Positions 1-64,000 of a stretch of DNA of 64,000 nt are shown one piece after another. The position numbers and the translations under genes are program-made. Location of the stretch: NCBI GenBank assembly GCA_038881635.1, contig JAVZPJ010000005.1:32082-96081 (forward strand), given 5' to 3'. The first letter of the stretch is position 1. Every line of letters starts with the position of its first letter. The notes below the pieces were generated by a model. It had not been told where the DNA came from. It saw only the letters and a program-made list of their open reading frames with translations, and searched no databases. Source of the DNA: Sulfolobales archaeon (lineage in GTDB: Archaea; Thermoproteota; Thermoprotei_A; Sulfolobales; AG1).

Positions 1-255
1 CAACCATATCAAGATATTAGAATAGACAATATAACACTAGAAACTCTGATAATATTAACATCGGCAAACTCTCAAGCCGGTGTATTAAATGGATGTATGG
101 CGATAGTTGATATATATGTTAAATATGTGGAGTATAGATATGCATATCTAAACTTTCTCGCATTTATACTGGTAATATCAGGATCTATAATGATCTTTAG
201 ACATTTAATAGAGAATCTAAGAAGATTAGCAAGAGAGCAGGTATACCAGAACTAG
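1..255 (+). CDS. C-terminal fragment of a membrane protein (5' end outside window)
   Basis: The frame starting at base 1 is open for 84 codons and ends at TAG 253-255. I do not recognise the family. Near the C-terminus there is one hydrophobic stretch (LNFLAFILVISGSIMIF), followed by a basic tail with several arginines. This suggests one membrane span with a cytoplasmic tail and an extracytoplasmic preceding part. It converges on the binding-protein gene that ends at 325. The start and most of the protein lie outside the window, so no function is assigned. Confidence 0.5.
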   Translation, partial: QPYQDIRIDNITLETLIILTSANSQAGVLNGCMAIVDIYVKYVEYRYAYLNFLAFILVISGSIMIFRHLIENLRRLAREQVYQN

Positions 256-324
256 GATTCTTCCGTGAGATAATATAGAGAAGGGGGGAAAGAAGATCAT
301 TGTTTTGTTAAAAAGAGTTTAGAA

Positions 325-1887
325 CTACTTCTTATATATTGTCGAGTATGTTAGAAGCATTGGAGGTCCTACTAGAATTCCCTCAACATTCTTCTGAGCA
401 ACTATTATTAGATAGCCTTGGAATAAGGGTATGTAGGGAGCTTCATCTGCTAATATTCTCTGAACCTGCTCGTAGATGCTTGCTCTCTGGCTTTGATCTG
501 CTATGCTCTGAGCTTCTTCCAGAAGCCTGTCTACGGTAGGATTCGCATATCCTGTTCCAGTCCACTTATTGGCATCAGATTTTAGAAATGGTGTGAGATA
601 ATCATCAGGATCTATATAGTCAGGATACCATCCTAATAGCGAGACCATCATCTGACCATTTCTAAGCTGACTCACATAAGTAGCCCACTCGCTACTTCTA
701 ATAGTCACCTCAATAAGCCCTGTAGCCTCGAGCTGGCTCTTAATAAGCTGAGCTACATCGGCTTCAGTATCTCCATAATGTGTTGGAGTGTACCAGAGCT
801 CGATCTTCAGTTTATTAGATTCGTTATATCCTGCTCTCATCAGATACTCTCTTGCAAGAGTTAGATTAGGTCCTACACCGTATAGCTCTTTAAATGAATC
901 TATATGACTCCACATGCCATTGGGAACCATACTGTATAGAGGTTGCATAGTTCCCATAAACACTTTCTCGATGATCTCAGTTCTATTGATAGCAGCTGCT
1001 ATAGCTTTTCTAACGAGAACATCATTCGTAGGATTCATTTTAACATTTATGACTAGATATCTTATGAAGCCTCCAGGAGCTTCAATAACATTATACTTCC
1101 CGCTCTTGATTAGATCCACGTAGTCTGTAGGTCTGAGAGTTCTCCAAGCTATATCAACCTCACCTCTCTCTAGAGCTAGTCTGAGCGATGAAGCATCTCT
1201 ATAGAATTTAATGATAATAGTTTGAGTCTTAGGCTTCTCACCATAGTAATATGGATTAGCCTCGAGAACAATATATTCATCTCTCTTGAAATCCTTTATA
1301 CAGTAAGCACCAGCACCACCCCACGTAGCATCACTAGATATATTCGTGAACGGATAGTTTGGATTTACAGGGAAGTAAGGCGGTGTTGCTACCAATGATA
1401 AGAAGTAGCTTGCAGGTGTTTTTAGTTTGAATTCTACTGTGTAGTTATCCAGAGCTTTTACATCGTCTACGAAGTCTGTCACAAGCCATGAAGGATCTCC
1501 CTTAATATACATAACTCTCTTAATACTCCAAACAACATTCTGAGCAGTCACAGGAGTTCCATCACAGAACCTAACATTATCTCTGAGATGGAAAATCCAT
1601 GTATATCCATTATCTCTGATCTCATAACTCGTTGCAATACCTGGAATAAGGTCTGCAGTGCCTGGCTTGTATTTATATAAGCCTTCCATGATGTTTGAGA
1701 GAACCTCCCAAGTGAAGAAGTCGTATGCATTAGCAGGATCTAGATCTGTGACCTTATCAGTGACACCTATTACAATCTGGCTAGGTGGAGATGGTCTAGG
1801 TGTGAAGAAGAGGAATAGACCTGCTACCAATACTATGATAACGATCAAAGCTACTATGATCAGTATACTTCTTCGAAGCATATGCAA
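325..1887 (-). CDS. ABC transporter substrate-binding protein, peptide/nickel type (SBP_bac_5 family)
   Basis: Extracytoplasmic binding protein of a peptide-type ABC importer, about 520 aa, the usual length. The N-terminus is a membrane anchor (residues about 5-28, very hydrophobic) followed by a Pro-rich stretch; there is no lipobox cysteine, so it is probably held by the anchor. Family signatures include the early 'DKVTDLDPANAYD' segment, 'ATSYEIRDNGYTWIFHLR' and 'VRFCDGTPVTAQNVVWS'. The longest frame begins with TTG at 1887, but ATG at 1881 has a better-spaced GAGGG and is the likelier start. It is divergent from the permease genes, with 78 bp between. Peptides are the most likely substrate, but the family also carries sugars and nickel, so specificity is open. 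Confidence 0.9.
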   Translation of the reverse strand: MHMLRRSILIIVALIVIIVLVAGLFLFFTPRPSPPSQIVIGVTDKVTDLDPANAYDFFTWEVLSNIMEGLYKYKPGTADLIPGIATSYEIRDNGYTWIFHLRDNVRFCDGTPVTAQNVVWSIKRVMYIKGDPSWLVTDFVDDVKALDNYTVEFKLKTPASYFLSLVATPPYFPVNPNYPFTNISSDATWGGAGAYCIKDFKRDEYIVLEANPYYYGEKPKTQTIIIKFYRDASSLRLALERGEVDIAWRTLRPTDYVDLIKSGKYNVIEAPGGFIRYLVINVKMNPTNDVLVRKAIAAAINRTEIIEKVFMGTMQPLYSMVPNGMWSHIDSFKELYGVGPNLTLAREYLMRAGYNESNKLKIELWYTPTHYGDTEADVAQLIKSQLEATGLIEVTIRSSEWATYVSQLRNGQMMVSLLGWYPDYIDPDDYLTPFLKSDANKWTGTGYANPTVDRLLEEAQSIADQSQRASIYEQVQRILADEAPYIPLFQGYLIIVAQKNVEGILVGPPMLLTYSTIYKK

Positions 1888-1965
1888 CCCTCGATACTCA
1901 ATTCAGTTTTAAGTATATATGCTTTTTTCCCCTTCTCTGCAATTCTTATATTGTCGGTGCATTAG
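1888..1965. promoter_or_regulatory. Divergent promoter region of the peptide ABC importer
   Basis: A 78-bp AT-rich spacer between the binding-protein gene (leftward) and the first permease gene (rightward). It holds a TATA-like sequence AAGTATATAT at 1911-1920 that could serve either direction, and a pyrimidine-rich run after it. GGTG at 1956-1959 sits six bases before the ATG of the permease gene. Transcription start sites are inferred only. Confidence 0.45.
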
Positions 1966-2976
1966 ATGAGTTTAGCAAGGTATATACTATATAGATCTCT
2001 ACTCATAATTCCTACAATACTTATACTATACACTATAGTTTTTATAGTGCTTAGAATACTTCCCGGAGACCCTGTGCTGGCAGTGCTTGGAACGAAAAAT
2101 ATACCGCCAGAACAGCTTGAGAGTATTAGAAGAAGTCTGGGTCTTGACAAGCCTCTCTATGTTCAGTATTTCGAGTATCTATATAGATTTATCAGAGGTG
2201 ATATGGGTACCTCACTTATAATCCAAGGAAGACCTATAGCATTGGATATAGCTGAAAGACTTCCAGCAACCATAGAACTATCTATAGCATCGATATTAGT
2301 AGCTCTTCTAATAGGTGTTTCCATAGGTATTGTCTCTGGTAGAAGTAGTAGTACTCTTGTAAGCGCATTCTCAAGAATATTCGGTTCATTCACCTACGCC
2401 ATATTCATACCATGGTTTGGAATGCTTCTTCAGATAGTATTCGGAATATGGCTGGGAGTGCTACCTGTAGACGGGAGAACTTCTCCAGGTGTTATAATCA
2501 GAGGACCTACAGGTCTCTACATAATAGACTCTATAATAAATAGAGATCCTTACGCTCTAGTAGATTCTATAAGACATATAATACTCCCATCAATTACTCT
2601 AGGAGTTGTTCTCAGCGGTCCTTATATGAGGCTTGTGAGAAATAACATGAGATCTATGCTGAATTCTAAGATAGTTCTAGCATACAGATCTAGAGGTATT
2701 AGCGAGAGTAGGATTAGCAGACATGTGTTCAGGCATGTCATGATACCTGTGGTCACATACAGCGGATTGCAATTCGCATTACTTCTAGGAGGTGCTGTGC
2801 TTACTGAAACAACATTCAACTGGCCTGGGATAGGTACTTATCTCGTTGATAAGGTTTTCTACAGAGACTATCCAGCTATACAAGCTGTTGTTATCGTATT
2901 TGCTTTCTTCGTAGGAGTTATAAGTCTTGTAGTTGATATACTATACTCACTCATAGATCCTAGGATCAGATATTGA
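1966..2976 (+). CDS. dppB: Peptide ABC transporter permease, DppB/OppB type
   Basis: First of two membrane subunits of the importer, 336 aa. It begins with the typical DppB N-terminus (YILYRSLLIIPTILILYTIV, then 'LRILPGDP'), has about six hydrophobic spans, and carries the ATPase-contacting EAA loop near residues 228-250 ('YRSRGISESRISRHVFRH'). The start ATG 1966 has GGTG at 1956-1959. The next gene follows almost without gap, so the four genes dppB-dppC-dppD-dppF form one operon. The substrate is probably oligopeptides; the gene symbol reflects the family, not a proven substrate. Confidence 0.92.
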   Translation: MSLARYILYRSLLIIPTILILYTIVFIVLRILPGDPVLAVLGTKNIPPEQLESIRRSLGLDKPLYVQYFEYLYRFIRGDMGTSLIIQGRPIALDIAERLPATIELSIASILVALLIGVSIGIVSGRSSSTLVSAFSRIFGSFTYAIFIPWFGMLLQIVFGIWLGVLPVDGRTSPGVIIRGPTGLYIIDSIINRDPYALVDSIRHIILPSITLGVVLSGPYMRLVRNNMRSMLNSKIVLAYRSRGISESRISRHVFRHVMIPVVTYSGLQFALLLGGAVLTETTFNWPGIGTYLVDKVFYRDYPAIQAVVIVFAFFVGVISLVVDILYSLIDPRIRY

Positions 2977-2986
2977 GGTGAGCTTC

Positions 2987-3823
2987 TTGAGAGTAAATAT
3001 AAGATCTCTCATTAGAGATCTTATGAATCCATATATAATCTCTGGTTTGATCATAGTGTTATTCGTGGTATTCCTAGCATTATTCTCAGAACTAATAGCA
3101 CCTTACGACCCCACAAGACCCGCAGGACCTCCGCTAGCACCTCCATCCTGGAGTCATATAATGGGCACGGATAATCTAGGATATGATGTGTGGAGCAGAA
3201 TCGTCTACGGCTCTAGAACTATTCTAATGGTGGTATCCTTATCTCTTCTCATAAGCTCATCCGTGGGAATAGTACTAGGTCTGATAAGCGGCTATACAGG
3301 AGGTTTGATAGATAGAATTCTATCCTTCACAATGGATGCTATATACGCGTTTCCAAGCCTCATACTAGCTATAGCACTTGCAGTAGCACTAGGACCAGGT
3401 CCTCTGAATGCTGCGATAGCTATTGCCGTGGTTTACATACCATCATATTTTAGAATGATAAGAGGTCAGGTTCTAAGTATTAAAAACGAAGCATTTATAG
3501 AGATAGCAAAAGTGCTTGGAATACCTGTTCACAGGATTCTCTTAAGACATATACTACCTCATCTCACACCCACTATCATGGTTGTATTCAGCATGAATAG
3601 TGCTGATGCTGTTCTCACAGAAGCTTCTCTAAGCTTTCTAGGACTCTCTGTTCAGCCACCCACACCAGATTGGGGTTATGATCTTTATAAGGGGAGAGGC
3701 TTCATATTATCAGGCTACTGGTGGCTTACCTTCTTCCCAGGTCTCATGATAACGCTACTAGCTCTTGGCATGGCTATGATCAGTGAGGGGGTGTCTGATC
3801 TCTATGAGAGAAGAAGAAGCTGA
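2987..3823 (+). CDS. dppC: Peptide ABC transporter permease, DppC/OppC type
   Basis: Second membrane subunit of the importer. Family features are 'SELIAPYDPTRP', 'HIMGTDNLGYDVWSRIVYG' and 'LTEASLSFLGLSVQPPTPDWG', all diagnostic for DppC permeases. The EAA loop is 'AKVLGIPVHRILLRHILPH'. The open frame could begin at GTG 2978, but GAGGTG at 2975-2980 is ideally spaced for TTG 2987, which I prefer; the difference is three residues. The 3' end overlaps the next gene's frame. It pairs with the DppB subunit encoded just upstream. Confidence 0.92.
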   Translation: MRVNIRSLIRDLMNPYIISGLIIVLFVVFLALFSELIAPYDPTRPAGPPLAPPSWSHIMGTDNLGYDVWSRIVYGSRTILMVVSLSLLISSSVGIVLGLISGYTGGLIDRILSFTMDAIYAFPSLILAIALAVALGPGPLNAAIAIAVVYIPSYFRMIRGQVLSIKNEAFIEIAKVLGIPVHRILLRHILPHLTPTIMVVFSMNSADAVLTEASLSFLGLSVQPPTPDWGYDLYKGRGFILSGYWWLTFFPGLMITLLALGMAMISEGVSDLYERRRS

Positions 3824-4799
3824 ACCAGTACTTCTAGTAAGAGATCTTACCGTACACTACTTTACTTTAAGAGGTGTTGTAAGAGCTGTTGATAGAGTAT
3901 CTCTAGACGTGTACCCGGGAGAGCTTCTAGCTATCGTTGGTGAGAGTGGTTCTGGTAAATCCACTCTAGGACTTGCTCTTATGAGACTTATACCTCCTCC
4001 TGGTAAGATTGTTAGCGGGAGTGTAGTTCTAGATGGAGTAGATCTGATGAAGCTAGATGAGGAGAGTATGAGAAGATTTAGAGGTTCTAAGATCTCTATA
4101 GTCTTCCAGGATCCTTTTACAACAATAGATCCTCTGAGAAGAGTTCTAGATCAATTCGTAGAATTCCTAGTGGAACACGGCATAGATAGTGAGAGAGCGA
4201 GAGAAAGAGCTGTAGAGTATCTTACCAGAGTAGGTTTGAGCAAGATTCATATAAACTCATACCCTCATCAGCTGAGCGGAGGTCAGAAACAGCGGGTGGC
4301 AATTGCAATGGCTTTATCTCTCAACCCTCTAGTTGTGATCGCTGACGAGCCTACAACAGCTCTAGATGTTGTTTCTCAGAGACAGGTTCTAGATCTCATA
4401 GACGAGCTCAGAAAAGAGTTTAGAACCTCATTTATACTAATAACCCATGATATCTCCATAGCTATCGAGAGAGCTGATAGAATAGGAGTCATGTACGCTG
4501 GACAGCTGATTGAGATAGGAGATAAGAAGAGTATTGTAGAAAAACCTCTCCACCCATATACTCAGGGTCTTATAGCCTCAATACCCAGACCTGATCTAAG
4601 AGAGATACCGAAGTCTATACCAGGATATCCTCCGGATCTCACTAATCCTCCTAGAGGGTGTAGATTTCATCCTAGATGTCCTTTTGCCATGGATGTATGC
4701 AGAATCAGAGAACCTGATGAGAGGATTGTAGATAGAGGTCGTATTGTAAAATGCTTTCTATATGGTGAGGATATTGGGAGAAATGGTTTCTCTAGATAG
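3804..4799 (+). CDS. dppD: Peptide ABC transporter ATPase, DppD/OppD type
   Basis: First nucleotide-binding subunit of the importer. It has Walker A GESGSGKST (about residues 46-54), the Q-loop 'IVFQDP', ABC signature LSGGQKQR, Walker B 'VVIADEPTTALD' and switch histidine 'ITHD'. The C-terminal oligopeptide extension contains 'GCRFHPRCPFAMDVC', typical of DppD/DppF and absent from other ABC ATPases. The longest frame starts at GTG 3783, but ATG 3804 lies downstream of a GAGGGGGTG run and leaves a normal-length N-terminus. It overlaps both neighbours slightly, in keeping with translational coupling. Confidence 0.92.
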   Translation: MREEEAEPVLLVRDLTVHYFTLRGVVRAVDRVSLDVYPGELLAIVGESGSGKSTLGLALMRLIPPPGKIVSGSVVLDGVDLMKLDEESMRRFRGSKISIVFQDPFTTIDPLRRVLDQFVEFLVEHGIDSERARERAVEYLTRVGLSKIHINSYPHQLSGGQKQRVAIAMALSLNPLVVIADEPTTALDVVSQRQVLDLIDELRKEFRTSFILITHDISIAIERADRIGVMYAGQLIEIGDKKSIVEKPLHPYTQGLIASIPRPDLREIPKSIPGYPPDLTNPPRGCRFHPRCPFAMDVCRIREPDERIVDRGRIVKCFLYGEDIGRNGFSR

Positions 4800-5742
4800 A
4801 GTTAGAATGTACTTTGTGCTAGGACCTCTGGGACGTAGGAAGATCATAAGAGCTGTAGATGGTGTGTCAATAGAATTCAAAGAAGGTGAGATACATGGAG
4901 TTGTTGGCGAGAGCGGTTCTGGCAAGTCTACTCTGGGGAGGGTTGCCATAAGAATCTATAGACCTACATCTGGGAGGGTATTCTTCATGGGTAGAGATAT
5001 AACAAACGAGCCTGAGAGAAGATTAAGAGGTTTAAGAAGATTCATGCAGCTAATACCTCAAGATCCTTATTCGAGTTTTAACACTTTCTACACCGTGGGA
5101 GAATCTATTAAAGAAGCTCTTCTAACTCATGAGAATATATCTGATGAAGAGGCTAGAGAAAGGGTTCTTGAAATGCTTGAGAGAGTAGGTCTCATGCCTT
5201 CTTCTGTTTTCTATGAGAGAAGACCTACACAACTCAGTGGTGGGCAGCTTCAGAGAGCTGCTATAGCTAGAGCTATGATTCTTAATCCCAAGTTTATTGT
5301 TGCTGATGAACCTACATCGAATCTTGATCTTTCTATAAGAGCTTCTATCTTAGAACTTCTTCTATCTTTCAAGGAGAAACTGAATCAGTCGATCATGTTC
5401 ATAACACATGATATAGTACTGGCAGGTCTTATAAGTAATAGAATTAGCGTAATGTATTTAGGACAGGTGGTAGAACAAGCTGAGACAAAAAGAATATTAG
5501 AAGATCCTCAGCATCCCTACACCATAGCACTCATATCATCAATACCACTCATGAGAACATTTACAAGGATAAGAGAAATAGAACTAAGAGGAGAGATACC
5601 AGATCCTTCTAATCCTCCAAAAGGTTGCAGACTCTGGCCTCGATGTCCTCTAGCTATGGATATATGTAGAGAGAAAGAACCTCCAGAGATCGAGATATCT
5701 AAAGGACATATAGTAAGATGCTGGCTGCATGCTGAGAAGTAG
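4783..5742 (+). CDS. dppF: Peptide ABC transporter ATPase, DppF/OppF type
   Basis: Second nucleotide-binding subunit, last gene of the importer operon. Walker A is GESGSGKST, signature LSGGQLQR, Walker B 'FIVADEPTSNLD', switch 'ITHD'. The C-terminal extension has 'GCRLWPRCPLAMDIC'. The longest frame starts at ATG 4762; ATG 4783 (or TTG 4774) is more likely because the family N-terminus 'VSLDRVRMYF' follows directly. The start overlaps the end of the DppD gene by about 17 bases. T-rich stretches after the stop (about 5756-5785) are suitable for archaeal termination. Confidence 0.92.
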   Translation: MVSLDRVRMYFVLGPLGRRKIIRAVDGVSIEFKEGEIHGVVGESGSGKSTLGRVAIRIYRPTSGRVFFMGRDITNEPERRLRGLRRFMQLIPQDPYSSFNTFYTVGESIKEALLTHENISDEEARERVLEMLERVGLMPSSVFYERRPTQLSGGQLQRAAIARAMILNPKFIVADEPTSNLDLSIRASILELLLSFKEKLNQSIMFITHDIVLAGLISNRISVMYLGQVVEQAETKRILEDPQHPYTIALISSIPLMRTFTRIREIELRGEIPDPSNPPKGCRLWPRCPLAMDICREKEPPEIEISKGHIVRCWLHAEK

Positions 5743-5853
5743 ATTCGCATCTTATATTTTAAGGATCTTTTTAAGAGATTTTTAAACCACGCCATGATTC
5801 TTTAGGCTGATATTTTATATAGAGCCTCTAAAATACTATCGTGGTGTGCTATC

Positions 5854-6330
5854 TTGAAATGCCCCGATGTAGGGGATCTAGCTCCTGATTTCGAGTTACA
5901 AGATCAGGATGGAAGAATCTTTAGACTTTCAGATCTCAGAGGATCTATAGTAGTACTCTATTTCTATCCTAAGGCAATGACTAGAGGATGTACTATTGAG
6001 GCTGTAGGGTTTAGAGATCACTATGAAAGTATAAGATCCTTAGGAGCTGTCGTGGTAGGAGTATCGAAAGATAAAATAGAAGATATAAAGAAATTCTCAG
6101 AGAAATACAACTTACCATTCAGACTGCTAGCAGATCCTGATAGCAAGATCATAAAATTATTCTGTGTAGGAGGTGTTGCGGGCATTGCTAGAAGAGTTAC
6201 ATTTCTAATAGATGATAAAGGTGTTATTAGGAAGATCTGGAGGAAAGTAGATCCTTCGAAACATGCTCAAGAGGTAATCGAAGAGCTTAAGAAGATCAGT
6301 GGAAAAGATAGAGAGGATGTAACGAGATAA
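5854..6330 (+). CDS. Peroxiredoxin, BCP/PrxQ type, without the usual Cys+5
   Basis: Thiol peroxidase reducing hydrogen peroxide and organic peroxides, 158 aa. The peroxidatic cysteine is C46 in 'TRGCTIEA', matching the family T-x-x-C motif; the usual proline before Gly is Arg here. PrxQ enzymes often have a resolving Cys five residues later, but this position is Val51, so it must be a 1-Cys enzyme or use C3 or C104. The start is TTG 5854 with GTGGTG at 5841-5846. A TATA-like ATATTTTATATAG lies near 5810-5822, so it has its own promoter after the ABC operon. Confidence 0.88.
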   Translation: MKCPDVGDLAPDFELQDQDGRIFRLSDLRGSIVVLYFYPKAMTRGCTIEAVGFRDHYESIRSLGAVVVGVSKDKIEDIKKFSEKYNLPFRLLADPDSKIIKLFCVGGVAGIARRVTFLIDDKGVIRKIWRKVDPSKHAQEVIEELKKISGKDREDVTR

Positions 6331-6380
6331 CTCATATTATACTTAAAGAATCTATAAACTCTTGAGATGGTGATCTTATA

Positions 6381-7313
6381 ATGGCGGAATGCTGTTCCAA
6401 TAACAGCAATACTAGATCGAAATCTATTGGTGTTATACTTCTATCTATAAGACCTTGGTCTTTTACCATGACTATTACAACCCTAGTCGCAGGCTCAGTC
6501 TACGCTTCTTACGAAGGCTATCCTATCAATATTCTAGCTCTGCTTCTAGTTATCATAGGAGTAGTACTGCTTCATGGTATGGCTAACTGGCTTAACGACT
6601 ACTTTGATCATATGTACGGGGTTGACAGACCTGGTACTGGAACTACTGTATACAGACCTCATCCTCTTATAGAAAGGATTCTAGACCCCAGAACTCTTCT
6701 GATTTCAAGCATCTTGCTAGGATTTGTAGCATCCTCTATAGGAACCTACATAGCAATAGTGCTTGACAGACCTCTGGTCATCCCACTAGGTCTTCTAGGA
6801 GCAGTTATTGGATTTCTCTACACAGGACCTCCTCTGAATCTGAAATATAGAGCCTTTGGAGAGCCTGCTGTGTTCCTAGCCTTCGGTCCTCTAATGTTCA
6901 TAGGCTCTTACTACGTGCAGACAGGCTTTATATCTCTTAAATCTATTATAGCTTCAATACCTTTCGGACTCTTGATCACAGCGGTTCTTCTCGCTAACAA
7001 TATAAGAGATATAGAAGGAGATCGTGCTGCAGGGATCAGAACTTTGGCAGTGGTTCTAGGTCGTAGAAGAGCATCACTTCTATATATCTCACTACTTGTC
7101 TCAGCCTACGTGATCACGTTTGCCATGATAGTGTTAGGACTCCTACCTCTTGTAAGCATGATAACAATGCTCACAGTATTCCAAGCATTGAAGTTATGTA
7201 GAGATATAAGAGCTGAGAACACGCCTCTAGACATGGATCCGAGGACGGCTAGGCTGGTTTTATCATACTCAATACTCTTCATAATCTCTCTAGCTATATC
7301 AATTATAATATAA
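6381..7313 (+). CDS. menA: UbiA-family prenyltransferase, MenA-like (1,4-dihydroxy-2-naphthoate polyprenyltransferase)
   Basis: Integral membrane enzyme attaching a polyprenyl chain to an aromatic acceptor, probably in menaquinone synthesis. Both Asp-rich motifs are present: 'NWLNDYFDHMYGVD' (N69, N72, D73, D76) and 'NIRDIEGDRAAGIRTLAV' near residue 210, the second in the form typical of MenA. About eight hydrophobic spans, 310 aa. The start ATG 6381 has GGTGAT upstream. The first 15 residues are polar with two cysteines. It stands alone on this strand and converges on tenA. MenA is favoured over other UbiA activities by the second motif, but the acceptor is inferred. Confidence 0.78.
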   Translation: MAECCSNNSNTRSKSIGVILLSIRPWSFTMTITTLVAGSVYASYEGYPINILALLLVIIGVVLLHGMANWLNDYFDHMYGVDRPGTGTTVYRPHPLIERILDPRTLLISSILLGFVASSIGTYIAIVLDRPLVIPLGLLGAVIGFLYTGPPLNLKYRAFGEPAVFLAFGPLMFIGSYYVQTGFISLKSIIASIPFGLLITAVLLANNIRDIEGDRAAGIRTLAVVLGRRRASLLYISLLVSAYVITFAMIVLGLLPLVSMITMLTVFQALKLCRDIRAENTPLDMDPRTARLVLSYSILFIISLAISIII

Positions 7314-7430
7314 CCCGAGTATAGAGAGTTTTTCCGAGCGAATTAGATTAGAAAGATCTTCCAAACATTTAACCATGGGGATCCTGCTATCTGAGAAGCT
7401 GAGGTGAGGAAGGGTTGGGTTAATCTTTCT

Positions 7431-8105
7431 TTATAATTCGAAAACCCAGTTCTCAAGTCTGTATGCTGAGTCCCAGAATAGGTACTCGTATATGGAGCTT
7501 ATTCTGAAAGCTCTCTTAATATTCATCCAATTCTCTTCATCGGCTTTCGACAGTATTTCATTAGCTATTCTTAGAACGGCTTCTACTATTGATTCGTATG
7601 TCTGCGATGAGTATGTTTCTATCCATCTTCTATACAGAGGATTAGGAGATCCTTTCTTCTCCAGATGTCTTCCGACTTCTAGATAGATCCAGTAGCATGG
7701 TAAAACTGCTGCTATAGCCTCCTCATAGCTCTCCTCAGAAACTGTTCTAAGAAGATGACTTGTATAGGCGTAGTTAGCCGGAGATTGAGGGGTTTTTAAT
7801 ACATCCTCCTCTCTCAACCCCCACTCTGCGAAAAATGATCTGTGTAGGTTTTTCTCGAATTCTAGAGCTGTTCTCGCATGTTCAGCAAATATAGAGATCA
7901 GCTCATCCTTCTTAGATCTAGCTGAAAGTCTTGCAAGAGCTCTTGCAAAGTCTCTAAGATACAATGAATCCTGGATCACATAGTACTTGAAAGATTCAAG
8001 CCTGAGATCTCCTCTGGTAAGACCTTCTATGAAAGGATGACCGAGTATAGCTTTGAAAATATCTTCAATATCACTCCATAACCTCTGAGTAGGAGTGGTT
8101 GTCAT
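7431..8105 (-). CDS. tenA: TenA/Thi-4 family aminopyrimidine aminohydrolase (thiaminase II)
   Basis: Thiamin-salvage enzyme of 224 aa that hydrolyses amino-pyrimidine breakdown products to HMP. The catalytic cysteine is C137 in 'LPCYWIY'; the conserved acidic residue near the C-terminus is E207 in 'IYEYLFWD', and D46 lies in 'IQDSLYL'. All are in the expected places, so the enzyme should be active. No other thiamin gene is close by; the ECF transporter about 22 kb away could import a vitamin but nothing links them. The flanking 117 bp downstream show no convincing TPP riboswitch. Confidence 0.88.
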   Translation of the reverse strand: MTTTPTQRLWSDIEDIFKAILGHPFIEGLTRGDLRLESFKYYVIQDSLYLRDFARALARLSARSKKDELISIFAEHARTALEFEKNLHRSFFAEWGLREEDVLKTPQSPANYAYTSHLLRTVSEESYEEAIAAVLPCYWIYLEVGRHLEKKGSPNPLYRRWIETYSSQTYESIVEAVLRIANEILSKADEENWMNIKRAFRISSIYEYLFWDSAYRLENWVFEL

Positions 8106-8195
8106 AAAGACCCCTCGCTATGCTCTATTAATGACCTAATAAAACCTCTATAGGCTGTCTATAGAGAAGATCTGAAGGAGAGGGATTCTCTAAAC
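8106..8195. other. Intergenic sequence upstream of tenA
   Basis: Together with 8196-8627 this is the longest stretch without an intact gene (522 bp). The first 90 bases are AT-rich and would hold the leftward tenA promoter. Nothing else is recognised. After the decayed open frame (8196-8513), 8514-8627 holds a short inverted repeat CAGGTT/AACCTG near 8570-8585, which may act as a terminator hairpin. Confidence 0.3.
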
Positions 8196-8513
8196 ATGTT
8201 CGGAAGAGTTGAAAAGCTTAAGAGATTAAGAGAAGCAGTAAGCTTAGGAATTCTATAGATCTGCTTCAGATACTCAAATTTCTTCTTAAAGATCTTGAGA
8301 CTTCTTCTAGTAGAAAATCTCTCTTAATAAGAAAGATCCAGATCTCATCAACCTACTCTTTCGAAGCATCAGAGAAACAGGTTAAAAGGCTTCAGAAAGC
8401 TGGTGGAGGAGGTTGAGAGAAGGGAGAAACATGTTAAGAACTATATCAACCTAGGTTGTGAGGAAACCCGTGGAGTAGTTGTACTGGAGAGGAGTATCAA
8501 GAATACTAGTTAG
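8196..8513 (+). pseudogene. Possible decayed gene with two frameshifts
   Basis: Protein-like sequence can be followed through three segments in changing frames. ATG 8196 (GGAGAGGG upstream) opens a 20-codon frame 'MFGRVEKLKRLREAVSLGIL'. Then the +2 frame runs to TGA at 8414 with 'DLLQILKFLLKDLETSSSRK' and 'EASEKQVKRLQKA'. The first frame then resumes with 'KLVEEVERREKHVKNYINLG' to TAG 8511-8513. Charged helical residues dominate throughout. The family is not recognised; a helical protein of ESCRT-III style is conceivable but unsupported. It may instead be chance open sequence or contain sequencing errors. Confidence 0.35.
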
Positions 8514-8627
8514 CTACCCCTGTTAAGGACATGATTAGATGCCGACACCGGTCCTAAAGGATGAGGCTTCAGGTTGTAAACCTGCATATATAGATTCTTT
8601 TATTATATTTAGAATGTATCTGAGATT

Positions 8628-9791
8628 TTAATGAGATAAGGTGTTTAATCTGAAGATCATCGCAACTGATATTATTTGTGATATTACCACGTATAGTACT
8701 GCTGATTCTACTGATATCTCTAGCAAGGGTGCTACTATGAAGCCTCCTACAGTCCATGCCACTCCATATAGAAGTCCGAATACCCCGTATGCTAGTGCCA
8801 GCTTACTTCCGCTCATTATATCTGCAATTGATGCTCTCATTATAGTCTCTGAGATCCCCATAACAACACCCCAGAAAGCCGCCATCACATACGCGAGTTG
8901 AGGTGTTCTGAGTACAAGGAGTATTGGTATGAACATTGTCGTTATCGGAGCTATATAGAGACTTCTGAATTTAATCCTGTCATAGAGATAACCTATTGGA
9001 AACGCTACTAAGGCGTCAACCCCCATAGCTATCGCGTATAATACTGCTATCTCAGCATCTCCTAGAACACCCCAGTATTTTAGGAAATAAGATACTATAG
9101 CCCAGTGTATGAAGCCTAATGCTTGAAACATCATTGATATCGTATAGATCCAGAATCTCCTCTCCAAACCTCTGAAAGAGATCTCTCTACTAGAGGTATC
9201 AACACTTCTAATTCTAGGATACAGCCTCCATGCCGTTAGAATAAGTATCATGGCTGCTAAGCCTGGTACTACGAGTACTAGAAAAGCACTAGGATAACCA
9301 TATCTAGCCAGCATGAATGCTACGAGGAGAGGTCCTCCGAGAGCACCAGCTTGATCTAGAACTTCATGAATTCCAAAACCCTTACCTCTACCAAGATCTT
9401 CTGTGACCTCGGCGAGAGCAACATCTCTAGCAGGAGTTCTAAGACCTTTCCCAATTCTCTCCACGAGATAGAGTGATACCGCAAAACTCCAGGTAGTTGC
9501 AAAGGCTAGAAATGGTAGGACTAGAACATTCATAGCATAGCCAGCTATTATAAAGCTCCAGAGAACTGCTGATGATCCCATGTATGATGCTGCGAGACCG
9601 CTCACGAATCTTAGTATGTAGCCTAGAAGTTCTCCGGAGCCTATGACTGCTGATGCTATGGAAGGTGCTTCCAGATACTCTAGAAAAGCTCCACTAACAG
9701 ATCTAGCTCCCTCATAAACCATGTCAGCGAGAAGAGATACGAAGCCTAGTAGAAGAAAAACCAGAAGTATCTTTCTATTCGTCTCACACAC
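8628..9791 (-). CDS. MFS transporter
   Basis: Major facilitator superfamily protein, 387 aa with about 11-12 hydrophobic spans. It opens with 'FVSLLADMVYEGARSVSGAF' and has the family loop 'ERIGKGLRTPARD' between spans 4 and 5, a form common in archaeal MFS proteins annotated as drug or unknown exporters. A second-half loop 'YDRIKFRS' corresponds to the repeated inter-domain motif. The start is GTG 9791 preceded by GGGTGTG. The gene is monocistronic on this strand. The substrate cannot be read from sequence. Confidence 0.85.
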   Translation of the reverse strand: MCETNRKILLVFLLLGFVSLLADMVYEGARSVSGAFLEYLEAPSIASAVIGSGELLGYILRFVSGLAASYMGSSAVLWSFIIAGYAMNVLVLPFLAFATTWSFAVSLYLVERIGKGLRTPARDVALAEVTEDLGRGKGFGIHEVLDQAGALGGPLLVAFMLARYGYPSAFLVLVVPGLAAMILILTAWRLYPRIRSVDTSSREISFRGLERRFWIYTISMMFQALGFIHWAIVSYFLKYWGVLGDAEIAVLYAIAMGVDALVAFPIGYLYDRIKFRSLYIAPITTMFIPILLVLRTPQLAYVMAAFWGVVMGISETIMRASIADIMSGSKLALAYGVFGLLYGVAWTVGGFIVAPLLEISVESAVLYVVISQIISVAMIFRLNTLSH

Positions 9792-9858
9792 CCTTCAATA
9801 CTCAAAAGTAGAAAGCTTAAAAAACGATATTGATTAAAAACATTGTTGGAAAGATCTC

Positions 9859-10287
9859 TTAAGACTGATGTCTCAGATAGATCCTTCCAAACTTCAGTCG
9901 ATTCGCGAGAGATATGCTAGAGCTTAAAAGTTTTTCGAAGCCTAAGACACCGCTCCAAACACCTACTGAGGCTAGCACCATGCTAACACCTGCTGTAGAA
10001 ATCTCATGAAGAGCTGTAGCTACATCTGATGGACTTCTCATCGCTGTTAGAAATGGTGGGTATGGAACTATCTCTCCATGCCATGCATGCTCAAGAGCTA
10101 GAAGTATGGCTCCTCCCCATAGAATCGTGGTTAAAATCCACAACTTAAGCCTCTCACTCAGAGACCTAGCTACTCTTCTCTGAAATATTGTAAGAGCTAT
10201 TGCCGCAGTTAATGGAGCTAGAAAACACGCCATAAGGTTTAACCCTTCTATAATGTTGACACCAAGACTTATATATTTGTGCACCAT
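9859..10287 (-). CDS. Small membrane protein of unknown function
   Basis: A protein of about 142 aa with three predicted spans (about residues 15-33, 48-65 and 95-115). Between spans two and three is a loop with 'EHAWHGEIVPYPPFLTAMRS'. The family is not recognised. Its 5' end overlaps or abuts the start region of the rightward gene at 10309, so the two are divergent from a very short shared promoter. Both neighbours are small membrane proteins with a conserved-looking Trp/Gly/Glu/Pro loop ('AEGEFIPSE' in the partner, 'HGEIVPYPP' here), so they may be related and act together. Confidence 0.6.
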   Translation of the reverse strand: MVHKYISLGVNIIEGLNLMACFLAPLTAAIALTIFQRRVARSLSERLKLWILTTILWGGAILLALEHAWHGEIVPYPPFLTAMRSPSDVATALHEISTAGVSMVLASVGVWSGVLGFEKLLSSSISLANRLKFGRIYLRHQS

Positions 10288-10308
10288 ACTATCAAAAGGT
10301 GCACTCTA

Positions 10309-10587
10309 ATGTGGTTGATCCCTCTTCTAGCAGCTTCGCTAACAGCTACAGCAGTATATTTCAGTAGGAGAGACTACTCTAAATATCTAGTACTAATACT
10401 GTGGGGAGCCACGATAATGGTCGCAGTAGACTGGCTGTGGAGCTACATAGCAGAAGGAGAATTCATACCTAGTGAAACGTTCTCAGATCCTGTGGGAAGC
10501 TCTCTACTAGGACTTGTAATGGTTCTCGCAGGATTAATCCTATGGATCTTATTAATACTAGTTCTAAGAATCAGAAAAGCTAAATAG
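10309..10587 (+). CDS. Small membrane protein of unknown function
   Basis: About 92 aa with three hydrophobic segments: an N-terminal one (IPLLAASLTATAV), one around 'LVLILWGATIMVAV' and a C-terminal one. The open frame extends upstream to 10279, but ATG 10309 has AAAGGTG at 10295-10301 with good spacing, and the upstream part overlaps the divergent gene's start. The family is not recognised. The order of spans and the 'WLWSYIAEGEFIP' loop resemble the divergent partner, suggesting a duplicated small membrane protein. Confidence 0.6.
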   Translation: MWLIPLLAASLTATAVYFSRRDYSKYLVLILWGATIMVAVDWLWSYIAEGEFIPSETFSDPVGSSLLGLVMVLAGLILWILLILVLRIRKAK

Positions 10588-10617
10588 CTGTATAGCGATA
10601 GCGTTAACTCTACACGT

Positions 10618-11139
10618 TTGAAAAGCATAAGATCTGAATCCTCTCTCTTGATAGAGTTTTTAAAGAGGAAGAGCTCTACTTCTACAGGTATAGATGTAAG
10701 TATATATAGAGGTATAGAGGTTATAATAGAGGTGTTAGAATTACTAGTAGCCATACCTGTCATAAGATCTGGTGATATTCTATATGTTAGCCCTCACTTT
10801 GGAAGAGCACCGTATATAGCTTTTGCAGAGATCTCTGAAAAAAGTTTTAAGATCCTGGATGTAGTTGAAAACCCGTATTCTATGCTGAGACATGGAAGAG
10901 GTAGGGTTATAACAGATATCATAGCTCCACGAGGAGTGAATGCTGTAATAGTGATTGAGATAGGTGAAGGAGCTTTCAATATTTTGAAAAGATATGGCGT
11001 TAAGATATATAGACTCTCCTCTTCTAGAGAGCTTATAAGAGTTGAGGATGCTCTCAGATCATTCTCCGAAGGCTTGATAGAAGAAGTTGAAGAGCCGTGG
11101 ATTCATGAGCATGAGCATGAATATGAAGAGCATCACTAG
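10618..11139 (+). CDS. NifX/NifB-type dinitrogenase-cofactor-domain protein with His-rich tail
   Basis: Residues about 43-135 match the dinitrogenase iron-molybdenum cofactor biosynthesis fold (Pfam 'Nitro_FeMo-Co'): 'VAIPVIRSGDILYVSPHFGR' followed by 'VITDIIAPRGVNAVIVIEIG'. Such proteins bind metal clusters or carry metals. The C-terminus is 'HEHEHEYEEHH', a plausible nickel or zinc chelator. The TTG start at 10618 has no clear ribosome site; an internal GTG shortly before 'LELLVAIPV' would give the compact domain usual for the family. The gene lies 129 bp before hypA, so a role in metal supply to hydrogenase maturation is a reasonable inference. Confidence 0.72.
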   Translation: MKSIRSESSLLIEFLKRKSSTSTGIDVSIYRGIEVIIEVLELLVAIPVIRSGDILYVSPHFGRAPYIAFAEISEKSFKILDVVENPYSMLRHGRGRVITDIIAPRGVNAVIVIEIGEGAFNILKRYGVKIYRLSSSRELIRVEDALRSFSEGLIEEVEEPWIHEHEHEYEEHH

Positions 11140-11242
11140 CTCTTAGATTCTCTAGATCAGTAGAATATCTTTATATCACTCTTATTTTTCTCAAAATCTT
11201 TATTCAAAAGATCTGGAGATAGTCTCGGTTATTATGCACGAG

Positions 11243-11265
11243 AGATATATTATAGAGATGGTGAT
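11243..11265 (+). promoter_or_regulatory. Putative hypA promoter TATA element and ribosome binding site
   Basis: GATATATTATA at 11243-11253 is a good archaeal TATA-like element about 20-26 bases before the hypA ATG (11269). GGTGAT at 11260-11265 is the ribosome binding sequence. The same GGTGAT arrangement precedes menA. If this element is used, the mRNA leader would be very short. Confidence 0.35.
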
Positions 11266-11268
11266 TTA

Positions 11269-11661
11269 ATGGTTCACGAGTGGGCTCTTGCAGAAGCCGT
11301 GGTAAGACATGTTATTGATATCTATAGTGATAAGAAGATTAGAGAGATTAGAATAGGTTTAGGAGAGCTTCAGAATATTGATGAGAATATTCTCCTATTC
11401 TCTCTGAAAGAACTTTTCAAGCTTAACGGTCTTGAGAATGTATCGATTCATGTTAGAAAGATACCCTTAACCCTTCTATGCAGATCCTGCGGCTTTGAGT
11501 GGAAACCAGATATAAGTAAGCTGGGTGAAGAGATCATAGAGATGATTCATTTCATACCAGAAGCTGTGCACTCCTATATAAGATGTCCTCGATGCAACTC
11601 CGGAGACTTCGAGATCATCAGTGGAAGAGGTGTTTATCTAGAGGAAGTGGTGGTGGAGTAG
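11269..11661 (+). CDS. hypA: Hydrogenase nickel-insertion protein HypA
   Basis: HypA delivers nickel to the [NiFe]-hydrogenase large subunit. The N-terminus reads M-V-H-E-W-A-L-A, one residue longer than the usual M-H-E; the nickel-binding histidine is therefore His3 unless Met1 is removed. The zinc site has two Cys pairs, C71/C74 ('CRSC') and C106/C109 ('CPRC'), separated by an insertion longer than in bacterial HypA, as in other archaea. 130 aa. The start has GGTGAT upstream. Its stop codon overlaps the GTG start of the following ATPase by one base, so the two are tightly coupled. Confidence 0.95.
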   Translation: MVHEWALAEAVVRHVIDIYSDKKIREIRIGLGELQNIDENILLFSLKELFKLNGLENVSIHVRKIPLTLLCRSCGFEWKPDISKLGEEIIEMIHFIPEAVHSYIRCPRCNSGDFEIISGRGVYLEEVVVE

Positions 11662-12437
11662 TGACAGCTATAAAGGATCCTAGACTTAGCATCATTAGAG
11701 AGAGGATTAGAAATGTGAAACATGTGATCCCCGTAGCAAGCTATAAAGGTGGTGTGGGTAAAACTATTGTGACAGCTCTCATAGCTCTAAAACTTAGAGA
11801 TAGAGGTTTCAGAACAGGTATTCTAGATCTGGATCTCACCAATCCATCTATACATACGGTCCTAGGAGTTGATCTAGACACTATAAAGCCTGAGGAGGAG
11901 AGAGGAGTAGTACCACCCGAGATCCAGGGTGTAAAACTCATGACACTCGCCTACTACACGAGAGAAAGACCGACTCCTCTGAGAGGTATGGATCTTGTGA
12001 ACGCTTTCAGAGAGCTTATGAGCATAACTTTATGGGGCTACATAGATTTTCTTCTCATAGATACTCCACCAGGTTTTTCAGATGTTATTCTAGAGCTATC
12101 TAATACTTTAGGCAGGATCTCAAATCCTATTCTCGTATCTATCCTCAGCAAACTCTCTATAAAACCCACGATCAATCTCTATAAATATATGAAAGAGATC
12201 CGCATAGAACCACTTGGAGTGGTTTTAAACATGATCTCAGAGGAGGAGGATCTTAAGAAGACATTCTTTGAAACAGCTTCTATAGAAGATATCAGAATTC
12301 TAGGACTTATGAGAAGAGATCCCGAGATCGAGAAAGCCATAGGATCTATAAATGATCTTAAGAGAACTAAAGCATACGAAGAAATCGGAGAAATAGTGAG
12401 AGAGGTTCTAAAAATAATTGAAAGCAGAAGATCTTGA
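11661..12437 (+). CDS. hypB: ATPase-type HypB (Mrp/MinD-family nickel-maturation ATPase)
   Basis: MinD/Mrp-type P-loop ATPase with the deviant Walker A 'KGGVGKT' (residues 29-35), switch region 'LDLDLTNPSIHTVLG' and Walker B 'FLLIDTPPGFSD'. In Thermococcus an ATPase-type HypB of this family replaces the GTPase HypB and works with HypA; the position directly after hypA supports the same role. A longer frame opens at 11583 inside hypA, but GTG 11661, overlapping the hypA stop as TAGTG and preceded by GGTGGAG, is the better start (258 aa). No GTPase-type hypB is seen in the window. Confidence 0.82.
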   Translation: MTAIKDPRLSIIRERIRNVKHVIPVASYKGGVGKTIVTALIALKLRDRGFRTGILDLDLTNPSIHTVLGVDLDTIKPEEERGVVPPEIQGVKLMTLAYYTRERPTPLRGMDLVNAFRELMSITLWGYIDFLLIDTPPGFSDVILELSNTLGRISNPILVSILSKLSIKPTINLYKYMKEIRIEPLGVVLNMISEEEDLKKTFFETASIEDIRILGLMRRDPEIEKAIGSINDLKRTKAYEEIGEIVREVLKIIESRRS

Positions 12438-13611
12438 CAGCTCCTGGGGTTACATAAATTATATTGAGAAGATCTTTAGAAGAGATAGAGATCTAGCTAG
12501 AAGAATAATTGATATGATAAGATCTTTGAGTGATAGGATTAGAAAAGACTATGGAGAGGATCATAGGATTAAAATCATGAATTTCTGTGGAACACATGAA
12601 TGGAGCATAGTGAGATACGGACTCAGAAGTCTCGTGCCCGGGAATATAGAACTCGTAGCAGGACCAGGATGTCCTGTCTGCGTGACTCCTTCATACTATA
12701 TCGAGAAAGCTATAGAGCTATCTCTACAGGGTACGAGAGTATATACTTATGGAGATGTTTTCAGACTCAGAACTCTCAGACCTGTTGAGAAATCTTATTC
12801 TCTTGAAGAGGCGAAAGCTTTGGGAGCTGATGTTAGAGTTGTAAGTAGTTTTACAGATGCCATCATTGATGCATCTCGCCAGAGGAGAGATTCAGTGTTT
12901 CTAGCAGTAGGTTTTGAAACAATTGCTCCAGGATATTCTAGACTTATGATCTCTGAGAAGATCCCCGAGAACCTAAGTATTCTAAGCCTGGTGAAGCTCA
13001 CGCCACCAGCAATGTTCTACTCTCTCGAGATACTCCAGGAGAAGCCTACAGAACCTCCCATAGCAGGTGTTATAGCTCCAGGACATGTTTCAACTATAGT
13101 AGGTGCTAAGGCTTGGACTCCTGTTGCTGAGAATTTCGAGATCCCCGTAGTTGTCGCAGGATTCGAACCCATAGACGTTCTAGCTGCCATAGCAGAGATT
13201 CTGAGAAGATATGTGAGAAGAGAATATGGTGTCTATATAGAGTATGAGAGAGCTCTTTCATGGCATGGAGATCTAGGGGCTCAGTCAGCTATTTATAAGA
13301 CATTCAAAGCATCTGACGACGCTTGGAGAGGCATAGGATTCATACCCTACAGCGGTCTTAGAATTAGAAGAGAGTATAAGATGTATGATGCTCTAGAGAG
13401 ACATTCTATAGAGGATCTAAAGCCTGAGAAATGGAGCTATGATCTTCCGAAAGCCTGTAGATGTGCTGAAGTTGTGCTGGGAAAGGCAAAACCTATAGAC
13501 TGCCCTCTCTTCATGAGAGCATGTACTCCTGAGAAACCTTACGGACCTTGCATGGTTTCCATGGAGGGTGCTTGTGCTATATGGGCTAGATATAGTTTTC
13601 AGAGTAGATAA
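12418..13611 (+). CDS. hypD: Hydrogenase maturation protein HypD
   Basis: Iron-sulfur scaffold on which the Fe(CN)2CO unit is built together with HypC. The active-site motifs are intact: 'FCGTHEW' with C57, 'GPGCPVC' with C85 and C88, and 'GFETIAPGY'. The C-terminal region carries the cluster-ligand cysteines ('CRCAEVVLG', 'DCPLFMRACTPEKPYGPCMV'). The 397-aa length is normal. The TTG start at 12418 overlaps the upstream ATPase by 20 bases. All known catalytic residues are present, so the protein should be functional. Confidence 0.97.
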   Translation: MKAEDLDSSWGYINYIEKIFRRDRDLARRIIDMIRSLSDRIRKDYGEDHRIKIMNFCGTHEWSIVRYGLRSLVPGNIELVAGPGCPVCVTPSYYIEKAIELSLQGTRVYTYGDVFRLRTLRPVEKSYSLEEAKALGADVRVVSSFTDAIIDASRQRRDSVFLAVGFETIAPGYSRLMISEKIPENLSILSLVKLTPPAMFYSLEILQEKPTEPPIAGVIAPGHVSTIVGAKAWTPVAENFEIPVVVAGFEPIDVLAAIAEILRRYVRREYGVYIEYERALSWHGDLGAQSAIYKTFKASDDAWRGIGFIPYSGLRIRREYKMYDALERHSIEDLKPEKWSYDLPKACRCAEVVLGKAKPIDCPLFMRACTPEKPYGPCMVSMEGACAIWARYSFQSR

Positions 13612-13631
13612 GTATATGGAGGCTTTGCATA

Positions 13632-13871
13632 ATGTGCTGGGGTGTTCCTGCTATTGTTAGAAGAGTCTTAGAAGACAGGATCAGAGCATTAGTAGACTTT
13701 GGAGATGGTATTGATCATGAGGTTGTTATAGGGATCTCTGATGAGGAGATTAGAGAAGGAGATACTGTTATAGTGCATGCAGGAGTTATAATATCAAAGA
13801 TATCTGAAGAAGATCTTAGAGAGCATATGGAGTATGTAGAAGCTCTTCTCAAAGATCAGAATGAGGAGTGA
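13632..13871 (+). CDS. hypC: Hydrogenase maturation chaperone HypC
   Basis: Small chaperone (79 aa) that binds iron with HypD and carries the Fe(CN)2CO unit to the hydrogenase large subunit. The essential N-terminal motif is present as 'MCWGVPA', with Cys2 exposed after Met removal. The rest has the usual beta-barrel pattern 'ALVDFGDG...GDTVIVHAG'. It lies 20 bp after hypD and its stop overlaps the start region of hypE, typical of a hypD-C-E operon. Confidence 0.95.
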   Translation: MCWGVPAIVRRVLEDRIRALVDFGDGIDHEVVIGISDEEIREGDTVIVHAGVIISKISEEDLREHMEYVEALLKDQNEE

Positions 13872-13876
13872 AGAAA

Positions 13877-14932
13877 ATGTCAGGAGAATTCATTAGACTA
13901 GCTCACGGATCTGGAGGAGTCGAGATGCGAGAACTTCTCGAGAAACTTATATTCTCTAGAATCGATTCAAAGCTCAAGAGATTCGGAGATGAAGGTGTAG
14001 GTATTGATATGCCTGATGATGGTGCTGGGATCAAGATCAGTGATGATCTGTATCTTGTGATTTCCACAGACTCCTACACTGTTAAACCTCTCTTCTTCCC
14101 CGGAGGTGATATTGGAATGCTTGCGGCTTCAGGCTCTATTAATGATGTTCTTATGATGGGTGGTATTCCTATAGCTATTATGGATTCTATTGTTATCGAA
14201 GAAGGTTTTCCTATGAGAGATCTCGAGAGAATCATAGGATCATTTATTGAGATCCTCAGATCTGAGGGAGTAGCTCTAGTAGGAGGAGATTTCAAGGTGA
14301 TGCCCAGAGGAGAGCTTGATGGAATTATCATAAATACCGTAGCCTTAGGTCTTGCCAGAAGACTGATAATAGACAGCATAAAACCTGGAGATAAGATCAT
14401 AGTATCAGATTACGTAGGAGATCACGGAGCTATTATAATGCTCTATAGAATGGGTCTAGCAAAAGATCCTGAGACTTTAGAGAGGAGTAGGATTAGAAGC
14501 GATGTTAAACCTCTTACAAGTCTTATGAAGCCTGTTCTTGAGAAGTATTCAGAATACATACATGCAGCGAGAGATCCTACTAGAGGAGGTTTAGCAGGTG
14601 TTCTCAACGAGTGGGTTAGAGATTCTGAACATGTGATATATATAGATGAAGACGAGATACCGATAAGAGATCCTGTGAGAAGATACTCTGAGATGCTAGG
14701 GATAGACCCTCTATATCTAGCTAGTGAGGGTGTGGCGGTATTCTCAGTAGATCCCTCTATCTCTGAAGAGTTTATTTCATTTATAAGAAAGATAGGCTAT
14801 CCTAATGCTAGAATCGTTGGAGAGGTTAGAAGTGAGAAAAGGTATAAGGGTAGGGTTATAATGAGAACAAGTGTGGGAGGAGTTAGAATAGTGGATCCTC
14901 CCAGAGGAGAGCTTATTCCGAGAATATGCTAG
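13877..14932 (+). CDS. hypE: Hydrogenase maturation protein HypE
   Basis: HypE turns a carbamoylated C-terminal cysteine into a thiocyanate and donates cyanide to iron. The C-terminal motif is 'PRIC', with the acceptor cysteine last, as required. The ATP-binding (PurM-like) fold shows 'LAHGSGG', 'GDEGVGIDMPDDGAGI', 'STDSYTVKPLFFPGGDIG' and 'DPTRGGLAGVLNEW'. GTG 13868 is the first possible start, but ATG 13877 follows GAGGAGTG at good spacing. HypF, encoded on the other strand about 2.4 kb further, supplies the carbamoyl group. Confidence 0.97.
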   Translation: MSGEFIRLAHGSGGVEMRELLEKLIFSRIDSKLKRFGDEGVGIDMPDDGAGIKISDDLYLVISTDSYTVKPLFFPGGDIGMLAASGSINDVLMMGGIPIAIMDSIVIEEGFPMRDLERIIGSFIEILRSEGVALVGGDFKVMPRGELDGIIINTVALGLARRLIIDSIKPGDKIIVSDYVGDHGAIIMLYRMGLAKDPETLERSRIRSDVKPLTSLMKPVLEKYSEYIHAARDPTRGGLAGVLNEWVRDSEHVIYIDEDEIPIRDPVRRYSEMLGIDPLYLASEGVAVFSVDPSISEEFISFIRKIGYPNARIVGEVRSEKRYKGRVIMRTSVGGVRIVDPPRGELIPRIC

Positions 14933-15549
14933 GGCTGAATAGTTTGATTCATATGATAAGAATTAGAGATACAATTCTAAAACTAAGAGATTTCGCGGGA
15001 GTAGAGATAGTATACGGAGGAGAGAGATTATGCATAGACATTCTCTACCCTCTACAATGTGATTATATACTATACACTCACAATCATCCGAGACATTCTC
15101 CTGATAGTATTCTGCTAGAGAGATTTTCAGATAGGATCTACAGTCTCTTCTATGGGAATAAGATTAAGATTGGTGAAAGAATTAAGATATCAGATCACTT
15201 CATCGTGGAATCTGTAGAAGCGTTTAGCTGGAGATATCCTGAGTATCATTCCAGAGGATCTGGAGCTGGTTTTATCGTAGAAAGTGATCTGAGGATATAT
15301 CATACGGGAGATAGTGATCTCTCTAGAGATATTCTATCAAGTGTTAGAGGAGGTGTGGATGTTCTTATAATACCTATAGAAGGGTTGGGAGTATACACAC
15401 CAGAAGAAGCTGTAGAAGTAGTGAGATCTCTTCGCCCCTCTATATCTATTCCTATTCATTTTCAGGATATAGATAGCTTCTATATCTTTAGAGACATGGC
15501 TCAGCCATATACTCAGGTGGTGCTTCTTGGAAGAGAAAGATCTGGATGA
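14926..15549 (+). CDS. Metallo-beta-lactamase-fold hydrolase-like protein (UlaG/UPF0173-like) with altered metal motif
   Basis: A 207-aa protein with the layout of COG2220 metal-dependent hydrolases. The metal motif is 'THNHPRHS', in which the usual Asp of HxHxDH is Arg. The downstream ligands look conserved: 'IYHTGDSDLS' and 'SIPIHFQD'. It may therefore bind one metal only. The frame begins at ATG 14926, inside the last codons of hypE; ATG 14953 is an alternative. Its 3' end overlaps the next gene, so it is co-transcribed with the hyp genes. A role in hydrogenase maturation is inferred from position only. Confidence 0.7.
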   Translation: MLGLNSLIHMIRIRDTILKLRDFAGVEIVYGGERLCIDILYPLQCDYILYTHNHPRHSPDSILLERFSDRIYSLFYGNKIKIGERIKISDHFIVESVEAFSWRYPEYHSRGSGAGFIVESDLRIYHTGDSDLSRDILSSVRGGVDVLIIPIEGLGVYTPEEAVEVVRSLRPSISIPIHFQDIDSFYIFRDMAQPYTQVVLLGRERSG

Positions 15550-17374
15550 TCTCATTAGAAGATTTCATTCAGAGAATCTCTACACACCTCCTGTGGCTAG
15601 GTATAAGGTAGTGGATCTAGAATACTATAAGAAGATCTATATGGAGTCGGTTAGAGATCCATGTAGTTTCTGGGGTAGAGAAGCTGAGAAACTTGCTTGG
15701 AGTAGAAAATGGAGGAAAACATGCGAAGGCGAAGGTCTTAATACTAGATGGTTCGTAGATGGCGAGATTAACGTGTATTATAATCTTATCGAGAAGCACA
15801 GAGATAAATGGGTGTGGAGCAAGCCTGCTGTGATCTGGGAGAGTGAGGATGGTAGTGTTAGGATATCATTCTACAAGGATCTTTACGAGAGATCTAGTGT
15901 CATAGCTAGAGCTTTAGAAGATTATGGTGTGAGAAGAGGAGAATGGGTTATAATGTATGTAACCCCCTCGATAGAATCTCTCGAGATATTCCTAGCTCTA
16001 ATGAGAATAGGAGCTCCAGTAGAATTTATATTCACAGGCTTCGGCTACTACGAGATTAGAAAGAGGATCATGGGTAGAAGAGCTAGACATATAATCTCTG
16101 TAGATGGATTTACTAGAAGAGGAAGATCTATAGATCTTCTGAGTAACATTCTTAGAAGCGTTGAGAAGCTGGAGATCAAGAATATATTCTTAGTGAGAAG
16201 AATTGAGAAAGCTTATAAAGATGATAGAATAGTCTACTACGAGGATCTAATAAGAGGATCTAAGCATGAAAAAGATCCCGCAATTCTAAACTCAAGAGAT
16301 CCTTTGATAGGACTTCACACAGGATATGTAGAAGATTTCAAACCATTAACACACGGGGTAGGAGGATTTCTCGTACAAGTCTACGCTACAAGTAAATGGA
16401 TCGGTTTAAGACCTCATGATACTTATTTCTGCACAGTATGGCCTGGATGGATTACAGGAATCTCCTACCAGTTCTTCGGACCTCTCATGATAGGATCCAC
16501 GATAGTATTCTACGAGGGAGGGCCTGACCAGCCTAGCTGGAATAGATGGTGGGATATTATAGAGAGGTACTCTGTAACCCTCTTCCTAACAACGGGAAGT
16601 GCTCTTAGAATGCTTAGAAGAAACACTCCAGAACCTCTGAAGATCTATAGATTCGATACTTTGAAAGCTATTCTCGTGACAGCTGAACCACTTGAGACTG
16701 AGGTGTGGGAGTGGAGCTATAGGTATGTTGGCACGGGGAGTAGAGCTTTTATAACATCTGTTCCGGAGAAATTTAGTGGGAGGATTCCTGTTGTGAATCT
16801 CTATATTCAAAGCGAGATAGGATCTTTTGCTACAGGAAGTCTTATAAATTATGTGTTCACAGAACTCTCACCAGGATCTGTAGGTCCTCCGATCCCTGGT
16901 TTTCATATTGATGTAGTTGATAAGAATGGGAATCCTATAAGAGGAAGCCCAGGTATGATGATAATAAGAAGTCCATGGCCTTCGATGCCTATAGAGTATC
17001 CTGAAGACTTTTCATTGAGATGGGCGAGAGGATATTATGAGACAGGAGATCTTGCTATAATGAGTGAGAATATGAATATATATCCTCTAGGAAGATATGA
17101 TGGTGTGATGAAGATCAGTGGATATAGGATCAGTCCTGGAGCGATAGAGAGAGTTCTCAGAGAGATCGCGAATCTAAAGAGTTTCAGAATCAAAAGATTA
17201 TATGATGATCTAAGATTTGAATCATATGTAGTTGAAGTATATGAAGAACTAGGAGAAAAAGATCTTAGGAGAATCATCAGAGAAAGTATTGGAGCTATTG
17301 CAGAGCCTAGGGATGTAATAGTTAAGAAGTCTCATGATGATTCTTCTAGCAAAGCTGATGCCACAGCGATCTGA
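15527..17374 (+). CDS. Acetyl-CoA-synthetase-like protein lacking the AMP-forming P-loop and C-terminal lysine
   Basis: Clearly of the AMP-forming acyl-CoA synthetase family, close to acetyl-CoA synthetase: 'WPGWITGISYQFFGPLMIG', 'RWWDIIERYSVTLF', 'YYETGDLAI', 'GRYDGVMKISGYRISPGAIE'. However, where the family has Y-T-S-G-T-T-G-x-P-K there is 'LHTGYVEDFKPLTHG' (residues 263-277). The C-terminus also ends before the P-K-T-R-S-G-K adenylation lysine, finishing in an Asp/Ser-rich tail. The frame is continuous, so this is not a simple frameshift. Adenylation seems unlikely; a CoA- or acyl-binding role is possible. The last 43 bp overlap hypF on the other strand. Confidence 0.8.
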   Translation: MEEKDLDDLIRRFHSENLYTPPVARYKVVDLEYYKKIYMESVRDPCSFWGREAEKLAWSRKWRKTCEGEGLNTRWFVDGEINVYYNLIEKHRDKWVWSKPAVIWESEDGSVRISFYKDLYERSSVIARALEDYGVRRGEWVIMYVTPSIESLEIFLALMRIGAPVEFIFTGFGYYEIRKRIMGRRARHIISVDGFTRRGRSIDLLSNILRSVEKLEIKNIFLVRRIEKAYKDDRIVYYEDLIRGSKHEKDPAILNSRDPLIGLHTGYVEDFKPLTHGVGGFLVQVYATSKWIGLRPHDTYFCTVWPGWITGISYQFFGPLMIGSTIVFYEGGPDQPSWNRWWDIIERYSVTLFLTTGSALRMLRRNTPEPLKIYRFDTLKAILVTAEPLETEVWEWSYRYVGTGSRAFITSVPEKFSGRIPVVNLYIQSEIGSFATGSLINYVFTELSPGSVGPPIPGFHIDVVDKNGNPIRGSPGMMIIRSPWPSMPIEYPEDFSLRWARGYYETGDLAIMSENMNIYPLGRYDGVMKISGYRISPGAIERVLREIANLKSFRIKRLYDDLRFESYVVEVYEELGEKDLRRIIRESIGAIAEPRDVIVKKSHDDSSSKADATAI

Positions 17375-19653
17375 CCTACTCCAATACCTCCGTCACCTGG
17401 TGGAACACTTCTGTTAATCCTGACCATAACATCTTCTTCAGAAGCGATCTCTCTAATACCTCTTATTATGTAGCTGTTCACAGCTGCACCTCCTGAGACT
17501 AATATCTCGTTTCTAGAGATTCTAAGACCTCTCATACTATCTATAGCGATTCTCGCTAGAGAGGATCCAAGGCTTTTAAGTATTGCGAGAGCTATAGAGC
17601 TTCTCTCTTCTCTCTCGATCTTGTCGAGAACCCATTCGAGAAGATCTCTTATATCAACTACTAGCAGTCCATCTGAAGAGAAGATCCTTATATAAGGTTC
17701 TTCAAGAACCTTCTCAGCTCTATCAGCTTCAGCTTCAAGTCTTATAGGAGGCTCTCCTTCATATGTTCTCAGACTGCATACTCCTAGTAATGCTGAGAAT
17801 GCATCTAGAACTCTACCCATGCTACTAGTCTTCACACCCATGCCTCTGCTTGATAGAACATGTGTTATCTCAGCTTCTTGAACTCCGTGTGGAAGAGATT
17901 CTATGAGTCTGTTTCTATTCAGAATCCTATGAATCTCATCCCATGAATAGCCTAAACCCGTCATAAGAGCTATAAGAGTTTTCACAGGATAAATAGCTGA
18001 AGAATCTCCTCCAGGTAGATTAAAAGATCTCAGACTTCCAACTCTTTTAAACTCTCTATATCCTGCTATGAGAATCTCTCCACCCCATATACCTCCGTCA
18101 ACTCCGTAGCCTGTTCCATCTATAGCTATTCCTATAGCTCTTTCATCAAGTTCATATCTTTCTTCAATCATTAGAGAAGCTATGTGAGCATGATGATGCT
18201 GTACTTCGACTAGCTTCGCATTATACTCTCTCGAGATCTTCCTGGCAATATCTCTGCTATGATATCCTGGATGCATATCTAGAGCAACTGCTTCAGGTCT
18301 TAGATCATATGTTTCAAGAAGCCATTTTAATTCTCTCTCTAGATCCTCTAGATTTCCAGGATCATCGAGATCTCCTATGAATTGTGTTGGAATGATCTTG
18401 TCGTCGAAGCCTACTGCTCCAGCTACTTGAAGTTCTGCTCCTACAGCAACTAGATCTCTTATTCTAAGAGATGTTCTAATCCATGTAGGTGCGTAGCCTC
18501 TTGATCTTCTTAGAAAAACAGGTTCTCCATCGGTGAATCTTATCACGCTATCATCAACTCTATGAACGATCTCTCTATCATGTTCAACGATGTAGTCAAC
18601 GATTGAACTCAGCTCTCTCAGAACACACTCGAGATTAGTACACATAGGTCTTCCATGAGAATTTCCACTGGTCATTATCAGAAAACCCTCTGGAATGCTT
18701 CTCATGAGGAGAATTTGAAAGCCTGTGTATGGAAGCATTATACCTAGACTTGAAAGTCCTGGAGCTACATACTCTGATACTAGAGAGCTTCTCTTCTTAG
18801 GTAGCACTACTATTGGTTTCTGAGGTGATTGGAGAAGTTCTCTAGCTCTATCATTTAGAAATACTATCTTTTCAGCTACCTCTAGATCTCTCACCATCAG
18901 AGCAAATGGTTTGTAAGGTCTTCTCTTTCTTCTTCTAAGCTCTAGAACCACGTCATCTCTTGACGCTAGTGCTGCTATGTGATATCCTCCGACACCTTTA
19001 ACAGCTACTATAGATCCTCTCAGTATTTCTCTGGATATGAAATCTATGATCTCGCTCTCTCTAATATTGATCTTCTCACCTTTGGATGTATACACATAAG
19101 TTCTAGGACCACATCTAGAACAGCTGATCCCTTGAGCATGAAATCTTCTTAGATTCTCAGGATCTTTATAATCTCTCTCACAATCACTACAAAGCTTGTA
19201 TCTGGCCATCGATGTGTTCTCACGATCATAAGGAGTTCTATACATCATAGAGTATCTAGGACCACACCAGGCGCAGCTATTCCAGTAATAACCGCTGAAC
19301 CTAGTTCCAGACTCTAGGATCTCGCTGGCACAGTAGTGACACACACCTATGTCTGGTGGTATCATGCTCCTGATATCCTTATCATGAATGCTTTTGAGAA
19401 TGCTGAAATCTCTATAACCTCTGGGAGTTTCCTCCTCTACGATCACTTCCTCGTAGAATGCTGGAGGAGGTTTTTCAACTTCTAGAGATCTTAAGAAGCT
19501 TTCTATATCCTTGTCATCGCCTTCGACGAATATCTCAACCTCGGCACCTCCCTTGTTAACGACGTATCCTTTCAAATTATTTTTAGAAGCAATTCTATAG
19601 ATAAAAGGTCTGAAACCTACTCCTTGTACGATTCCTGAGATTCTTATTCTCAA
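17332..19653 (-). CDS. hypF: Carbamoyltransferase HypF
   Basis: HypF makes the carbamoyl group that HypE converts to the cyanide ligands. All four modules are present in 773 aa: N-terminal acylphosphatase ('VQGVGFRPFIYR', residues 9-20), two C4 zinc fingers (about 105-190, e.g. 'CSDCERDYKDP' and 'CSRCGP'), a YrdC-like domain ('KGVGGYHIA', 'KRRPYKPFALMV') and a Kae1-like carbamoyltransferase domain ('VQHHHAHIASLM', 'AIDGTGYGVDGGIWGGE', 'VSGGAAVN'). It is transcribed toward the hypA-E operon from its own promoter, and its 3' end overlaps the Acs-like gene by 43 bp. Confidence 0.97.
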   Translation of the reverse strand: MRIRISGIVQGVGFRPFIYRIASKNNLKGYVVNKGGAEVEIFVEGDDKDIESFLRSLEVEKPPPAFYEEVIVEEETPRGYRDFSILKSIHDKDIRSMIPPDIGVCHYCASEILESGTRFSGYYWNSCAWCGPRYSMMYRTPYDRENTSMARYKLCSDCERDYKDPENLRRFHAQGISCSRCGPRTYVYTSKGEKINIRESEIIDFISREILRGSIVAVKGVGGYHIAALASRDDVVLELRRRKRRPYKPFALMVRDLEVAEKIVFLNDRARELLQSPQKPIVVLPKKRSSLVSEYVAPGLSSLGIMLPYTGFQILLMRSIPEGFLIMTSGNSHGRPMCTNLECVLRELSSIVDYIVEHDREIVHRVDDSVIRFTDGEPVFLRRSRGYAPTWIRTSLRIRDLVAVGAELQVAGAVGFDDKIIPTQFIGDLDDPGNLEDLERELKWLLETYDLRPEAVALDMHPGYHSRDIARKISREYNAKLVEVQHHHAHIASLMIEERYELDERAIGIAIDGTGYGVDGGIWGGEILIAGYREFKRVGSLRSFNLPGGDSSAIYPVKTLIALMTGLGYSWDEIHRILNRNRLIESLPHGVQEAEITHVLSSRGMGVKTSSMGRVLDAFSALLGVCSLRTYEGEPPIRLEAEADRAEKVLEEPYIRIFSSDGLLVVDIRDLLEWVLDKIEREERSSIALAILKSLGSSLARIAIDSMRGLRISRNEILVSGGAAVNSYIIRGIREIASEEDVMVRINRSVPPGDGGIGVGQIAVASALLEESS

Positions 19654-19923
19654 GGCTTTTATAACGACACCCTATATAGATTAGAATCACAGCCTAACTT
19701 ATTCTGTAGCTAAATAAAATCCTATGATATGCTCTAGCAAGCTTAAAAACTTCTCTCTTGAATCTATGTTTCTTCTCGTATTCAGCCTGGTTAAGAGAGC
19801 TCTATAAAATGCTCTACCATATCATTTCTTAAGCTCTTCTCTTTAGAGTATTCGCATAGTGGAAGGTTTATAGGGTTTTTGAGTGATGAGTTTTTTCTAG
19901 GAGGTTTTCTGAGGTGTTTTTCT

Positions 19924-20352
19924 ATGAGTAGTATGTCTATTGAGAGAATCTATAGGTTTAAGGGTGATCCTAGGAGTTTCATAGATAGAATACTCAGAGA
20001 TCCAGAGATTATAGCATTATATTATGAAGGTGTAGAAGGATCTGCTGAAGAAAGATATCTTAGGATTATAAAAGCCTCGATCAGATTTGGTGATAATGAG
20101 ATTTTCAGAGGAGATATAGAGGTTTTCAAAAGACTAGAAGAACCTCTTAGAATAACTTTTCACGGTATTAAAGGTGAGATAATAGATCTCATCATAAGCT
20201 TCATGAGGATATCTGGTAATGAGTATATTATGAAGATCCTATGTAGATTCAACGAGAGAAGTAGCAGGCCGGATTATCATGCTCTTGAGAGTATCCTCAG
20301 ATATCTTGAAGAACAATTTCTACTCTATTTCCCTAACGAGTTTAAGCCTTAA
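19924..20352 (+). CDS. Hypothetical protein, SRPBCC-like small domain
   Basis: About 142 aa. The pattern 'IERIYRFKGDPRSFIDRILR', then strands 'IFRGDIEVFKRLEEPLRITF' and a long C-terminal helix ('ALESILRYLEEQF'), resembles a small SRPBCC/CoxG-type lipid- or ligand-binding domain; this is a fold guess only. A longer frame opens at 19879, but GAGGTG near 19911-19916 fits ATG 19924. The gene at 23265-23756 (other strand) has a similar size and layout and may be a distant paralogue. The coding strand near the start is notably G/T-rich. Confidence 0.5.
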   Translation: MSSMSIERIYRFKGDPRSFIDRILRDPEIIALYYEGVEGSAEERYLRIIKASIRFGDNEIFRGDIEVFKRLEEPLRITFHGIKGEIIDLIISFMRISGNEYIMKILCRFNERSSRPDYHALESILRYLEEQFLLYFPNEFKP

Positions 20353-20389
20353 AGCTCTATATAAATCATACTAGCAGCTAATGATAGAT

Positions 20390-21241
20390 TCAAGTTCTCA
20401 TTCTCCTAGATATCTTAGGCTTGACAAGATATTGATCAGGATCTATACCTCTAGATCTTCTGGCAAGTATAAAGCCTCTATACCCGGAACCTGTTTCTAT
20501 GAAGTCTATCTCTGAGAAGAAAAACCATGATATCGAAAGTAGACCGGCTAGATCCCATAATCTGAATTCTAGAGCAACTCTATCCATAGTACTTAGATCT
20601 ATGAAAATCCTCTTAAAAACACCTCTAAAAGGATCATAGGCTATGTGGCCGGATAACACAAATCCTCCTCTCTTACTACTCTCTAGAGATACATCTCTAA
20701 AATCTCTCTGCTGATACAAAGACCAGATCCTATCATAATCCTCGATAACCAGAACACCTTCTAAGCCTAAGACTCTTGATAATCCTCCTATAAGATGTAT
20801 CATTTGATACACATCGAAATGAGGTGTTGAAAAACCATATATGAGAGCTATATCAGCTTCTCTAACATGCTTATAGAGATTTAAAGCATCATCTCTTATC
20901 ACATCAGCTTCTCTACCAAGATAAGCCCTACTATAGATCCTAGCCTTCTCAAGAGCTGAAAACCTGAGATCATTAACTATAAGATCATACTCAAAACCTC
21001 TATCAAGAAGAAGCTTAGCCATAGCAATACCACCAATCCCAGAACCACCACAAACATCAACAATCCTAAACCTTCTCCTCCTAGAAAGAAGATCTCTAAA
21101 CCACTCATGCTCAAACAAAATAGAAAAAGATTCATAAGCCTCCTGAAACCTCTTCAGACCAGAACCTCTATCAAGATCCTCATCCCAACCAATAATACTA
21201 TAATACCTCTCAAGATCACCATAACCCAATAAAAACCCCAT
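20390..21241 (-). CDS. Class I SAM-dependent methyltransferase
   Basis: SAM-binding motif I is 'RIVDVCGGSGIGG' (about residues 59-71), followed by 'YDLIVNDLRFSALEKA' (motif II region) and 'VIRDDALNLY' (motif III). This is a Rossmann-fold methyltransferase of about 283 aa with unknown substrate. The open frame runs up to 21316 into the left arm of the palindrome, giving a start 'MMNLLYTYAAG', but that part is AT-rich and hydrophobic; ATG 21241 (or TTG 21229) gives a more natural N-terminus. The region before it is very T-rich on the coding strand. Confidence 0.75.
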   Translation of the reverse strand: MGFLLGYGDLERYYSIIGWDEDLDRGSGLKRFQEAYESFSILFEHEWFRDLLSRRRRFRIVDVCGGSGIGGIAMAKLLLDRGFEYDLIVNDLRFSALEKARIYSRAYLGREADVIRDDALNLYKHVREADIALIYGFSTPHFDVYQMIHLIGGLSRVLGLEGVLVIEDYDRIWSLYQQRDFRDVSLESSKRGGFVLSGHIAYDPFRGVFKRIFIDLSTMDRVALEFRLWDLAGLLSISWFFFSEIDFIETGSGYRGFILARRSRGIDPDQYLVKPKISRRMRT

Positions 21242-21281
21242 AAAAGAAAATATCAGAAGAAAATAAGAAGAAAAATAAAAA

Positions 21282-21469
21282 GGCCCGGCGGCATAGGTAT
21301 ATAGTAGATTCATCATATAATCATATGATCATGATATATATGATATATGAAGACAGCGCGGATCTACGCAGAGTTTCCCCCACGTAGACCCGTGCCGTCT
21401 TCATATATCATATATATCATGATCATATGATTATATGATGAATCTACTATATACCTATGCCGCCGGGCC
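21282..21469. repeat. 188-bp palindrome: perfect 73-bp inverted repeat, extended by a coaxial inner stem
   Basis: The arms 21282-21354 and 21397-21469 are exact reverse complements over all 73 positions. The outer ends are GC-rich (GGCCCGGCGGC) and the remainder AT-rich. The 42-bp middle continues the symmetry: 21363-21368 (TCTACG) pairs with 21383-21388 (CGTAGA), so 84 of 87 positions pair around a 14-nt loop (21369-21382, containing a TTTCCCCC run). The axis is 21375.5. It lies between the divergent methyltransferase and apgM genes. No target-site duplication is visible at the outer ends. It could form a cruciform, or a hairpin if transcribed. Confidence 0.95.
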
Positions 21470-21754
21470 GTGTAATATATTTGTTTTCTGGATATTTATG
21501 CTTAGATCTGATGGTATTTGATCTGTGTTTGGTGATTTTTTTAATTATTTTATATTAACATTTGATTGCAGTCTTGTTAGAGTTCTTCTCTTTCTATGTT
21601 TATATTGTATATGATAATAATGTGTTTTTTCTTCTGCTTGTGATTTTTATTTTCAGCTGGCTTCTGGCATTTTCTTTAATGTTTTCTCTGGTTTTGTTTG
21701 TTTCTAAGATCTTTTGCTTAATATTTGTTTAACTATCTTATTCTGGTGAATGTA
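21470..21754. other. T-rich spacer between palindrome and apgM
   Basis: No gene is seen in these 285 bp. In 21481-21720 the top strand is about 56% T but only about 17% A (counted by eye: 134 T, 41 A of 240). On the far side of the palindrome the top strand is rich in A and C instead. The apgM promoter must lie here; AT-rich TATA-like sequences (TTATATT, TATATTGTATATG) occur near 21550 and 21600, but none can be chosen with confidence. Confidence 0.6.
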
Positions 21755-23035
21755 TTGGGTTTGAGAAGTAAGCTTTTATATGTTGTTCTGGATGGTGCTG
21801 CTGATAGTATTAGTGATCCTTATACTACTCTTGAGAAGGCTAGCAAACCTGGTTTGGACAGGCTTGCTAGAGAGAGTGTGTGTGGTGTTATGTATGTTCT
21901 TGGTAGGGGTATTGCTCCTGAGAGTGATGAAGCTGTTATATCTCTTCTAGGATATGATCCTCATGAGATTTATACTGGGAGAGGACCTATAGAAGCTGTT
22001 GGAATAGGGCTGGGGCTTAGAGAAGATTATGAGATAGCTTTCAGAGCTAATTTTGCTACAATAGATCCTTCTACTAGAAGAATCATAGATAGAAGAGCTG
22101 GGAGAAGTATTAGTAGAGATGAAGCTGTAGAACTTGCTAAAACTCTTGATGGACTGGATCTAGGGATTTACGATGGTTATGCTAGAGTGAGAGCTTCTAT
22201 AGGTCATAGAGCTGTGGTTATAATAGGTAGTAGAAGTCGTAAGCTGTCGCCCTTAGTAAGCAACAGCGATCCAGCTTACGAGAGAAGAGGTCTTATAAGC
22301 ATTGCCACACCATCTTACGAACCCTATCTAAAACACGTGAAAGCTCTTGAAGATTCTGAGGAAGCTAGAATTGCCGCGGAGCTTACAAATAGATTTATAG
22401 AGCTCTCTATAGAGAAACTCGATAAACATCCTATAAATAAGATTAGAAGAGAGAGAGGAGCACCTCCAGCCAACGTAATACTTCTCAGAGACGCTGGCGG
22501 GAGGATCCCGAAGCCCGAGCCTCTTGAAAAGAGATATGAAGCAAGATTCGCAGTTCTAGCTGAGATGCCTGTTGAAGTAGGTCTTGGAAGAATCTTCGGT
22601 GCTAAAACATTAGAATTAGAATACATAGAAGATCCTAGGAGAAACTATGAGGACAAGCTTGAGAAAACACTCAAGATGTTAAAAGATAATGACATAGTAT
22701 ACATCCATCTTAAAGGACCTGACGAGCCGGGTCATGATGGAGATTTCGAGCTTAAGAAGAAAAGAATCGAAGATATAGATAGATACTTTATAACACCAGT
22801 ATTAGAAGAGGTTCTAGAAAAAATCTCAATGATAGTCACAGCAGATCACGCAACACCTCCATCTAGAAGATCTCATACAGACGACCCAGTACCAGTGCTA
22901 TTCTACACACCCGGTATAGAGCCTGATAGGATAACAATCTTCAGCGAGAGAAACTGCATGAGAGGATCTCTAGGAGTCTACGAACATGGGTGGAACATGC
23001 TTCCAAGCATTATCCAGAAACATCTCAAGATCTAG
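21755..23035 (+). CDS. apgM: 2,3-bisphosphoglycerate-independent phosphoglycerate mutase, archaeal type
   Basis: Glycolytic/gluconeogenic enzyme interconverting 3- and 2-phosphoglycerate. Alkaline-phosphatase-fold motifs are in place: 'LLYVVLDGAADS' at the N-terminus, 'APESDEAVISLLGYDP' with the serine nucleophile, 'YTGRGPIEAVGIG', 'VYIHLKGPDEPGHDGD' and 'IVTADHATPPSRRSHTDDPV' for the metals. The frame can be opened at 21725, but GGTG at 21745-21748 with TTG 21755 (or TTG 21761) fits the family N-terminus. Codons near the start are strongly T/G-biased, and this weakens toward the end. Confidence 0.93.
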   Translation: MGLRSKLLYVVLDGAADSISDPYTTLEKASKPGLDRLARESVCGVMYVLGRGIAPESDEAVISLLGYDPHEIYTGRGPIEAVGIGLGLREDYEIAFRANFATIDPSTRRIIDRRAGRSISRDEAVELAKTLDGLDLGIYDGYARVRASIGHRAVVIIGSRSRKLSPLVSNSDPAYERRGLISIATPSYEPYLKHVKALEDSEEARIAAELTNRFIELSIEKLDKHPINKIRRERGAPPANVILLRDAGGRIPKPEPLEKRYEARFAVLAEMPVEVGLGRIFGAKTLELEYIEDPRRNYEDKLEKTLKMLKDNDIVYIHLKGPDEPGHDGDFELKKKRIEDIDRYFITPVLEEVLEKISMIVTADHATPPSRRSHTDDPVPVLFYTPGIEPDRITIFSERNCMRGSLGVYEHGWNMLPSIIQKHLKI

Positions 23036-23264
23036 CTTATCCACGAGTTTCCCATATAGCGGAAAAAGTGATCGAGTCCGAACTCCTCCTCACTCTAAAG
23101 AACGAAGCTTTCGGGATGTAAAAATTTTTTCTGAAGATATTATCAGAGGACAAAGATATTCATAAGAGAATCTATCAGCAGAGTTATAGGTAGAGAAGAT
23201 AATCATAATCCTAGATATCTAGAGTATATCTAGAACCTATGCAGAGCAGTCTAGAGATTCATTG

Positions 23265-23756
23265 CTAGATCTTCTTCACTCTATCTTCCGAAGAATTCTC
23301 CAGGAGAGAGACTTTATCAATATGCTGAGAGTTTCCGAGCATCAGATCCTCTATCCTTCTGCTCACTATATTCAATAATTTCTTCAATCTTTCTAGTCCT
23401 CTCCCATATAACTCTCTGTAAATAACACCTCTGATCTCTACTATAAACTTATCAGGCTCTCTAGGACCTCTTGATACGTATATGCTCACGCTCATAATAT
23501 TCTCACCATTCTCACGAAATAAATACTTCATAGACGAGATAGAAGGCGATGTAAATATCATCTCACCTTTAAACAGAATCTCTTCACCATCTCTAACAAT
23601 AGCATCACTATAGATCATCAGATTTCTTTTATCACTTACAAAAGCACTATACTCATCTAAGATCTTCTCAGGATTAGATCTCATAATATTTAGAAATTCT
23701 TTATAATACTCTAGATCTATCGAAAATCTTCTGACACCATCACCCGTGAAGCTCAT
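23265..23756 (-). CDS. Hypothetical protein, possible SRPBCC-like domain
   Basis: 163 aa, not recognised. Strand-rich middle ('EEILFKGEMIFTSPSISSMK', 'PDKFIVEIRGVIYRELYG') followed by a long helix ('LERLKKLLNIVSRRIEDLML') and a polar tail. The order resembles the product of 19924-20352, so both may belong to one small ligand-binding family; identity is too low to be sure by eye. It is flanked by gene-poor spacers of about 230 and 345 bp and appears to be monocistronic. Confidence 0.5.
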   Translation of the reverse strand: MSFTGDGVRRFSIDLEYYKEFLNIMRSNPEKILDEYSAFVSDKRNLMIYSDAIVRDGEEILFKGEMIFTSPSISSMKYLFRENGENIMSVSIYVSRGPREPDKFIVEIRGVIYRELYGRGLERLKKLLNIVSRRIEDLMLGNSQHIDKVSLLENSSEDRVKKI

Positions 23757-24102
23757 TTTATAAGCCCTCTTCCAGATTTCTACTACTCCCGGTTCTATCT
23801 AATAATACTATTCTTACAAAGATTTTATATACTACACCCATGATTCTAAAACAATTGAGGAGAACAGAATCACCTTATTAGCATTAATAAAACGCCAGTC
23901 ACATAACTGCTTAAAAACTATCTGGGTTTCTGCAGTCTGAATTCCTGTAGATATTTCTATCGTATGGTAACACCTTAATATTTTAAATTCAGCTCTTATG
24001 CTTAAAACTATTACTGTGATCTCCTAATTTGGATATCCTAGATCTATTCTTCTTCATAATATTTATAATCGGTTACCGGAATTCTTCTTTGGTGTTCTTT
24101 TG
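23757..24102. other. Intergenic region with no gene seen
   Basis: 346 bp, AT-rich. It holds the promoters of the leftward 23265-23756 gene and the rightward 24103 gene; TTTATATAC at 23823-23831 could serve as a TATA element. Short CTGA and TGAT strings occur, but they do not form a C/D box RNA with sensible spacing. No tRNA, repeat or open frame of note was found. Confidence 0.4.
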
Positions 24103-24600
24103 ATGTCTCAAGCGTCTCAAGAGACTTCGGACTCAGAACTCTACCATTCTCTTAGAATTCTCTCACAACTATCATGCCTGCCTCAGGTGAGAAGATATGA
24201 GTATTATATATCAAGAGGAGAGATTGAGAAAGCTAGATCCTATATTGAAAACGTTATGAAGGATCTCATCAGATCTAGGGAGTCTATTGAGAAAATACTC
24301 TATAGATCCAGAGAGCTTGCCAACATGCTTAGAAAAACAGGTTCAGGAGAAATAAGTGGGAGAGCTTCCGAGATCCTAAAAACAGTACCAGAATTCCTCA
24401 GAGAACTTGAGAATCTACCTGAGAATGTGAGAGGATGTTTAAATATTAAAGCTCATGTAGAAAGTGTGCTATATACTATATCTAATATAGCTGAAAGAAT
24501 CTCAAGAGGATTTCTCCTAGACAAATCTTATGAAGAAGAGCTTCTTAGAAATCTAGAGTACCTCTCAAGATATCTAGAAGAAATTCTCAAGATAATATGA
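24103..24600 (+). CDS. Hypothetical helical protein
   Basis: 165 aa, rich in Glu, Arg, Leu and Ser with heptad-like patterns ('IEKARSYIENVMKDLIRSRE', 'ILYRSRELANMLRK'), so mostly alpha-helical and perhaps coiled-coil. There is no signal peptide or membrane span. ATG 24103 follows a TTG that the longer frame would use. It converges on the nucleotidyltransferase gene with a single-base gap. The family is not recognised. Confidence 0.5.
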   Translation: MSQASQETSDSELYHSLRILSQLSCLPQVRRYEYYISRGEIEKARSYIENVMKDLIRSRESIEKILYRSRELANMLRKTGSGEISGRASEILKTVPEFLRELENLPENVRGCLNIKAHVESVLYTISNIAERISRGFLLDKSYEEELLRNLEYLSRYLEEILKII

Positions 24601-24601
24601 T

Positions 24602-25513
24602 CTATGAGCTTCTCTCAAAATAGCATTCAGAAAGATCTAGATTTAATCTTCTCAAACCTCTTTCATCATACTCTAAAACCCCCTCACACCTGATCACATC
24701 TCCAGTTCTTAGACTAGCGTATCTAATTCTATGAGAGTAGAGTATAATAGTCTCGCTTGAATTAAGATCTCTAGCCATATATATTGAAGGAGTATGATAA
24801 CCATGTGAATCTTCTGATACCTCTAGAGATCCTGAGAAAAAGCTCGTTCTATGTATTCTAGAACATATAATTCTTCTAATACTCTCATCACATGAAACAA
24901 ATCTAAGCGATACAATTCTCCCCCTGAACCTATGTTCATGAATAGATCTACGTAAGAGAATAGTATGAGTAGCAGGATCAGGTTTCTCACCAACTTCACC
25001 TATTATTCTCTTGATATCCTCATCATCTAATCTAGATATAACTTTCTCCCTCTCTAGATCTAGTAGAACCTCTAGATCTCTTCTATCATGCTTGTAAAAC
25101 ACAAGATCTATATCACTCTTAGGATTAGAAGCACAGTAGATCATGCTACCGCTAATAAGAGGATGAAGCCCTCTTCCAGAAAGTATGGTGAGAAGATCTA
25201 CTGCATCCTTATATAGATCCTCTGGAGTTTCACTACATGGAATTCTGGAAGGTCTTATAATTCTACGAATAAACTCATAAGGGATCACGGGAACAGGTCT
25301 TAGAATGAAATCAAGAATCTTCATATAGCTCGGGTATCTCATGAGCACGAGATTAATAGCATCAGAATACCTCTTAATCTTAACACCATTAACATATCTA
25401 GGCACAGCGATAACACCGTTAGAATGACAGCAACCTTTAACAGCCCATATACTCCCGTCTTCTAATACTATGTAGAAACCCTCAACTATTTCATCAGAAG
25501 GATCTAAGGTCAG
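24602..25513 (-). CDS. Predicted nucleotidyltransferase (COG1665-like), probable non-canonical start
   Basis: The nucleotidyltransferase motif is 'ISGSMIYCASNPKSDIDLVF', with the G-S...D-x-D metal/nucleotide signature. The first canonical start is GTG 25405 ('PRYVNGVKIKRYSD'). However, the same frame is open for 36 more codons upstream and encodes convincing protein ('IVEGFYIVLEDGSIWAVKG'), which I take to be the real N-terminal domain. That extension has no ATG, GTG or TTG; CTG at 25513 (minus strand), with GGTGAGG upstream, is the only near-cognate candidate. The coordinates use it. Without the extension the protein is 267 aa, with it about 303. Confidence 0.68.
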   Translation of the reverse strand: MTLDPSDEIVEGFYIVLEDGSIWAVKGCCHSNGVIAVPRYVNGVKIKRYSDAINLVLMRYPSYMKILDFILRPVPVIPYEFIRRIIRPSRIPCSETPEDLYKDAVDLLTILSGRGLHPLISGSMIYCASNPKSDIDLVFYKHDRRDLEVLLDLEREKVISRLDDEDIKRIIGEVGEKPDPATHTILLRRSIHEHRFRGRIVSLRFVSCDESIRRIICSRIHRTSFFSGSLEVSEDSHGYHTPSIYMARDLNSSETIILYSHRIRYASLRTGDVIRCEGVLEYDERGLRRLNLDLSECYFERSS

Positions 25514-25694
25514 AGAAGAGAAATCTCCTCACCTCTCAGGGTGCACAGGCTTCATCACTATGCAGAGCACTTCATATATCTAAATACTCTGGAAAGTTAA
25601 AAGTCATAAGATTTTAGATCTCGAAAACCCTGTCATCATTAGTTTCTCAACACTTCTATATATACCTGCTATCTATGTTACATAGGTGTTTGTT

Positions 25695-27203
25695 TTGGAG
25701 TATTCGAGAGAAGTCTTGTTCCCTCATAGAGAAATTCGAGAGATACTAGATCTATATAGAACTATATGGGCTCTAGATCATGCCTCATCTCTTATGGGCT
25801 GGGATCTTGAGACCAACATGCCTGAAGAGGGGGTTCTAGAGAGAGGTGTAGCAGTATCTGAGATATCTGCTTTGAGGCAGAAGCTTGTCACAGAAGAGAG
25901 ATTTCTAAAAGCTGTTGAAAGAGCTGAAGCCATAGAAGATCTCAATGATTATGAGAGAGGTGTTATTAGAGTTCTCAAGAGAGAGATCAGATACTACACC
26001 AGAGTACCTCCTGAGATTGTGAAAGAACTCTCTAGAATCACATCGGAGGCTAGTGTTATCTGGAGGAATGCTAAGAGTGAGGGTAGATTTGACAAGTTCA
26101 AACCCTACCTAGAGAAGATAGTAGATCTAGAGATTAAAATCGCAGATTCTCTAGGCTATGATGAGCATCCCTACGACGCTCTCCTAGACATCTACGAAGA
26201 AGGTTTGAGAACAAGAGAATTTCAGAGTATCATAGGATCTCTAATACCTTCTCTTAAGAAGATCCTTGAAAAAATAATCTCAGAAGAATATTATACCAAA
26301 CCTCATCCTCTCGAGACGGAGAGATATGATACAGATGCTATGAGAAGAGTTAATCAGAGAATTCTAGAGATACTAGGGTTCAATCCTAAGAGAATGAGAC
26401 TAGACGTATCCGCACACCCCTTCACCTCAGGGATTAGCTTGAGAGATGTGAGAATAACTGTGAGATATGAAGGCTATGATTTCAAGAGAGCATTATACTC
26501 TCTAATTCACGAATTCGGACACGCATTATACGATCTTCAGATCGATGAAAGATATGCTATGACCCCTCTAGCTGGAGGTGCTTCACTAGGTGTTCATGAA
26601 AGTCAGTCTAGATTCTGGGAGAATATTATAGGGAGGAGCAGAGGCTTTGTAGAAGCTGTATATGATATACTAGCTGAAGAACTAAAACTCGGAGGAAGAT
26701 ACGATCCCGAGGATCTCTACAGATACTTCAATATAGTCAGACCTAGCCTCATAAGAGTTGATGCTGATGAGGTCACCTATAACTTTCATATCGCATTAAG
26801 ATTCGAGCTTGAGAGAATGATGATCTCTAGAGAAATTAAAATAGGAGATCTACCTGAGATCTGGAATGATTATATGGAGAGGTATCTCGGTATAAAACCT
26901 AAGAATGATAGCGAGGGTGTTCTCCAAGATATTCACTGGAGCATGGGCTCTATAGGATACTTCCCAACATATAGTATTGGAACAATCCTAGCAGCACAGA
27001 TTAGAAAGGTTATGGAGAAAGACTTGAATCTCGAAGAGATTATCAGAAGTAGGAATCTAGATCCTGTGAGAAGATGGCTTAGAGATCGCATACATGTGTA
27101 TGGAGCTATGTATCCGCCGAAAGAACTTATAAGAAGATCTCTTGGAGAAGATCTGAATCCCAGCGTGTTCATAGAATATCTAGAGAGAAAGTATTTAGGC
27201 TGA
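25695..27203 (+). CDS. Carboxypeptidase Taq (M32 family metallopeptidase)
   Basis: Zinc carboxypeptidase removing C-terminal residues from peptides, about 502 aa. The zinc motif is 'IHEFGHALYD' (H272-E-F-G-H276), preceded by the M32 region 'RLDVSAHPFTSGIS' and followed by 'GVHESQSRFWENIIGRS', both family hallmarks. 'ALDHASSLMGWDLETNMPEE' is the M32 N-terminal signature. GTG 25686 is possible, but AGGTG at 25684-25688 spaces better to TTG 25695. It probably acts in the cytoplasm on imported peptides. Confidence 0.95.
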   Translation: MEYSREVLFPHREIREILDLYRTIWALDHASSLMGWDLETNMPEEGVLERGVAVSEISALRQKLVTEERFLKAVERAEAIEDLNDYERGVIRVLKREIRYYTRVPPEIVKELSRITSEASVIWRNAKSEGRFDKFKPYLEKIVDLEIKIADSLGYDEHPYDALLDIYEEGLRTREFQSIIGSLIPSLKKILEKIISEEYYTKPHPLETERYDTDAMRRVNQRILEILGFNPKRMRLDVSAHPFTSGISLRDVRITVRYEGYDFKRALYSLIHEFGHALYDLQIDERYAMTPLAGGASLGVHESQSRFWENIIGRSRGFVEAVYDILAEELKLGGRYDPEDLYRYFNIVRPSLIRVDADEVTYNFHIALRFELERMMISREIKIGDLPEIWNDYMERYLGIKPKNDSEGVLQDIHWSMGSIGYFPTYSIGTILAAQIRKVMEKDLNLEEIIRSRNLDPVRRWLRDRIHVYGAMYPPKELIRRSLGEDLNPSVFIEYLERKYLG

Positions 27204-27217
27204 GATGAGAAGCAGAC

Positions 27218-28189
27218 CTATACTATCAGATCCCTCAGATCCTTATCAACTCTTGGAAAGATCTTATCATAGTAGAATTTCACACCTTCATCCCCTGATT
27301 CTCTGAAGAGAGCGTAAACCATTACAGCAGGAAATGCTATGATCTTATCTAAATGCATCTTAGCAGGGATTTCAAGAGCTTTTCTCATAGCTTTATTCAT
27401 ATATATTGAGATTCTATCAGAAGCTCTCTCGAGAGCAGAATCTATCTCACAATCACTACATCCAAGCCATTTCAAGAATAACCTGATATTCTTCCTCTTA
27501 TTAATACTAGGATCTCTGCTCAGAAGATCTGTTGTATCATCAGCTATCTGATAGAGAACTCCTAGAATGCTTCCATATTCCGATACTACTCTGATAACAC
27601 TATCACTACACTGCGTAGCTTTAGCACCCAGATACGCAGCCATTCTAAACACAGAACCTGTTTTGAGATCTACTATTCTCTCATACTCACTGGCTGGTAC
27701 ATCGATTCTTCCGAATACGTCAAGTATCTCTCCTAATGTGGCTTGGAACCATGATTGGATCACGTTTATAAGAGCATCGAAACCATAGATCCTGATCATG
27801 AGCTGAGCTTTGGGTATGAGGAAGTTCGAGACTAGAACAGTATTTGCTAGACCGAATCTAACCCATGAAGCTGGTCTACCTCTTCTAAAGAGATCCCCGT
27901 CAACTATATCATCTAGAGCTAGAGATGCTGAGTGAACCATCTCAATAGCTATTGAAGCATCTAAAGCTCTATCTATAGAACCTCCGAGAGCCTCTGATAT
28001 GAGTAAGGTTAGAACTCCTCTAAGTCTCTTACCTCCATGCACTATATATCTCGCTATCTCAGCTATCTCTTCCTCGTAGTTTTTTATCTCTTCGCGAATC
28101 TTCTCTTCTATGATCTCTCTTCTAGACTCCATATACTCCATAAGCTCTCTAAAGACCTTGCTACCTAGTATGAGATCTTCTGCTCCCAA
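27218..28189 (-). CDS. Polyprenyl diphosphate synthase (geranylgeranyl diphosphate synthase type)
   Basis: Trans-prenyltransferase extending isoprenoid chains for archaeal lipids and quinones, 323 aa. Motifs: 'VHGGKRLRGVL' near residue 50, first Asp-rich motif 'ALDDIVDGD' (D93, D94, D97), second 'QIADDTTDLL' (D217, D218, D221). The chain-length-determining positions before the first motif read 'VHSASLALDD', compatible with a C20 or longer product but not decisive. TTG 28189 is the start. It lies 15 bp after the TFE-beta-like gene and is probably co-transcribed with it. Confidence 0.9.
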   Translation of the reverse strand: MGAEDLILGSKVFRELMEYMESRREIIEEKIREEIKNYEEEIAEIARYIVHGGKRLRGVLTLLISEALGGSIDRALDASIAIEMVHSASLALDDIVDGDLFRRGRPASWVRFGLANTVLVSNFLIPKAQLMIRIYGFDALINVIQSWFQATLGEILDVFGRIDVPASEYERIVDLKTGSVFRMAAYLGAKATQCSDSVIRVVSEYGSILGVLYQIADDTTDLLSRDPSINKRKNIRLFLKWLGCSDCEIDSALERASDRISIYMNKAMRKALEIPAKMHLDKIIAFPAVMVYALFRESGDEGVKFYYDKIFPRVDKDLRDLIV

Positions 28190-28204
28190 GACTTCTCACA
28201 TTAA

Positions 28205-28612
28205 CTACTTCTTCCTAGAGATATATCTGCTAAGCTTATCACATCTACTCCAATTCTCATCAGCTGAATTCATACACTGAAATACTATGTTGCATGTGAA
28301 GCAAGGGATCTCTCTCATACTATCCATATTCACCTTCTCCGGAAGATCTTCTCTGAAAATAATATGCCCTGGCAGGAGTAGTATATAAGCCTTTCTCCCG
28401 TTAAGCTCAGCTTCTTTCCTCATGATTAATCCTCTTCTGAGAAGTCTTAGAACAATTCGAGAACCTTCTTTGCTATCTATACCTAGTAAACTCCATAACT
28501 CTGTCTGTGTCACACCGCCAGAACTACTTCTGCTACTTATTATATCAAAAGCTTTTCTCTCTATAGGAGGTAAGAGGTCTATGAGATCATGAGGATTTTC
28601 TCTGACTCTCAT
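28205..28612 (-). CDS. TFE-beta-like (RPC34/hRPC39-type) winged-helix protein with four cluster cysteines
   Basis: 135 aa: an N-terminal winged helix (about residues 13-80, 'LPPIERKAFDII' to 'ILLLPG') and a C-terminal cysteine set C104, C107, C113 and C124 ('CFTCNIVFQC', then 'WSRCDKLSRY'). This arrangement is that of crenarchaeal TFE-beta, the archaeal counterpart of RNA polymerase III subunit hRPC39, whose cysteines hold an iron-sulfur cluster. TFE-beta with TFE-alpha helps open the promoter. The longer frame to 28690 is unlikely; ATG 28612 has GAGGAG upstream. It precedes the prenyl synthase gene in an operon. Confidence 0.7.
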   Translation of the reverse strand: MRVRENPHDLIDLLPPIERKAFDIISSRSSSGGVTQTELWSLLGIDSKEGSRIVLRLLRRGLIMRKEAELNGRKAYILLLPGHIIFREDLPEKVNMDSMREIPCFTCNIVFQCMNSADENWSRCDKLSRYISRKK

Positions 28613-28787
28613 ATTCTTCTCCTCATCTCTCAGTTTTGAATATTCTCCATATAGATTATCTAGGATTAGAAAGAATATAATCTTGAGCACCGGTCGCGCT
28701 ATATCTCATGTGCTATAAGAAGTGATCATATATCCTCATAGTTGAAACTCACATCTTTATTAATCGGCTTCTAAGAATAATATCCTG

Positions 28788-30152
28788 ATGATCAAAAGCA
28801 TCCTGGAGAAGATAGATAGAGGATTTCTATGTATATCTTGCGGATATTTTGAGAAGAGGTTCTGGAACAGGTACGTAGATAGATGTCCTGTGTGTGGAGG
28901 CTTCATGATTCCCGTGGTTAATGAAATACCCAAACCCGTGGATCAACCTGGTGTGTGGAGGTGGAGTGAAGGACTTCTAACTCCTGAGATCAAGAGCAAG
29001 ATAACTCTTTTCGAAGCTAACACTCCTCTAATAAGATTTGATACTCTAGGTAGAAGATATAAGATTAAGAATCTTCTTATCAAAGATGAGGCTAGAAATC
29101 CCACCGGACTTTTCATGGACAGAGGATCAGCTGTAGCTACATCAGTTCTATCGAGTATGGGTGTTAAGAATATCACGATAATCTCAACAGGAGATCTAGC
29201 TTTCTCGATGGGGGTTTACGCTAGAAGAGCTAAGATGAGAACATTCGTAGTACTTCCATCAAATACTCTACCTTCGAAGATTCTTAGAGCGAGAATTGTG
29301 AATTCTAGAGTTACAATATATGACAGCTATGAAAGCGCTCTCAGAATATCTGATCTCTATGACAGATACTATACTAGGTATAGGAAGAGGTATTTCATAC
29401 TCCACTCAAATCCATATCTTATGAATGGGTATCAGACCATACTATTTGAGATAATAAACGAGCTAGGTTCCCCGCCTAATCTAATAGTAATTCCATTCGG
29501 CGACGGTGCTCTTATGACCTCGCTAGTTTCAGTTGTTGAGAGAATGAATCTCAGGATCAAGATCTTAGGTGTGAGAGCTAGCGTCACATCTCCTGTTTTC
29601 AGCGAGATCAGAGTTGAGAAACCTCTTCTAAGAGAACAGCTTGAAACAATGATCAAGGATACCAGACATGAGATTATAGAGGTATCAGATAAGTTAATAA
29701 GAGAAGCATTGATCCGAGCTAGTAGAGAGGAGGGGTTTCCAATAGATCCTATAGCAGCTACAGGACTTGCAGGTCTTGAAAGCTACTACCCGCATATAGC
29801 AGGATATGATACCGCTGTTATAATAGCTACTGCTGGTGGCATGCTTAACGATCCTGTTATCATGAAGAGTATCATAGGAAGTATTAAAACAGATGAGATA
29901 AGCCTAGGATTTGTCAAAGAGAAGATACTCGAGATATTAATTGAAGAAGGTGGGATGCCAGCTTACAGACTATGGAAGTATCTTAAGGATAAGTATGATG
30001 TGAGACTTAGCCTGAGAACTATATATAATCATCTTAGAGAACTTGAGAAAATGGGTCTTGTGACAAGGAAGAGTGATTATGATCCTGATGAGGATAGGAT
30101 GAGAAGATTTTACGTAGCTAGTGATGATGCTTACATGCGTATTCTTAGATAA
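28788..30152 (+). CDS. Threonine-synthase-like protein without PLP lysine, fused to a C-terminal winged helix
   Basis: 454 aa. The N-terminal zinc ribbon (C15, C18, C33, C36) and fold-type-II body are those of threonine synthase: 'TPLIRFDTLGRRYKIKNLLI', then 'KDEARNPTGLFMDRGSAVAT', 'STGDLAFSMGVYARRA', 'FGDGALMTS'. The family motif S/T-F-K-D-R has its PLP-binding lysine replaced by Met110. The C-terminal 80 residues form a winged helix ('MPAYRLWKYLKDKYDVRLSL', 'RTIYNHLRELEKMGLVTRKS'). The protein is thus more likely a ligand-sensing DNA-binding regulator than an enzyme. Threonine or a phosphorylated precursor would be the obvious ligand. Confidence 0.85.
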   Translation: MIKSILEKIDRGFLCISCGYFEKRFWNRYVDRCPVCGGFMIPVVNEIPKPVDQPGVWRWSEGLLTPEIKSKITLFEANTPLIRFDTLGRRYKIKNLLIKDEARNPTGLFMDRGSAVATSVLSSMGVKNITIISTGDLAFSMGVYARRAKMRTFVVLPSNTLPSKILRARIVNSRVTIYDSYESALRISDLYDRYYTRYRKRYFILHSNPYLMNGYQTILFEIINELGSPPNLIVIPFGDGALMTSLVSVVERMNLRIKILGVRASVTSPVFSEIRVEKPLLREQLETMIKDTRHEIIEVSDKLIREALIRASREEGFPIDPIAATGLAGLESYYPHIAGYDTAVIIATAGGMLNDPVIMKSIIGSIKTDEISLGFVKEKILEILIEEGGMPAYRLWKYLKDKYDVRLSLRTIYNHLRELEKMGLVTRKSDYDPDEDRMRRFYVASDDAYMRILR

Positions 30153-30210
30153 CTTGAAAGATCTATTGAAGGTGAGATTTATACAGTGTTAAAAGCTTCC
30201 AAAAACTCGG

Positions 30211-30954
30211 GTGTCTAAGATATCTGTGGTAAGACTCTCAATATATACATCGCTAGTATTCATAGCAACAATAGTGCTTCAGATATACACACCAGCTACA
30301 AGAGGATACTTCAACCTAGGAGAAGTAGCTATATACTCGATAGCATCTATAGCAAGTCCTGTCACAACAGCTATAGCAGCTGGAATAGGATCTGCACTAG
30401 CAGATCTTCTCACAGGATATGGGATATTCGCTCCAGGAACACTTATTATAAAAGCTTCTGAAGGCTTTATTGTAAGTGTTCTAATAAGATCTCTTAGCAA
30501 AATGAAGATTCGCAAAGCTAGAATCCTATCAATAATAATATCTGCAGGAGTAGGAGTTCTCATATTCATAGCAGGAGTTAAACTCTGGACAGGATATGTA
30601 GAGCTTACATCCATCCCCGTCAACATACTAGGGTTCCAAGCCACGCTACTCACACTCACAATGGATATAAGCGCTTTTATATGGGCTCTCTTAGGAGGCG
30701 TCGTAGCTCTACTAATGATATACATGATATGGTCTAGAGGATCTGAGAATATATCTACAGCACTTTCAATGAGTATAGGAGGATTTATAATGGTCATGGG
30801 GTACTTCCTCTACGAATACTTCATCTCAAATCCTCTACAAGGAATCCCTTCTGAAGCAGCATTCGTAGAAATCCCTATAAATCTAGGTCAGGTTCTCTTC
30901 GGAATCTCTCTAGCTCTTCCTATTTCTAGCTTTATGAGGAAAGCAGTAGAATGA
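30211..30954 (+). CDS. ECF transporter substrate-binding membrane subunit (S component)
   Basis: 247 aa with about six spans. The region 'RGYFNLGEVAIYSIASIASP' and 'GIGSALADLLTGYGIFAP' followed by 'TLIIKASEGFIVSVL' is the signature of Pfam ECF-ribofla_trS-like S components. An inserted extracytoplasmic part ('WTGYVELTSIPVNILG') is present. The GTG start at 30211 lies about 30 bases after TTTATA (30178-30183), consistent with a leaderless transcript. The ATPase and T-component genes follow at once, so the transporter is complete. The vitamin or metal carried is unknown. Confidence 0.8.
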   Translation: MSKISVVRLSIYTSLVFIATIVLQIYTPATRGYFNLGEVAIYSIASIASPVTTAIAAGIGSALADLLTGYGIFAPGTLIIKASEGFIVSVLIRSLSKMKIRKARILSIIISAGVGVLIFIAGVKLWTGYVELTSIPVNILGFQATLLTLTMDISAFIWALLGGVVALLMIYMIWSRGSENISTALSMSIGGFIMVMGYFLYEYFISNPLQGIPSEAAFVEIPINLGQVLFGISLALPISSFMRKAVE

Positions 30955-32219
30955 ATATCTCAGCTAAAGGATTCAGCATAAGATTAAATAATCTGAGAAT
31001 CTTAGAAAACTCAGATCTTAATCTAGACAAAGGGTTAACCCTTCTAACAGGAGTATCAGGATCTGGAAAAACATCTTTACTAAGAGTACTCTCAGGATCT
31101 ATACCTTTTATTTTCAAAGGTTCTTTCACAGGTTTTTTCAAACCCGATATAAGAACTATCAATAGAATCTCATTCTACATGCCTCAAGAACCTTGGTTCG
31201 GGATCGCAACTCCATATGTCTGGTCTGAACTAGAAGGCTTTGAAGAACTTCTAGAGAGTATTGATATGAAGAGTCTTAGAAACAGGTCTACTTATACTCT
31301 TAGTGCTGGTGAGACTCAGAGAATACTTCTGCTAGTAGCTCTGAGATCTGGGAAGAAACTACTACTTCTCGATGAACCTACTTCGTATCTTGATAGTGAT
31401 AATGCTAGGAGATTTGCTGAGCTTGTCTATAAATTCTCTGATGAGAATGATTCCATAGTTCTGGTATCAGATCATAGGATAGATCTTTGGTCTAAATATG
31501 CTGAGAAGATCTACGCTCTTAATAATAGAAGGCTAGAGGATTTTAAAGAGAGTAGCTATAAGGAGTATTATGAGAGAAATATAAGACTCATAGAAGATCT
31601 ACGTAAAGAGAGAGAGGTTAATGAGATTAGAAACTGCATAGGTTTTGAAATACGAGAATTCACATACCCAGGATCTAGGAGAAGATTATTAGAAGGTGTA
31701 GAAGGTGAGGTATGCTATGGGAGAGTTACGCTGATCAGAGGAGCATCAGGATCTGGCAAGTCTACATTACTAAGATTACTAACTGAGAGAATTGTAGATC
31801 AGAGATTTGAAAAATATGTGAGAATACACCTCGAGAGAATATCTCAAGAGAGTATTAAGAAAGATATTCTTCTAATACCTGATAATCCGCTACTATTCTA
31901 CACAGAAGCTAGAGTATTTGAAGAGCTAGGAGGAGAAGTTGAATTACTAGATCTGCTAGAGATCTCTAGAGAAAGATCTGGGCTTGGAATTAAGAGATTA
32001 AGCAGTGGTGAGAGAAGAAGGATCGCATTTCTCTCAGCTCTTGCAAGAAGGAAGAAGATTATACTCGTGGACGAACCTACGGTAGGTCTTGATCCGGGTT
32101 CTAAATATCTTCTACTAAAACTGATACGTGATCTCACATTAAAAGGCTATGGTTTTCTGATATCATCTCACGACCCTCATATGGAGGTGATTGCAGATGA
32201 AATCATCAGAATCAATTAG
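30951..32219 (+). CDS. ECF transporter energising ATPase, two fused ABC domains (EcfA-A')
   Basis: 422 aa with two tandem nucleotide-binding domains. Domain 1: Walker A 'GVSGSGKTSL', signature 'LSAGETQR', Walker B 'LLLLDEPTSYLD'. Domain 2: Walker A 'GASGSGKSTL', signature 'LSSGERRR', Walker B 'IILVDEPTVGLDPG' and 'SSHDPHM'. In most bacteria these domains are separate proteins; fusion is common in archaeal ECF systems. The start overlaps the S-component stop by four bases, and the end overlaps the T-component gene. Confidence 0.9.
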   Translation: MNISAKGFSIRLNNLRILENSDLNLDKGLTLLTGVSGSGKTSLLRVLSGSIPFIFKGSFTGFFKPDIRTINRISFYMPQEPWFGIATPYVWSELEGFEELLESIDMKSLRNRSTYTLSAGETQRILLLVALRSGKKLLLLDEPTSYLDSDNARRFAELVYKFSDENDSIVLVSDHRIDLWSKYAEKIYALNNRRLEDFKESSYKEYYERNIRLIEDLRKEREVNEIRNCIGFEIREFTYPGSRRRLLEGVEGEVCYGRVTLIRGASGSGKSTLLRLLTERIVDQRFEKYVRIHLERISQESIKKDILLIPDNPLLFYTEARVFEELGGEVELLDLLEISRERSGLGIKRLSSGERRRIAFLSALARRKKIILVDEPTVGLDPGSKYLLLKLIRDLTLKGYGFLISSHDPHMEVIADEIIRIN

Positions 32220-32952
32220 CTTTAGAAGATTAGCAGGATTCCTAGAATTCATATTAGAATACCTCTTCTACTCAGTGTTTGTCGGAGATGATAATAAATG
32301 CAGACACTCACCTCTAGTACTTAACATAGGATTCATAGTTGTTGTGATATTCATCATCTCTAGAGGAGGTTTTCTCAACATAATCACAGGTGTTTCAGCA
32401 GTAGCACTCCAGATCGTCTTAAAAAGAAAATGCATTGTTCTAAGACCAGTTATAATACTCTCTCTAATACCATCAGCATTCTATGGAGTGATATCAATTA
32501 TTTTAAGACCTGATATTATTCTCGCTTTAGAAGCTGTGGCAAGGGTTTTCACAATATCATTATCAACACTTCTAGTTCTGCAACAGATTAATCCGGTAGA
32601 GATTTCATGGCTTCTATCGAGATTAGGTGTGAACTCTAGATCAGTTCTATATCCTTCTCTAGTATGGAGAGTCTCACCACATCTTCTCAAGGACATGAGA
32701 CTAGCTCTGCTTGTTAACAGGCTTAAGGAATCTGATCTGTGGAAAAGTATTGCTGTAAGTATTATAGTATTTGATGAGTATGCAGATCTCTATGAAGAAG
32801 GTCTTCTCTCTAGAGAGAAGATATCTATATCCTACTGGTATGATCCTCGTGAGAGTATTAAAAGTATGATACTTCTGATCACACCTCTTATAATGTACAT
32901 GTTACAATGCATGTATAGCTATTCTTTTCTTTTATATCTAGGAATTCTATAG
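32197..32952 (+). CDS. ECF transporter transmembrane subunit (EcfT)
   Basis: About 251 aa membrane protein with hydrophobic segments near residues 45-60, 65-85, 95-110 and 225-245. The cytoplasmic part contains 'LVWRVSPHLLKDMRLAL' and a charged helix, in the place of the coupling helices of EcfT. ATG 32197 lies six bases after GGAGGTGA (32183-32190), inside the end of the ATPase gene, so translation is coupled. Sequence similarity to typical EcfT is weak by eye; the assignment rests mainly on position and topology. Confidence 0.72.
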   Translation: MKSSESISFRRLAGFLEFILEYLFYSVFVGDDNKCRHSPLVLNIGFIVVVIFIISRGGFLNIITGVSAVALQIVLKRKCIVLRPVIILSLIPSAFYGVISIILRPDIILALEAVARVFTISLSTLLVLQQINPVEISWLLSRLGVNSRSVLYPSLVWRVSPHLLKDMRLALLVNRLKESDLWKSIAVSIIVFDEYADLYEEGLLSREKISISYWYDPRESIKSMILLITPLIMYMLQCMYSYSFLLYLGIL

Positions 32953-32963
32953 TGTAGCTAGGT

Positions 32964-34805
32964 ATGAGTGAGTTATTTCCATACGAGAGATTTAGAGAAG
33001 GTCAGAAAGAATCTATTGAAAGCATTCTAAAGAAATATAGAGAAGGTGTGAAGCATGTGCTCTTCAGAGCTCCCACAGGTTTTGGGAAGACTAGTGTAGC
33101 TATAGCATCTATGATGACAGATCCTCCTGTTATTCATAGTGTGAGAACTAGAAACGAGATCCAGCCTGTTCTCAGAGATCTCAAGATTCTCTATGAGAGG
33201 AAGAGGAGAAGCTTCTCATATTCTTTCATATTCTCAGCGCATAAAATGTGTCCTCTTCTCAGGAGAGAGAATACAGATCCTGAGGATTTCTGGATTGGAT
33301 GTCAGATCCTGAGAGCTTTAGGGAGATGTGAGTATTATAATAATCTTAAGAAGATCTCTGAAGATGAAGTTCTCATGAAGATCTCTGAAGATGTGATACC
33401 TGAGGTTGTTGTTCAGAGAATCTCTAGAGAGCTTGAGACATGTCCTTTCTTCGCTCTTTCAAAGCTTGCCAGAGAATCAAGCTATGTTGTTGTGACATAC
33501 CCCTATGCATTAGATCCAGAGCTTTTTTCACTAGTATTCGAAGATAGAGATCTATCTGATTATTCTCTGGTCTTAGACGAGGCTCATATTCTTACAATCC
33601 CTTCTAGAGTTTATTCAGATGATTTCAGGATCAGAGATCTAAAGAGATCTCTAGATGAGATAAGAAGATTCTATGGAGGTTTAGAGTATTTGGAGGGATT
33701 CCTCAGAAAACTTATAGAGATCGCTAGCAAGAGAAGTGAGGCTAACAGGGTCAGGATCATAAGAAGAGATGAGATAGGATTTGATGAAAGCTTGATAGAA
33801 GCTTTAGAAGATGTAGCTCTAGATATTAAGAAGAGGATCTTTACAGAACTTCTCGAGAGCAGAGGTGCTGGCGAGGCTATCTCTAGAAGAGTTCACATAT
33901 CTAGGGTAGCCTCTGTACTATCAATGCTTAGAGACTCCAGGTATGAGATGTTTGTAGAATACGATCGCTCAGGAGATCATGTTATAAGAGTATCCGCAGT
34001 AGAGTATAGTGTGATCGCAGATGTTCTCGGTAGGTATAAGAGAACACTAGCGATGTCAGGCACGCCTCCATCGGTAGAGTTCTTGATCAAGCTAATAGGC
34101 TTGAACAGTGTTTCCGAGGTCAATGCACTGGATTTCTCAAGCTGGAATCCTCAAGATTCTATGGCTGTTCTAGTGACCTCTGAACTCTCATCGAAATACG
34201 AACTTAGAGGCGATGTGATCTACAGAGCTTATGCTGAGTATATTGAGGTTGTCAGAAGACTCATACCAGATATCAAGATGATAGTCTACCCAAGCTATGA
34301 TTTCATGAGAAATATTCTGAAACATATAAGATCTGATTCTGAGAAAGATCTAGTTGAAACCCAGGAGATCACTTTAGGAGAATTTCTAGAAAGAATATCA
34401 AAGGAGAAGGATATTATAATGCATGTTGTTGCTGGAGGGAAGATCGCTGAAGGAGTAGAATTTATAGAGAATTCAAGCTCTTTGATCAAGGCTGTATTCA
34501 TAGCCGGAGTTCCATACCCCCAGCCTGATGACTATATTGAAGAGCTTATCAGGAGAGGCTCTAAAAGACTTGAAGCAAGAGAATTTAGAGAGTATGTTCT
34601 TAACAATGAGGCTTACATAAGAACAGCTCAAGCTCTGGGCAGAGCTGTTAGAAGTCCTAGAGATAGAGCTCTAGCTGTTCTAGGCGATAGAAGATTTTTA
34701 TCAGCGAGATTGAGAAGCTTACTGGGTTTAAGAAGATTTAGAATTGTGAAGAACCTGAATGAATTCAGAGATGCAGTGGATCTAGTGTCTAAAGAATTTC
34801 TCTAG
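32964..34805 (+). CDS. XPD/Rad3-like DNA helicase (DinG/XPD superfamily 2) with Fe-S cysteines
   Basis: 5'-3' DNA helicase of the nucleotide-excision-repair type, 613 aa. Walker A 'APTGFGKTS' (residues 36-44), DEAH box 'VLDEAHIL' (D205-H208), motif VI 'QALGRAVRSPRD'. Four cysteines, C96, C113, C122 and C160, sit where XPD binds its 4Fe-4S cluster. The family's usual APTGSGKT has Phe for Ser. Lengths of the Fe-S and arch regions match archaeal XPD. It follows the ECF genes by 11 bp and may be transcribed with them, without functional link. Confidence 0.9.
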   Translation: MSELFPYERFREGQKESIESILKKYREGVKHVLFRAPTGFGKTSVAIASMMTDPPVIHSVRTRNEIQPVLRDLKILYERKRRSFSYSFIFSAHKMCPLLRRENTDPEDFWIGCQILRALGRCEYYNNLKKISEDEVLMKISEDVIPEVVVQRISRELETCPFFALSKLARESSYVVVTYPYALDPELFSLVFEDRDLSDYSLVLDEAHILTIPSRVYSDDFRIRDLKRSLDEIRRFYGGLEYLEGFLRKLIEIASKRSEANRVRIIRRDEIGFDESLIEALEDVALDIKKRIFTELLESRGAGEAISRRVHISRVASVLSMLRDSRYEMFVEYDRSGDHVIRVSAVEYSVIADVLGRYKRTLAMSGTPPSVEFLIKLIGLNSVSEVNALDFSSWNPQDSMAVLVTSELSSKYELRGDVIYRAYAEYIEVVRRLIPDIKMIVYPSYDFMRNILKHIRSDSEKDLVETQEITLGEFLERISKEKDIIMHVVAGGKIAEGVEFIENSSSLIKAVFIAGVPYPQPDDYIEELIRRGSKRLEAREFREYVLNNEAYIRTAQALGRAVRSPRDRALAVLGDRRFLSARLRSLLGLRRFRIVKNLNEFRDAVDLVSKEFL

Positions 34806-34881
34806 ATCTCAGATCCGATCTAACCTCACTCTAAAACTTATTAATCTTCATCAGAGTATTAATTCTAGGTGGGGACGTGGC

Positions 34882-35979
34882 ATGATACTATTCCTGTGGA
34901 ACCCTCTAGTTCTCCTAGGAGTAATCCTAGGATATATAGTAATGTTCATGCTAGCCTCACTAATAGCTCCGAAAGTTGCTGGGAAACTCTCTGGTAGATT
35001 CTCATTATATACTTCAATGGCTCTAGTCCTAGTACTAGCTATAACCATATTCACACTAACTCTCCTAGGCATATCATACATCATAGCATCTGCTATAGGC
35101 ATATCAAATACTTCTGAAGGTATAATAAGCGTTCTAGCATCACTAGCACTACCTCTAATGATATTCGTAGTCATAGTAAATCTGATAACATATCTCATAT
35201 CTCCCTACATGATAAATCTGATGTATAGAGCTAGAAGAGATGAGAAGCTTCAAGAGATAGTTAACAGAGTTGCTATGAGACTCGGACTTTCAAAGCCTCC
35301 GAAAGCTGTTGTGGTAAGTGGTCCTCCTAATGCTTTCGCCTATGGAAATATTCTATCTGGAAGATATGTTGCTGTGACTGATAAGATGCTTGATATAATG
35401 AATGAGAATGAGCTTGAAGCCGTCATAGGACATGAGATAGGACATCACATACATAAGGATAATATGATCATGCTGTTCCTAGGTATACTACCCTCGGTAA
35501 TATACTTCCTAGGAATTAACGTTCTTAACATAGCTATGATAGGAGGCTATGGGAATAGGAGGAATGGTTCTTCAACACTTATACTAGCAGCAGCAGGCAT
35601 TCTAGCTATAATGATCTCATTCCTATTACAGATACTAGTTCTAGCATTCAGCAGACTCAGAGAGTATTATGCAGATTTTGAAGGAGCGAAAGCTGCTGGC
35701 AGAGAAAGTATGCAAGCAGCATTAGCTAAGATTCATTTGTTCTATAGCAGGATTCCAGGAGCTAGAGAAGCTATATCGAATAGTAATCTCAAGACACTCT
35801 TCATATACGCTCTTGTAGACTCTATAGCAGAGCCTTTCTACAGAGTCTCTAGAGATGATATTATAAGGATAATGAACTCAAGATACTCTGTATTGGAGGA
35901 GGTATTCGCAACACATCCGCCTATTCCTAAGAGGCTTAGATTTCTTGAGAATCTTCGCTACACATCTATGAATCTCTGA
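34882..35979 (+). CDS. htpX: HtpX-like zinc metalloprotease (M48 family)
   Basis: Membrane protease for quality control of membrane proteins. Zinc motif 'VIGHEIGHHIHKD' (H184, E185, H188) and a downstream glutamate ligand in 'LREYYADFEGAKAAG'. Four hydrophobic regions flank the catalytic domain (residues about 5-30, 45-70, 80-105 and 195-240). 365 aa, a little longer than bacterial HtpX, due to an extended N-terminal membrane part. ATG 34882 follows GGTGGGG near 34868. 'THPPIPKRLRFLENL' at the C-terminus is the normal family ending. Confidence 0.93.
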   Translation: MILFLWNPLVLLGVILGYIVMFMLASLIAPKVAGKLSGRFSLYTSMALVLVLAITIFTLTLLGISYIIASAIGISNTSEGIISVLASLALPLMIFVVIVNLITYLISPYMINLMYRARRDEKLQEIVNRVAMRLGLSKPPKAVVVSGPPNAFAYGNILSGRYVAVTDKMLDIMNENELEAVIGHEIGHHIHKDNMIMLFLGILPSVIYFLGINVLNIAMIGGYGNRRNGSSTLILAAAGILAIMISFLLQILVLAFSRLREYYADFEGAKAAGRESMQAALAKIHLFYSRIPGAREAISNSNLKTLFIYALVDSIAEPFYRVSRDDIIRIMNSRYSVLEEVFATHPPIPKRLRFLENLRYTSMNL

Positions 35980-36008
35980 AATTTTCTTAGAAAGAGACTT
36001 TCGTTAAC

Positions 36009-36422
36009 TCATTTTATATAGTATTTTTCTATTGCTTTTACTAGCTCGCTTGGACATCTAACGGATCTTCCATTGATCTCTGCACATACCACTATTATAT
36101 ATCCTAGTGCTGATAGAGTGTTTGATGCTCCATTATATATCTCGAAGCTGTATTTAATAGATTTCTCACGGATCTCTGAGACCCAGAGATGTATCTCAAC
36201 GAGATCTCCGTTTCTCAGAGGGCTCAGATATTTTATGAAGCTCTCTACTCTAGGGATCCAAATATTCCTACCATTAAGATCCTTATAACTCAAACCCTCA
36301 CTCCTCAGCATCTCCTCTTCAGCTCTCTCAACATATCTGAGGAAGTTTGTAAAGTGAACAACTCCTGCTGCGTCTGTGTCTACGAATGGAACATACATTC
36401 TATATATAAACTTCCCACTCAT
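36009..36422 (-). CDS. Acyl-CoA thioesterase, 4-hydroxybenzoyl-CoA thioesterase (hotdog) family
   Basis: 137-aa single hotdog domain. The N-terminal strand-helix 'VPFVDTDAAGVVHFTNFLRY' carries the catalytic Asp of the 4HBT/YbgC group in 'DTDAAG', followed by the long helix 'VERAEEEMLRSEGLS'. It would hydrolyse acyl-CoAs. It lies 23 bp downstream of the MDR reductase gene on the same strand, so both may act in one acyl-CoA pathway. Confidence 0.88.
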   Translation of the reverse strand: MSGKFIYRMYVPFVDTDAAGVVHFTNFLRYVERAEEEMLRSEGLSYKDLNGRNIWIPRVESFIKYLSPLRNGDLVEIHLWVSEIREKSIKYSFEIYNGASNTLSALGYIIVVCAEINGRSVRCPSELVKAIEKYYIK

Positions 36423-36445
36423 AGAACCAGCCTCCTGGGGAAAGA

Positions 36446-37486
36446 CTAGGGTTTTATAACGATTCTTCCTATAGAACCTCCTCTCTCAAGAATCTCATGA
36501 GCTTTTCTAATATCCTCAGCTGTCAGAGGTATGGTTCTATAGACTGGCTTGACCAAGCCTTTTCTCAGAAGTTCTATTGCTTCTCTCAGCTCTCTCTTAC
36601 AAGAGTTTAGAACTCCTAGTATAGAGTTCTCTCTCAGAATAAGATGTCCCAGAGTAATCTGCTGAGGATTCGGATCTACATTTCCAATGAGAAGTAATTT
36701 CCCACCCCATCTAAGAGATCTTATAGATTCTCTAAGTGTAGGACCTCCCACACTCTCTATAACATGATCAACACCCTCACCATCTGTAAGCTTTCTAACC
36801 TCATCCGAGAACTGCTTCTCATAGACTATAACATGATCAGCTCCATATCTTCTTATAATATCAGCTTTCTCACTACTTCTAGTCACAGCTATAACTCTAA
36901 GCCCGTAAGCTTTAGCAACCTGAACAGCATGGATACCGATACCTCCGCTAGCTCCGGTCACGAGAACACTCTCCCCAGCTGAAGCACCTGCAAGAGTTTT
37001 AAAAGCTCTCACAATAGTACCGATCACACATGCTGAAAAACTATAGGCTTCCGGAGGATTCTCGCCAGGATCTCCTATCTTCTCTAAAACCCAGTATGGT
37101 AGAGATATATATTCTGCATAGCATCCATCTCTCTCCTCACCTATTGATATCTTGCTTCTGCAAAGATTCTCTCTACCTTCTCCACACTTAGGATCCCTAT
37201 GATCATATATGTAGATGAGAGATGAAACAAGATCACCCTTCTTAAATCCAGATACATTCCCGCCGATCTCAACTACCTCTCCAGAGATCTCGTGACCAGG
37301 TATTACAGGAGGTCTCACCCTCATAAAACCTCTCCTAGCCAGAGTATCTCTATAACACACCCCACATCCTCTCACCCTGATCAAGACATCATCATCAGAT
37401 ATTCTAGGGATCTCAACATCTCTTTCAACAAGAACATCAACACCTCCAACCCCTGTCATAACCACAGCTCTCAAAGATAACACCAT
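36446..37486 (-). CDS. Zinc-type alcohol dehydrogenase superfamily enzyme (acryloyl-CoA reductase-like)
   Basis: Medium-chain reductase, 346 aa. Catalytic-domain motif 'GCGVCYRDTLARRG', 'IPGHEISGEVVEIG', and NAD(P)-binding 'VLVTGASGGIGIHAVQVAK'. 'CYRD' together with 'GASGGIGIHAVQ' and 'LLLIGNVDP' resembles the acryloyl-CoA reductase of Metallosphaera and Sulfolobus more than ordinary alcohol dehydrogenases. The structural-zinc cysteines are reduced ('CGEGRENLC'). The thioesterase gene downstream fits an acyl-CoA substrate. The exact reaction is unproven. Confidence 0.78.
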   Translation of the reverse strand: MVLSLRAVVMTGVGGVDVLVERDVEIPRISDDDVLIRVRGCGVCYRDTLARRGFMRVRPPVIPGHEISGEVVEIGGNVSGFKKGDLVSSLIYIYDHRDPKCGEGRENLCRSKISIGEERDGCYAEYISLPYWVLEKIGDPGENPPEAYSFSACVIGTIVRAFKTLAGASAGESVLVTGASGGIGIHAVQVAKAYGLRVIAVTRSSEKADIIRRYGADHVIVYEKQFSDEVRKLTDGEGVDHVIESVGGPTLRESIRSLRWGGKLLLIGNVDPNPQQITLGHLILRENSILGVLNSCKRELREAIELLRKGLVKPVYRTIPLTAEDIRKAHEILERGGSIGRIVIKP

Positions 37487-37525
37487 CTAAATACTTCTAA
37501 AACATTATAAAAAATAAAAATCATG

Positions 37526-37798
37526 TCATATCATAGATAAGGCTAGTGCAGCTATGAGAAGAACCCAGCCTATTAGAATTAGAATACCTATAATTTTTCT
37601 GATAGCCGTCACGAATACAAGTAGTATGTATAAAGCTGTTAAACTCACCAGAAGAGTTATAGCGGTAGAAAATCTATCAGCCAGATCAGGTCTCTCTTTA
37701 AACACTGTATTAGCCAGCATCTGTTTTATAAACTCAACAAGCCAGTTATACAAGATCAGAAGACCGTTTACAATATTGTTAACAATATCAGAGCTCAT
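37526..37798 (-). CDS. Small membrane protein, unknown
   Basis: 90 aa with a C-terminal pair of hydrophobic segments ('ITLLVSLTALYILLVFVTAI' and 'IIGILILIGWVLLIAALALS') and an amphipathic N-terminal helix. The family is not recognised. It lies downstream of the large secreted coiled-coil gene on the same strand (107-bp gap), so it may belong to the same envelope gene set. Confidence 0.55.
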   Translation of the reverse strand: MSSDIVNNIVNGLLILYNWLVEFIKQMLANTVFKERPDLADRFSTAITLLVSLTALYILLVFVTAIRKIIGILILIGWVLLIAALALSMI

Positions 37799-37904
37799 AT
37801 TGAGAACGCCGTATAATAATGCGTTCTAAAGCATATATTCTATAACTCTAATCTCGAGAATGACTTAAAAGGCTTTAAAAAACAGAGTTGAGATAAATCC
37901 TAAA

Positions 37905-39425
37905 CTATTTATGAGGAGGAGAAGGAGTTGGAGGAGATGGTTGGGATGATTTTGACTTCCCCGATTCTATTAGATGGAGCAGGATCTCGTATATAGTCTC
38001 GAGTTGCATGTATACTGAGGATGCAGAAGCTTTTGCTCTGAGAAGTATTGATAGAGCTTCAACTTTCTTACCAGATGAGTATAGATCTTGGGCTGTGTTT
38101 ATTAGGTTCTGGACTTCATTGATTCTCTCTTCAGCATATGATGTGATTATTGGGATTCTTGATACTATAGCACAAATCTGAGGCTGCAGAGGAGTAGTGC
38201 ATATGATGTTTTTAGAGATCTCAAGTATTTTTCCTATGAGTTCTCTAGATCTTGAGGTGAGGTTCTGAACCTCTGATAATGTCTTATTATAAAGTCTATC
38301 TATGTCAACCTCTATCTTTGGTTTCTTAATCATTATATCCAAGCTCGTGTGAATACTCTCGTTAATGGCTATGATCTTTAGCTTTATAACTGCTATGGAA
38401 TCTATGATCAGAAGAATCTCTCTAGAGCTTGATATGTTCATGAGAGTATCTATCAATCTACTCACAGTGTTATTGAGATCCTCTAGAATCTTCTGCAGAT
38501 CTGTTAGATTATATTCTCTAGCTATATCCATGAGGACATTTATCTCACCTACTAGATCCTGTAGTTCTATATAAAGCCTTTCAGATATATTAGATATGCT
38601 CTCATTAAGAGACTCCTCATAGCTTCTACCACTAGCTACTGCTTTTAAAATATCTGAAGTGATATTTCTCATAGTTTCTATTCTCATTATATTCTCCTGA
38701 ATGCTTTCAATAGCTTTACCAGAGACATTTAAGCTCTCAAGCCTCTTGAGAACTCTATTCAAAACATCTAAAACCTTACTGGATTTATTATCTAGATCAA
38801 CTACTCTCTCAATAGATCCTTTCTTCAGCTCTGATACGCCTATCATTATAACTCTATTCGTAAAGTTTCTGATATTAACAATCTCAATATCTATGCTTAT
38901 ATTAACGAGAGTTCTCATGAGATCGCTTAGATTCTTAGCAGAAGATATATTCTCAACATAGCTCCTCACAATCTCTTCCGAGAGATTCATCTCTCTTAAT
39001 CTATTCTCAAGAACATTAGCAAGACCTTTTTGATATCTCTGAAGAACTAATCCAACAGCGTATGCTCTACCTTCTCTAATATACTCCTCCACGCTTGAGA
39101 GGGTTTTAGAAGCATTTGAAACCCATATGGCAAGATCCTCTGGTGTGAGGGTTGAGATATTGATAGAGAGAAGTTTCGTTATCTCCTCTCTCAGATCAGA
39201 TGATATATTCATGCTTAAAACACTGCTGAGAAGAACTCTGAGAACTTCTGCCTTAGCAAGATTATTCTGATAAACAGTTTCATTCTGAGAGCTTTGAGAT
39301 TGAGCCGTTGATAGTATAAGCAGAGATGGTGATGTTATGGAGAGCAACACTACTATCATGATCCACGCTACAATACTTCTATACAGAATCTCTCTAAGAG
39401 ATCTGAGTACCATCTCTTTCACCAT
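37905..39425 (-). CDS. Secreted or anchored helical protein with coiled coils and many N-glycosylation sites
   Basis: 506 aa. A hydrophobic N-terminal signal or anchor (residues about 15-38, 'SIVAWIMIVVLLSITSPSLL') precedes a long Leu/Ile/Ser/Asn/Glu-rich helical region with numerous Asn-x-Ser/Thr sequons ('NISSDL', 'NISTLT', 'NLSEEI', 'NITSDI' and others), and the C-terminus is Pro/Ser-rich ('SSQPSPPTPSPPHK'). There is no second membrane span. It looks like a surface protein, perhaps an S-layer or pilus-associated element. The family is not recognised. It lies about 240 bp downstream of a membrane-bound regulator on the same strand. Confidence 0.6.
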   Translation of the reverse strand: MVKEMVLRSLREILYRSIVAWIMIVVLLSITSPSLLILSTAQSQSSQNETVYQNNLAKAEVLRVLLSSVLSMNISSDLREEITKLLSINISTLTPEDLAIWVSNASKTLSSVEEYIREGRAYAVGLVLQRYQKGLANVLENRLREMNLSEEIVRSYVENISSAKNLSDLMRTLVNISIDIEIVNIRNFTNRVIMIGVSELKKGSIERVVDLDNKSSKVLDVLNRVLKRLESLNVSGKAIESIQENIMRIETMRNITSDILKAVASGRSYEESLNESISNISERLYIELQDLVGEINVLMDIAREYNLTDLQKILEDLNNTVSRLIDTLMNISSSREILLIIDSIAVIKLKIIAINESIHTSLDIMIKKPKIEVDIDRLYNKTLSEVQNLTSRSRELIGKILEISKNIICTTPLQPQICAIVSRIPIITSYAEERINEVQNLINTAQDLYSSGKKVEALSILLRAKASASSVYMQLETIYEILLHLIESGKSKSSQPSPPTPSPPHK

Positions 39426-39663
39426 TTAAGTTCTGAGACTTTAACTGAATATAAGGAATACTGTGAAAAACTTGTTTCACTATGCGGAAAATTAAATAGT
39501 AAAGTGTTCCCAGCTTTCGGAAACAGATCTTTTGAAATAACTTTTAACCTCGGATGAAAACATCTGGCGAGCATGTGATTCAGAAGTCTGAACCTAGTAA
39601 GAACTAGCTTGGCGTAGATCTCGGTTCTGCAGATCTTCTGACATCTATCGTGGTAGTTAGACT

Positions 39664-40635
39664 TCAGATCTTTTTAATTAGAATGATCCTGTTTTGAACT
39701 CCTACCTTCTCTACTCTTACTATACCCAGTCTCTCTAATCTTTTTATATGTCTCCAAAGAGTTGTCCTGGGAGCTTTAATCATGTCTTGAAGTTCTGACT
39801 GCATTATCGAACCTCCTCTCTCACCTATGATTCTTATGATCTCTCTATCAAGATCATCTAGCAAGATCTCAGATCCTTTACCATAGAATCTTCTTCTCAT
39901 CATTATAAAGCTTGAGAGTACTCCTACTATAACAATCAATACAATGAGTAGTATGAGTGGAAGATATTGAGAGAAGATATTCTGAGAGGATGTTATAGAA
40001 GTCTCTGTTGTTACAGGTGTTGTTGTAGGAGACGCCGTCGCTATGACTGGAGGTGTCATGGTTTTCTCAGTGGTTGTCGTAGTCGTGGTTGGAGGTGTTG
40101 TGGTTGTGTATGTTGAGACTCCTACTCTTAAGGTGTATTTGATCTCTTGAGGTCCTCTTAAGATTAGATCTAAGGTATTATTGTAGATCTTGTAGCTAAC
40201 TATATTTATAGGTAGTGTCAGCACCACTATGTTTTCAAGAGGTATGATCAGCTCTATAGTATCATTGGTTTCTATATCTAGTATGAATAGATTGTTTTCA
40301 ATAGATGTATTGGCTACATAAGATATACTCACATTAGAAGGTTTATCTAGTATCAGAATTATAAATCCGCTATCATATATAACAGGTAGAATCTCACCAT
40401 CACTTCGAGCTATTATGGTAGCGGGAATAGGTGGTGTAGGTACTCTCACTTCTTGAATACCTTGGGAAAGAGATACGTTTATAAATACGAGTGCAACACC
40501 ATCAGATCCTATTATAATTCTCGTGCTAAGATTATCTGTAGCTCTTAGAATATCATGAGAGAAACCTATCTCACTTATAAATAGAAGGATCATTACAACA
40601 ACTAAGAACCTAGGCAGAAACCTCATGACCTTCAT
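39664..40635 (-). CDS. Membrane-anchored winged-helix regulator with Thr-rich extracellular stalk
   Basis: About 323 aa. N-terminal signal segment ('FLVVVMILLFISEIGF'), an extracytoplasmic beta-rich domain, a Thr/Pro/Ser stalk (about residues 180-225, with runs of Thr), one membrane span ('YLPLILLIVLIVIVGVLSSF') and a cytoplasmic winged helix of about 75 residues ('LLDDLDREIIRIIGERGGSI', 'APRTTLWRHIKRLERLG'). The open frame continues upstream through the tRNA-Leu gene to 40800, which cannot be coding; ATG 40635 is chosen. The layout suggests signalling across the membrane straight to DNA. Such archaeal proteins exist, but the ligand here is unknown. Confidence 0.78.
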   Translation of the reverse strand: MKVMRFLPRFLVVVMILLFISEIGFSHDILRATDNLSTRIIIGSDGVALVFINVSLSQGIQEVRVPTPPIPATIIARSDGEILPVIYDSGFIILILDKPSNVSISYVANTSIENNLFILDIETNDTIELIIPLENIVVLTLPINIVSYKIYNNTLDLILRGPQEIKYTLRVGVSTYTTTTPPTTTTTTTEKTMTPPVIATASPTTTPVTTETSITSSQNIFSQYLPLILLIVLIVIVGVLSSFIMMRRRFYGKGSEILLDDLDREIIRIIGERGGSIMQSELQDMIKAPRTTLWRHIKRLERLGIVRVEKVGVQNRIILIKKI

Positions 40636-40702
40636 AAGACCCTGAGAGAGTATGAGATATCCGGGATTTAAATATTTGAATAAAGTTAAAGAACATGATC
40701 CA

Positions 40703-40806
40703 TGCGGGGGGTGGGATTTGAACCCACGCAGGCCTACGCCAGCGGGTCTCTCTTCTCGCGGCTGGATCTTGAGCCCGCCCCCTTTGACCCGCTCGGGCAC
40801 CCCCGC
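40703..40806 (-). tRNA. tRNA-Leu (anticodon CAA) with a 20-nt intron
   Basis: Read on the minus strand, the acceptor GCGGGGG (40800-40806) pairs with CCCCCGC (40704-40710), with A73 at 40703 and no encoded CCA. The T arm is GTGGG-TTCAAAT-CCCAC. The anticodon stem GCGGG pairs with CCCGC. The anticodon loop C-T-C-A-A-G continues into a 20-nt intron (40748-40767) placed after position 37, the standard archaeal site. Removing it leaves an 84-nt type II tRNA with a long variable arm, as tRNA-Leu requires. Confidence 0.93.
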
Positions 40807-41012
40807 TCTCTGCCAGTATATAATAATTATGCAGGAGTTAAATAAGTTCTAAGCTTTTTCTTTTTCTAGATAGAGTATTCTTGATCTTAGCATGTGATAT
40901 CCTGTTCTTTTAGATCGAATATTTTTCAGAGGTAGCATGATCTTGAGAGGAGATCTACCCTGATCTTTTTAATATTTTTTATTATTCATACACTAGTAGT
41001 ATAGGGGATTAA

Positions 41013-42350
41013 ATGATTAGTAGAAGAAGAGTTTTGATCATAGGTGCTGGAGGTAGAGATTTTCATAACTTCAACGTGTTCTTCAGAGGTAATCCATATT
41101 ATGAAGTTGTAGCTTTCGTGCATGTATCACAGATTCCTGGTCTCACTAGTAAGAGGTATCCTCCTGATCTAGCCGGAGATCTCTATCCTGATGGGATACC
41201 AATATACTTGGAGAAAGATCTCGAGAGGGTAATCAGAGATCTGAAGGTTGATGAAGTGGTTCTAAGCTACAGCGATCTAAGCTATATAGAGCTTGGAAGG
41301 ATTCTAAGTAGAGTAGTTGCTACAGGAGCTTCATTCAGAATACTAGGACCTCAAGAGACTATGATACCATCTATAAGACCTGTAATAGCTGTGACCGCGG
41401 CGAGAACAGGATCTGGGAAGAGCACTTTATCAAGGAGAATAGTTCTACATGCTAGAAGAAGAGGTGTTAATATAGTTGTTGTGAGACATCCCATGGTTTA
41501 TAAGGATCCGGGGAGAATGGCTGTTCAGATCTTCGAAAAAGAAGAGGATCTTGATAGAGAGCAGGTTACAATCGAAGAAAGAGAAGAATATGAACATTAT
41601 GTGAGAGAAGGTGTGAAGGTTCTAGCAGGAGTTGATTACGGGAGAATTCTTAGAGAGGCTGAGAGAATGGGCGAGATAATACTATGGGATGGAGGAAATA
41701 ATGACTGGCCATTCTACAGACCGGATCTCATGTTCACAGTAGCTGATGCTATGAGACCTGAGAATATTGATGGAAGCTATCCTGGAGAGATTAATATTAG
41801 AATGGCAGATATTATAGTGATCAATAAAGTAGATCAGGCAGACCCCTCTCTTGTGAAGAATATGGAGAGAAGACTTAAAGAGATCAATCCCAAAGCTGAG
41901 ATCCTGAAAGCAGTAAGCGAAGTCCTGGTAGACAGACCAGAGCTTGTTAGAGGGAGGAGAGTAGTTGTTGTAGAAGACTCTCCCACCATAACTCATGGAG
42001 GAGCTAGGTATGGTGCTGGATATGTTGCCGCGAAACTCTATGGAGCTTCTGAGATAATAGATCCCAGGAAATGCGCTGTTGGAGAGATTAGAAAACTATA
42101 TGAAGAGTATCCTCACATGGCTGAGGTACTGCCATCCACAGGATATAGTGAGAAGCAGCTTAGAGATCTGAGAGAAAGTATATATAGATGCTCTCCAGAT
42201 ACCGTTATCATGGCCACACCAGCATCTCTAGCTAAGGTTTTGAAACTCGAGATCCCATGGGTTCAGGTTTCATTTAATATGAAGATCATCGAAGGCAGAA
42301 GTATTGAAGAGATCGTTGATGAGTTTATCGAGAAGAAAGTTAGAATATAA
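41013..42350 (+). CDS. Cyclic 2,3-diphosphoglycerate synthetase-like GTPase/ATPase (COG2403)
   Basis: 445 aa. N-terminal nucleotide-binding segment 'VLIIGAGGRDFHNFNVFFRG', central P-loop 'ARTGSGKSTLS' (G133-S138) and 'DIIVINKVDQAD' of the GTPase type. This is the family of the cyclic 2,3-diphosphoglycerate synthetase from methanogens, whose product stabilises proteins at high temperature; crenarchaeal members are usually called predicted GTPase, so the reaction is likely but not certain. ATG 41013 follows a TATA-like AT-rich run near 40970-40985. The 3' end overlaps the prolidase gene by 11 bp. Confidence 0.75.
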   Translation: MISRRRVLIIGAGGRDFHNFNVFFRGNPYYEVVAFVHVSQIPGLTSKRYPPDLAGDLYPDGIPIYLEKDLERVIRDLKVDEVVLSYSDLSYIELGRILSRVVATGASFRILGPQETMIPSIRPVIAVTAARTGSGKSTLSRRIVLHARRRGVNIVVVRHPMVYKDPGRMAVQIFEKEEDLDREQVTIEEREEYEHYVREGVKVLAGVDYGRILREAERMGEIILWDGGNNDWPFYRPDLMFTVADAMRPENIDGSYPGEINIRMADIIVINKVDQADPSLVKNMERRLKEINPKAEILKAVSEVLVDRPELVRGRRVVVVEDSPTITHGGARYGAGYVAAKLYGASEIIDPRKCAVGEIRKLYEEYPHMAEVLPSTGYSEKQLRDLRESIYRCSPDTVIMATPASLAKVLKLEIPWVQVSFNMKIIEGRSIEEIVDEFIEKKVRI

Positions 42351-43452
42351 TAAGATCTCTAGAGAGCCTGTCAAGTTCTAGAACACTGCCATCATCTGTG
42401 ATAGCTATATTACTCTCAACCCTGACGCCAAAAGATCCTTTTATATAAACTCCAGGTTCTATCGTGAATACAACACCTTTCTCAAGAACATCATTAGAAT
42501 TCATAGATATGTAAGGAGGCTCGTGAACTTCAAGACCTATCCCGTGACCTGTTCTATGCATTATATATCTTCCAAGCCCGCTATCCGCGAGACATGTTCT
42601 CGCCAGAAGATCTAGCTCAGAAGCTTTAACACCAGAACTTATGCTTCTCATAACCTCATTATAGCAATTACTATAGGATGTAAACACATCTCTAAGCTCT
42701 CTCGAAGGCGTTCCCACAATATACATTCTCGTAAGATCTGAGATGTATCCATGCTCCTCTACAACACCTAAGTCTATTAGAACAGGTTCTCCAATGCTCA
42801 GAACCTTATCCCCGGATCTATGGTGGGGATTAGCAGTATTCTCACCAAATGCTACTATAGGTTTGAAAGATGGTTCGAGACCGCTTCCCGCGATCATGTT
42901 AACTATCTGTGCTTCGAGGAATCTCTCTGTAATGCCTGGTACTATTAGATTGTATACCTCTTGGAGTATCTTCTCAGCACTCTTCACAGCCTCATATATT
43001 CTGAGTATTTCTTCATGAGATTTTCTATACCTCAGATCTCTAGAGATCTTTGATAGAAGATAGATCCTCTCAGGATGAAGTTTTTCTCGAAAGAATTCTA
43101 ACTGAGATAATCTCATACTATCCTCATAAAAGCCTATCTTTCCATATATTCTAAGCTCTCTAGAAACTCTTTCTACAGCTTGATCAGGTCCTGAGGAATC
43201 ATTCCATAAAATCACATCTACGAATTCTCTGAGATACTCTGGAAGACTTTCAAGCTGAGGTGCTATCAGTACAGCATCCCCATCTGCATTAATAATTAAT
43301 GCTGTGATCCTTTCATAACTCTCTATTCTAAGACCTGTGAAGTATATTAGATTAGGAGAGGGGGTTGTAATAATATAGTCTCCTCCCAGCACTCTCAGAG
43401 ATCTAACCGCGCTAGCTATCCTACTCCTATACTCTTCTACAGAGAATACCAT
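42340..43452 (-). CDS. pepQ: Xaa-Pro dipeptidase (prolidase, M24 family)
   Basis: Metallopeptidase cleaving Xaa-Pro dipeptides, 370 aa. The creatinase-like N-domain ('DYIITTPSPNLIYFTGLR') precedes the pita-bread catalytic domain. Metal ligands are visible in order: Asp in 'VLIDLGVVEEHGYISDLTR' (two Asp), His in 'HRTGHGIGLEVHE', Glu in 'FTIEPGVY' and Glu in 'VRVESNIAI'. All five are conserved. It fits a peptide-using lifestyle together with the M32 carboxypeptidase and the Dpp-type importer. Confidence 0.93.
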   Translation of the reverse strand: MVFSVEEYRSRIASAVRSLRVLGGDYIITTPSPNLIYFTGLRIESYERITALIINADGDAVLIAPQLESLPEYLREFVDVILWNDSSGPDQAVERVSRELRIYGKIGFYEDSMRLSQLEFFREKLHPERIYLLSKISRDLRYRKSHEEILRIYEAVKSAEKILQEVYNLIVPGITERFLEAQIVNMIAGSGLEPSFKPIVAFGENTANPHHRSGDKVLSIGEPVLIDLGVVEEHGYISDLTRMYIVGTPSRELRDVFTSYSNCYNEVMRSISSGVKASELDLLARTCLADSGLGRYIMHRTGHGIGLEVHEPPYISMNSNDVLEKGVVFTIEPGVYIKGSFGVRVESNIAITDDGSVLELDRLSRDLIIF

Positions 43453-43537
43453 AGCATTTTCATTTTAAATAGTAGATGGAGAATATTAATAACTTTTATT
43501 TATTCTTCCTAAGAGAATTCTATCTTATGGAGATATA

Positions 43538-43816
43538 ATGAGTAGTATAGAGGATTTGAAGAAGATCATAATAAACTCTATCGAGGAGAATAAAGATCCT
43601 CTTGTTAAAGCCGCATACTATTCTGATAAAGATGTATCAAGCATAGTAAGCAGGCTGATAGATAGATGGGAGAAATCAGGTTATAGAGGCGTGCCTCTAG
43701 ACTATGCAACCTATGAAGAATTAAGAATTCTAGCTTCTAAAGCTGAGTTCTATAGAGATGCTCCGAGAGAAGCTTATCTGAGGAGACTTATTAGTGAGAA
43801 TCTAGAGAATCCATAG
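43538..43816 (+). CDS. Small conserved-looking acidic/helical protein, unknown
   Basis: 92 aa, predicted helical and rich in Glu, Arg, Ser and Tyr ('IVSRLIDRWEKSGYRGVPLD', 'YATYEELRILASKAEFYRD'). There is no signal peptide, cysteine motif or membrane span. ATG 43538 lies after GGAGATATA. Its last 26 bases overlap the convergent SDR gene. The family is not recognised. Confidence 0.6.
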   Translation: MSSIEDLKKIIINSIEENKDPLVKAAYYSDKDVSSIVSRLIDRWEKSGYRGVPLDYATYEELRILASKAEFYRDAPREAYLRRLISENLENP

Positions 43817-44813
43817 CTTTCTTAAGCCATGTGAAGAATCTCTCCAGACTCTCCATAGGATCTCTAAACCTATACCCTGTTTTTCCGATGAACTTCTCAG
43901 AAGAAATCCTCGCATCTCCTGTTAGAAGAACCTCTAGAAATCTTCTATCTATATCTCCTAGAAATGGTCTTGCTATTGATGAAGCTATCCTCAGAGATCT
44001 CATGCCGATTCTTAGAAAACCTCTTCTTCCGATGATTCTCAGAGCTACCCTACTTATATCGCTTATACTAATATCTTTGGGAGATGCTATGTGGTAGAAG
44101 TCATTGGCTAGATCTCTTCTTTCTATTAGTAGAAGAACTATCCCGGCAAGATCTTTAACATCCAGAATGTTAATACGTGTTCCTATATCAAGCTCGATAC
44201 CTATTCTAGATAGTCTCAGGATGTTAATCCACTCTCTATGTGTATTATACTCTCCTATTATAATGCTAGGTCTGAGGATCACGTATTTGAAGCCTTTCTC
44301 ACCGCATATCTCTCTCACTCTAATCTCTCCAAGGCATTTAGACTTCTCATAGTATGTTCTCAGAGAATCTATGTGAGAACAATGCTCCTCTTCTTCTCGC
44401 ACAGGTTTTCCAAGCCTCATATCGCTGGCTCCTGTAGAACTTATATGTATATACAGAACCTCTTCACCTCTTGGAAGTTCTAGAGATCCTAGGATCTCTT
44501 CTACAACACCTACATGAGCTTCATAGAGTTCTCTCTCAGACCCTTTGAGAAGACCTATGGCGTTGATGAGAATATCAGGTTTAATTCTTCTAAACTCTTC
44601 TCTTAATCTCTCTCTACTAAAGGATTCTATGATCAGAGGTCTAGATCTTTTCTCCTCATATATTTTTAAAACCTCTCCAGTCTTCTCCAGAGTTCTTCTT
44701 CTAAGAACAGGATAAACCTCAAAACCTTTCTCTATAAGAAATTCCGCGATATTTCTACCTACGAAACCTGATGCTCCAGCAATAACTATCTTCAGATTTT
44801 CTCCGCTCTTCAA
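43791..44813 (-). CDS. NAD-dependent epimerase/dehydratase-like SDR protein
   Basis: Extended short-chain dehydrogenase, 340 aa. The nucleotide motif 'VIAGASGFVGRNIAEFLIEK' is near the N-terminus, with the active-site pair in 'YYEKSK' and an upstream 'HISSTGAS'. 'ILRPSIIIGEYNTHREW' is typical of sugar-nucleotide or NmrA/complex-I-like SDRs. The substrate is unknown. The gene is monocistronic; the 194 bp upstream show no other feature. Confidence 0.8.
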   Translation of the reverse strand: MKSGENLKIVIAGASGFVGRNIAEFLIEKGFEVYPVLRRRTLEKTGEVLKIYEEKRSRPLIIESFSRERLREEFRRIKPDILINAIGLLKGSERELYEAHVGVVEEILGSLELPRGEEVLYIHISSTGASDMRLGKPVREEEEHCSHIDSLRTYYEKSKCLGEIRVREICGEKGFKYVILRPSIIIGEYNTHREWINILRLSRIGIELDIGTRINILDVKDLAGIVLLLIERRDLANDFYHIASPKDISISDISRVALRIIGRRGFLRIGMRSLRIASSIARPFLGDIDRRFLEVLLTGDARISSEKFIGKTGYRFRDPMESLERFFTWLKKAMDSLDSH

Positions 44814-45019
44814 GACCTCTTATAATATTAGCACTTACCTAGAATATAAAGAGAATATAAAGTCACCCCCCACTACTACAAGGTATTACTCGCAAGAGGA
44901 TCATGATACTCTAGTCTTAAGAGCAGTAGAGCTCAGGATCTAATACTATGATAATCCTATCTTCAGTCTACAAATTATATTTAATGGAAATAATTCGATA
45001 AATTATATTGCTGATACTT

Positions 45020-45262
45020 ATGAAGGTACTTGGTTTCGTAGAACATACTCTGGGTAATCATGTGATCGTGAGAATCCGTGATCCAAGAGAGCTTCCCAGA
45101 ATTAAATCGAGAGTTCTAGATGAGAAGAGAAGATTCATAGGTGTAGTAAGCGACCTGATAGGACCTGTCTCTAAGCCTTATGCAGTGGTTCTAGTTAGAG
45201 ACAGAAGTCTTATACCTCCAAAAGGATCTAATCTCTTCTATTTAGGAGGTAGGAGGAATTGA
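45020..45262 (+). CDS. gar1: H/ACA ribonucleoprotein protein Gar1
   Basis: Small RNP subunit (about 80 aa) needed for RNA-guided pseudouridylation of rRNA. The core 'MKVLGFVEHTLGNHVIVRI' and 'FIGVVSDLIGPVSKPYAVVL' with 'GPV.KPY' is the Gar1 signature. The frame opens at TTG 45008, but ATG 45020 gives the standard N-terminus. A TATA-like TTATATTTA lies near 44969-44977. gar1 and tfb are often adjacent in crenarchaea, as here, where tfb begins inside its last codon. Confidence 0.9.
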   Translation: MKVLGFVEHTLGNHVIVRIRDPRELPRIKSRVLDEKRRFIGVVSDLIGPVSKPYAVVLVRDRSLIPPKGSNLFYLGGRRN

Positions 45263-46167
45263 AAGTAGAAGTAGAAGATCTTAGTAGCACAGCTTCAATA
45301 GTGTACGACCCTATAAGAGGAGAGTATATAAACATTCTCACCGGAGAGGTGGTATATGATGGCGAGATAGCTGATAAGAGAGATTGGAGAGCCTACACTG
45401 CTGAAGAACATGCTATAAGAGCTAGAACAGGTCCTGGATACACTGCGAAGGTGCATGACGGCGGTATAACAACCTTTATAGAAGGTTCTAACAAGTATAG
45501 CAGTCTTCAGAGAAGGCTTAGAAAACCTAGTGATAGTGCTACTAGGAAGGAGATTGAGGCTAAGAAGATTCTCAACGAGATCGCAGGAGTGATAGGACTT
45601 CCAGAGATTGTGGTAGAGGATAGTGGAATGCTGATCAAGAAAGCTGTGAGTAGAGGTCTTGTGAAGAGAAAGAATATAGAGAGCATTGTAGGAGCGATAG
45701 TATATAGAACCGCCTATGTGAGAAAGATAGATCTGGATAAGGATCTGCTTATAAAAGTGCTTGGGATTACTAGGAAGAAGCTTTTCAAAACTCTGAAGAA
45801 GCTCGAGTGGGAGAATCTATTCGATGAGTTTAGAGATAGAATAAGTAGACAAGCTAGAGAAAAAGATCTGGGATCTATATGTGGAGGAGCTGCTACCATG
45901 AATATTCTCGAGAGAATTGAAGCTTCTCAGAATGTTAAGGAGGTTGCCTCTAGAATCTTAAGGTCTCTAAGTAAACTGGATCCTCTCATATGCTCGGGTA
46001 AGAATCCAAAGGGTCTCGTGGGCGCCGTAGTATACATAGCCTCTATAATATCTAATGAGAAGATATCACAGCAAGAACTAGCAAGAAGATTAGGAGTTTC
46101 TGAGGTGACTATAAGAAATAGATATAGAAACATAGTAGATGAAGTGGATCTAGTAGTATTCGTTTGA
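45259..46167 (+). CDS. tfb: Transcription initiation factor TFB, zinc-ribbon cysteines missing
   Basis: TFB recruits RNA polymerase with TBP. 302 aa with two cyclin folds ('ESIVGAIVYRTAYVRKIDLD' and 'KGLVGAVVYIASIISNEKIS'), the B-reader/linker region ('DWRAYTAEEHAIRARTGPG') and a final helix-turn-helix ('LARRLGVSEVTIRNRYRNI'). The N-terminal ribbon keeps its shape ('IVYDPIRGEYINILTGEVVY') but none of its four metal-binding cysteines remain (Ser, Thr, Ala, Asn and Thr occupy the region). The TTG start at 45259 follows a strong GGAGGTAGGAGG. Whether the ribbon folds without metal is unknown. Confidence 0.9.
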   Translation: MKVEVEDLSSTASIVYDPIRGEYINILTGEVVYDGEIADKRDWRAYTAEEHAIRARTGPGYTAKVHDGGITTFIEGSNKYSSLQRRLRKPSDSATRKEIEAKKILNEIAGVIGLPEIVVEDSGMLIKKAVSRGLVKRKNIESIVGAIVYRTAYVRKIDLDKDLLIKVLGITRKKLFKTLKKLEWENLFDEFRDRISRQAREKDLGSICGGAATMNILERIEASQNVKEVASRILRSLSKLDPLICSGKNPKGLVGAVVYIASIISNEKISQQELARRLGVSEVTIRNRYRNIVDEVDLVVFV

Positions 46168-46180
46168 TTCTCTATAACTC

Positions 46181-47485
46181 TCAGCTTTCTCTCTCATACT
46201 CTACAATTCTAAGGATCTCAGATCCGCTGAGTTTAGCAACCTTAAAATATTTACTGCTAAGCCTTCTTAGATCCGGGTTGTCTCCGAGGATCATCACTGA
46301 AATAAGCTTAGCTTCAACAGATTTAAGCTGCTTACTCACTATATTCTCCGCAATCTTATCCTCTCCATCGGTTACGAGAATTATCTCGTTAGGAGCTTTC
46401 TGACCCATACCTCTTATATCTTGAACTGCTGTGAGGATAGCTCTTGTTATATCAGTCCCCCCACCACTTCTAATTCTCGAGAGATAATCTATGAGTCTTA
46501 TGATCTCAGATAACCTAGCTCTTCTAGAAACCTTGATCATTGAATAAGGTGTTGTGTCGAAGAATCTCATAGCAAAGATTCTTCTTTCTCTCCTAGCTCT
46601 CATTAGAAGAGCTAGTGCTGTAGCTTTAGCCCATTTAATCTTATCCCCATCCATAGAACCGCTCTTATCCATGAGAACATATATAGGTCCTGTGCTTAGG
46701 GTGAGTTTCTTCTCGTATATCAGAAGTCTTCCCTCAGTTATCTTGGCGTATATATACTCGATAGGGTATGCAAGTTCTGAGGGAACTATTCTCTCTATAT
46801 CAGACCCCTCCTCATAACCTTCGATCTCGCCTTTACTACTTCTAATCTTTCTTCTCTTAGAACCAGCTCTCATCTCGGGAAGGTTTTCGAGTATCTCAAG
46901 TAGCTTGCTTATATCAATGCTTCTGCTAAGTCTTATAATCTCCTCGCCGCTCTCATCAAAATCTAGAACAGATCCTACGCCTGCTTGATTTCCTAGAAGT
47001 ATCTGCTCTAACCTTGATAATAGCTTGCTCTCGCTAACAGCTTTCTTAATAGCATTCTTAACAGCTCTGCTAATACTATCCTCTCCTCTACTCTCATCCG
47101 ACCCGCTGTTATCCTCACCCTCTTTCCCCTCCCTCTCCTCGCTAACACTTCTGCTAAGCTCTCTTATGATGCTCTCGATTATGCTTGCAGCCATTATAGT
47201 TGACCTGCTTGAATTAAGCAGTGTAAACTCTCTAACACTCTTGATCTCAGGATCTTCCGAGATATTTTTTATAATCTGATAATGCTTTACATGAGATCTC
47301 TCTATATCATTCTCGTTCTTGAGAAGAGGGTGTGGGAGGTATAATGTGTAGAACATGTCTATGGCTAGATTTGTTGTGAAATCTTGCGGTGTTTTAACGA
47401 ATCTTCTTACTATATCAAGTATCTTCTCTCCTCTATATCTCACCAGAGGATCCTCATATCTTATGTTGAGAAGAACTCCGGGCAT
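46181..47485 (-). CDS. VWA-domain protein (CoxE/ViaA-like), partner of the MoxR ATPase
   Basis: 434 aa. The C-terminal von Willebrand A domain has a complete metal-ion-dependent adhesion site: 'DKSGSM' (D273, S275, S277), 'GGGTD' and 'VTDGED'. The N-terminal 250 residues are helical with a charged stretch (about 112-140, Glu/Ser/Gly-rich). It is encoded directly after the MoxR ATPase with overlapping stop and start (TAATG). Such pairs (RavA-ViaA type) act as a chaperone-like complex for metal enzymes or membrane complexes; the client here is unknown. Confidence 0.85.
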   Translation of the reverse strand: MPGVLLNIRYEDPLVRYRGEKILDIVRRFVKTPQDFTTNLAIDMFYTLYLPHPLLKNENDIERSHVKHYQIIKNISEDPEIKSVREFTLLNSSRSTIMAASIIESIIRELSRSVSEEREGKEGEDNSGSDESRGEDSISRAVKNAIKKAVSESKLLSRLEQILLGNQAGVGSVLDFDESGEEIIRLSRSIDISKLLEILENLPEMRAGSKRRKIRSSKGEIEGYEEGSDIERIVPSELAYPIEYIYAKITEGRLLIYEKKLTLSTGPIYVLMDKSGSMDGDKIKWAKATALALLMRARRERRIFAMRFFDTTPYSMIKVSRRARLSEIIRLIDYLSRIRSGGGTDITRAILTAVQDIRGMGQKAPNEIILVTDGEDKIAENIVSKQLKSVEAKLISVMILGDNPDLRRLSSKYFKVAKLSGSEILRIVEYERES

Positions 47486-48651
47486 TATGAAAGCCTCTTC
47501 TTAATATTCTCAAGAACGCTATCGATCAAAGCTATAACCTGTCTACCTTCATTCTCAACATTTCTATCACCACTCTCTATAATCATAGAAACAACTCTCT
47601 CTCTAGTCAGCTCTAGATCTCTGTATATCTCGATTAGTTTCTGCTCGAGGAATCTAGATAGAGGAGGTCTTGGGTATGAGGAGACGTAGTTAGCAATATC
47701 TCTCACATTGATTCTTATCTCTTCTAAAGCTTTGAGATATCTCTGAGGAGTCTTAAGCTCTTCATTAAGTACTGTGGAGACTTTCTCAAAATCCTCTATA
47801 TCTCTAGGAATCACATACTTTAGAGAAAGAAGATCTTGTTCTACAGCTTCGAGCCTTCCCTCTAGAAATGCTGATGCAGCTATTATCTTCAAAGCCTTAC
47901 CCTTCCTACGATCTGTTATATGAACTCCTTTCCCCTCAAATATAGAATAGATCTTAAGAAGCTTGTTTTTAATCCCTTCAAGATCTATTTTCTCAAGTAG
48001 TAGAGCTCTTATACTCTTGAGATCATCGATACACATAATAGCCTCCACCTTCCCCTCCGAGAGAGATGCTTTCTCATATCTCCATTCATAATCAAGGAGA
48101 TCCCTCCAGTAATCCTCTAGAACAGGTTTAACATATTGTCTCAGAAGCATTCTATCATAGAGAGCGTCAAGCTCTGGATCATCTGGAACCTCATTCGAAG
48201 CTCCGAAAAGACTCCAGAGAGGTACTCTTATCTCGGTGTAGCCGTCATAGAATATCCTCTCATTGAGTATGGTGAGTATAGAATTAAGAATAGCAGAATT
48301 AGCTTTGAAGATCTCATCTAGAAAAGCTATCTCAGCCTCAAGAAGCTTACCCCTGGTAATCCTCACATACCTGCCCTCCTTAAGAGCTGTCAGATCTAGA
48401 GGTCCGAAAAGCTCCGAAGGCTCGGTGAATTTCGTGAGAAGATACATGAAAAACCTCGCATTAAGAAGCTGGGCAGCTCTTCTGATAAGAGCACTCTTAG
48501 CAGTTCCAGGCTCGCCTATGAGTACAGCATGCTCTCCTGTTACAAGAGCTAGAACTATGACTCTAGCCTCCTCTTCTCTTCCTACAAAAGGCTTCACAAG
48601 CTCATCCCGAAACCTCTGAAGAAGCTGTGAGTATTCACTTATCTCTCTCAA
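47485..48651 (-). CDS. MoxR-family AAA+ ATPase (RavA-like)
   Basis: 388 aa. Walker A 'GEPGTAKSAL' (residues 46-55), Walker B 'AFLDEIFKANSAILN', sensor I 'LFGASNEVP'. 'GEPGTAKS' and 'FTEPSELFGPLDL' are MoxR/RavA hallmarks. A helical C-terminal part follows the AAA+ core, as in RavA. It is the first gene of a two-gene operon with the VWA protein. The gene is upstream of and divergent from tRNA-Met. Confidence 0.92.
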   Translation of the reverse strand: MREISEYSQLLQRFRDELVKPFVGREEEARVIVLALVTGEHAVLIGEPGTAKSALIRRAAQLLNARFFMYLLTKFTEPSELFGPLDLTALKEGRYVRITRGKLLEAEIAFLDEIFKANSAILNSILTILNERIFYDGYTEIRVPLWSLFGASNEVPDDPELDALYDRMLLRQYVKPVLEDYWRDLLDYEWRYEKASLSEGKVEAIMCIDDLKSIRALLLEKIDLEGIKNKLLKIYSIFEGKGVHITDRRKGKALKIIAASAFLEGRLEAVEQDLLSLKYVIPRDIEDFEKVSTVLNEELKTPQRYLKALEEIRINVRDIANYVSSYPRPPLSRFLEQKLIEIYRDLELTRERVVSMIIESGDRNVENEGRQVIALIDSVLENIKKRLS

Positions 48652-48731
48652 TCAGCCTAAACACCTCGTTCATCTGATTAGAATATGCTTTAGAAGATTA
48701 AATCTTAATACTAGAATCCTTCAGAGGAATT

Positions 48732-48741
48732 CTTTTTAAAC
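48732..48741 (+). promoter_or_regulatory. Putative tRNA-Met TATA element
   Basis: CTTTTTAAAC at 48732-48741 lies about 26-30 bases before the mature 5' end of the tRNA (48767), the usual place for an archaeal TATA box. A second AT-rich string TATAAATACT (48751-48760) is closer and would be in the melting region. The assignment is by spacing only. Confidence 0.35.
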
Positions 48742-48766
48742 CTTACTAGATATAAATACTAGGGCG

Positions 48767-48840
48767 GGGCCCGTAGCTTAGCCAGGTAGAGCACCCGGCT
48801 CATAACCGGGGGGTCCGGGGTTCGAATCCCCGCGGGCCCA
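48767..48840 (+). tRNA. tRNA-Met (anticodon CAT); elongator, or possibly tRNA-Ile2
   Basis: 74 nt. Acceptor GGGCCCG (48767-48773) pairs with CGGGCCC (48833-48839), A73 at 48840. The anticodon stem CCCGG/CCGGG encloses loop CTCATAA with anticodon CAT. The T arm CGGGG-TTCGAAT-CCCCG is perfect. It is not the initiator, which in archaea starts with A1 and has a GGG/CCC anticodon stem. Elongator Met and the lysidine/agmatidine-type Ile2 both carry CAT and cannot be separated by eye. There is no intron and no encoded CCA. A reading frame begins one base after its end. Confidence 0.9.
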
Positions 48841-48841
48841 T

Positions 48842-49453
48842 TTGAGATCTAGTGTTCTTGATGAGGATAGCTTCTGGGGTTTCTGTCGTGTTGTTGAGAG
48901 TTTGATATGTGTTGATCTGGGATCGAATCTCTACCATTGTTCTCCGGCAGGTTTATTCAGATCTTCTCATTATAAGTATGTGAGAATTTTTAGCGATAAT
49001 AGGTTGTGGGATTATCTGGGTCTGAGGAGGGAAGCTTACATACTTTTCTTCAGAGATCCTCTGATTCTTCTAAGGATTCTCATCTCATCTAAGTTTTTTA
49101 ACGAGAGATCTTTTAAGGATCTCGTTTCTAGCGGTAGTTTAGTCACTCTCGCTCATTTCACAAAAATTGATGAAAACGATCTTCAGAGGATCTATCTGGT
49201 AGATCCTTTGAAAGATCTGAAGATCTGTTGTAACGATCCAGCTAGTATTCCTAGGATATGTAGAGCTGAGAATATGCTTGTAGAACTACTCATACACTAT
49301 ACTAGGAGAAATATATATGCCAGAGATACTGGAGAAGAATTTCTCAAGAGAAGGTTTCTCCTAGATCAGCTTTCAAAGGATCTTATGAGACTAGGATATT
49401 TTAATAAGCATACTATAGAAGATATAGACCTCATCCTGAGATCTATTCTCTGA
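48842..49453 (+). CDS. Hypothetical protein directly following tRNA-Met
   Basis: The frame opens with TTG at 48842, one base after the tRNA discriminator, and is 203 codons long. I do not recognise it. It has Cys and Tyr residues ('RVVESLICVDLGSNLYHC', 'DLKICCNDPASIPRIC') and a helical C-terminus ('LLDQLSKDLMRLGYF'). The true start could be a later TTG (e.g. 48902). No ribosome site is seen before 48842, and the only evident promoter is that of the tRNA, so a leaderless mRNA released by tRNA processing is possible. It overlaps the convergent CDF gene by 11 bp. Confidence 0.6.
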   Translation: MRSSVLDEDSFWGFCRVVESLICVDLGSNLYHCSPAGLFRSSHYKYVRIFSDNRLWDYLGLRREAYILFFRDPLILLRILISSKFFNERSFKDLVSSGSLVTLAHFTKIDENDLQRIYLVDPLKDLKICCNDPASIPRICRAENMLVELLIHYTRRNIYARDTGEEFLKRRFLLDQLSKDLMRLGYFNKHTIEDIDLILRSIL

Positions 49454-50363
49454 GTTCTCTAATTTCTCTGAGTATTCTCGTGAAACTTCCTGAAGGTTCT
49501 TGAGGTACTACTATGTCTATTATGACATATCTTATAGATGGCTCTACTCTTCTGATAGTCTCTGTTATCATATCCTTAGCTCTCATAACATCTTCTAAGC
49601 TACTCTTAGGATCTACTTCGACTTGCATTATAACTATATACTCCCCGGGTTCAAGCGTCAGACTTTTGATCTCGTTTATATCAACCACCTCAGGAATAGC
49701 TATAACACTTCTAACAACACGCCAGAGAACCTCTCGAGGAGCTGATACTCCTACTAGCAGCCCTATATTCTCGTAAACTATATGAGCCGAACTCACGATT
49801 ATAACCAGTGCTATGGCTATGGAGAGATAGAGATCTGCAACTCCGCTCGATAGGTAGAGAGATAAGATAGCCATGGAATCTCCTGATAATCCTAGTATAT
49901 CCTCAAGAATCAATGGTTTTAAAACTGCTCTACCTCCATAGGAAGTTCTTCTAATAATCCTCAGAGTTATGAGGAGAGTTATAAGATTGAATGAGAGAGG
50001 TATTAGAAGAAATGGTACGTAGCTTCTCCAGATATACGTGTTCACATCGCTAGATCCTCTCATCATAACTCCCTCAACCACGATCATATAGAATACAGAT
50101 CCTGACAGAAGCACAGAGGATATCATACCCGAGATATAGGCAAATCTACCTCTTCCAAAAGGATACTTGAGAGACGGAGGCTTCATAGATACTGAGAAAC
50201 CTTGGTAGAGTACGAAGCTGTTTAATATGTCTCCGAAGGAGTGGAATATCTCTGCAAGAACAGCTCTAGAAGATGTAGCTAGATATACAAATATTTTCAG
50301 AGCCAGAGCTATTATATTGAATATGAATGATAATGCTAGAGGTGTTCTCTCACTTCTATCCAA
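49443..50363 (-). CDS. Cation diffusion facilitator family metal transporter
   Basis: Exports divalent metal ions (Zn, Mn, Fe or Co) from the cytoplasm, 306 aa, about six spans plus a C-terminal cytoplasmic domain. The membrane metal site shows 'AEIFHSFGDILNSFVL' (His and Asp, span 2) and 'EDILGLSGDSMAIL' (Asp, span 5). The cytoplasmic domain has 'VVDINEIKSLTLEPGEYIVI'. Span 5 has Glu-Asp where many members have His/Asp, so metal preference may be unusual. No metal regulator is next to it. Confidence 0.88.
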   Translation of the reverse strand: MDRSERTPLALSFIFNIIALALKIFVYLATSSRAVLAEIFHSFGDILNSFVLYQGFSVSMKPPSLKYPFGRGRFAYISGMISSVLLSGSVFYMIVVEGVMMRGSSDVNTYIWRSYVPFLLIPLSFNLITLLITLRIIRRTSYGGRAVLKPLILEDILGLSGDSMAILSLYLSSGVADLYLSIAIALVIIVSSAHIVYENIGLLVGVSAPREVLWRVVRSVIAIPEVVDINEIKSLTLEPGEYIVIMQVEVDPKSSLEDVMRAKDMITETIRRVEPSIRYVIIDIVVPQEPSGSFTRILREIRELRE

Positions 50364-50412
50364 CTACACTCAATATCTATAATTATTTTGTAGACTGATA
50401 AGCTTCACATAG

Positions 50413-51663
50413 TCATAGGCTACATGGCAGAGCTTTTAGACCATCTTCTTCTCTCACAACACAGTACTCAGATTCCCGCCAACTGAATCTTCTCATTCTA
50501 AGAGTTTCTATCAGCAGGTATAAAGCTAGAAATGCTCTCACTCCTGAGATCATAAGATAGAGGATCATGTATCTAGCTCTATTATAAAGCTTATCAGAAC
50601 CCCAGATCCTGGACATGAATCTCAGTAGAAGAAATCCTCTTAGAACTCCGATAAAGTATAGAGATAATGATAAGAATATGAGCAGAGAGATCCACTTCGA
50701 AGAAACTCCTAGAAGTAGAGCTATAAGTGGAGATATCATGAGAACTACTATAATTGCATAGCCTATGAGAACATAGAAGAATCCTCTTGGAGTATAGATC
50801 CTTATCATCAGAAGCTGTCTAGCAGACCATAGAACGAAATCATCCACCCATCTACTTCTACAGGGTGCTCTGGTGAAACCTATGCAGTAGGGTGTGAAAA
50901 TAATTCCAGCTTTATTTCTCGTAAAAACTCTTCTGATCGTAGCATCATCAGCTATCTCTCTAGAGAGCTCTCTCGAGACATCATATCTGTAGAAGAGATC
51001 AGCTTCTCCACACATGAGCCCTCCCCACACTATTCTAGTTCTCTCACTTAGAAGAGCTTCGAAGTATAACGTGGATACCAGGTTGAAAGCTGTGGAGCAC
51101 ATGCTATCCATGTAATACCATCTGTAGCCTGTAGCAATAGCATTCTTATTCTCTTTCATCACCTTCTCAAGACTTTCAACACATCTATCAAATCTGATGA
51201 AATCAGCATCGCAATCCATGAATAAAAGAAGATCTCTAGAGCTTACACCCGAGATCTTTTCTAATGCTGTTATAATAGCTCTATTCTTTCCAGAACACTT
51301 TCTACATGCATCCTCAGAAGCTCTGAGGATCTCTAGTCTTCTATCTGAAGAATCTGTGAACATTCTGAGCATTACCTCATCTCTCTCGCTATCTACAACG
51401 ATAATAACTCTGGATATCAAATCAAGATCTAGGATTCTTCTGAGAGTTCTCATGAAGTCTTCCAACTCTTCTACTCTCATGCTCGCAATCTTACATGGTG
51501 AGATCACTATAAAACTTCTTCTTATATTAATTCTTCTATCTTCTTCTCCACCTGTTGAGAGGATCCTCTCAGATCTCAGAAGGATCTTGTAGTTATAGCT
51601 CATATGAGCTATATTCGCGAAAACCACTAGAAGATAAAAGAATCCTAATACCATCCACTCCAC
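50413..51663 (-). CDS. Membrane glycosyltransferase, family 2-like (ceramide glucosyltransferase-like)
   Basis: 416 aa. An N-terminal span, a cytoplasmic GT-A domain with 'LLLFMDCDADFIRFDRCV' (D-x-D metal site) and 'REIADDATIRR', and three to four C-terminal spans. The architecture is that of GT2/GT21 processive or lipid glycosyltransferases. It probably adds sugar to a membrane lipid or polymer. It is divergent from the DUF2070 gene (65-bp spacer) and upstream of the CDF gene on the same strand. Confidence 0.75.
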   Translation of the reverse strand: MEWMVLGFFYLLVVFANIAHMSYNYKILLRSERILSTGGEEDRRINIRRSFIVISPCKIASMRVEELEDFMRTLRRILDLDLISRVIIVVDSERDEVMLRMFTDSSDRRLEILRASEDACRKCSGKNRAIITALEKISGVSSRDLLLFMDCDADFIRFDRCVESLEKVMKENKNAIATGYRWYYMDSMCSTAFNLVSTLYFEALLSERTRIVWGGLMCGEADLFYRYDVSRELSREIADDATIRRVFTRNKAGIIFTPYCIGFTRAPCRSRWVDDFVLWSARQLLMIRIYTPRGFFYVLIGYAIIVVLMISPLIALLLGVSSKWISLLIFLSLSLYFIGVLRGFLLLRFMSRIWGSDKLYNRARYMILYLMISGVRAFLALYLLIETLRMRRFSWRESEYCVVREEDGLKALPCSL

Positions 51664-51727
51664 ATCTTCTCTCCTTAGAAGTATTACTCGTATGCTGTAA
51701 TCTTATAAATTTACTTGCTAATTTTAA

Positions 51728-53443
51728 ATGGTTCTTTTAAAATTGGATCGGCTTAGTGGATATAGGGATCTAGAGGATTTCCTAAGAGAACAGTACTCTA
51801 AGCTATTCAATCTACCTAGAAAGCTTCTTCTCATATCAGCATATTTTGCATCAATCACGATAATATCTATCTTGTCTTATACTCAGTCTGGAAGAATCGA
51901 GAACCTATTCAGTGTTCTAGGCTCTTCTATCTTGTATCTGCTTCTGATAACGATCTTTTTCAACAATCTAGAGGATAATAGTATGGGTTTAAAGAGGATA
52001 CTAGGTGTTGCTGTATTCTCTATCCTACCCTACACATTGCTTTCATGGATTCCTTACATGCTTCACAAGCCTGTTTATAGTGTGTTCTCACTTTCATCAG
52101 CCATGATCTTTTTGATCAGATATATATTTTGGGAGGGCATTGTGAGCTCTATAGTGATAGCTCTGATAATAGGATCTCTAGCAGGATTCATAGCTTCTGC
52201 ATCTTTCTCTATAGAGGTTCTACTATCACTCGCAAGCCTCTCCTTCTTATCGATATTGATAATGCTGTTATTTGTAGTATTCATAGAAGCTATAGGAAGA
52301 TCTAGCGGTCTTAAAGCTTTTAAACTAGGCAGAGGTTTTATAAGAAGCTGGATCTTCGATGACAATAGATATATAGAGGAAGCACTTCTAGAAGATTCAA
52401 AGCCCGAAGATATAGAGATAAAAACATTAATACTCGAAGGAGATGAAAATAGGATTCTTCTCATACATCCCGGATTTCATTTCGGACCTTTCAGAAGAGT
52501 AGGTTCTTCAGATGCCGTATATGTATTCGATCAAGAGCTCAGAGACATAGGATCAACTCTTGTGTTCCACACAACAGGAACTCATGATAGGAATATTGTT
52601 AAGAGAGAGTTTGTGGAAACGATTGCTCAACAGTATAAAAAAGAGATCATGAGAACTCTTAGAGAGAGTTCTCGAGAGGAGAGGATCTCGGTTGGAAGAG
52701 ATGATGGAAGAGATGGGTGGGGTGTTTATAGGATCGGAAGTGATAGATGTTTAAGCCTCATGATTTATAACAGAGAAGGCGCAGATGATCTTCCTAGAGA
52801 ACTCGAAGAAGATATATCGAAGAGCTTTGAAGAAGAAATTCTAGTAGGAGTTGTAGATACACATAGTATGTATGGGAGGAAGATACATGATCTTGAGAGT
52901 TTAAGAACTCTACTCATAGAATCAATTAGAAGACATCTGAATGATTCGAGAAGTTTTTTCAGGGTAGGCTATGGAGAATCTCATATGAGAAACCTATGTG
53001 GTGGCGTTTGTAGCGGTCTTGTTAAAGCTCTTGTCATCGAGACAGATCATGGGAGGGATGTGGTAGTCTACATATACGGGAATAACATGATTATCTCTTC
53101 TAATGAGAGGATCGTAGAAGAGCTCAAGAGAAGAGGTTTTAGAGATGTTCTCATAGTAACACCTGATGATCATAGTTGTGCCGCTGTAAGCACAGGAGAC
53201 CCTTACACAGCTGTCAAACTATGCAGCGAGCTTGTTAACGCGATTAACGAGGCTGTAGATATAGCACTTAGAAGAATGAGTAAGGGAAGGATCGCTTGCA
53301 GTAAGCATGTCTTTAGAGAGATACCTGTGATGGGGTCGACTGTATGGAGCTATATAAAAGGCTTAGAAAGACTCGGACCTTTAACTCCCAGGCTGTGGCT
53401 ACTGTTCCTAATAGCATCAGTAACTCCTATTCTTGTGATCTGA
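51728..53443 (+). CDS. DUF2070 family membrane protein
   Basis: 571 aa. The first 200 residues hold about six spans; the rest is a soluble domain rich in His/Asp motifs: 'HPGFHFGPFRRVGSSD', 'TTGTHDRN', 'VGVVDTHSMYG', 'RVGYGESHMRNLCGGVCSG' and 'VTPDDHSCAAVSTGDPY'. The His/Asp pattern suggests a metal-dependent hydrolase. A final span closes the protein. DUF2070 is common and conserved in archaea but unstudied. ATG 51728 has no clear ribosome site, so a leaderless mRNA is likely. Confidence 0.85.
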   Translation: MVLLKLDRLSGYRDLEDFLREQYSKLFNLPRKLLLISAYFASITIISILSYTQSGRIENLFSVLGSSILYLLLITIFFNNLEDNSMGLKRILGVAVFSILPYTLLSWIPYMLHKPVYSVFSLSSAMIFLIRYIFWEGIVSSIVIALIIGSLAGFIASASFSIEVLLSLASLSFLSILIMLLFVVFIEAIGRSSGLKAFKLGRGFIRSWIFDDNRYIEEALLEDSKPEDIEIKTLILEGDENRILLIHPGFHFGPFRRVGSSDAVYVFDQELRDIGSTLVFHTTGTHDRNIVKREFVETIAQQYKKEIMRTLRESSREERISVGRDDGRDGWGVYRIGSDRCLSLMIYNREGADDLPRELEEDISKSFEEEILVGVVDTHSMYGRKIHDLESLRTLLIESIRRHLNDSRSFFRVGYGESHMRNLCGGVCSGLVKALVIETDHGRDVVVYIYGNNMIISSNERIVEELKRRGFRDVLIVTPDDHSCAAVSTGDPYTAVKLCSELVNAINEAVDIALRRMSKGRIACSKHVFREIPVMGSTVWSYIKGLERLGPLTPRLWLLFLIASVTPILVI

Positions 53444-53491
53444 AGCCTCTTAACGCTGAACTCCTCTGCAGAAAGACTGAGAATATAAGGC

Positions 53492-53962
53492 CTACTTATG
53501 CTCTGATATGTTATCAACGATCGCGTTACTCGCTCTTACAATGTCGTAGGGTTTAATCTCTATCAGAGAATTCACTGTTCCTCCACCTCCTAACACTGTT
53601 TCGTTCTTGAGAACCTCTGAATCTATGAAGAACCTTGTTATACCATCTATGCATATAGGTGGGAGAGCTCCTGCTTCGAATCCTGTGATTCTAAGGATCT
53701 CTTCATTATTTGCAAGTCTGATAATTCTACTCTTAGTGAGAATTCTGATCTTCTCAAGATCTACTCTCTTATCTCCTGGTACTATTGCTACGTAAAATCT
53801 ACCTCTATCATCTACTAATAGGATGGTCTTTATAATCCTACTAATACTTATTCCAAGAGCTTCCGCAGCTTCTCTAGCAGTTCTAGTACTCTTATCTAGA
53901 ACTATATGTTTATACCAGATCCCTAGAGAGCTGATGCATCTTATAAATCTCTCAATACTCAT
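53492..53962 (-). CDS. YbaK/EbsC-family aminoacyl-tRNA deacylase
   Basis: 157 aa trans-editing domain related to the prolyl-tRNA synthetase insertion domain; it removes wrong amino acids from tRNA. The conserved catalytic lysine is in 'RIIKTILLVD'; the other family motifs are 'GFEAGALPPICID' and 'VLGGGGTVNSLIEI'. Length and motif order are normal. ATG 53962 is preferred to TTG 53965. It converges on the DUF2070 gene. Confidence 0.9.
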   Translation of the reverse strand: MSIERFIRCISSLGIWYKHIVLDKSTRTAREAAEALGISISRIIKTILLVDDRGRFYVAIVPGDKRVDLEKIRILTKSRIIRLANNEEILRITGFEAGALPPICIDGITRFFIDSEVLKNETVLGGGGTVNSLIEIKPYDIVRASNAIVDNISEHK

Positions 53963-54008
53963 CAATCTTACTTAATAAATCCTGAAATTATATAGGTATG
54001 GGGATCAA

Positions 54009-55439
54009 ATGGAGGATTTTCTCAGATACGCAGTAGATCATGCGTTAAGCCTTGGAGCTACTTATGCTGAAGCTAGATATCATTCTATTGAAGAGTTCAG
54101 TCTCACAACCAGAAATGGTCTTGTTATCAGTAGTGGTAGGAGCATTAGTAGAGGTATTGGTGTGAGAGTTCTTGTGAAAGGCTCTCTAGGATTTGCTTCT
54201 ACCAATACTCTTGATAGAGAGAGTATTAGAAGAGCTGTTGAGAAAGCCTACGCCAATGCTAGATCTCTCTCTGAGCTTGTTAAAGTACCTCTCACACTAG
54301 CACCAGAGAGGGTTGGAGTTGCGAGATATGAAGTTATTCAGAAGAAGCCTTTGAAGAATGTGTCTCTCGAAGATAAGCTAGCTCTTCACAAGGATATTGC
54401 GAGAAATGTCTCATCGGTTGTGAAAGAGAGTAAGGTTGCATCACTTCTAGTTGTATATGGTGAGAGTATTGAGGAGAAGATGATCTTGAATAGTGATGGA
54501 GCATTTATCCACAGTATAATACCTAGACCTTATCTCTTTGTTAACCTATCACTTGCTCATCCTCAGAAGGGTAGTATTCAGAAGATGGAAAGCTTCGGAG
54601 GATCTGGAGGTTATGATATTCTAGAAGCTCATAGGATAGTAGAGGAGATCACAGAACTTGCTGGGAAGATGGAGAAGATATTGTTAACAGGTAGAGAACC
54701 TCCTAAGGAGCCTGTGGATCTTGTTCTAGGATCTGAGATCACAGGACTTGCAATGCACGAATCGGTAGGACATCCTCTTGAAGCTGATAGAGTTCTCGGA
54801 AGAGAAGCTGCTCAAGCTGGTGAGAGTTATCTCAAGCCTGATATGATTGGTGAGAGAATTGGAAATAAGCATGGAACCGTTATAGATGATCCTACTATTC
54901 CAGGTTCTTACGGATTCTACCTCTACGATGATGAGGGTGTTCCTGCAAGACCTAAGTACTTGTATAAGGAAGGTGTTGTGAATGAGCTTCTTCATAATAG
55001 ATTTACAGCATCTATCTTCAGAGTTAGAAGTAATGCTTCAGCGAGATCTATGGATCACATGTCTGAACCTATTGTCAGAATGAGCAACACCTATCTAGAG
55101 CCAGGTGATATGAGGTTTGAGGAGTTAATCGAAGATATAAAGTATGGGATCTATATAAAAAGCTATATGGAGTGGAATATAGATGACAGCAGATGGGGTC
55201 AGAGATATGGGGGCTTAGAAGCATATGAGATAGTAAATGGAGAACTCAGAGATTTCATAAGAAATCCTGTAGTCGAGTTCACGACAAAAACATTCTTCTC
55301 GAGCATAGTTGGGAAGAGTAGAGATCTAAGGTTTTATGCAGCAACATGTGGTAAGGGAGAGCCTTCGCAGGGAGTTCCTGTATGGGTTGGAGGACCTGAT
55401 GTAAGGCTTTCTAAGATGAGGGTAGGGGTGATAAGTTGA
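54009..55439 (+). CDS. tldD: TldD metalloprotease subunit
   Basis: TldD forms a heterodimer with TldE that degrades small peptides. The zinc motif is 'HESVGHPLEADRVLGRE' (H250, E251, H255; form HExxxH), followed by 'AQAGESYLKPDMIG' and 'CGKGEPSQGVPVWVGGPDV', all normal for TldD. 476 aa. The stop overlaps the tldE start by four bases (tldE TTG 55436). With the Dpp-type importer and the other peptidases it suggests a role in peptide breakdown. Confidence 0.95.
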   Translation: MEDFLRYAVDHALSLGATYAEARYHSIEEFSLTTRNGLVISSGRSISRGIGVRVLVKGSLGFASTNTLDRESIRRAVEKAYANARSLSELVKVPLTLAPERVGVARYEVIQKKPLKNVSLEDKLALHKDIARNVSSVVKESKVASLLVVYGESIEEKMILNSDGAFIHSIIPRPYLFVNLSLAHPQKGSIQKMESFGGSGGYDILEAHRIVEEITELAGKMEKILLTGREPPKEPVDLVLGSEITGLAMHESVGHPLEADRVLGREAAQAGESYLKPDMIGERIGNKHGTVIDDPTIPGSYGFYLYDDEGVPARPKYLYKEGVVNELLHNRFTASIFRVRSNASARSMDHMSEPIVRMSNTYLEPGDMRFEELIEDIKYGIYIKSYMEWNIDDSRWGQRYGGLEAYEIVNGELRDFIRNPVVEFTTKTFFSSIVGKSRDLRFYAATCGKGEPSQGVPVWVGGPDVRLSKMRVGVIS

Positions 55440-56767
55440 GCTCTATAGATCTTCAGCTTCTCGTTAAAAAGATCCTTGATAAAGGCTTTGAAGAAGTTAT
55501 AATATCTCTTAACAGGATCAACAGAACCATGGTTAAGATAGCGAATTCACAGCCTTCTGTGGCTCAGAACTGGAGTGAGAGTGATTTCGATATCTATCTA
55601 ACTAAGAATAAGAGGATTCTTCTATCATCATTCTCAGTCTCATCAGAGGAAGAGCTTTTAAGAGAGCTTGACAGGATTCTCGAGCTTGCTAATGTAGTTG
55701 AACAATCATTCCTATACTCTCAAATACCAGATCCAGATCCTAGGGCTAGACCTCTAGAGGGTTTGGTCAAAGATTCTGTTCTCAGCTTCATGGAGGATCC
55801 TAGAGAAGCTTCAGAGATCCTAATAAGCAAAGCTCATGATGAAGGTGCTGAGAGAATTGCAGGAACTATAGATGGTGGTGTTAGCGAGAGATGTATTGCG
55901 AGTAGCAGAGATTTCGAGAAGTGTGAGAAGGCTACATTCTTCACAGCATACGTGAGAGCTTTCAAGGGAGAAGGCTCAGGACACTGGGGTTTTGGAGGGA
56001 GAGACTTCACGAAGAGAGATATCGAGGAGGTAGCTTCTAGAGCTACATACTATGCTATTGAATCCAATAGAAGAATCATGAGTGTAGAACCGGGATCCTA
56101 TGATGTCATACTAAGTCCTCTTGTAATCGGTAATTTCATAGATTATATATCTATAGCTTTAAGCGGTTTAAGTAAGATTCTGGGTACTTCATTCTTCTAT
56201 AAGAATAATCCAGGAGATCTGGTTGCGAGCGAGCTGTTCACATTGAGAGAGGATCCCTGGAGAACTGATATGCTTAACTCAACAGGTTTCGATGACGAGG
56301 GTGTTGCAACAATGGAGAAGAGCATAATAGAGAAGGGAGTGCTTAAAACCTTCCTTCACAATACGAAGACTGCGAGAATACTTGAGACTCGTACAACAGG
56401 TAATGCAGGATGGATTCAGCCTAGACCTTGGAATCTTATCATAGAGAAAGGAGATTATGAGGAGAACGAGATGATCCGTGAGATTAGAAGAGGGATTCTC
56501 ATAAATAACAATTGGTATACAAGATATCAAAATGCTCTTGAAGGGGTTTTCTCTACTGTGACCAGAGATGCTCTGCTAATTATAGAGAATGGCGAGATAA
56601 TAGGTTCTGCAAAGAGAGTGAGAATCGCAGATAAATTCCCAACTCTTCTAAGAAATATCAGAGGTCTTGGAAAGAGATCTTATAAGGTTAAGTGGTGGGA
56701 GATCAGAGGTTCTATAGAGACACCTTACATATACATTGAGAAGGTTAACATAACAAAACCCGAGTAA
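55436..56767 (+). CDS. tldE: TldE/PmbA subunit
   Basis: 443 aa partner of TldD, without a zinc motif, as expected for TldE/PmbA. Family motifs: 'GEGSGHWGFGGRDF', 'DVILSPLVIGNFIDYISIAL', 'TGFDDEGVATMEKSIIEKG' and 'TGNAGWIQPRPWNLIIEKGD'. The TTG start at 55436 overlaps the tldD stop and is preceded by GGGGTGAT, so the two are translationally coupled. About 100 bp of non-coding sequence separates it from the mannosidase gene. Confidence 0.94.
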   Translation: MSSIDLQLLVKKILDKGFEEVIISLNRINRTMVKIANSQPSVAQNWSESDFDIYLTKNKRILLSSFSVSSEEELLRELDRILELANVVEQSFLYSQIPDPDPRARPLEGLVKDSVLSFMEDPREASEILISKAHDEGAERIAGTIDGGVSERCIASSRDFEKCEKATFFTAYVRAFKGEGSGHWGFGGRDFTKRDIEEVASRATYYAIESNRRIMSVEPGSYDVILSPLVIGNFIDYISIALSGLSKILGTSFFYKNNPGDLVASELFTLREDPWRTDMLNSTGFDDEGVATMEKSIIEKGVLKTFLHNTKTARILETRTTGNAGWIQPRPWNLIIEKGDYEENEMIREIRRGILINNNWYTRYQNALEGVFSTVTRDALLIIENGEIIGSAKRVRIADKFPTLLRNIRGLGKRSYKVKWWEIRGSIETPYIYIEKVNITKPE

Positions 56768-56868
56768 ATGTCATACCTATTTCTTCCAGCATGATTCAAA
56801 AGGATCTAGAGGTTAAAGATTTTAGGTTTCTACATACTACATGAAGACTGTGTGAGAGTTGACTGATA

Positions 56869-59748
56869 ATGTCTTTAAGAAGTCTTTCAGGGATTAGAAC
56901 CAAGCTATTCTACATTGATGCAGCATCTACTATTAGATTCTTAAAGGTGGGTTTAGAACCTTGTAGTGATAATTCTTCAGAATACTGTGGTGTTCTAGAG
57001 TTTTCTGATGGAGATGGTTTTCTATTTGTAGATATCGAGGGTGAAGGTACTCTCACTATAAACAAGGATCTTGTTCACGCAATTTTTAGAACACCTGATT
57101 CAAGTCATGACAATAGATTCATACCACTCCCTCCTGGAAGAAACTTTATTAGAATATCACCATCTATGGAAGGTCCTTTCGGTGAGAGACTTCTTTCTAT
57201 AAGAGGTGCATACCTATATGTTAAAGAACCCGTCTCATTTAGATTCGTTGTTAGAGCTTCTCTACTGACAGATCTGGCTGAGTATACAGGGGATCTATCT
57301 CTTCTAGAGGTTTTAAACAAGGCATTAGACATGATTGATGTGAGAGGTGTTTCAGAAGAACAGTTAGAAGCTGTGTCAACATATAGTGTTGTGAAGCCTC
57401 CTTTCTATATAAAATGGAAGAAGTATTATGATATAAGACTAGATCCCGATGTGAAACCTCTTAATCCTCATGATCTATCTGAGATGGCTAGAAAAGCTCA
57501 TGAGGTTCTCGATAGAGAACTTGATAGAATTGTGAGAGAAGTATCAGGACCTGAAGGAGTTCTACATGCTGTAGCTCATGCTCATATAGATGTCTCGTGG
57601 TTGTGGACTCCTGATGTGTCTAGAAAGAAGCTTGTGAGAACTCTTGGAAACGTGCTCAGCCTGGCGAGAAGCTATGAGATGAGATTTGCACTGTCAAACT
57701 CTCTCTATCTGAAATGGCTTAGGGAAGAGGATCCAGAGCTCTACAGGAGAGTATTAGATGCTGTGAGAGAAGGAGTTATAATACCTGTAGGTGGTATGTG
57801 GGTTGAGAGTGATACTAATGTGATCGGCGGAGAATCTCTTGTGAGGCAGTTTCTCTATGGACAGAGATTTTTAATGGAGGAGATCGGAAGAATCACTGAG
57901 ATAGGTTGGCTACCTGATTCTTTCGGCTATACAGGGTCTATGCCTCAGATCCTTAGAAAATCAGGTATAAAGATCTTCTTTATACACAAGCTTTACTGGA
58001 ATAAAATGAATAGATTTCCTTATTCAGTATTTCTATGGGAAGGTATTGATGGAAGCCAGATCATAACTGTTAACTACGCTACCTACGGAAGCGATCTTTC
58101 TCCAAAACAGATTGTACAAGCTTGGAGAGATCATACCAGTCCGGAAGCTCCAGCATTCATAGCATTCGGTTTTGGAGATGGAGGTGGAGGTCCTACATGG
58201 ATTATGATGGAGAGGATTAAAACATACTCACGAGTGCCCGGAGCTCCTAGGATTATTCTCTCAGATCCTTATAAGTATTATGAGAGTATTAAGAATGTAA
58301 AGCTTCCCGTGTGGAGAGGTGAACTCTATCTAGAGACTCATAGAGGTACTTATTCTACTGGTTCGAAGATTAAGAGATATATTAGATTGATAGAGGAATC
58401 TTTAAAAGATCTCGAGGTCATATCCTTCATAAGAGGTAAATGTGTGGATTATAAGGATCTATGGCTGGAACTTTTAGAAGCAGAATTCCACGACATAGCC
58501 TCGGCAACGCTTATCAGAGAAGCATACGACCATTATATTGCAAGGCTGGAAAACCTGCTTAGAAGAATAAATGATGAGATTAGAAGGATTTCTAAAGAGA
58601 TTATCTTGAGAGAGGGTGGTGTCACAGTATTCAACACACTGCCTTGGGAGAGAGAGGATGTGGTTCCTGGCAGGATTAGAGGTAGCATTCAGCAGATCAT
58701 CGATGGAGTTGTATACTCGCTTGTAAAAGTTCCTCCTCTAGGGTTTAAAAGCTTTGAAGAGGGTGAGGGTTCTCATGCTGAAGATCTATATGCTGATGAG
58801 AGTAGAATCCGGAATAATATGATCGAGGTGAGTGCTGATGGGAGAGTGAGAGATCTTGTTTCAGAGATCGATCTGGTGAAGAGATCATATATTATAGCGT
58901 GTGAAGATATACCGGCTGAATGGGATGGATGGGATATAGATCCCTGGTATAAGAGAGTATGCACAGAGTTAAAACCTAGATCTTCTAAGATTTCCGAGAG
59001 AGGTCCTCTGAGAGCATGTCTAGATATAGAGTATTCATATGAAGATTCGAGTTTTACCGAGAAGATATGTGTTTGGAGACATAGCAGGAGAGTAGATATG
59101 ATTCTCAGAGGTTTTATAAGAGAGAGGTTGACTCTCTTTAGAAAACTCTTCGAATTAGGATTCGAGCCTACAGATGCTAGAGCTGAGATACCTTATGGTG
59201 TTATAAGAAGAAGTATTAGAGCTGAGAATCCATGGGAAGATGCTAAGTTCGAGTTTCCAGTCTGGAGATGGCTTGACGTCTACTCCTCAGCTTATGGTCT
59301 TGCTATATTTAACAAGGGTAGAGCTGGGCATAGTATTGATGGAGGAGTTGTAGGACTCACACTTTTCAAGACACCGTTGTTCCCCAATCCTCATCTTGAT
59401 ATGGGATATGTAGAGGTGGAGTATAGCATTTATCCTCATGAGGGGGATTGGATGAGAGCTGAGATACCTAGAAGAGCTCTCGAATATCATAGACCTCTTA
59501 TTGCTTCAAGAGGTTTCTCCGGTGAGAGAAGTCTTCTGAAGATTGATAAACCAAACATACTTCTTGAAACTATAAAATGCGCTGAAAATGCCCGAGGTTT
59601 TATAGCTAGGATGTGGGAGAGCTATGGAGGTGAGACAGTGCTAGATATAGAAGGTGTTGAGACAGATCTGATAGAGATGCATGAGAATAGAGTTAGAAAA
59701 CTTTATTTCAAGCCGTTCGAGATTAAGAGTGTTATGATTAGAATATGA
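56869..59748 (+). CDS. Alpha-mannosidase, glycoside hydrolase family 38
   Basis: Large (959 aa) zinc glycosidase cleaving alpha-mannose linkages, possibly in glycoprotein or glycolipid turnover. Metal motif 'AHAHIDVSWLW' (H237, H239, D241), 'GGMWVESDTNVIGGE' and the nucleophile Asp350 in 'WLPDSFGYTGSMPQI', followed by a lectin-like C-terminal half ('FNTLPWEREDVVPG'). There is no signal peptide, so it is cytoplasmic, and ATG 56869 seems to begin a leaderless mRNA. The class can also act on mannosylglycerate or trehalose-like solutes; substrate not known. Confidence 0.92.
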   Translation: MSLRSLSGIRTKLFYIDAASTIRFLKVGLEPCSDNSSEYCGVLEFSDGDGFLFVDIEGEGTLTINKDLVHAIFRTPDSSHDNRFIPLPPGRNFIRISPSMEGPFGERLLSIRGAYLYVKEPVSFRFVVRASLLTDLAEYTGDLSLLEVLNKALDMIDVRGVSEEQLEAVSTYSVVKPPFYIKWKKYYDIRLDPDVKPLNPHDLSEMARKAHEVLDRELDRIVREVSGPEGVLHAVAHAHIDVSWLWTPDVSRKKLVRTLGNVLSLARSYEMRFALSNSLYLKWLREEDPELYRRVLDAVREGVIIPVGGMWVESDTNVIGGESLVRQFLYGQRFLMEEIGRITEIGWLPDSFGYTGSMPQILRKSGIKIFFIHKLYWNKMNRFPYSVFLWEGIDGSQIITVNYATYGSDLSPKQIVQAWRDHTSPEAPAFIAFGFGDGGGGPTWIMMERIKTYSRVPGAPRIILSDPYKYYESIKNVKLPVWRGELYLETHRGTYSTGSKIKRYIRLIEESLKDLEVISFIRGKCVDYKDLWLELLEAEFHDIASATLIREAYDHYIARLENLLRRINDEIRRISKEIILREGGVTVFNTLPWEREDVVPGRIRGSIQQIIDGVVYSLVKVPPLGFKSFEEGEGSHAEDLYADESRIRNNMIEVSADGRVRDLVSEIDLVKRSYIIACEDIPAEWDGWDIDPWYKRVCTELKPRSSKISERGPLRACLDIEYSYEDSSFTEKICVWRHSRRVDMILRGFIRERLTLFRKLFELGFEPTDARAEIPYGVIRRSIRAENPWEDAKFEFPVWRWLDVYSSAYGLAIFNKGRAGHSIDGGVVGLTLFKTPLFPNPHLDMGYVEVEYSIYPHEGDWMRAEIPRRALEYHRPLIASRGFSGERSLLKIDKPNILLETIKCAENARGFIARMWESYGGETVLDIEGVETDLIEMHENRVRKLYFKPFEIKSVMIRI

Positions 59749-59844
59749 TTTTATCGTATAACTTGTTTCAATACCTAACTTAAATACCTCGGCATGGTAA
59801 GTATTAGTGGAAGTCTCTTAACATGAGATTTCTAGGTGTTTGAG

Positions 59845-60807
59845 TTGAGAATTCTGGTCACAGGATCTTGTGGGCAGATAGGTAGTGAGCTCGTACCTTT
59901 TCTCAGGAATCTTTACGGTGTTGAGAGTATTGTTGCAACCGATATAGATGAGTCTTGTCTTAGAGAGAAGTTCTGCAAACCTGTTGAAAAACTTGATGTG
60001 AGAAGCAGAGCTGATATAGATAGTATAATCAGGAAATACGAGATCGAGGGTGTAGTGCATCTAGCAGCGATACTCTCTGCCAAGGGTGAGAGAGATCCTG
60101 AACTAGCTTGGAGAGTTAATGCTGAAGGCACTTACAATATATTAGATGAAGCTCGTGCAAGAGATCTTAAGATGGTGTTCATACCAAGTTCTATAGCTGT
60201 TTACGGTCCTGAAACACCTGATCATCCTGATGAAATGGCTGTAGCCAGGCCTAAAACCATGTATGGTATTACGAAGCTTCTAGCTGAAATGCTTGGAGAG
60301 TATTACCATGCGAGATATGGATTGGATGTGAGAGGTCTAAGACTTCCCGGTGTCATCAGCTGGAGGATGAAACCTGGTGGTGGGACTACGGATTATGCTG
60401 TGGAGGCATTCTATGAAGCTGTTTCGAGAGGTGAGTATGTTTTCTGGGTTAGAGCTGATACGAGGCTGCCCATGATATACATGCCTGATGTTCTCAGAGC
60501 TTTTAAAATGCTTATAGAGGCTGATAGAAGAAGGCTTACAATATCGTTCTATAATGTTCAGGGGATGAGTTTCTCGGCTGAGGAGCTTTATAATGCTATT
60601 AGAAGAAGAATCCCATGGTTTAAAGCCAGGTTTGAGCCAGATCCTGCTAGACAGAGAATAGCTGATTCATGGCCTAAGAGTATTGATGATAAAAGAGCTA
60701 GAGTTGATTGGGGCTGGTATCCTGAGTGGGATCTTGAGAGAATGACTGATGACATGATTGAGAATATAAAGAGAATGCTTGAGGCTGGGAAAGAGCTTAG
60801 GTTGTGA
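59845..60807 (+). CDS. tdh: L-threonine 3-dehydrogenase, SDR type
   Basis: NAD-dependent oxidation of threonine to 2-amino-3-oxobutyrate. The SDR nucleotide motif is 'RILVTGSCGQIGSELVPFLR'; 'PSSIAVYGPETPD' and 'MYGITKLLAEMLGEYYHARY' hold the catalytic Ser, Tyr and Lys. 'ISWRMKPGGGTTDYAVEAFY' is diagnostic of the epimerase-like TDH type, not the zinc type. GTG 59836 is possible; TTG 59845 has AGGTG at good spacing. KBL, the next enzyme in the pathway, is encoded two genes downstream. Confidence 0.88.
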   Translation: MRILVTGSCGQIGSELVPFLRNLYGVESIVATDIDESCLREKFCKPVEKLDVRSRADIDSIIRKYEIEGVVHLAAILSAKGERDPELAWRVNAEGTYNILDEARARDLKMVFIPSSIAVYGPETPDHPDEMAVARPKTMYGITKLLAEMLGEYYHARYGLDVRGLRLPGVISWRMKPGGGTTDYAVEAFYEAVSRGEYVFWVRADTRLPMIYMPDVLRAFKMLIEADRRRLTISFYNVQGMSFSAEELYNAIRRRIPWFKARFEPDPARQRIADSWPKSIDDKRARVDWGWYPEWDLERMTDDMIENIKRMLEAGKELRL

Positions 60808-60899
60808 TATTTCTTTCTAAGGATCTTTGTAATCCTTGTGAAGAGAGTAGTTTTTTATTAATAGTTCTAGAGCGTTATCATTATTCTGGTGCTTGGATT

Positions 60900-61766
60900 T
60901 TGTGTAGAATGCTTATAATGTTCGGTGCGAATCCTGTAGATCTTGATCTGAGAGCTTCTCTAGTGAGATCTCTTGCAAGAGCTTCGGAGAGAGATCCTTA
61001 TCTAGAGATTCTAACAGAAGGCAGAGATCATAGCCATAGCGATGGGTGGGGGAGGATTTTAGTAAGTGTGAGTAGAAGTGGTGATAGTATTATCTCTAGA
61101 GAAATTCTAGAAAGATCTCTAGATCCTTTCTATAGAGATGCTAGAGCTAGAAGAATCGAAGAAGATCTGGATTCGAGTAGCACAGGTTTTGTCGAGATGA
61201 TCCACGTGAGAGAAGCTAGCAGAGGTATGCCTGTGAACATATTCTCGACACATCCAGCGGAAGCTGTGAGTAGAGAGGGTTATAGACTTTATCTGATTCA
61301 TAATGGGACAGTGGATAAGCAGAGGATTCTTGAGATTCTAGGGGTTGAGAAGGAGAGTTCTTATGCGAGACTATATGGAGATACTCATATGCTAGCTCAG
61401 CTTATGGCGCTGAGAATTAGAGATGGTATTTCTGAGGATTTGTTTAGAGAAGCTGTAGAGTACACCTTATCAGCTTTGAATATCGGTGTTATTCTAATCA
61501 GGGAAAAAGATCTTGAGATTGGTGTGGGAAGTTTTTACAAGTCTGGAGAGAGGATTTCCGATAGAAGAAACTATTATAAGATCTATAGAGCGAGAGTAGG
61601 CAAGGATCTCTATACCTATGTATCTTCAACCGTTGTAGACTTCTATAATCCGAGGAAAGATATTAAGTGGGAGGAGATGCCGAATGGATTCTTTGAAGTT
61701 TATAGAATGAGGTTTGAGAAAAACCTAGATGTTGAGAAGATCTTAGAGTTGAGATTACTGGAATAG
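60900..61766 (+). CDS. Class II glutamine amidotransferase (Ntn-hydrolase) domain protein
   Basis: 288 aa. The preferred start TTG 60900 gives 'MCRMLIMFGANP', placing the nucleophile Cys at position 2 as required; the upstream 32 codons to 60804 (inside the tdh end) would bury it. GGTG at 60888-60891 supports this start. Other family features are 'DGWGRILVSV', 'VREASRGMPVNIFSTHPA' and 'YLIHNGTVDKQRI' (YafJ/EgtC-like class II amidotransferase). There is no synthetase domain, so it may hydrolyse glutamine or act on another gamma-glutamyl substrate. It lies between tdh and kbl. Confidence 0.82.
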   Translation: MCRMLIMFGANPVDLDLRASLVRSLARASERDPYLEILTEGRDHSHSDGWGRILVSVSRSGDSIISREILERSLDPFYRDARARRIEEDLDSSSTGFVEMIHVREASRGMPVNIFSTHPAEAVSREGYRLYLIHNGTVDKQRILEILGVEKESSYARLYGDTHMLAQLMALRIRDGISEDLFREAVEYTLSALNIGVILIREKDLEIGVGSFYKSGERISDRRNYYKIYRARVGKDLYTYVSSTVVDFYNPRKDIKWEEMPNGFFEVYRMRFEKNLDVEKILELRLLE

Positions 61767-61816
61767 CTTTATACCTTGCAGTCTATAATCTTTGTGGAGA
61801 CTCTAGGTGTTGTTTT

Positions 61817-63007
61817 ATGAGTGGAAAAATTGATTGGATTAGAGATGAGCTTAGGAGTTTGAAGGAGCAGGGTTTGTATGTGACTATTAGAAGACTTCAA
61901 AGCCAGCAGGGGCCTTGGATTGTTGTTGAAGGTAAGAGAGTTCTCAATCTCTGCTCGAATAATTATCTCGGACTGGCTTCTCATCCTAAGATTAAGGAGG
62001 CTGCTATAAGAGCCATCCTTGATTACGGAGTTGGTGCAGGTGCTGTTAGAAGTATTGCAGGCACTATGGAGCTTCACATGATTCTTGAGGAGAAGCTTGC
62101 GAGATTTAAGAAGAGAGAAGCTGCAGTATCTCTCCAGAGTGGTTATAATGCTAATCTAGCTGCTCTCGGCGCTCTCGGGTGGGGTAGAAAGGATCTTGTT
62201 TTCATAAGTGAGGAGCTTAATCATGCTAGTATTATTGATGCTATGAGGCTTGCAGGTTCTCCGAAGCTTATATACAAGCATAGAGATGTTGAGGATCTTA
62301 AGAGAAAGCTTGAGGAGGCTAGAGATTACAAGATTAAGGTCATTGTCACAGACGGTGTTTTTTCTATGGATGGAGATCTAGCACCTCTCCCCGAGATTGT
62401 AGAGCTTGCTGAGAGATATAATGCTATTGTTTATGTTGATGATGCTCATGGAGAGGGTGTGCTCGGAGATCATGGTAGAGGTATTGTGGATCACTTTAAA
62501 CTGCATGGGAGAGTGGATCTAGAGATGGGGACCTTGAGTAAGGCTTTCGGAGTTATAGGAGGCTATGTGGCTGGAGATTATGATGTTATTGAGTTTATAA
62601 GGCAGAGAGGAAGACCTTTCCTCTTCTCAAGCGCTATGAATCCTCCTGATGTTGCTGCAGCAATCGCAGCGGTAGAGATTCTTGAGGAGAGCGATGAGCT
62701 TATAAGAAGGCTTTGGGAGAATACTAGGATTCTTCAGAAGGGATTAAGAGATGCAGGATATGATCTAGGCAGCACCCAGCATCCTATAACACCTGTGATG
62801 TTATATGATGAAAAGCTTGCTCAGGAGTTTTCGAGAAGATTATTTGAGGAGTATAATATATTCGCTCAAGCTATAGTATATCCGACTGTTCCTAAGGGTA
62901 GAGCTAGGATCAGGCTTGAACCTTCTGCAGCTCACAGTGTTGAGGATATGAAATATGCTATTGATTCTTTCGTAGAGCTGGGTAGAAAGACAGGTTTTCT
63001 AAAATAG
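61817..63007 (+). CDS. kbl: 2-amino-3-ketobutyrate CoA ligase / glycine C-acetyltransferase
   Basis: PLP enzyme (396 aa) splitting 2-amino-3-oxobutyrate with CoA into glycine and acetyl-CoA. 'LCSNNYLGLASHPKIKEAAI', 'DDAHGEGVLGDHGRGIVDH' and the PLP-lysine region 'TLSKAFGVIGGYVAGD' are intact. It is closer to KBL than to other alpha-oxoamine synthases given its tdh neighbour. AGGTG at 61806-61810 precedes ATG 61817. With tdh it completes threonine-to-glycine degradation. Confidence 0.93.
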   Translation: MSGKIDWIRDELRSLKEQGLYVTIRRLQSQQGPWIVVEGKRVLNLCSNNYLGLASHPKIKEAAIRAILDYGVGAGAVRSIAGTMELHMILEEKLARFKKREAAVSLQSGYNANLAALGALGWGRKDLVFISEELNHASIIDAMRLAGSPKLIYKHRDVEDLKRKLEEARDYKIKVIVTDGVFSMDGDLAPLPEIVELAERYNAIVYVDDAHGEGVLGDHGRGIVDHFKLHGRVDLEMGTLSKAFGVIGGYVAGDYDVIEFIRQRGRPFLFSSAMNPPDVAAAIAAVEILEESDELIRRLWENTRILQKGLRDAGYDLGSTQHPITPVMLYDEKLAQEFSRRLFEEYNIFAQAIVYPTVPKGRARIRLEPSAAHSVEDMKYAIDSFVELGRKTGFLK

Positions 63008-63021
63008 CATAAGTGCTTAGT

Positions 63022-63807
63022 ATGAATGGTTTTTTCAGTTATTCTCTAGAGGATTTTAAAGAGATCATATGCTATCCTCTTAGATTCTTTGATGAGAGAT
63101 GTTTTAGAAGATTAGAAGATCTCAGAAGTTCTGGAGTTGAAGAAGTTTTAGAGTATGGAGATTCAATGCTTCTAGGTAGGAGGGTTCTCGGCAAAGGTTT
63201 TTCATCGGTGGTGGTTTTAGGAAGACATTCGAGGTATGGGATCTCTGCTATAAAAATTAGAAGATTTGATTCTAAGAGAGATAGTCTTGAAAATGAAGCG
63301 AGACTGCTTATGAGAGTTTCCGAGACAGGATTTGCACCCAGAGTTTATCATTACTCGAGAGATTTTATTATTAGAGAATTTATAGAAGGTCCTAGACTAG
63401 GAGATTTCATAGATTCCATAAGCGGAGATAGTATTTCTCTCACGAGACTAACAAGATCTCTTATAATCTCAGCAAACACACTAGATCTGCTGTCAGTAGA
63501 TCTTGAAGAAATCTCTAGAGCGGATAAACAGATCATAATTAGGAATAAAGATCCTGAGAAGATCTACTACATAGACCTAGAATCAGCAAGAACAAGTTCG
63601 AATGCATCAAACACCACGAGAATACTAAGCTATATAATAAATAAAAGAATCATAAGAGAAACCCTAGGCTTAGACGTAGAGAAGATAAGAGAAGTATATG
63701 AGATAGCAAGAAACTATAAGAGAGAAAAAGATCCTTGGAGAAAAAGAATCCTAGCCATAGAAATGATAGATATTCTCACAAACCAGAGAGAAACAAGCAA
63801 GCATTAG
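63022..63807 (+). CDS. Predicted Ser/Thr protein kinase (COG2112-like)
   Basis: 261 aa. It has a kinase glycine loop 'VLGKGFSSVVVLG', the ATP lysine in 'ISAIKIRRF', the helix-C glutamate in 'LENEARLLMRVSETG' and a DFG-like 'YYIDLESAR' instead of DFG. This is the pattern of the archaeal COG2112 family of predicted kinases. The GTG at 63013 gives three extra residues; ATG 63022 is preferred. It follows kbl by 14 bp and may be transcribed with it. The target is unknown. Confidence 0.8.
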   Translation: MNGFFSYSLEDFKEIICYPLRFFDERCFRRLEDLRSSGVEEVLEYGDSMLLGRRVLGKGFSSVVVLGRHSRYGISAIKIRRFDSKRDSLENEARLLMRVSETGFAPRVYHYSRDFIIREFIEGPRLGDFIDSISGDSISLTRLTRSLIISANTLDLLSVDLEEISRADKQIIIRNKDPEKIYYIDLESARTSSNASNTTRILSYIINKRIIRETLGLDVEKIREVYEIARNYKREKDPWRKRILAIEMIDILTNQRETSKH

Positions 63808-63925
63808 ACTCCTAAGAGTGAATCCTATACTCCAGAGCTTACACGCAGAAGTGCAGACTTATATAAGAGCTGAGCCTGTGAGAAACTATTAGAGAGATTG
63901 GTAGGAGAGAAAAAGATGGTTGAAG

Positions 63926-64000
63926 CTAGAGAGAGCTAAGAAGTCCCAGGTCTTTTAATCCTCCTATTACTAGAGTTACCGCTATTGATGCTATTATGAG
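63926..64000 (-). CDS. Possible C-terminal fragment of a membrane protein (edge)
   Basis: The minus strand is open from the window edge to a stop at 63926-63928, giving 24 residues 'LIIASIAVTLVIGGLKDLGL' plus four. The hydrophobic start suggests a membrane span. The fragment is too short to judge; it may be real or chance. The 118 bp between the kinase and this end show only AT-rich sequence. Confidence 0.3.
   Translation of the reverse strand, partial: LIIASIAVTLVIGGLKDLGLLSSL

Follow-up and report, generated by a model that had tools for sequence, protein, structure and literature searches.

A long, almost perfectly paired hairpin upstream of apgM in a Sulfolobales genus: a putative archaeal small RNA gene

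An exact palindrome of 188 bases occupies positions 21282-21469 of the window, i.e., the whole stretch of 64,000 nucleotides of a Sulfolobales archaeon genome that was analysed. Sequence comparison predicts that it is probably a small non-coding RNA gene standing alone on the minus strand, whose product would fold into a single double-stranded rod of roughly 90 bp. The same rod is found at the same spot in a sister species, written in largely different letters, and it is thus the shape itself that is maintained. Because of the structure, the polarity and the flanks of the element, a minus-strand RNA gene is the simplest reading. The putative gene is most likely new, restricted to one genus, and characterized by an exceptionally long uninterrupted stem.

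Structure and uniqueness of the palindrome

The inverted repeat consists of two 73-bp arms, 21282-21354 and 21397-21469, which are perfect reverse complements. If mismatches at arm positions 74, 77 and 81 are allowed, the symmetry extends over 87 positions per arm, of which 84 are paired, and leaves a loop of 14 nt. A repeat finder placed the arms at 21275-21368 and 21383-21476 (94%). The GC content along the hairpin arm is 0.92 over nt 1-12, 0.20 over nt 13-66 and 0.64 in the cap. The exact arms, the 14-nt loop with three mismatches, and the GC-rich ends around an AT-rich interior had all been described in the initial annotation and were borne out by the sequence and its coordinates.

The palindrome is far beyond chance, since it scored 78 in a direct hairpin scan of 1.36 Mb of the same genome (1.4 Mb in 18 contigs, 97% complete), compared to 16 for the next best hairpin, and since its folding z-scores are about -24 on the plus strand and -26 on the minus strand. 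It is also single-copy. A search with the arm, which the initial annotation had proposed, gave no second copy in its own genome or in 40 relatives, where only chance AT-rich 15-25-mers matched. A far shorter near-palindrome (22-nt arms, 82%, 1-nt loop) lies at 30437-30481 of the window and overlaps an ORF.

Folded as minus-strand RNA, the sequence forms one rod in which 91 of the 92 arm positions are paired, at -164 to -166 kcal/mol. On the evidence of the exact inverted repeat, the fold and the orthologous hairpin, the putative small RNA gene (21282..21469, minus strand) would have its 5' end at 21469 and its 3' stem end at 21282. At the base, an outer GC clamp pairs GGCCCGGCGGCA on the 5' side (21458..21469) with 21282..21293 on the 3' side. 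The AT-rich middle stem has a 5' arm of 54 nt at 21404..21457 and its partner at 21294..21347, and it is Watson-Crick throughout, without a G.U pair or a mismatch. The GC-rich cap (21348..21403) is closed by a GAAA loop (21374-21377). Its conserved stem (GGxUCU..GGGGG / CUC..AGAUCC) has five G.U pairs and, at 21393 x 21358, one A.C mismatch.

The hairpin in a second species

One genome of the same genus served for comparison, the MAG Desulfurococcales archaeon EvPrim.Bin15. On its contig WYEN01000107, a 181-nt hairpin (L047:1108-1288) is located upstream of an apgM orthologue that is 68% identical to that of the window. This hairpin also has GC clamps, with GGCCCGCCGGGC at the corresponding place, an AT-rich middle and a GC-rich cap, and the gene order hypF - small ORF - hairpin - apgM is common to both genomes. 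Judged from their sequences, the two hairpins are clearly homologous. They are 67% identical, with many gaps, compared to about 80% for the SRP RNA and the RNase P RNA of the same genomes. The conservation evidence consists of two sequences, both from MAGs and from one genus. As the hairpin stands at the same genomic position in two species, the initial suggestion that the repeat is recent is not supported. The alternative suggestion, that it is selected or maintained, gains support from an orthologue with different letters.

The pairing has been preserved while the letters changed. In the inner 135 aligned columns, 57 pairs are common to both folds. Of these, 20 have both partners replaced and five have one partner replaced, and none is broken. 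When the 3' partner was slid by 1-3 columns as a register control, pairing was 17-56% and double changes were zero. In the outer helix of this inner alignment, 19 of 45 pairs (42%) differ between the species, and 49% of the fourfold-degenerate sites of apgM do so. Hence, the stem letters drift almost as fast as silent sites, with pairing that is total. The middle stems of both species have a GC content of 0.20, close to that of the intergenic DNA around them (0.26), as expected if the identity of the letters is unconstrained and pairing alone is kept. By contrast with this drifting middle, the GC clamps, the GC-rich cap with its one A.C mismatch, the TATA-like block and the T-run are kept in both species. 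The A.C mismatch is found at the same position (RNA nt 72 in EvPrim.Bin15), and the cap has the same orientation, not inverted.

Gene neighbourhood

On the right, apgM (archaeal 2,3-bisphosphoglycerate-independent phosphoglycerate mutase; 21725..23035, plus strand; PF10143 and PF01676) is the divergent neighbour outside the element. The apgM of the genus is 59-64% identical to the apgM of three MAGs (L072-L074) and only 36-40% identical to the apgM of other members of its own family, which suggests gene transfer or paralogue exchange. On the left, a methyltransferase-like ORF (20390..21241, minus strand) also lies outside the element. The initial annotation had set the palindrome between two divergent genes; the left-hand ORF is indeed open to 21316, but a more plausible start is 21241, outside the palindrome. 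The ORF has no match in Pfam or NCBIfam. It is absent from EvPrim.Bin15, where the downstream neighbour of the hairpin is a different, convergent gene, and a 34% identical homologue occurs in a sister-genus genome (G002) without a long hairpin there. The methyltransferase-like ORF was gained or lost beside the hairpin.

Further to the left, an orphan ORF of 157 aa (19879-20352, plus strand) adjoins the hairpin locus in both genomes. Among the 40 relatives it was found in the genus only, with 36% identity in EvPrim.Bin15; it is without a known domain and evolves fast. Its product could be a partner of the putative RNA. Paralogy of two small ORFs near the locus was considered and was not supported on comparison. 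In the region 13868-19653, an acyl-CoA synthetase-like gene is flanked by the hydrogenase maturation genes HypE and HypF, an ordinary arrangement of which hypF belongs to the hairpin synteny.

Strand polarity and flanking signals

The predicted fold is more stable on the minus strand in both species, with -165.7 kcal/mol compared to -151.3 on the plus strand for the window's genome, and -162.4 compared to -150.4 for EvPrim.Bin15. Most of the mismatches between the DNA arms become G.U pairs in the minus-strand RNA. Read on that strand and excluding the loop tip, the arm asymmetries comprise five G.U in the window's genome, four in EvPrim.Bin15, and one A.C in each. With shared events counted once, G.U stands to A.C at about 7 to 1 (one-sided p ~0.035). 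This bias is supportive of a minus-strand RNA, not decisive.

The flanks have the same polarity. Directly 3' of the stem on the minus strand lies a terminator-like T-run, TTTTTATTTTT (21271..21281), and the identical 11-mer is present on the minus side in EvPrim.Bin15; the other side of the stem has no T-run. In the AT-rich context of the window's genome, the frequency of T-runs with at least 10 T in 11 is 1.7e-4 per site. On the opposite side, 24-44 nt upstream of the hairpin, a promoter-like block, CATCAGATCTAAGCATAAATA (21493..21513, minus strand), is conserved in EvPrim.Bin15. The upstream 21-mer CATCAGATCWAAGCATAAATA stands at -44..-24 in the window's genome and at -43..-23 in EvPrim.Bin15, and is identical at 20 of 21 positions, against a maximum of 18 in 400 shuffles. 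Inside the block, about 27 nt separate the centre of the TATA-like CATAAATA (21493-21500) from the base at which the stem begins, which is the usual TATA-to-start distance in archaea. A second conserved block, ATTAAAAAAATC (21534..21545, minus strand), is found in the flank aligned with EvPrim.Bin15. Furthermore, a promoter matrix was trained on 43 tRNA upstream regions of the window's genome, whose own sites score 5.0-13.7. Its best match in the flank of the hairpin, at -34..-20, scores 6.2 and is within the tRNA range, and the match at the corresponding site of EvPrim.Bin15 is weak. These promoter- and terminator-like flanks argue for a separate RNA gene on the minus strand, a reading that was not among the candidates of the initial annotation.

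Search for relatives and known families

In Rfam 15, no family matched above its gathering score. The best match was mir-568, with 31.5 bits compared to a cut-off of 75, evidently a chance match in AT-rich sequence. The element is not a stand-in for SRP RNA or RNase P RNA, both of which are present elsewhere in all six genomes of the family. A covariance model (R1) was run on 214 genomes of the order, where it retrieved the two genus members and no others, and on 398 genomes sampled over the phylum, where the window's own genome gave the sole match. The first pass of this search is apparently partly sequence-driven, so that homologues whose letters are entirely different may have escaped it. 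A pattern for the cap matched the two genus members and, probably by chance, one other sequence among 229 genomes of the class. Viral contigs gave no match to the promoter-plus-clamp or to the cap. A direct hairpin scan of 1.12 of the ~2.0 Mb of the sister-genus genome found nothing above a score of 16, and no long hairpin was present upstream of the more distant apgM genes that were inspected in other lineages. As no homologue was found outside the genus, the depth of conservation is shallow. With the search terms tried, no paper on long perfect hairpin RNA in archaea was found.

Alternative explanations

The main rival, a DNA palindrome without RNA function, is an unlikely explanation, but one with a known mechanism, in which the arms of an ancestral inverted repeat are homogenised by template switching or arm-to-arm conversion and compensatory changes appear without selection on pairing. 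Template switching can make and maintain perfect hairpins, with concerted arm evolution and compensatory changes in the absence of selection (PMC8794818), and concerted evolution of palindrome arms is described for the mitochondrial palindromes of Nematomorpha (PMC6649704). The distribution of asymmetries fits such a process: over both species, they affect 0 of 139 outer pairs and 11 of 42 cap pairs (Fisher p 3e-8), and a fold-back primed beside the loop would leave asymmetries near the loop uncorrected. However, homogenisation does not account for a TATA-like block at a fixed distance or for a T-run on one side, and it leaves the conserved clamps, the cap and the cap orientation unexplained. 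The bias towards G.U rather than A.C in the 11 cap asymmetries does not follow from it either. Moreover, a useless palindrome would be expected to be deleted, yet this one was kept while half of the synonymous sites changed. The genome does not generally accumulate long palindromes, since no second one was present in the 1.36 Mb scanned. Arm homogenisation is, in any case, compatible with selection on an RNA and may act on the arms.

Regulation in cis, either as a leader or attenuator of the minus-strand methyltransferase-like gene or as a structured site upstream of apgM, is quite improbable. In the window's genome, only about 30 nt do separate the hairpin and T-run from the probable start codon of ORF 20390-21241, which follows downstream on the same strand, and on the other side the distance to apgM is about 250-290 nt in both species. 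But in EvPrim.Bin15 the hairpin faces its convergent gene and the methyltransferase-like ORF is missing, the homologue of this ORF in G002 lacks a long hairpin, and apgM orthologues in three other lineages have none. Accordingly, the absence of the left-hand gene and the different neighbour in the sister species weaken the initial proposal that a structured site regulates both flanking genes. A protein-bound or cruciform DNA site for replication, partition or recombination is very improbable: long palindromes are typical of such sites and this one is unique in its genome, but the strand polarity of the flanks and the G.U bias speak against it, and no replication or partition genes are among the annotated near neighbours. 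By its shape, with terminal inverted repeats, the element could be taken for a foldback or MITE-type mobile element, as had been suggested initially. This is extremely unlikely for an element that has a single copy, no obvious target-site duplication at its edges and the same position in two diverged species. As for the assembly join that had also been considered, palindromes can mislead assemblers and the source is a MAG. Nevertheless, the chance of an artefact is close to negligible, because a second, independent MAG assembly has a hairpin of different sequence at the same locus, on a 25.9-kb contig, and an artefact would not give compensated changes.

Proposed mechanism and significance

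In the putative small RNA gene, the TATA-like box some 27 nt upstream would direct transcription to begin at the first base of the stem (GGCCC, 21469) or a few bases away from it. The transcript would end in the T-run just past the stem (21281-21271). The predicted product is a hairpin RNA of about 190-200 nt, almost wholly double-stranded, with a basal GC clamp, an unbroken AT-rich helix of about 54 bp, and a conserved GC-rich cap in which one A.C mismatch occurs. Regardless of its sequence, the middle helix would serve as a dsRNA rod, with letters that drift near the neutral rate, and the clamp and cap would form the sequence-specific part. Template switching in replication may help to keep the arms identical. 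The RNA might act in trans through protein binding, in which the cap would be recognised and the rod would provide a dsRNA surface, spacer or decoy; such a protein-binding role is put forward tentatively.

Several observations count against an RNA gene, among them the shallow conservation and the weak promoter match in EvPrim.Bin15. An AT-rich stem is unusual for a structural RNA of a thermophile, the SRP and RNase P RNAs here having 59-67% GC. In addition, G.U pairs are absent from the 139 outer pairs, a regularity beyond what would usually be expected if RNA pairing were the only target of selection; in the SRP and RNase P RNAs of these genomes, the G.U fraction is 3-9%. However, G.U pairs may be too costly in an AT-rich stem at high temperature, since the predicted pairing of the middle stem is 0.98 at 70 C and decreases to 0.81 when the temperature is 90 C.

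If the element is transcribed, its RNA would be archaeal, single-copy and, in essence, one long perfect dsRNA. RNAs of this form are known best from eukaryotes and eukaryotic viruses. We know of no archaeal counterpart. This raises the question of what binds long dsRNA in a hyperthermophile. More speculatively, and with some doubt, the hairpin could be the first representative of a new class of archaeal RNA, i.e., a discrete transcript with an unbroken dsRNA rod of about 90 bp and a freely drifting stem. In hyperthermophilic Thermoproteota, a protein of cellular or anti-viral function would then use this RNA as a dsRNA ligand, a decoy or a scaffold. Since both signatures, a drifting perfect outer stem and a cap obeying the rules of RNA pairing, are combined in one element, it offers a clean natural case for the question whether long perfect stems are kept by RNA selection or by DNA template switching.

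Comparison with known systems

Adenovirus VA RNA I and the EBERs of EBV are mostly double-stranded rods of 150-200 nt, end in a T-run terminator, and act by binding proteins. The predicted RNA resembles them in being a compact, mostly double-stranded rod with a T-run at its end. In contrast, VA RNA I and the EBERs are eukaryotic viral RNAs with an internal RNA polymerase III promoter and bulged stems, whereas the present element is archaeal and chromosomal and has an unbroken stem of more than 70 bp; there is no homology. Bacterial 6S RNA is a rod of about 185 nt closed by a terminal stem, in which a large open bubble mimics a promoter; to our knowledge, it does not occur in archaea. Length, rod shape and terminal stem are similar, but the hairpin has no open bubble and no 6S match in Rfam.

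Archaeal SRP RNA (RF01857) and RNase P RNA (RF00373) are likewise single-copy structured loci of the same genomes. They are, however, GC-rich, many-helixed and better conserved between the two species than the hairpin with its one single stem. MITEs and REP elements are also intergenic inverted repeats of prokaryotes, but they are multi-copy, whereas the palindrome is single-copy and syntenic. Finally, the mitochondrial palindromes of Nematomorpha are long perfect inverted repeats whose arms evolve in concert, as here, but they occur many times per genome and inside coding genes (PMC6649704). The archaeal hairpin has a single copy, which is intergenic, is flanked by promoter- and terminator-like sequences and carries a conserved cap.
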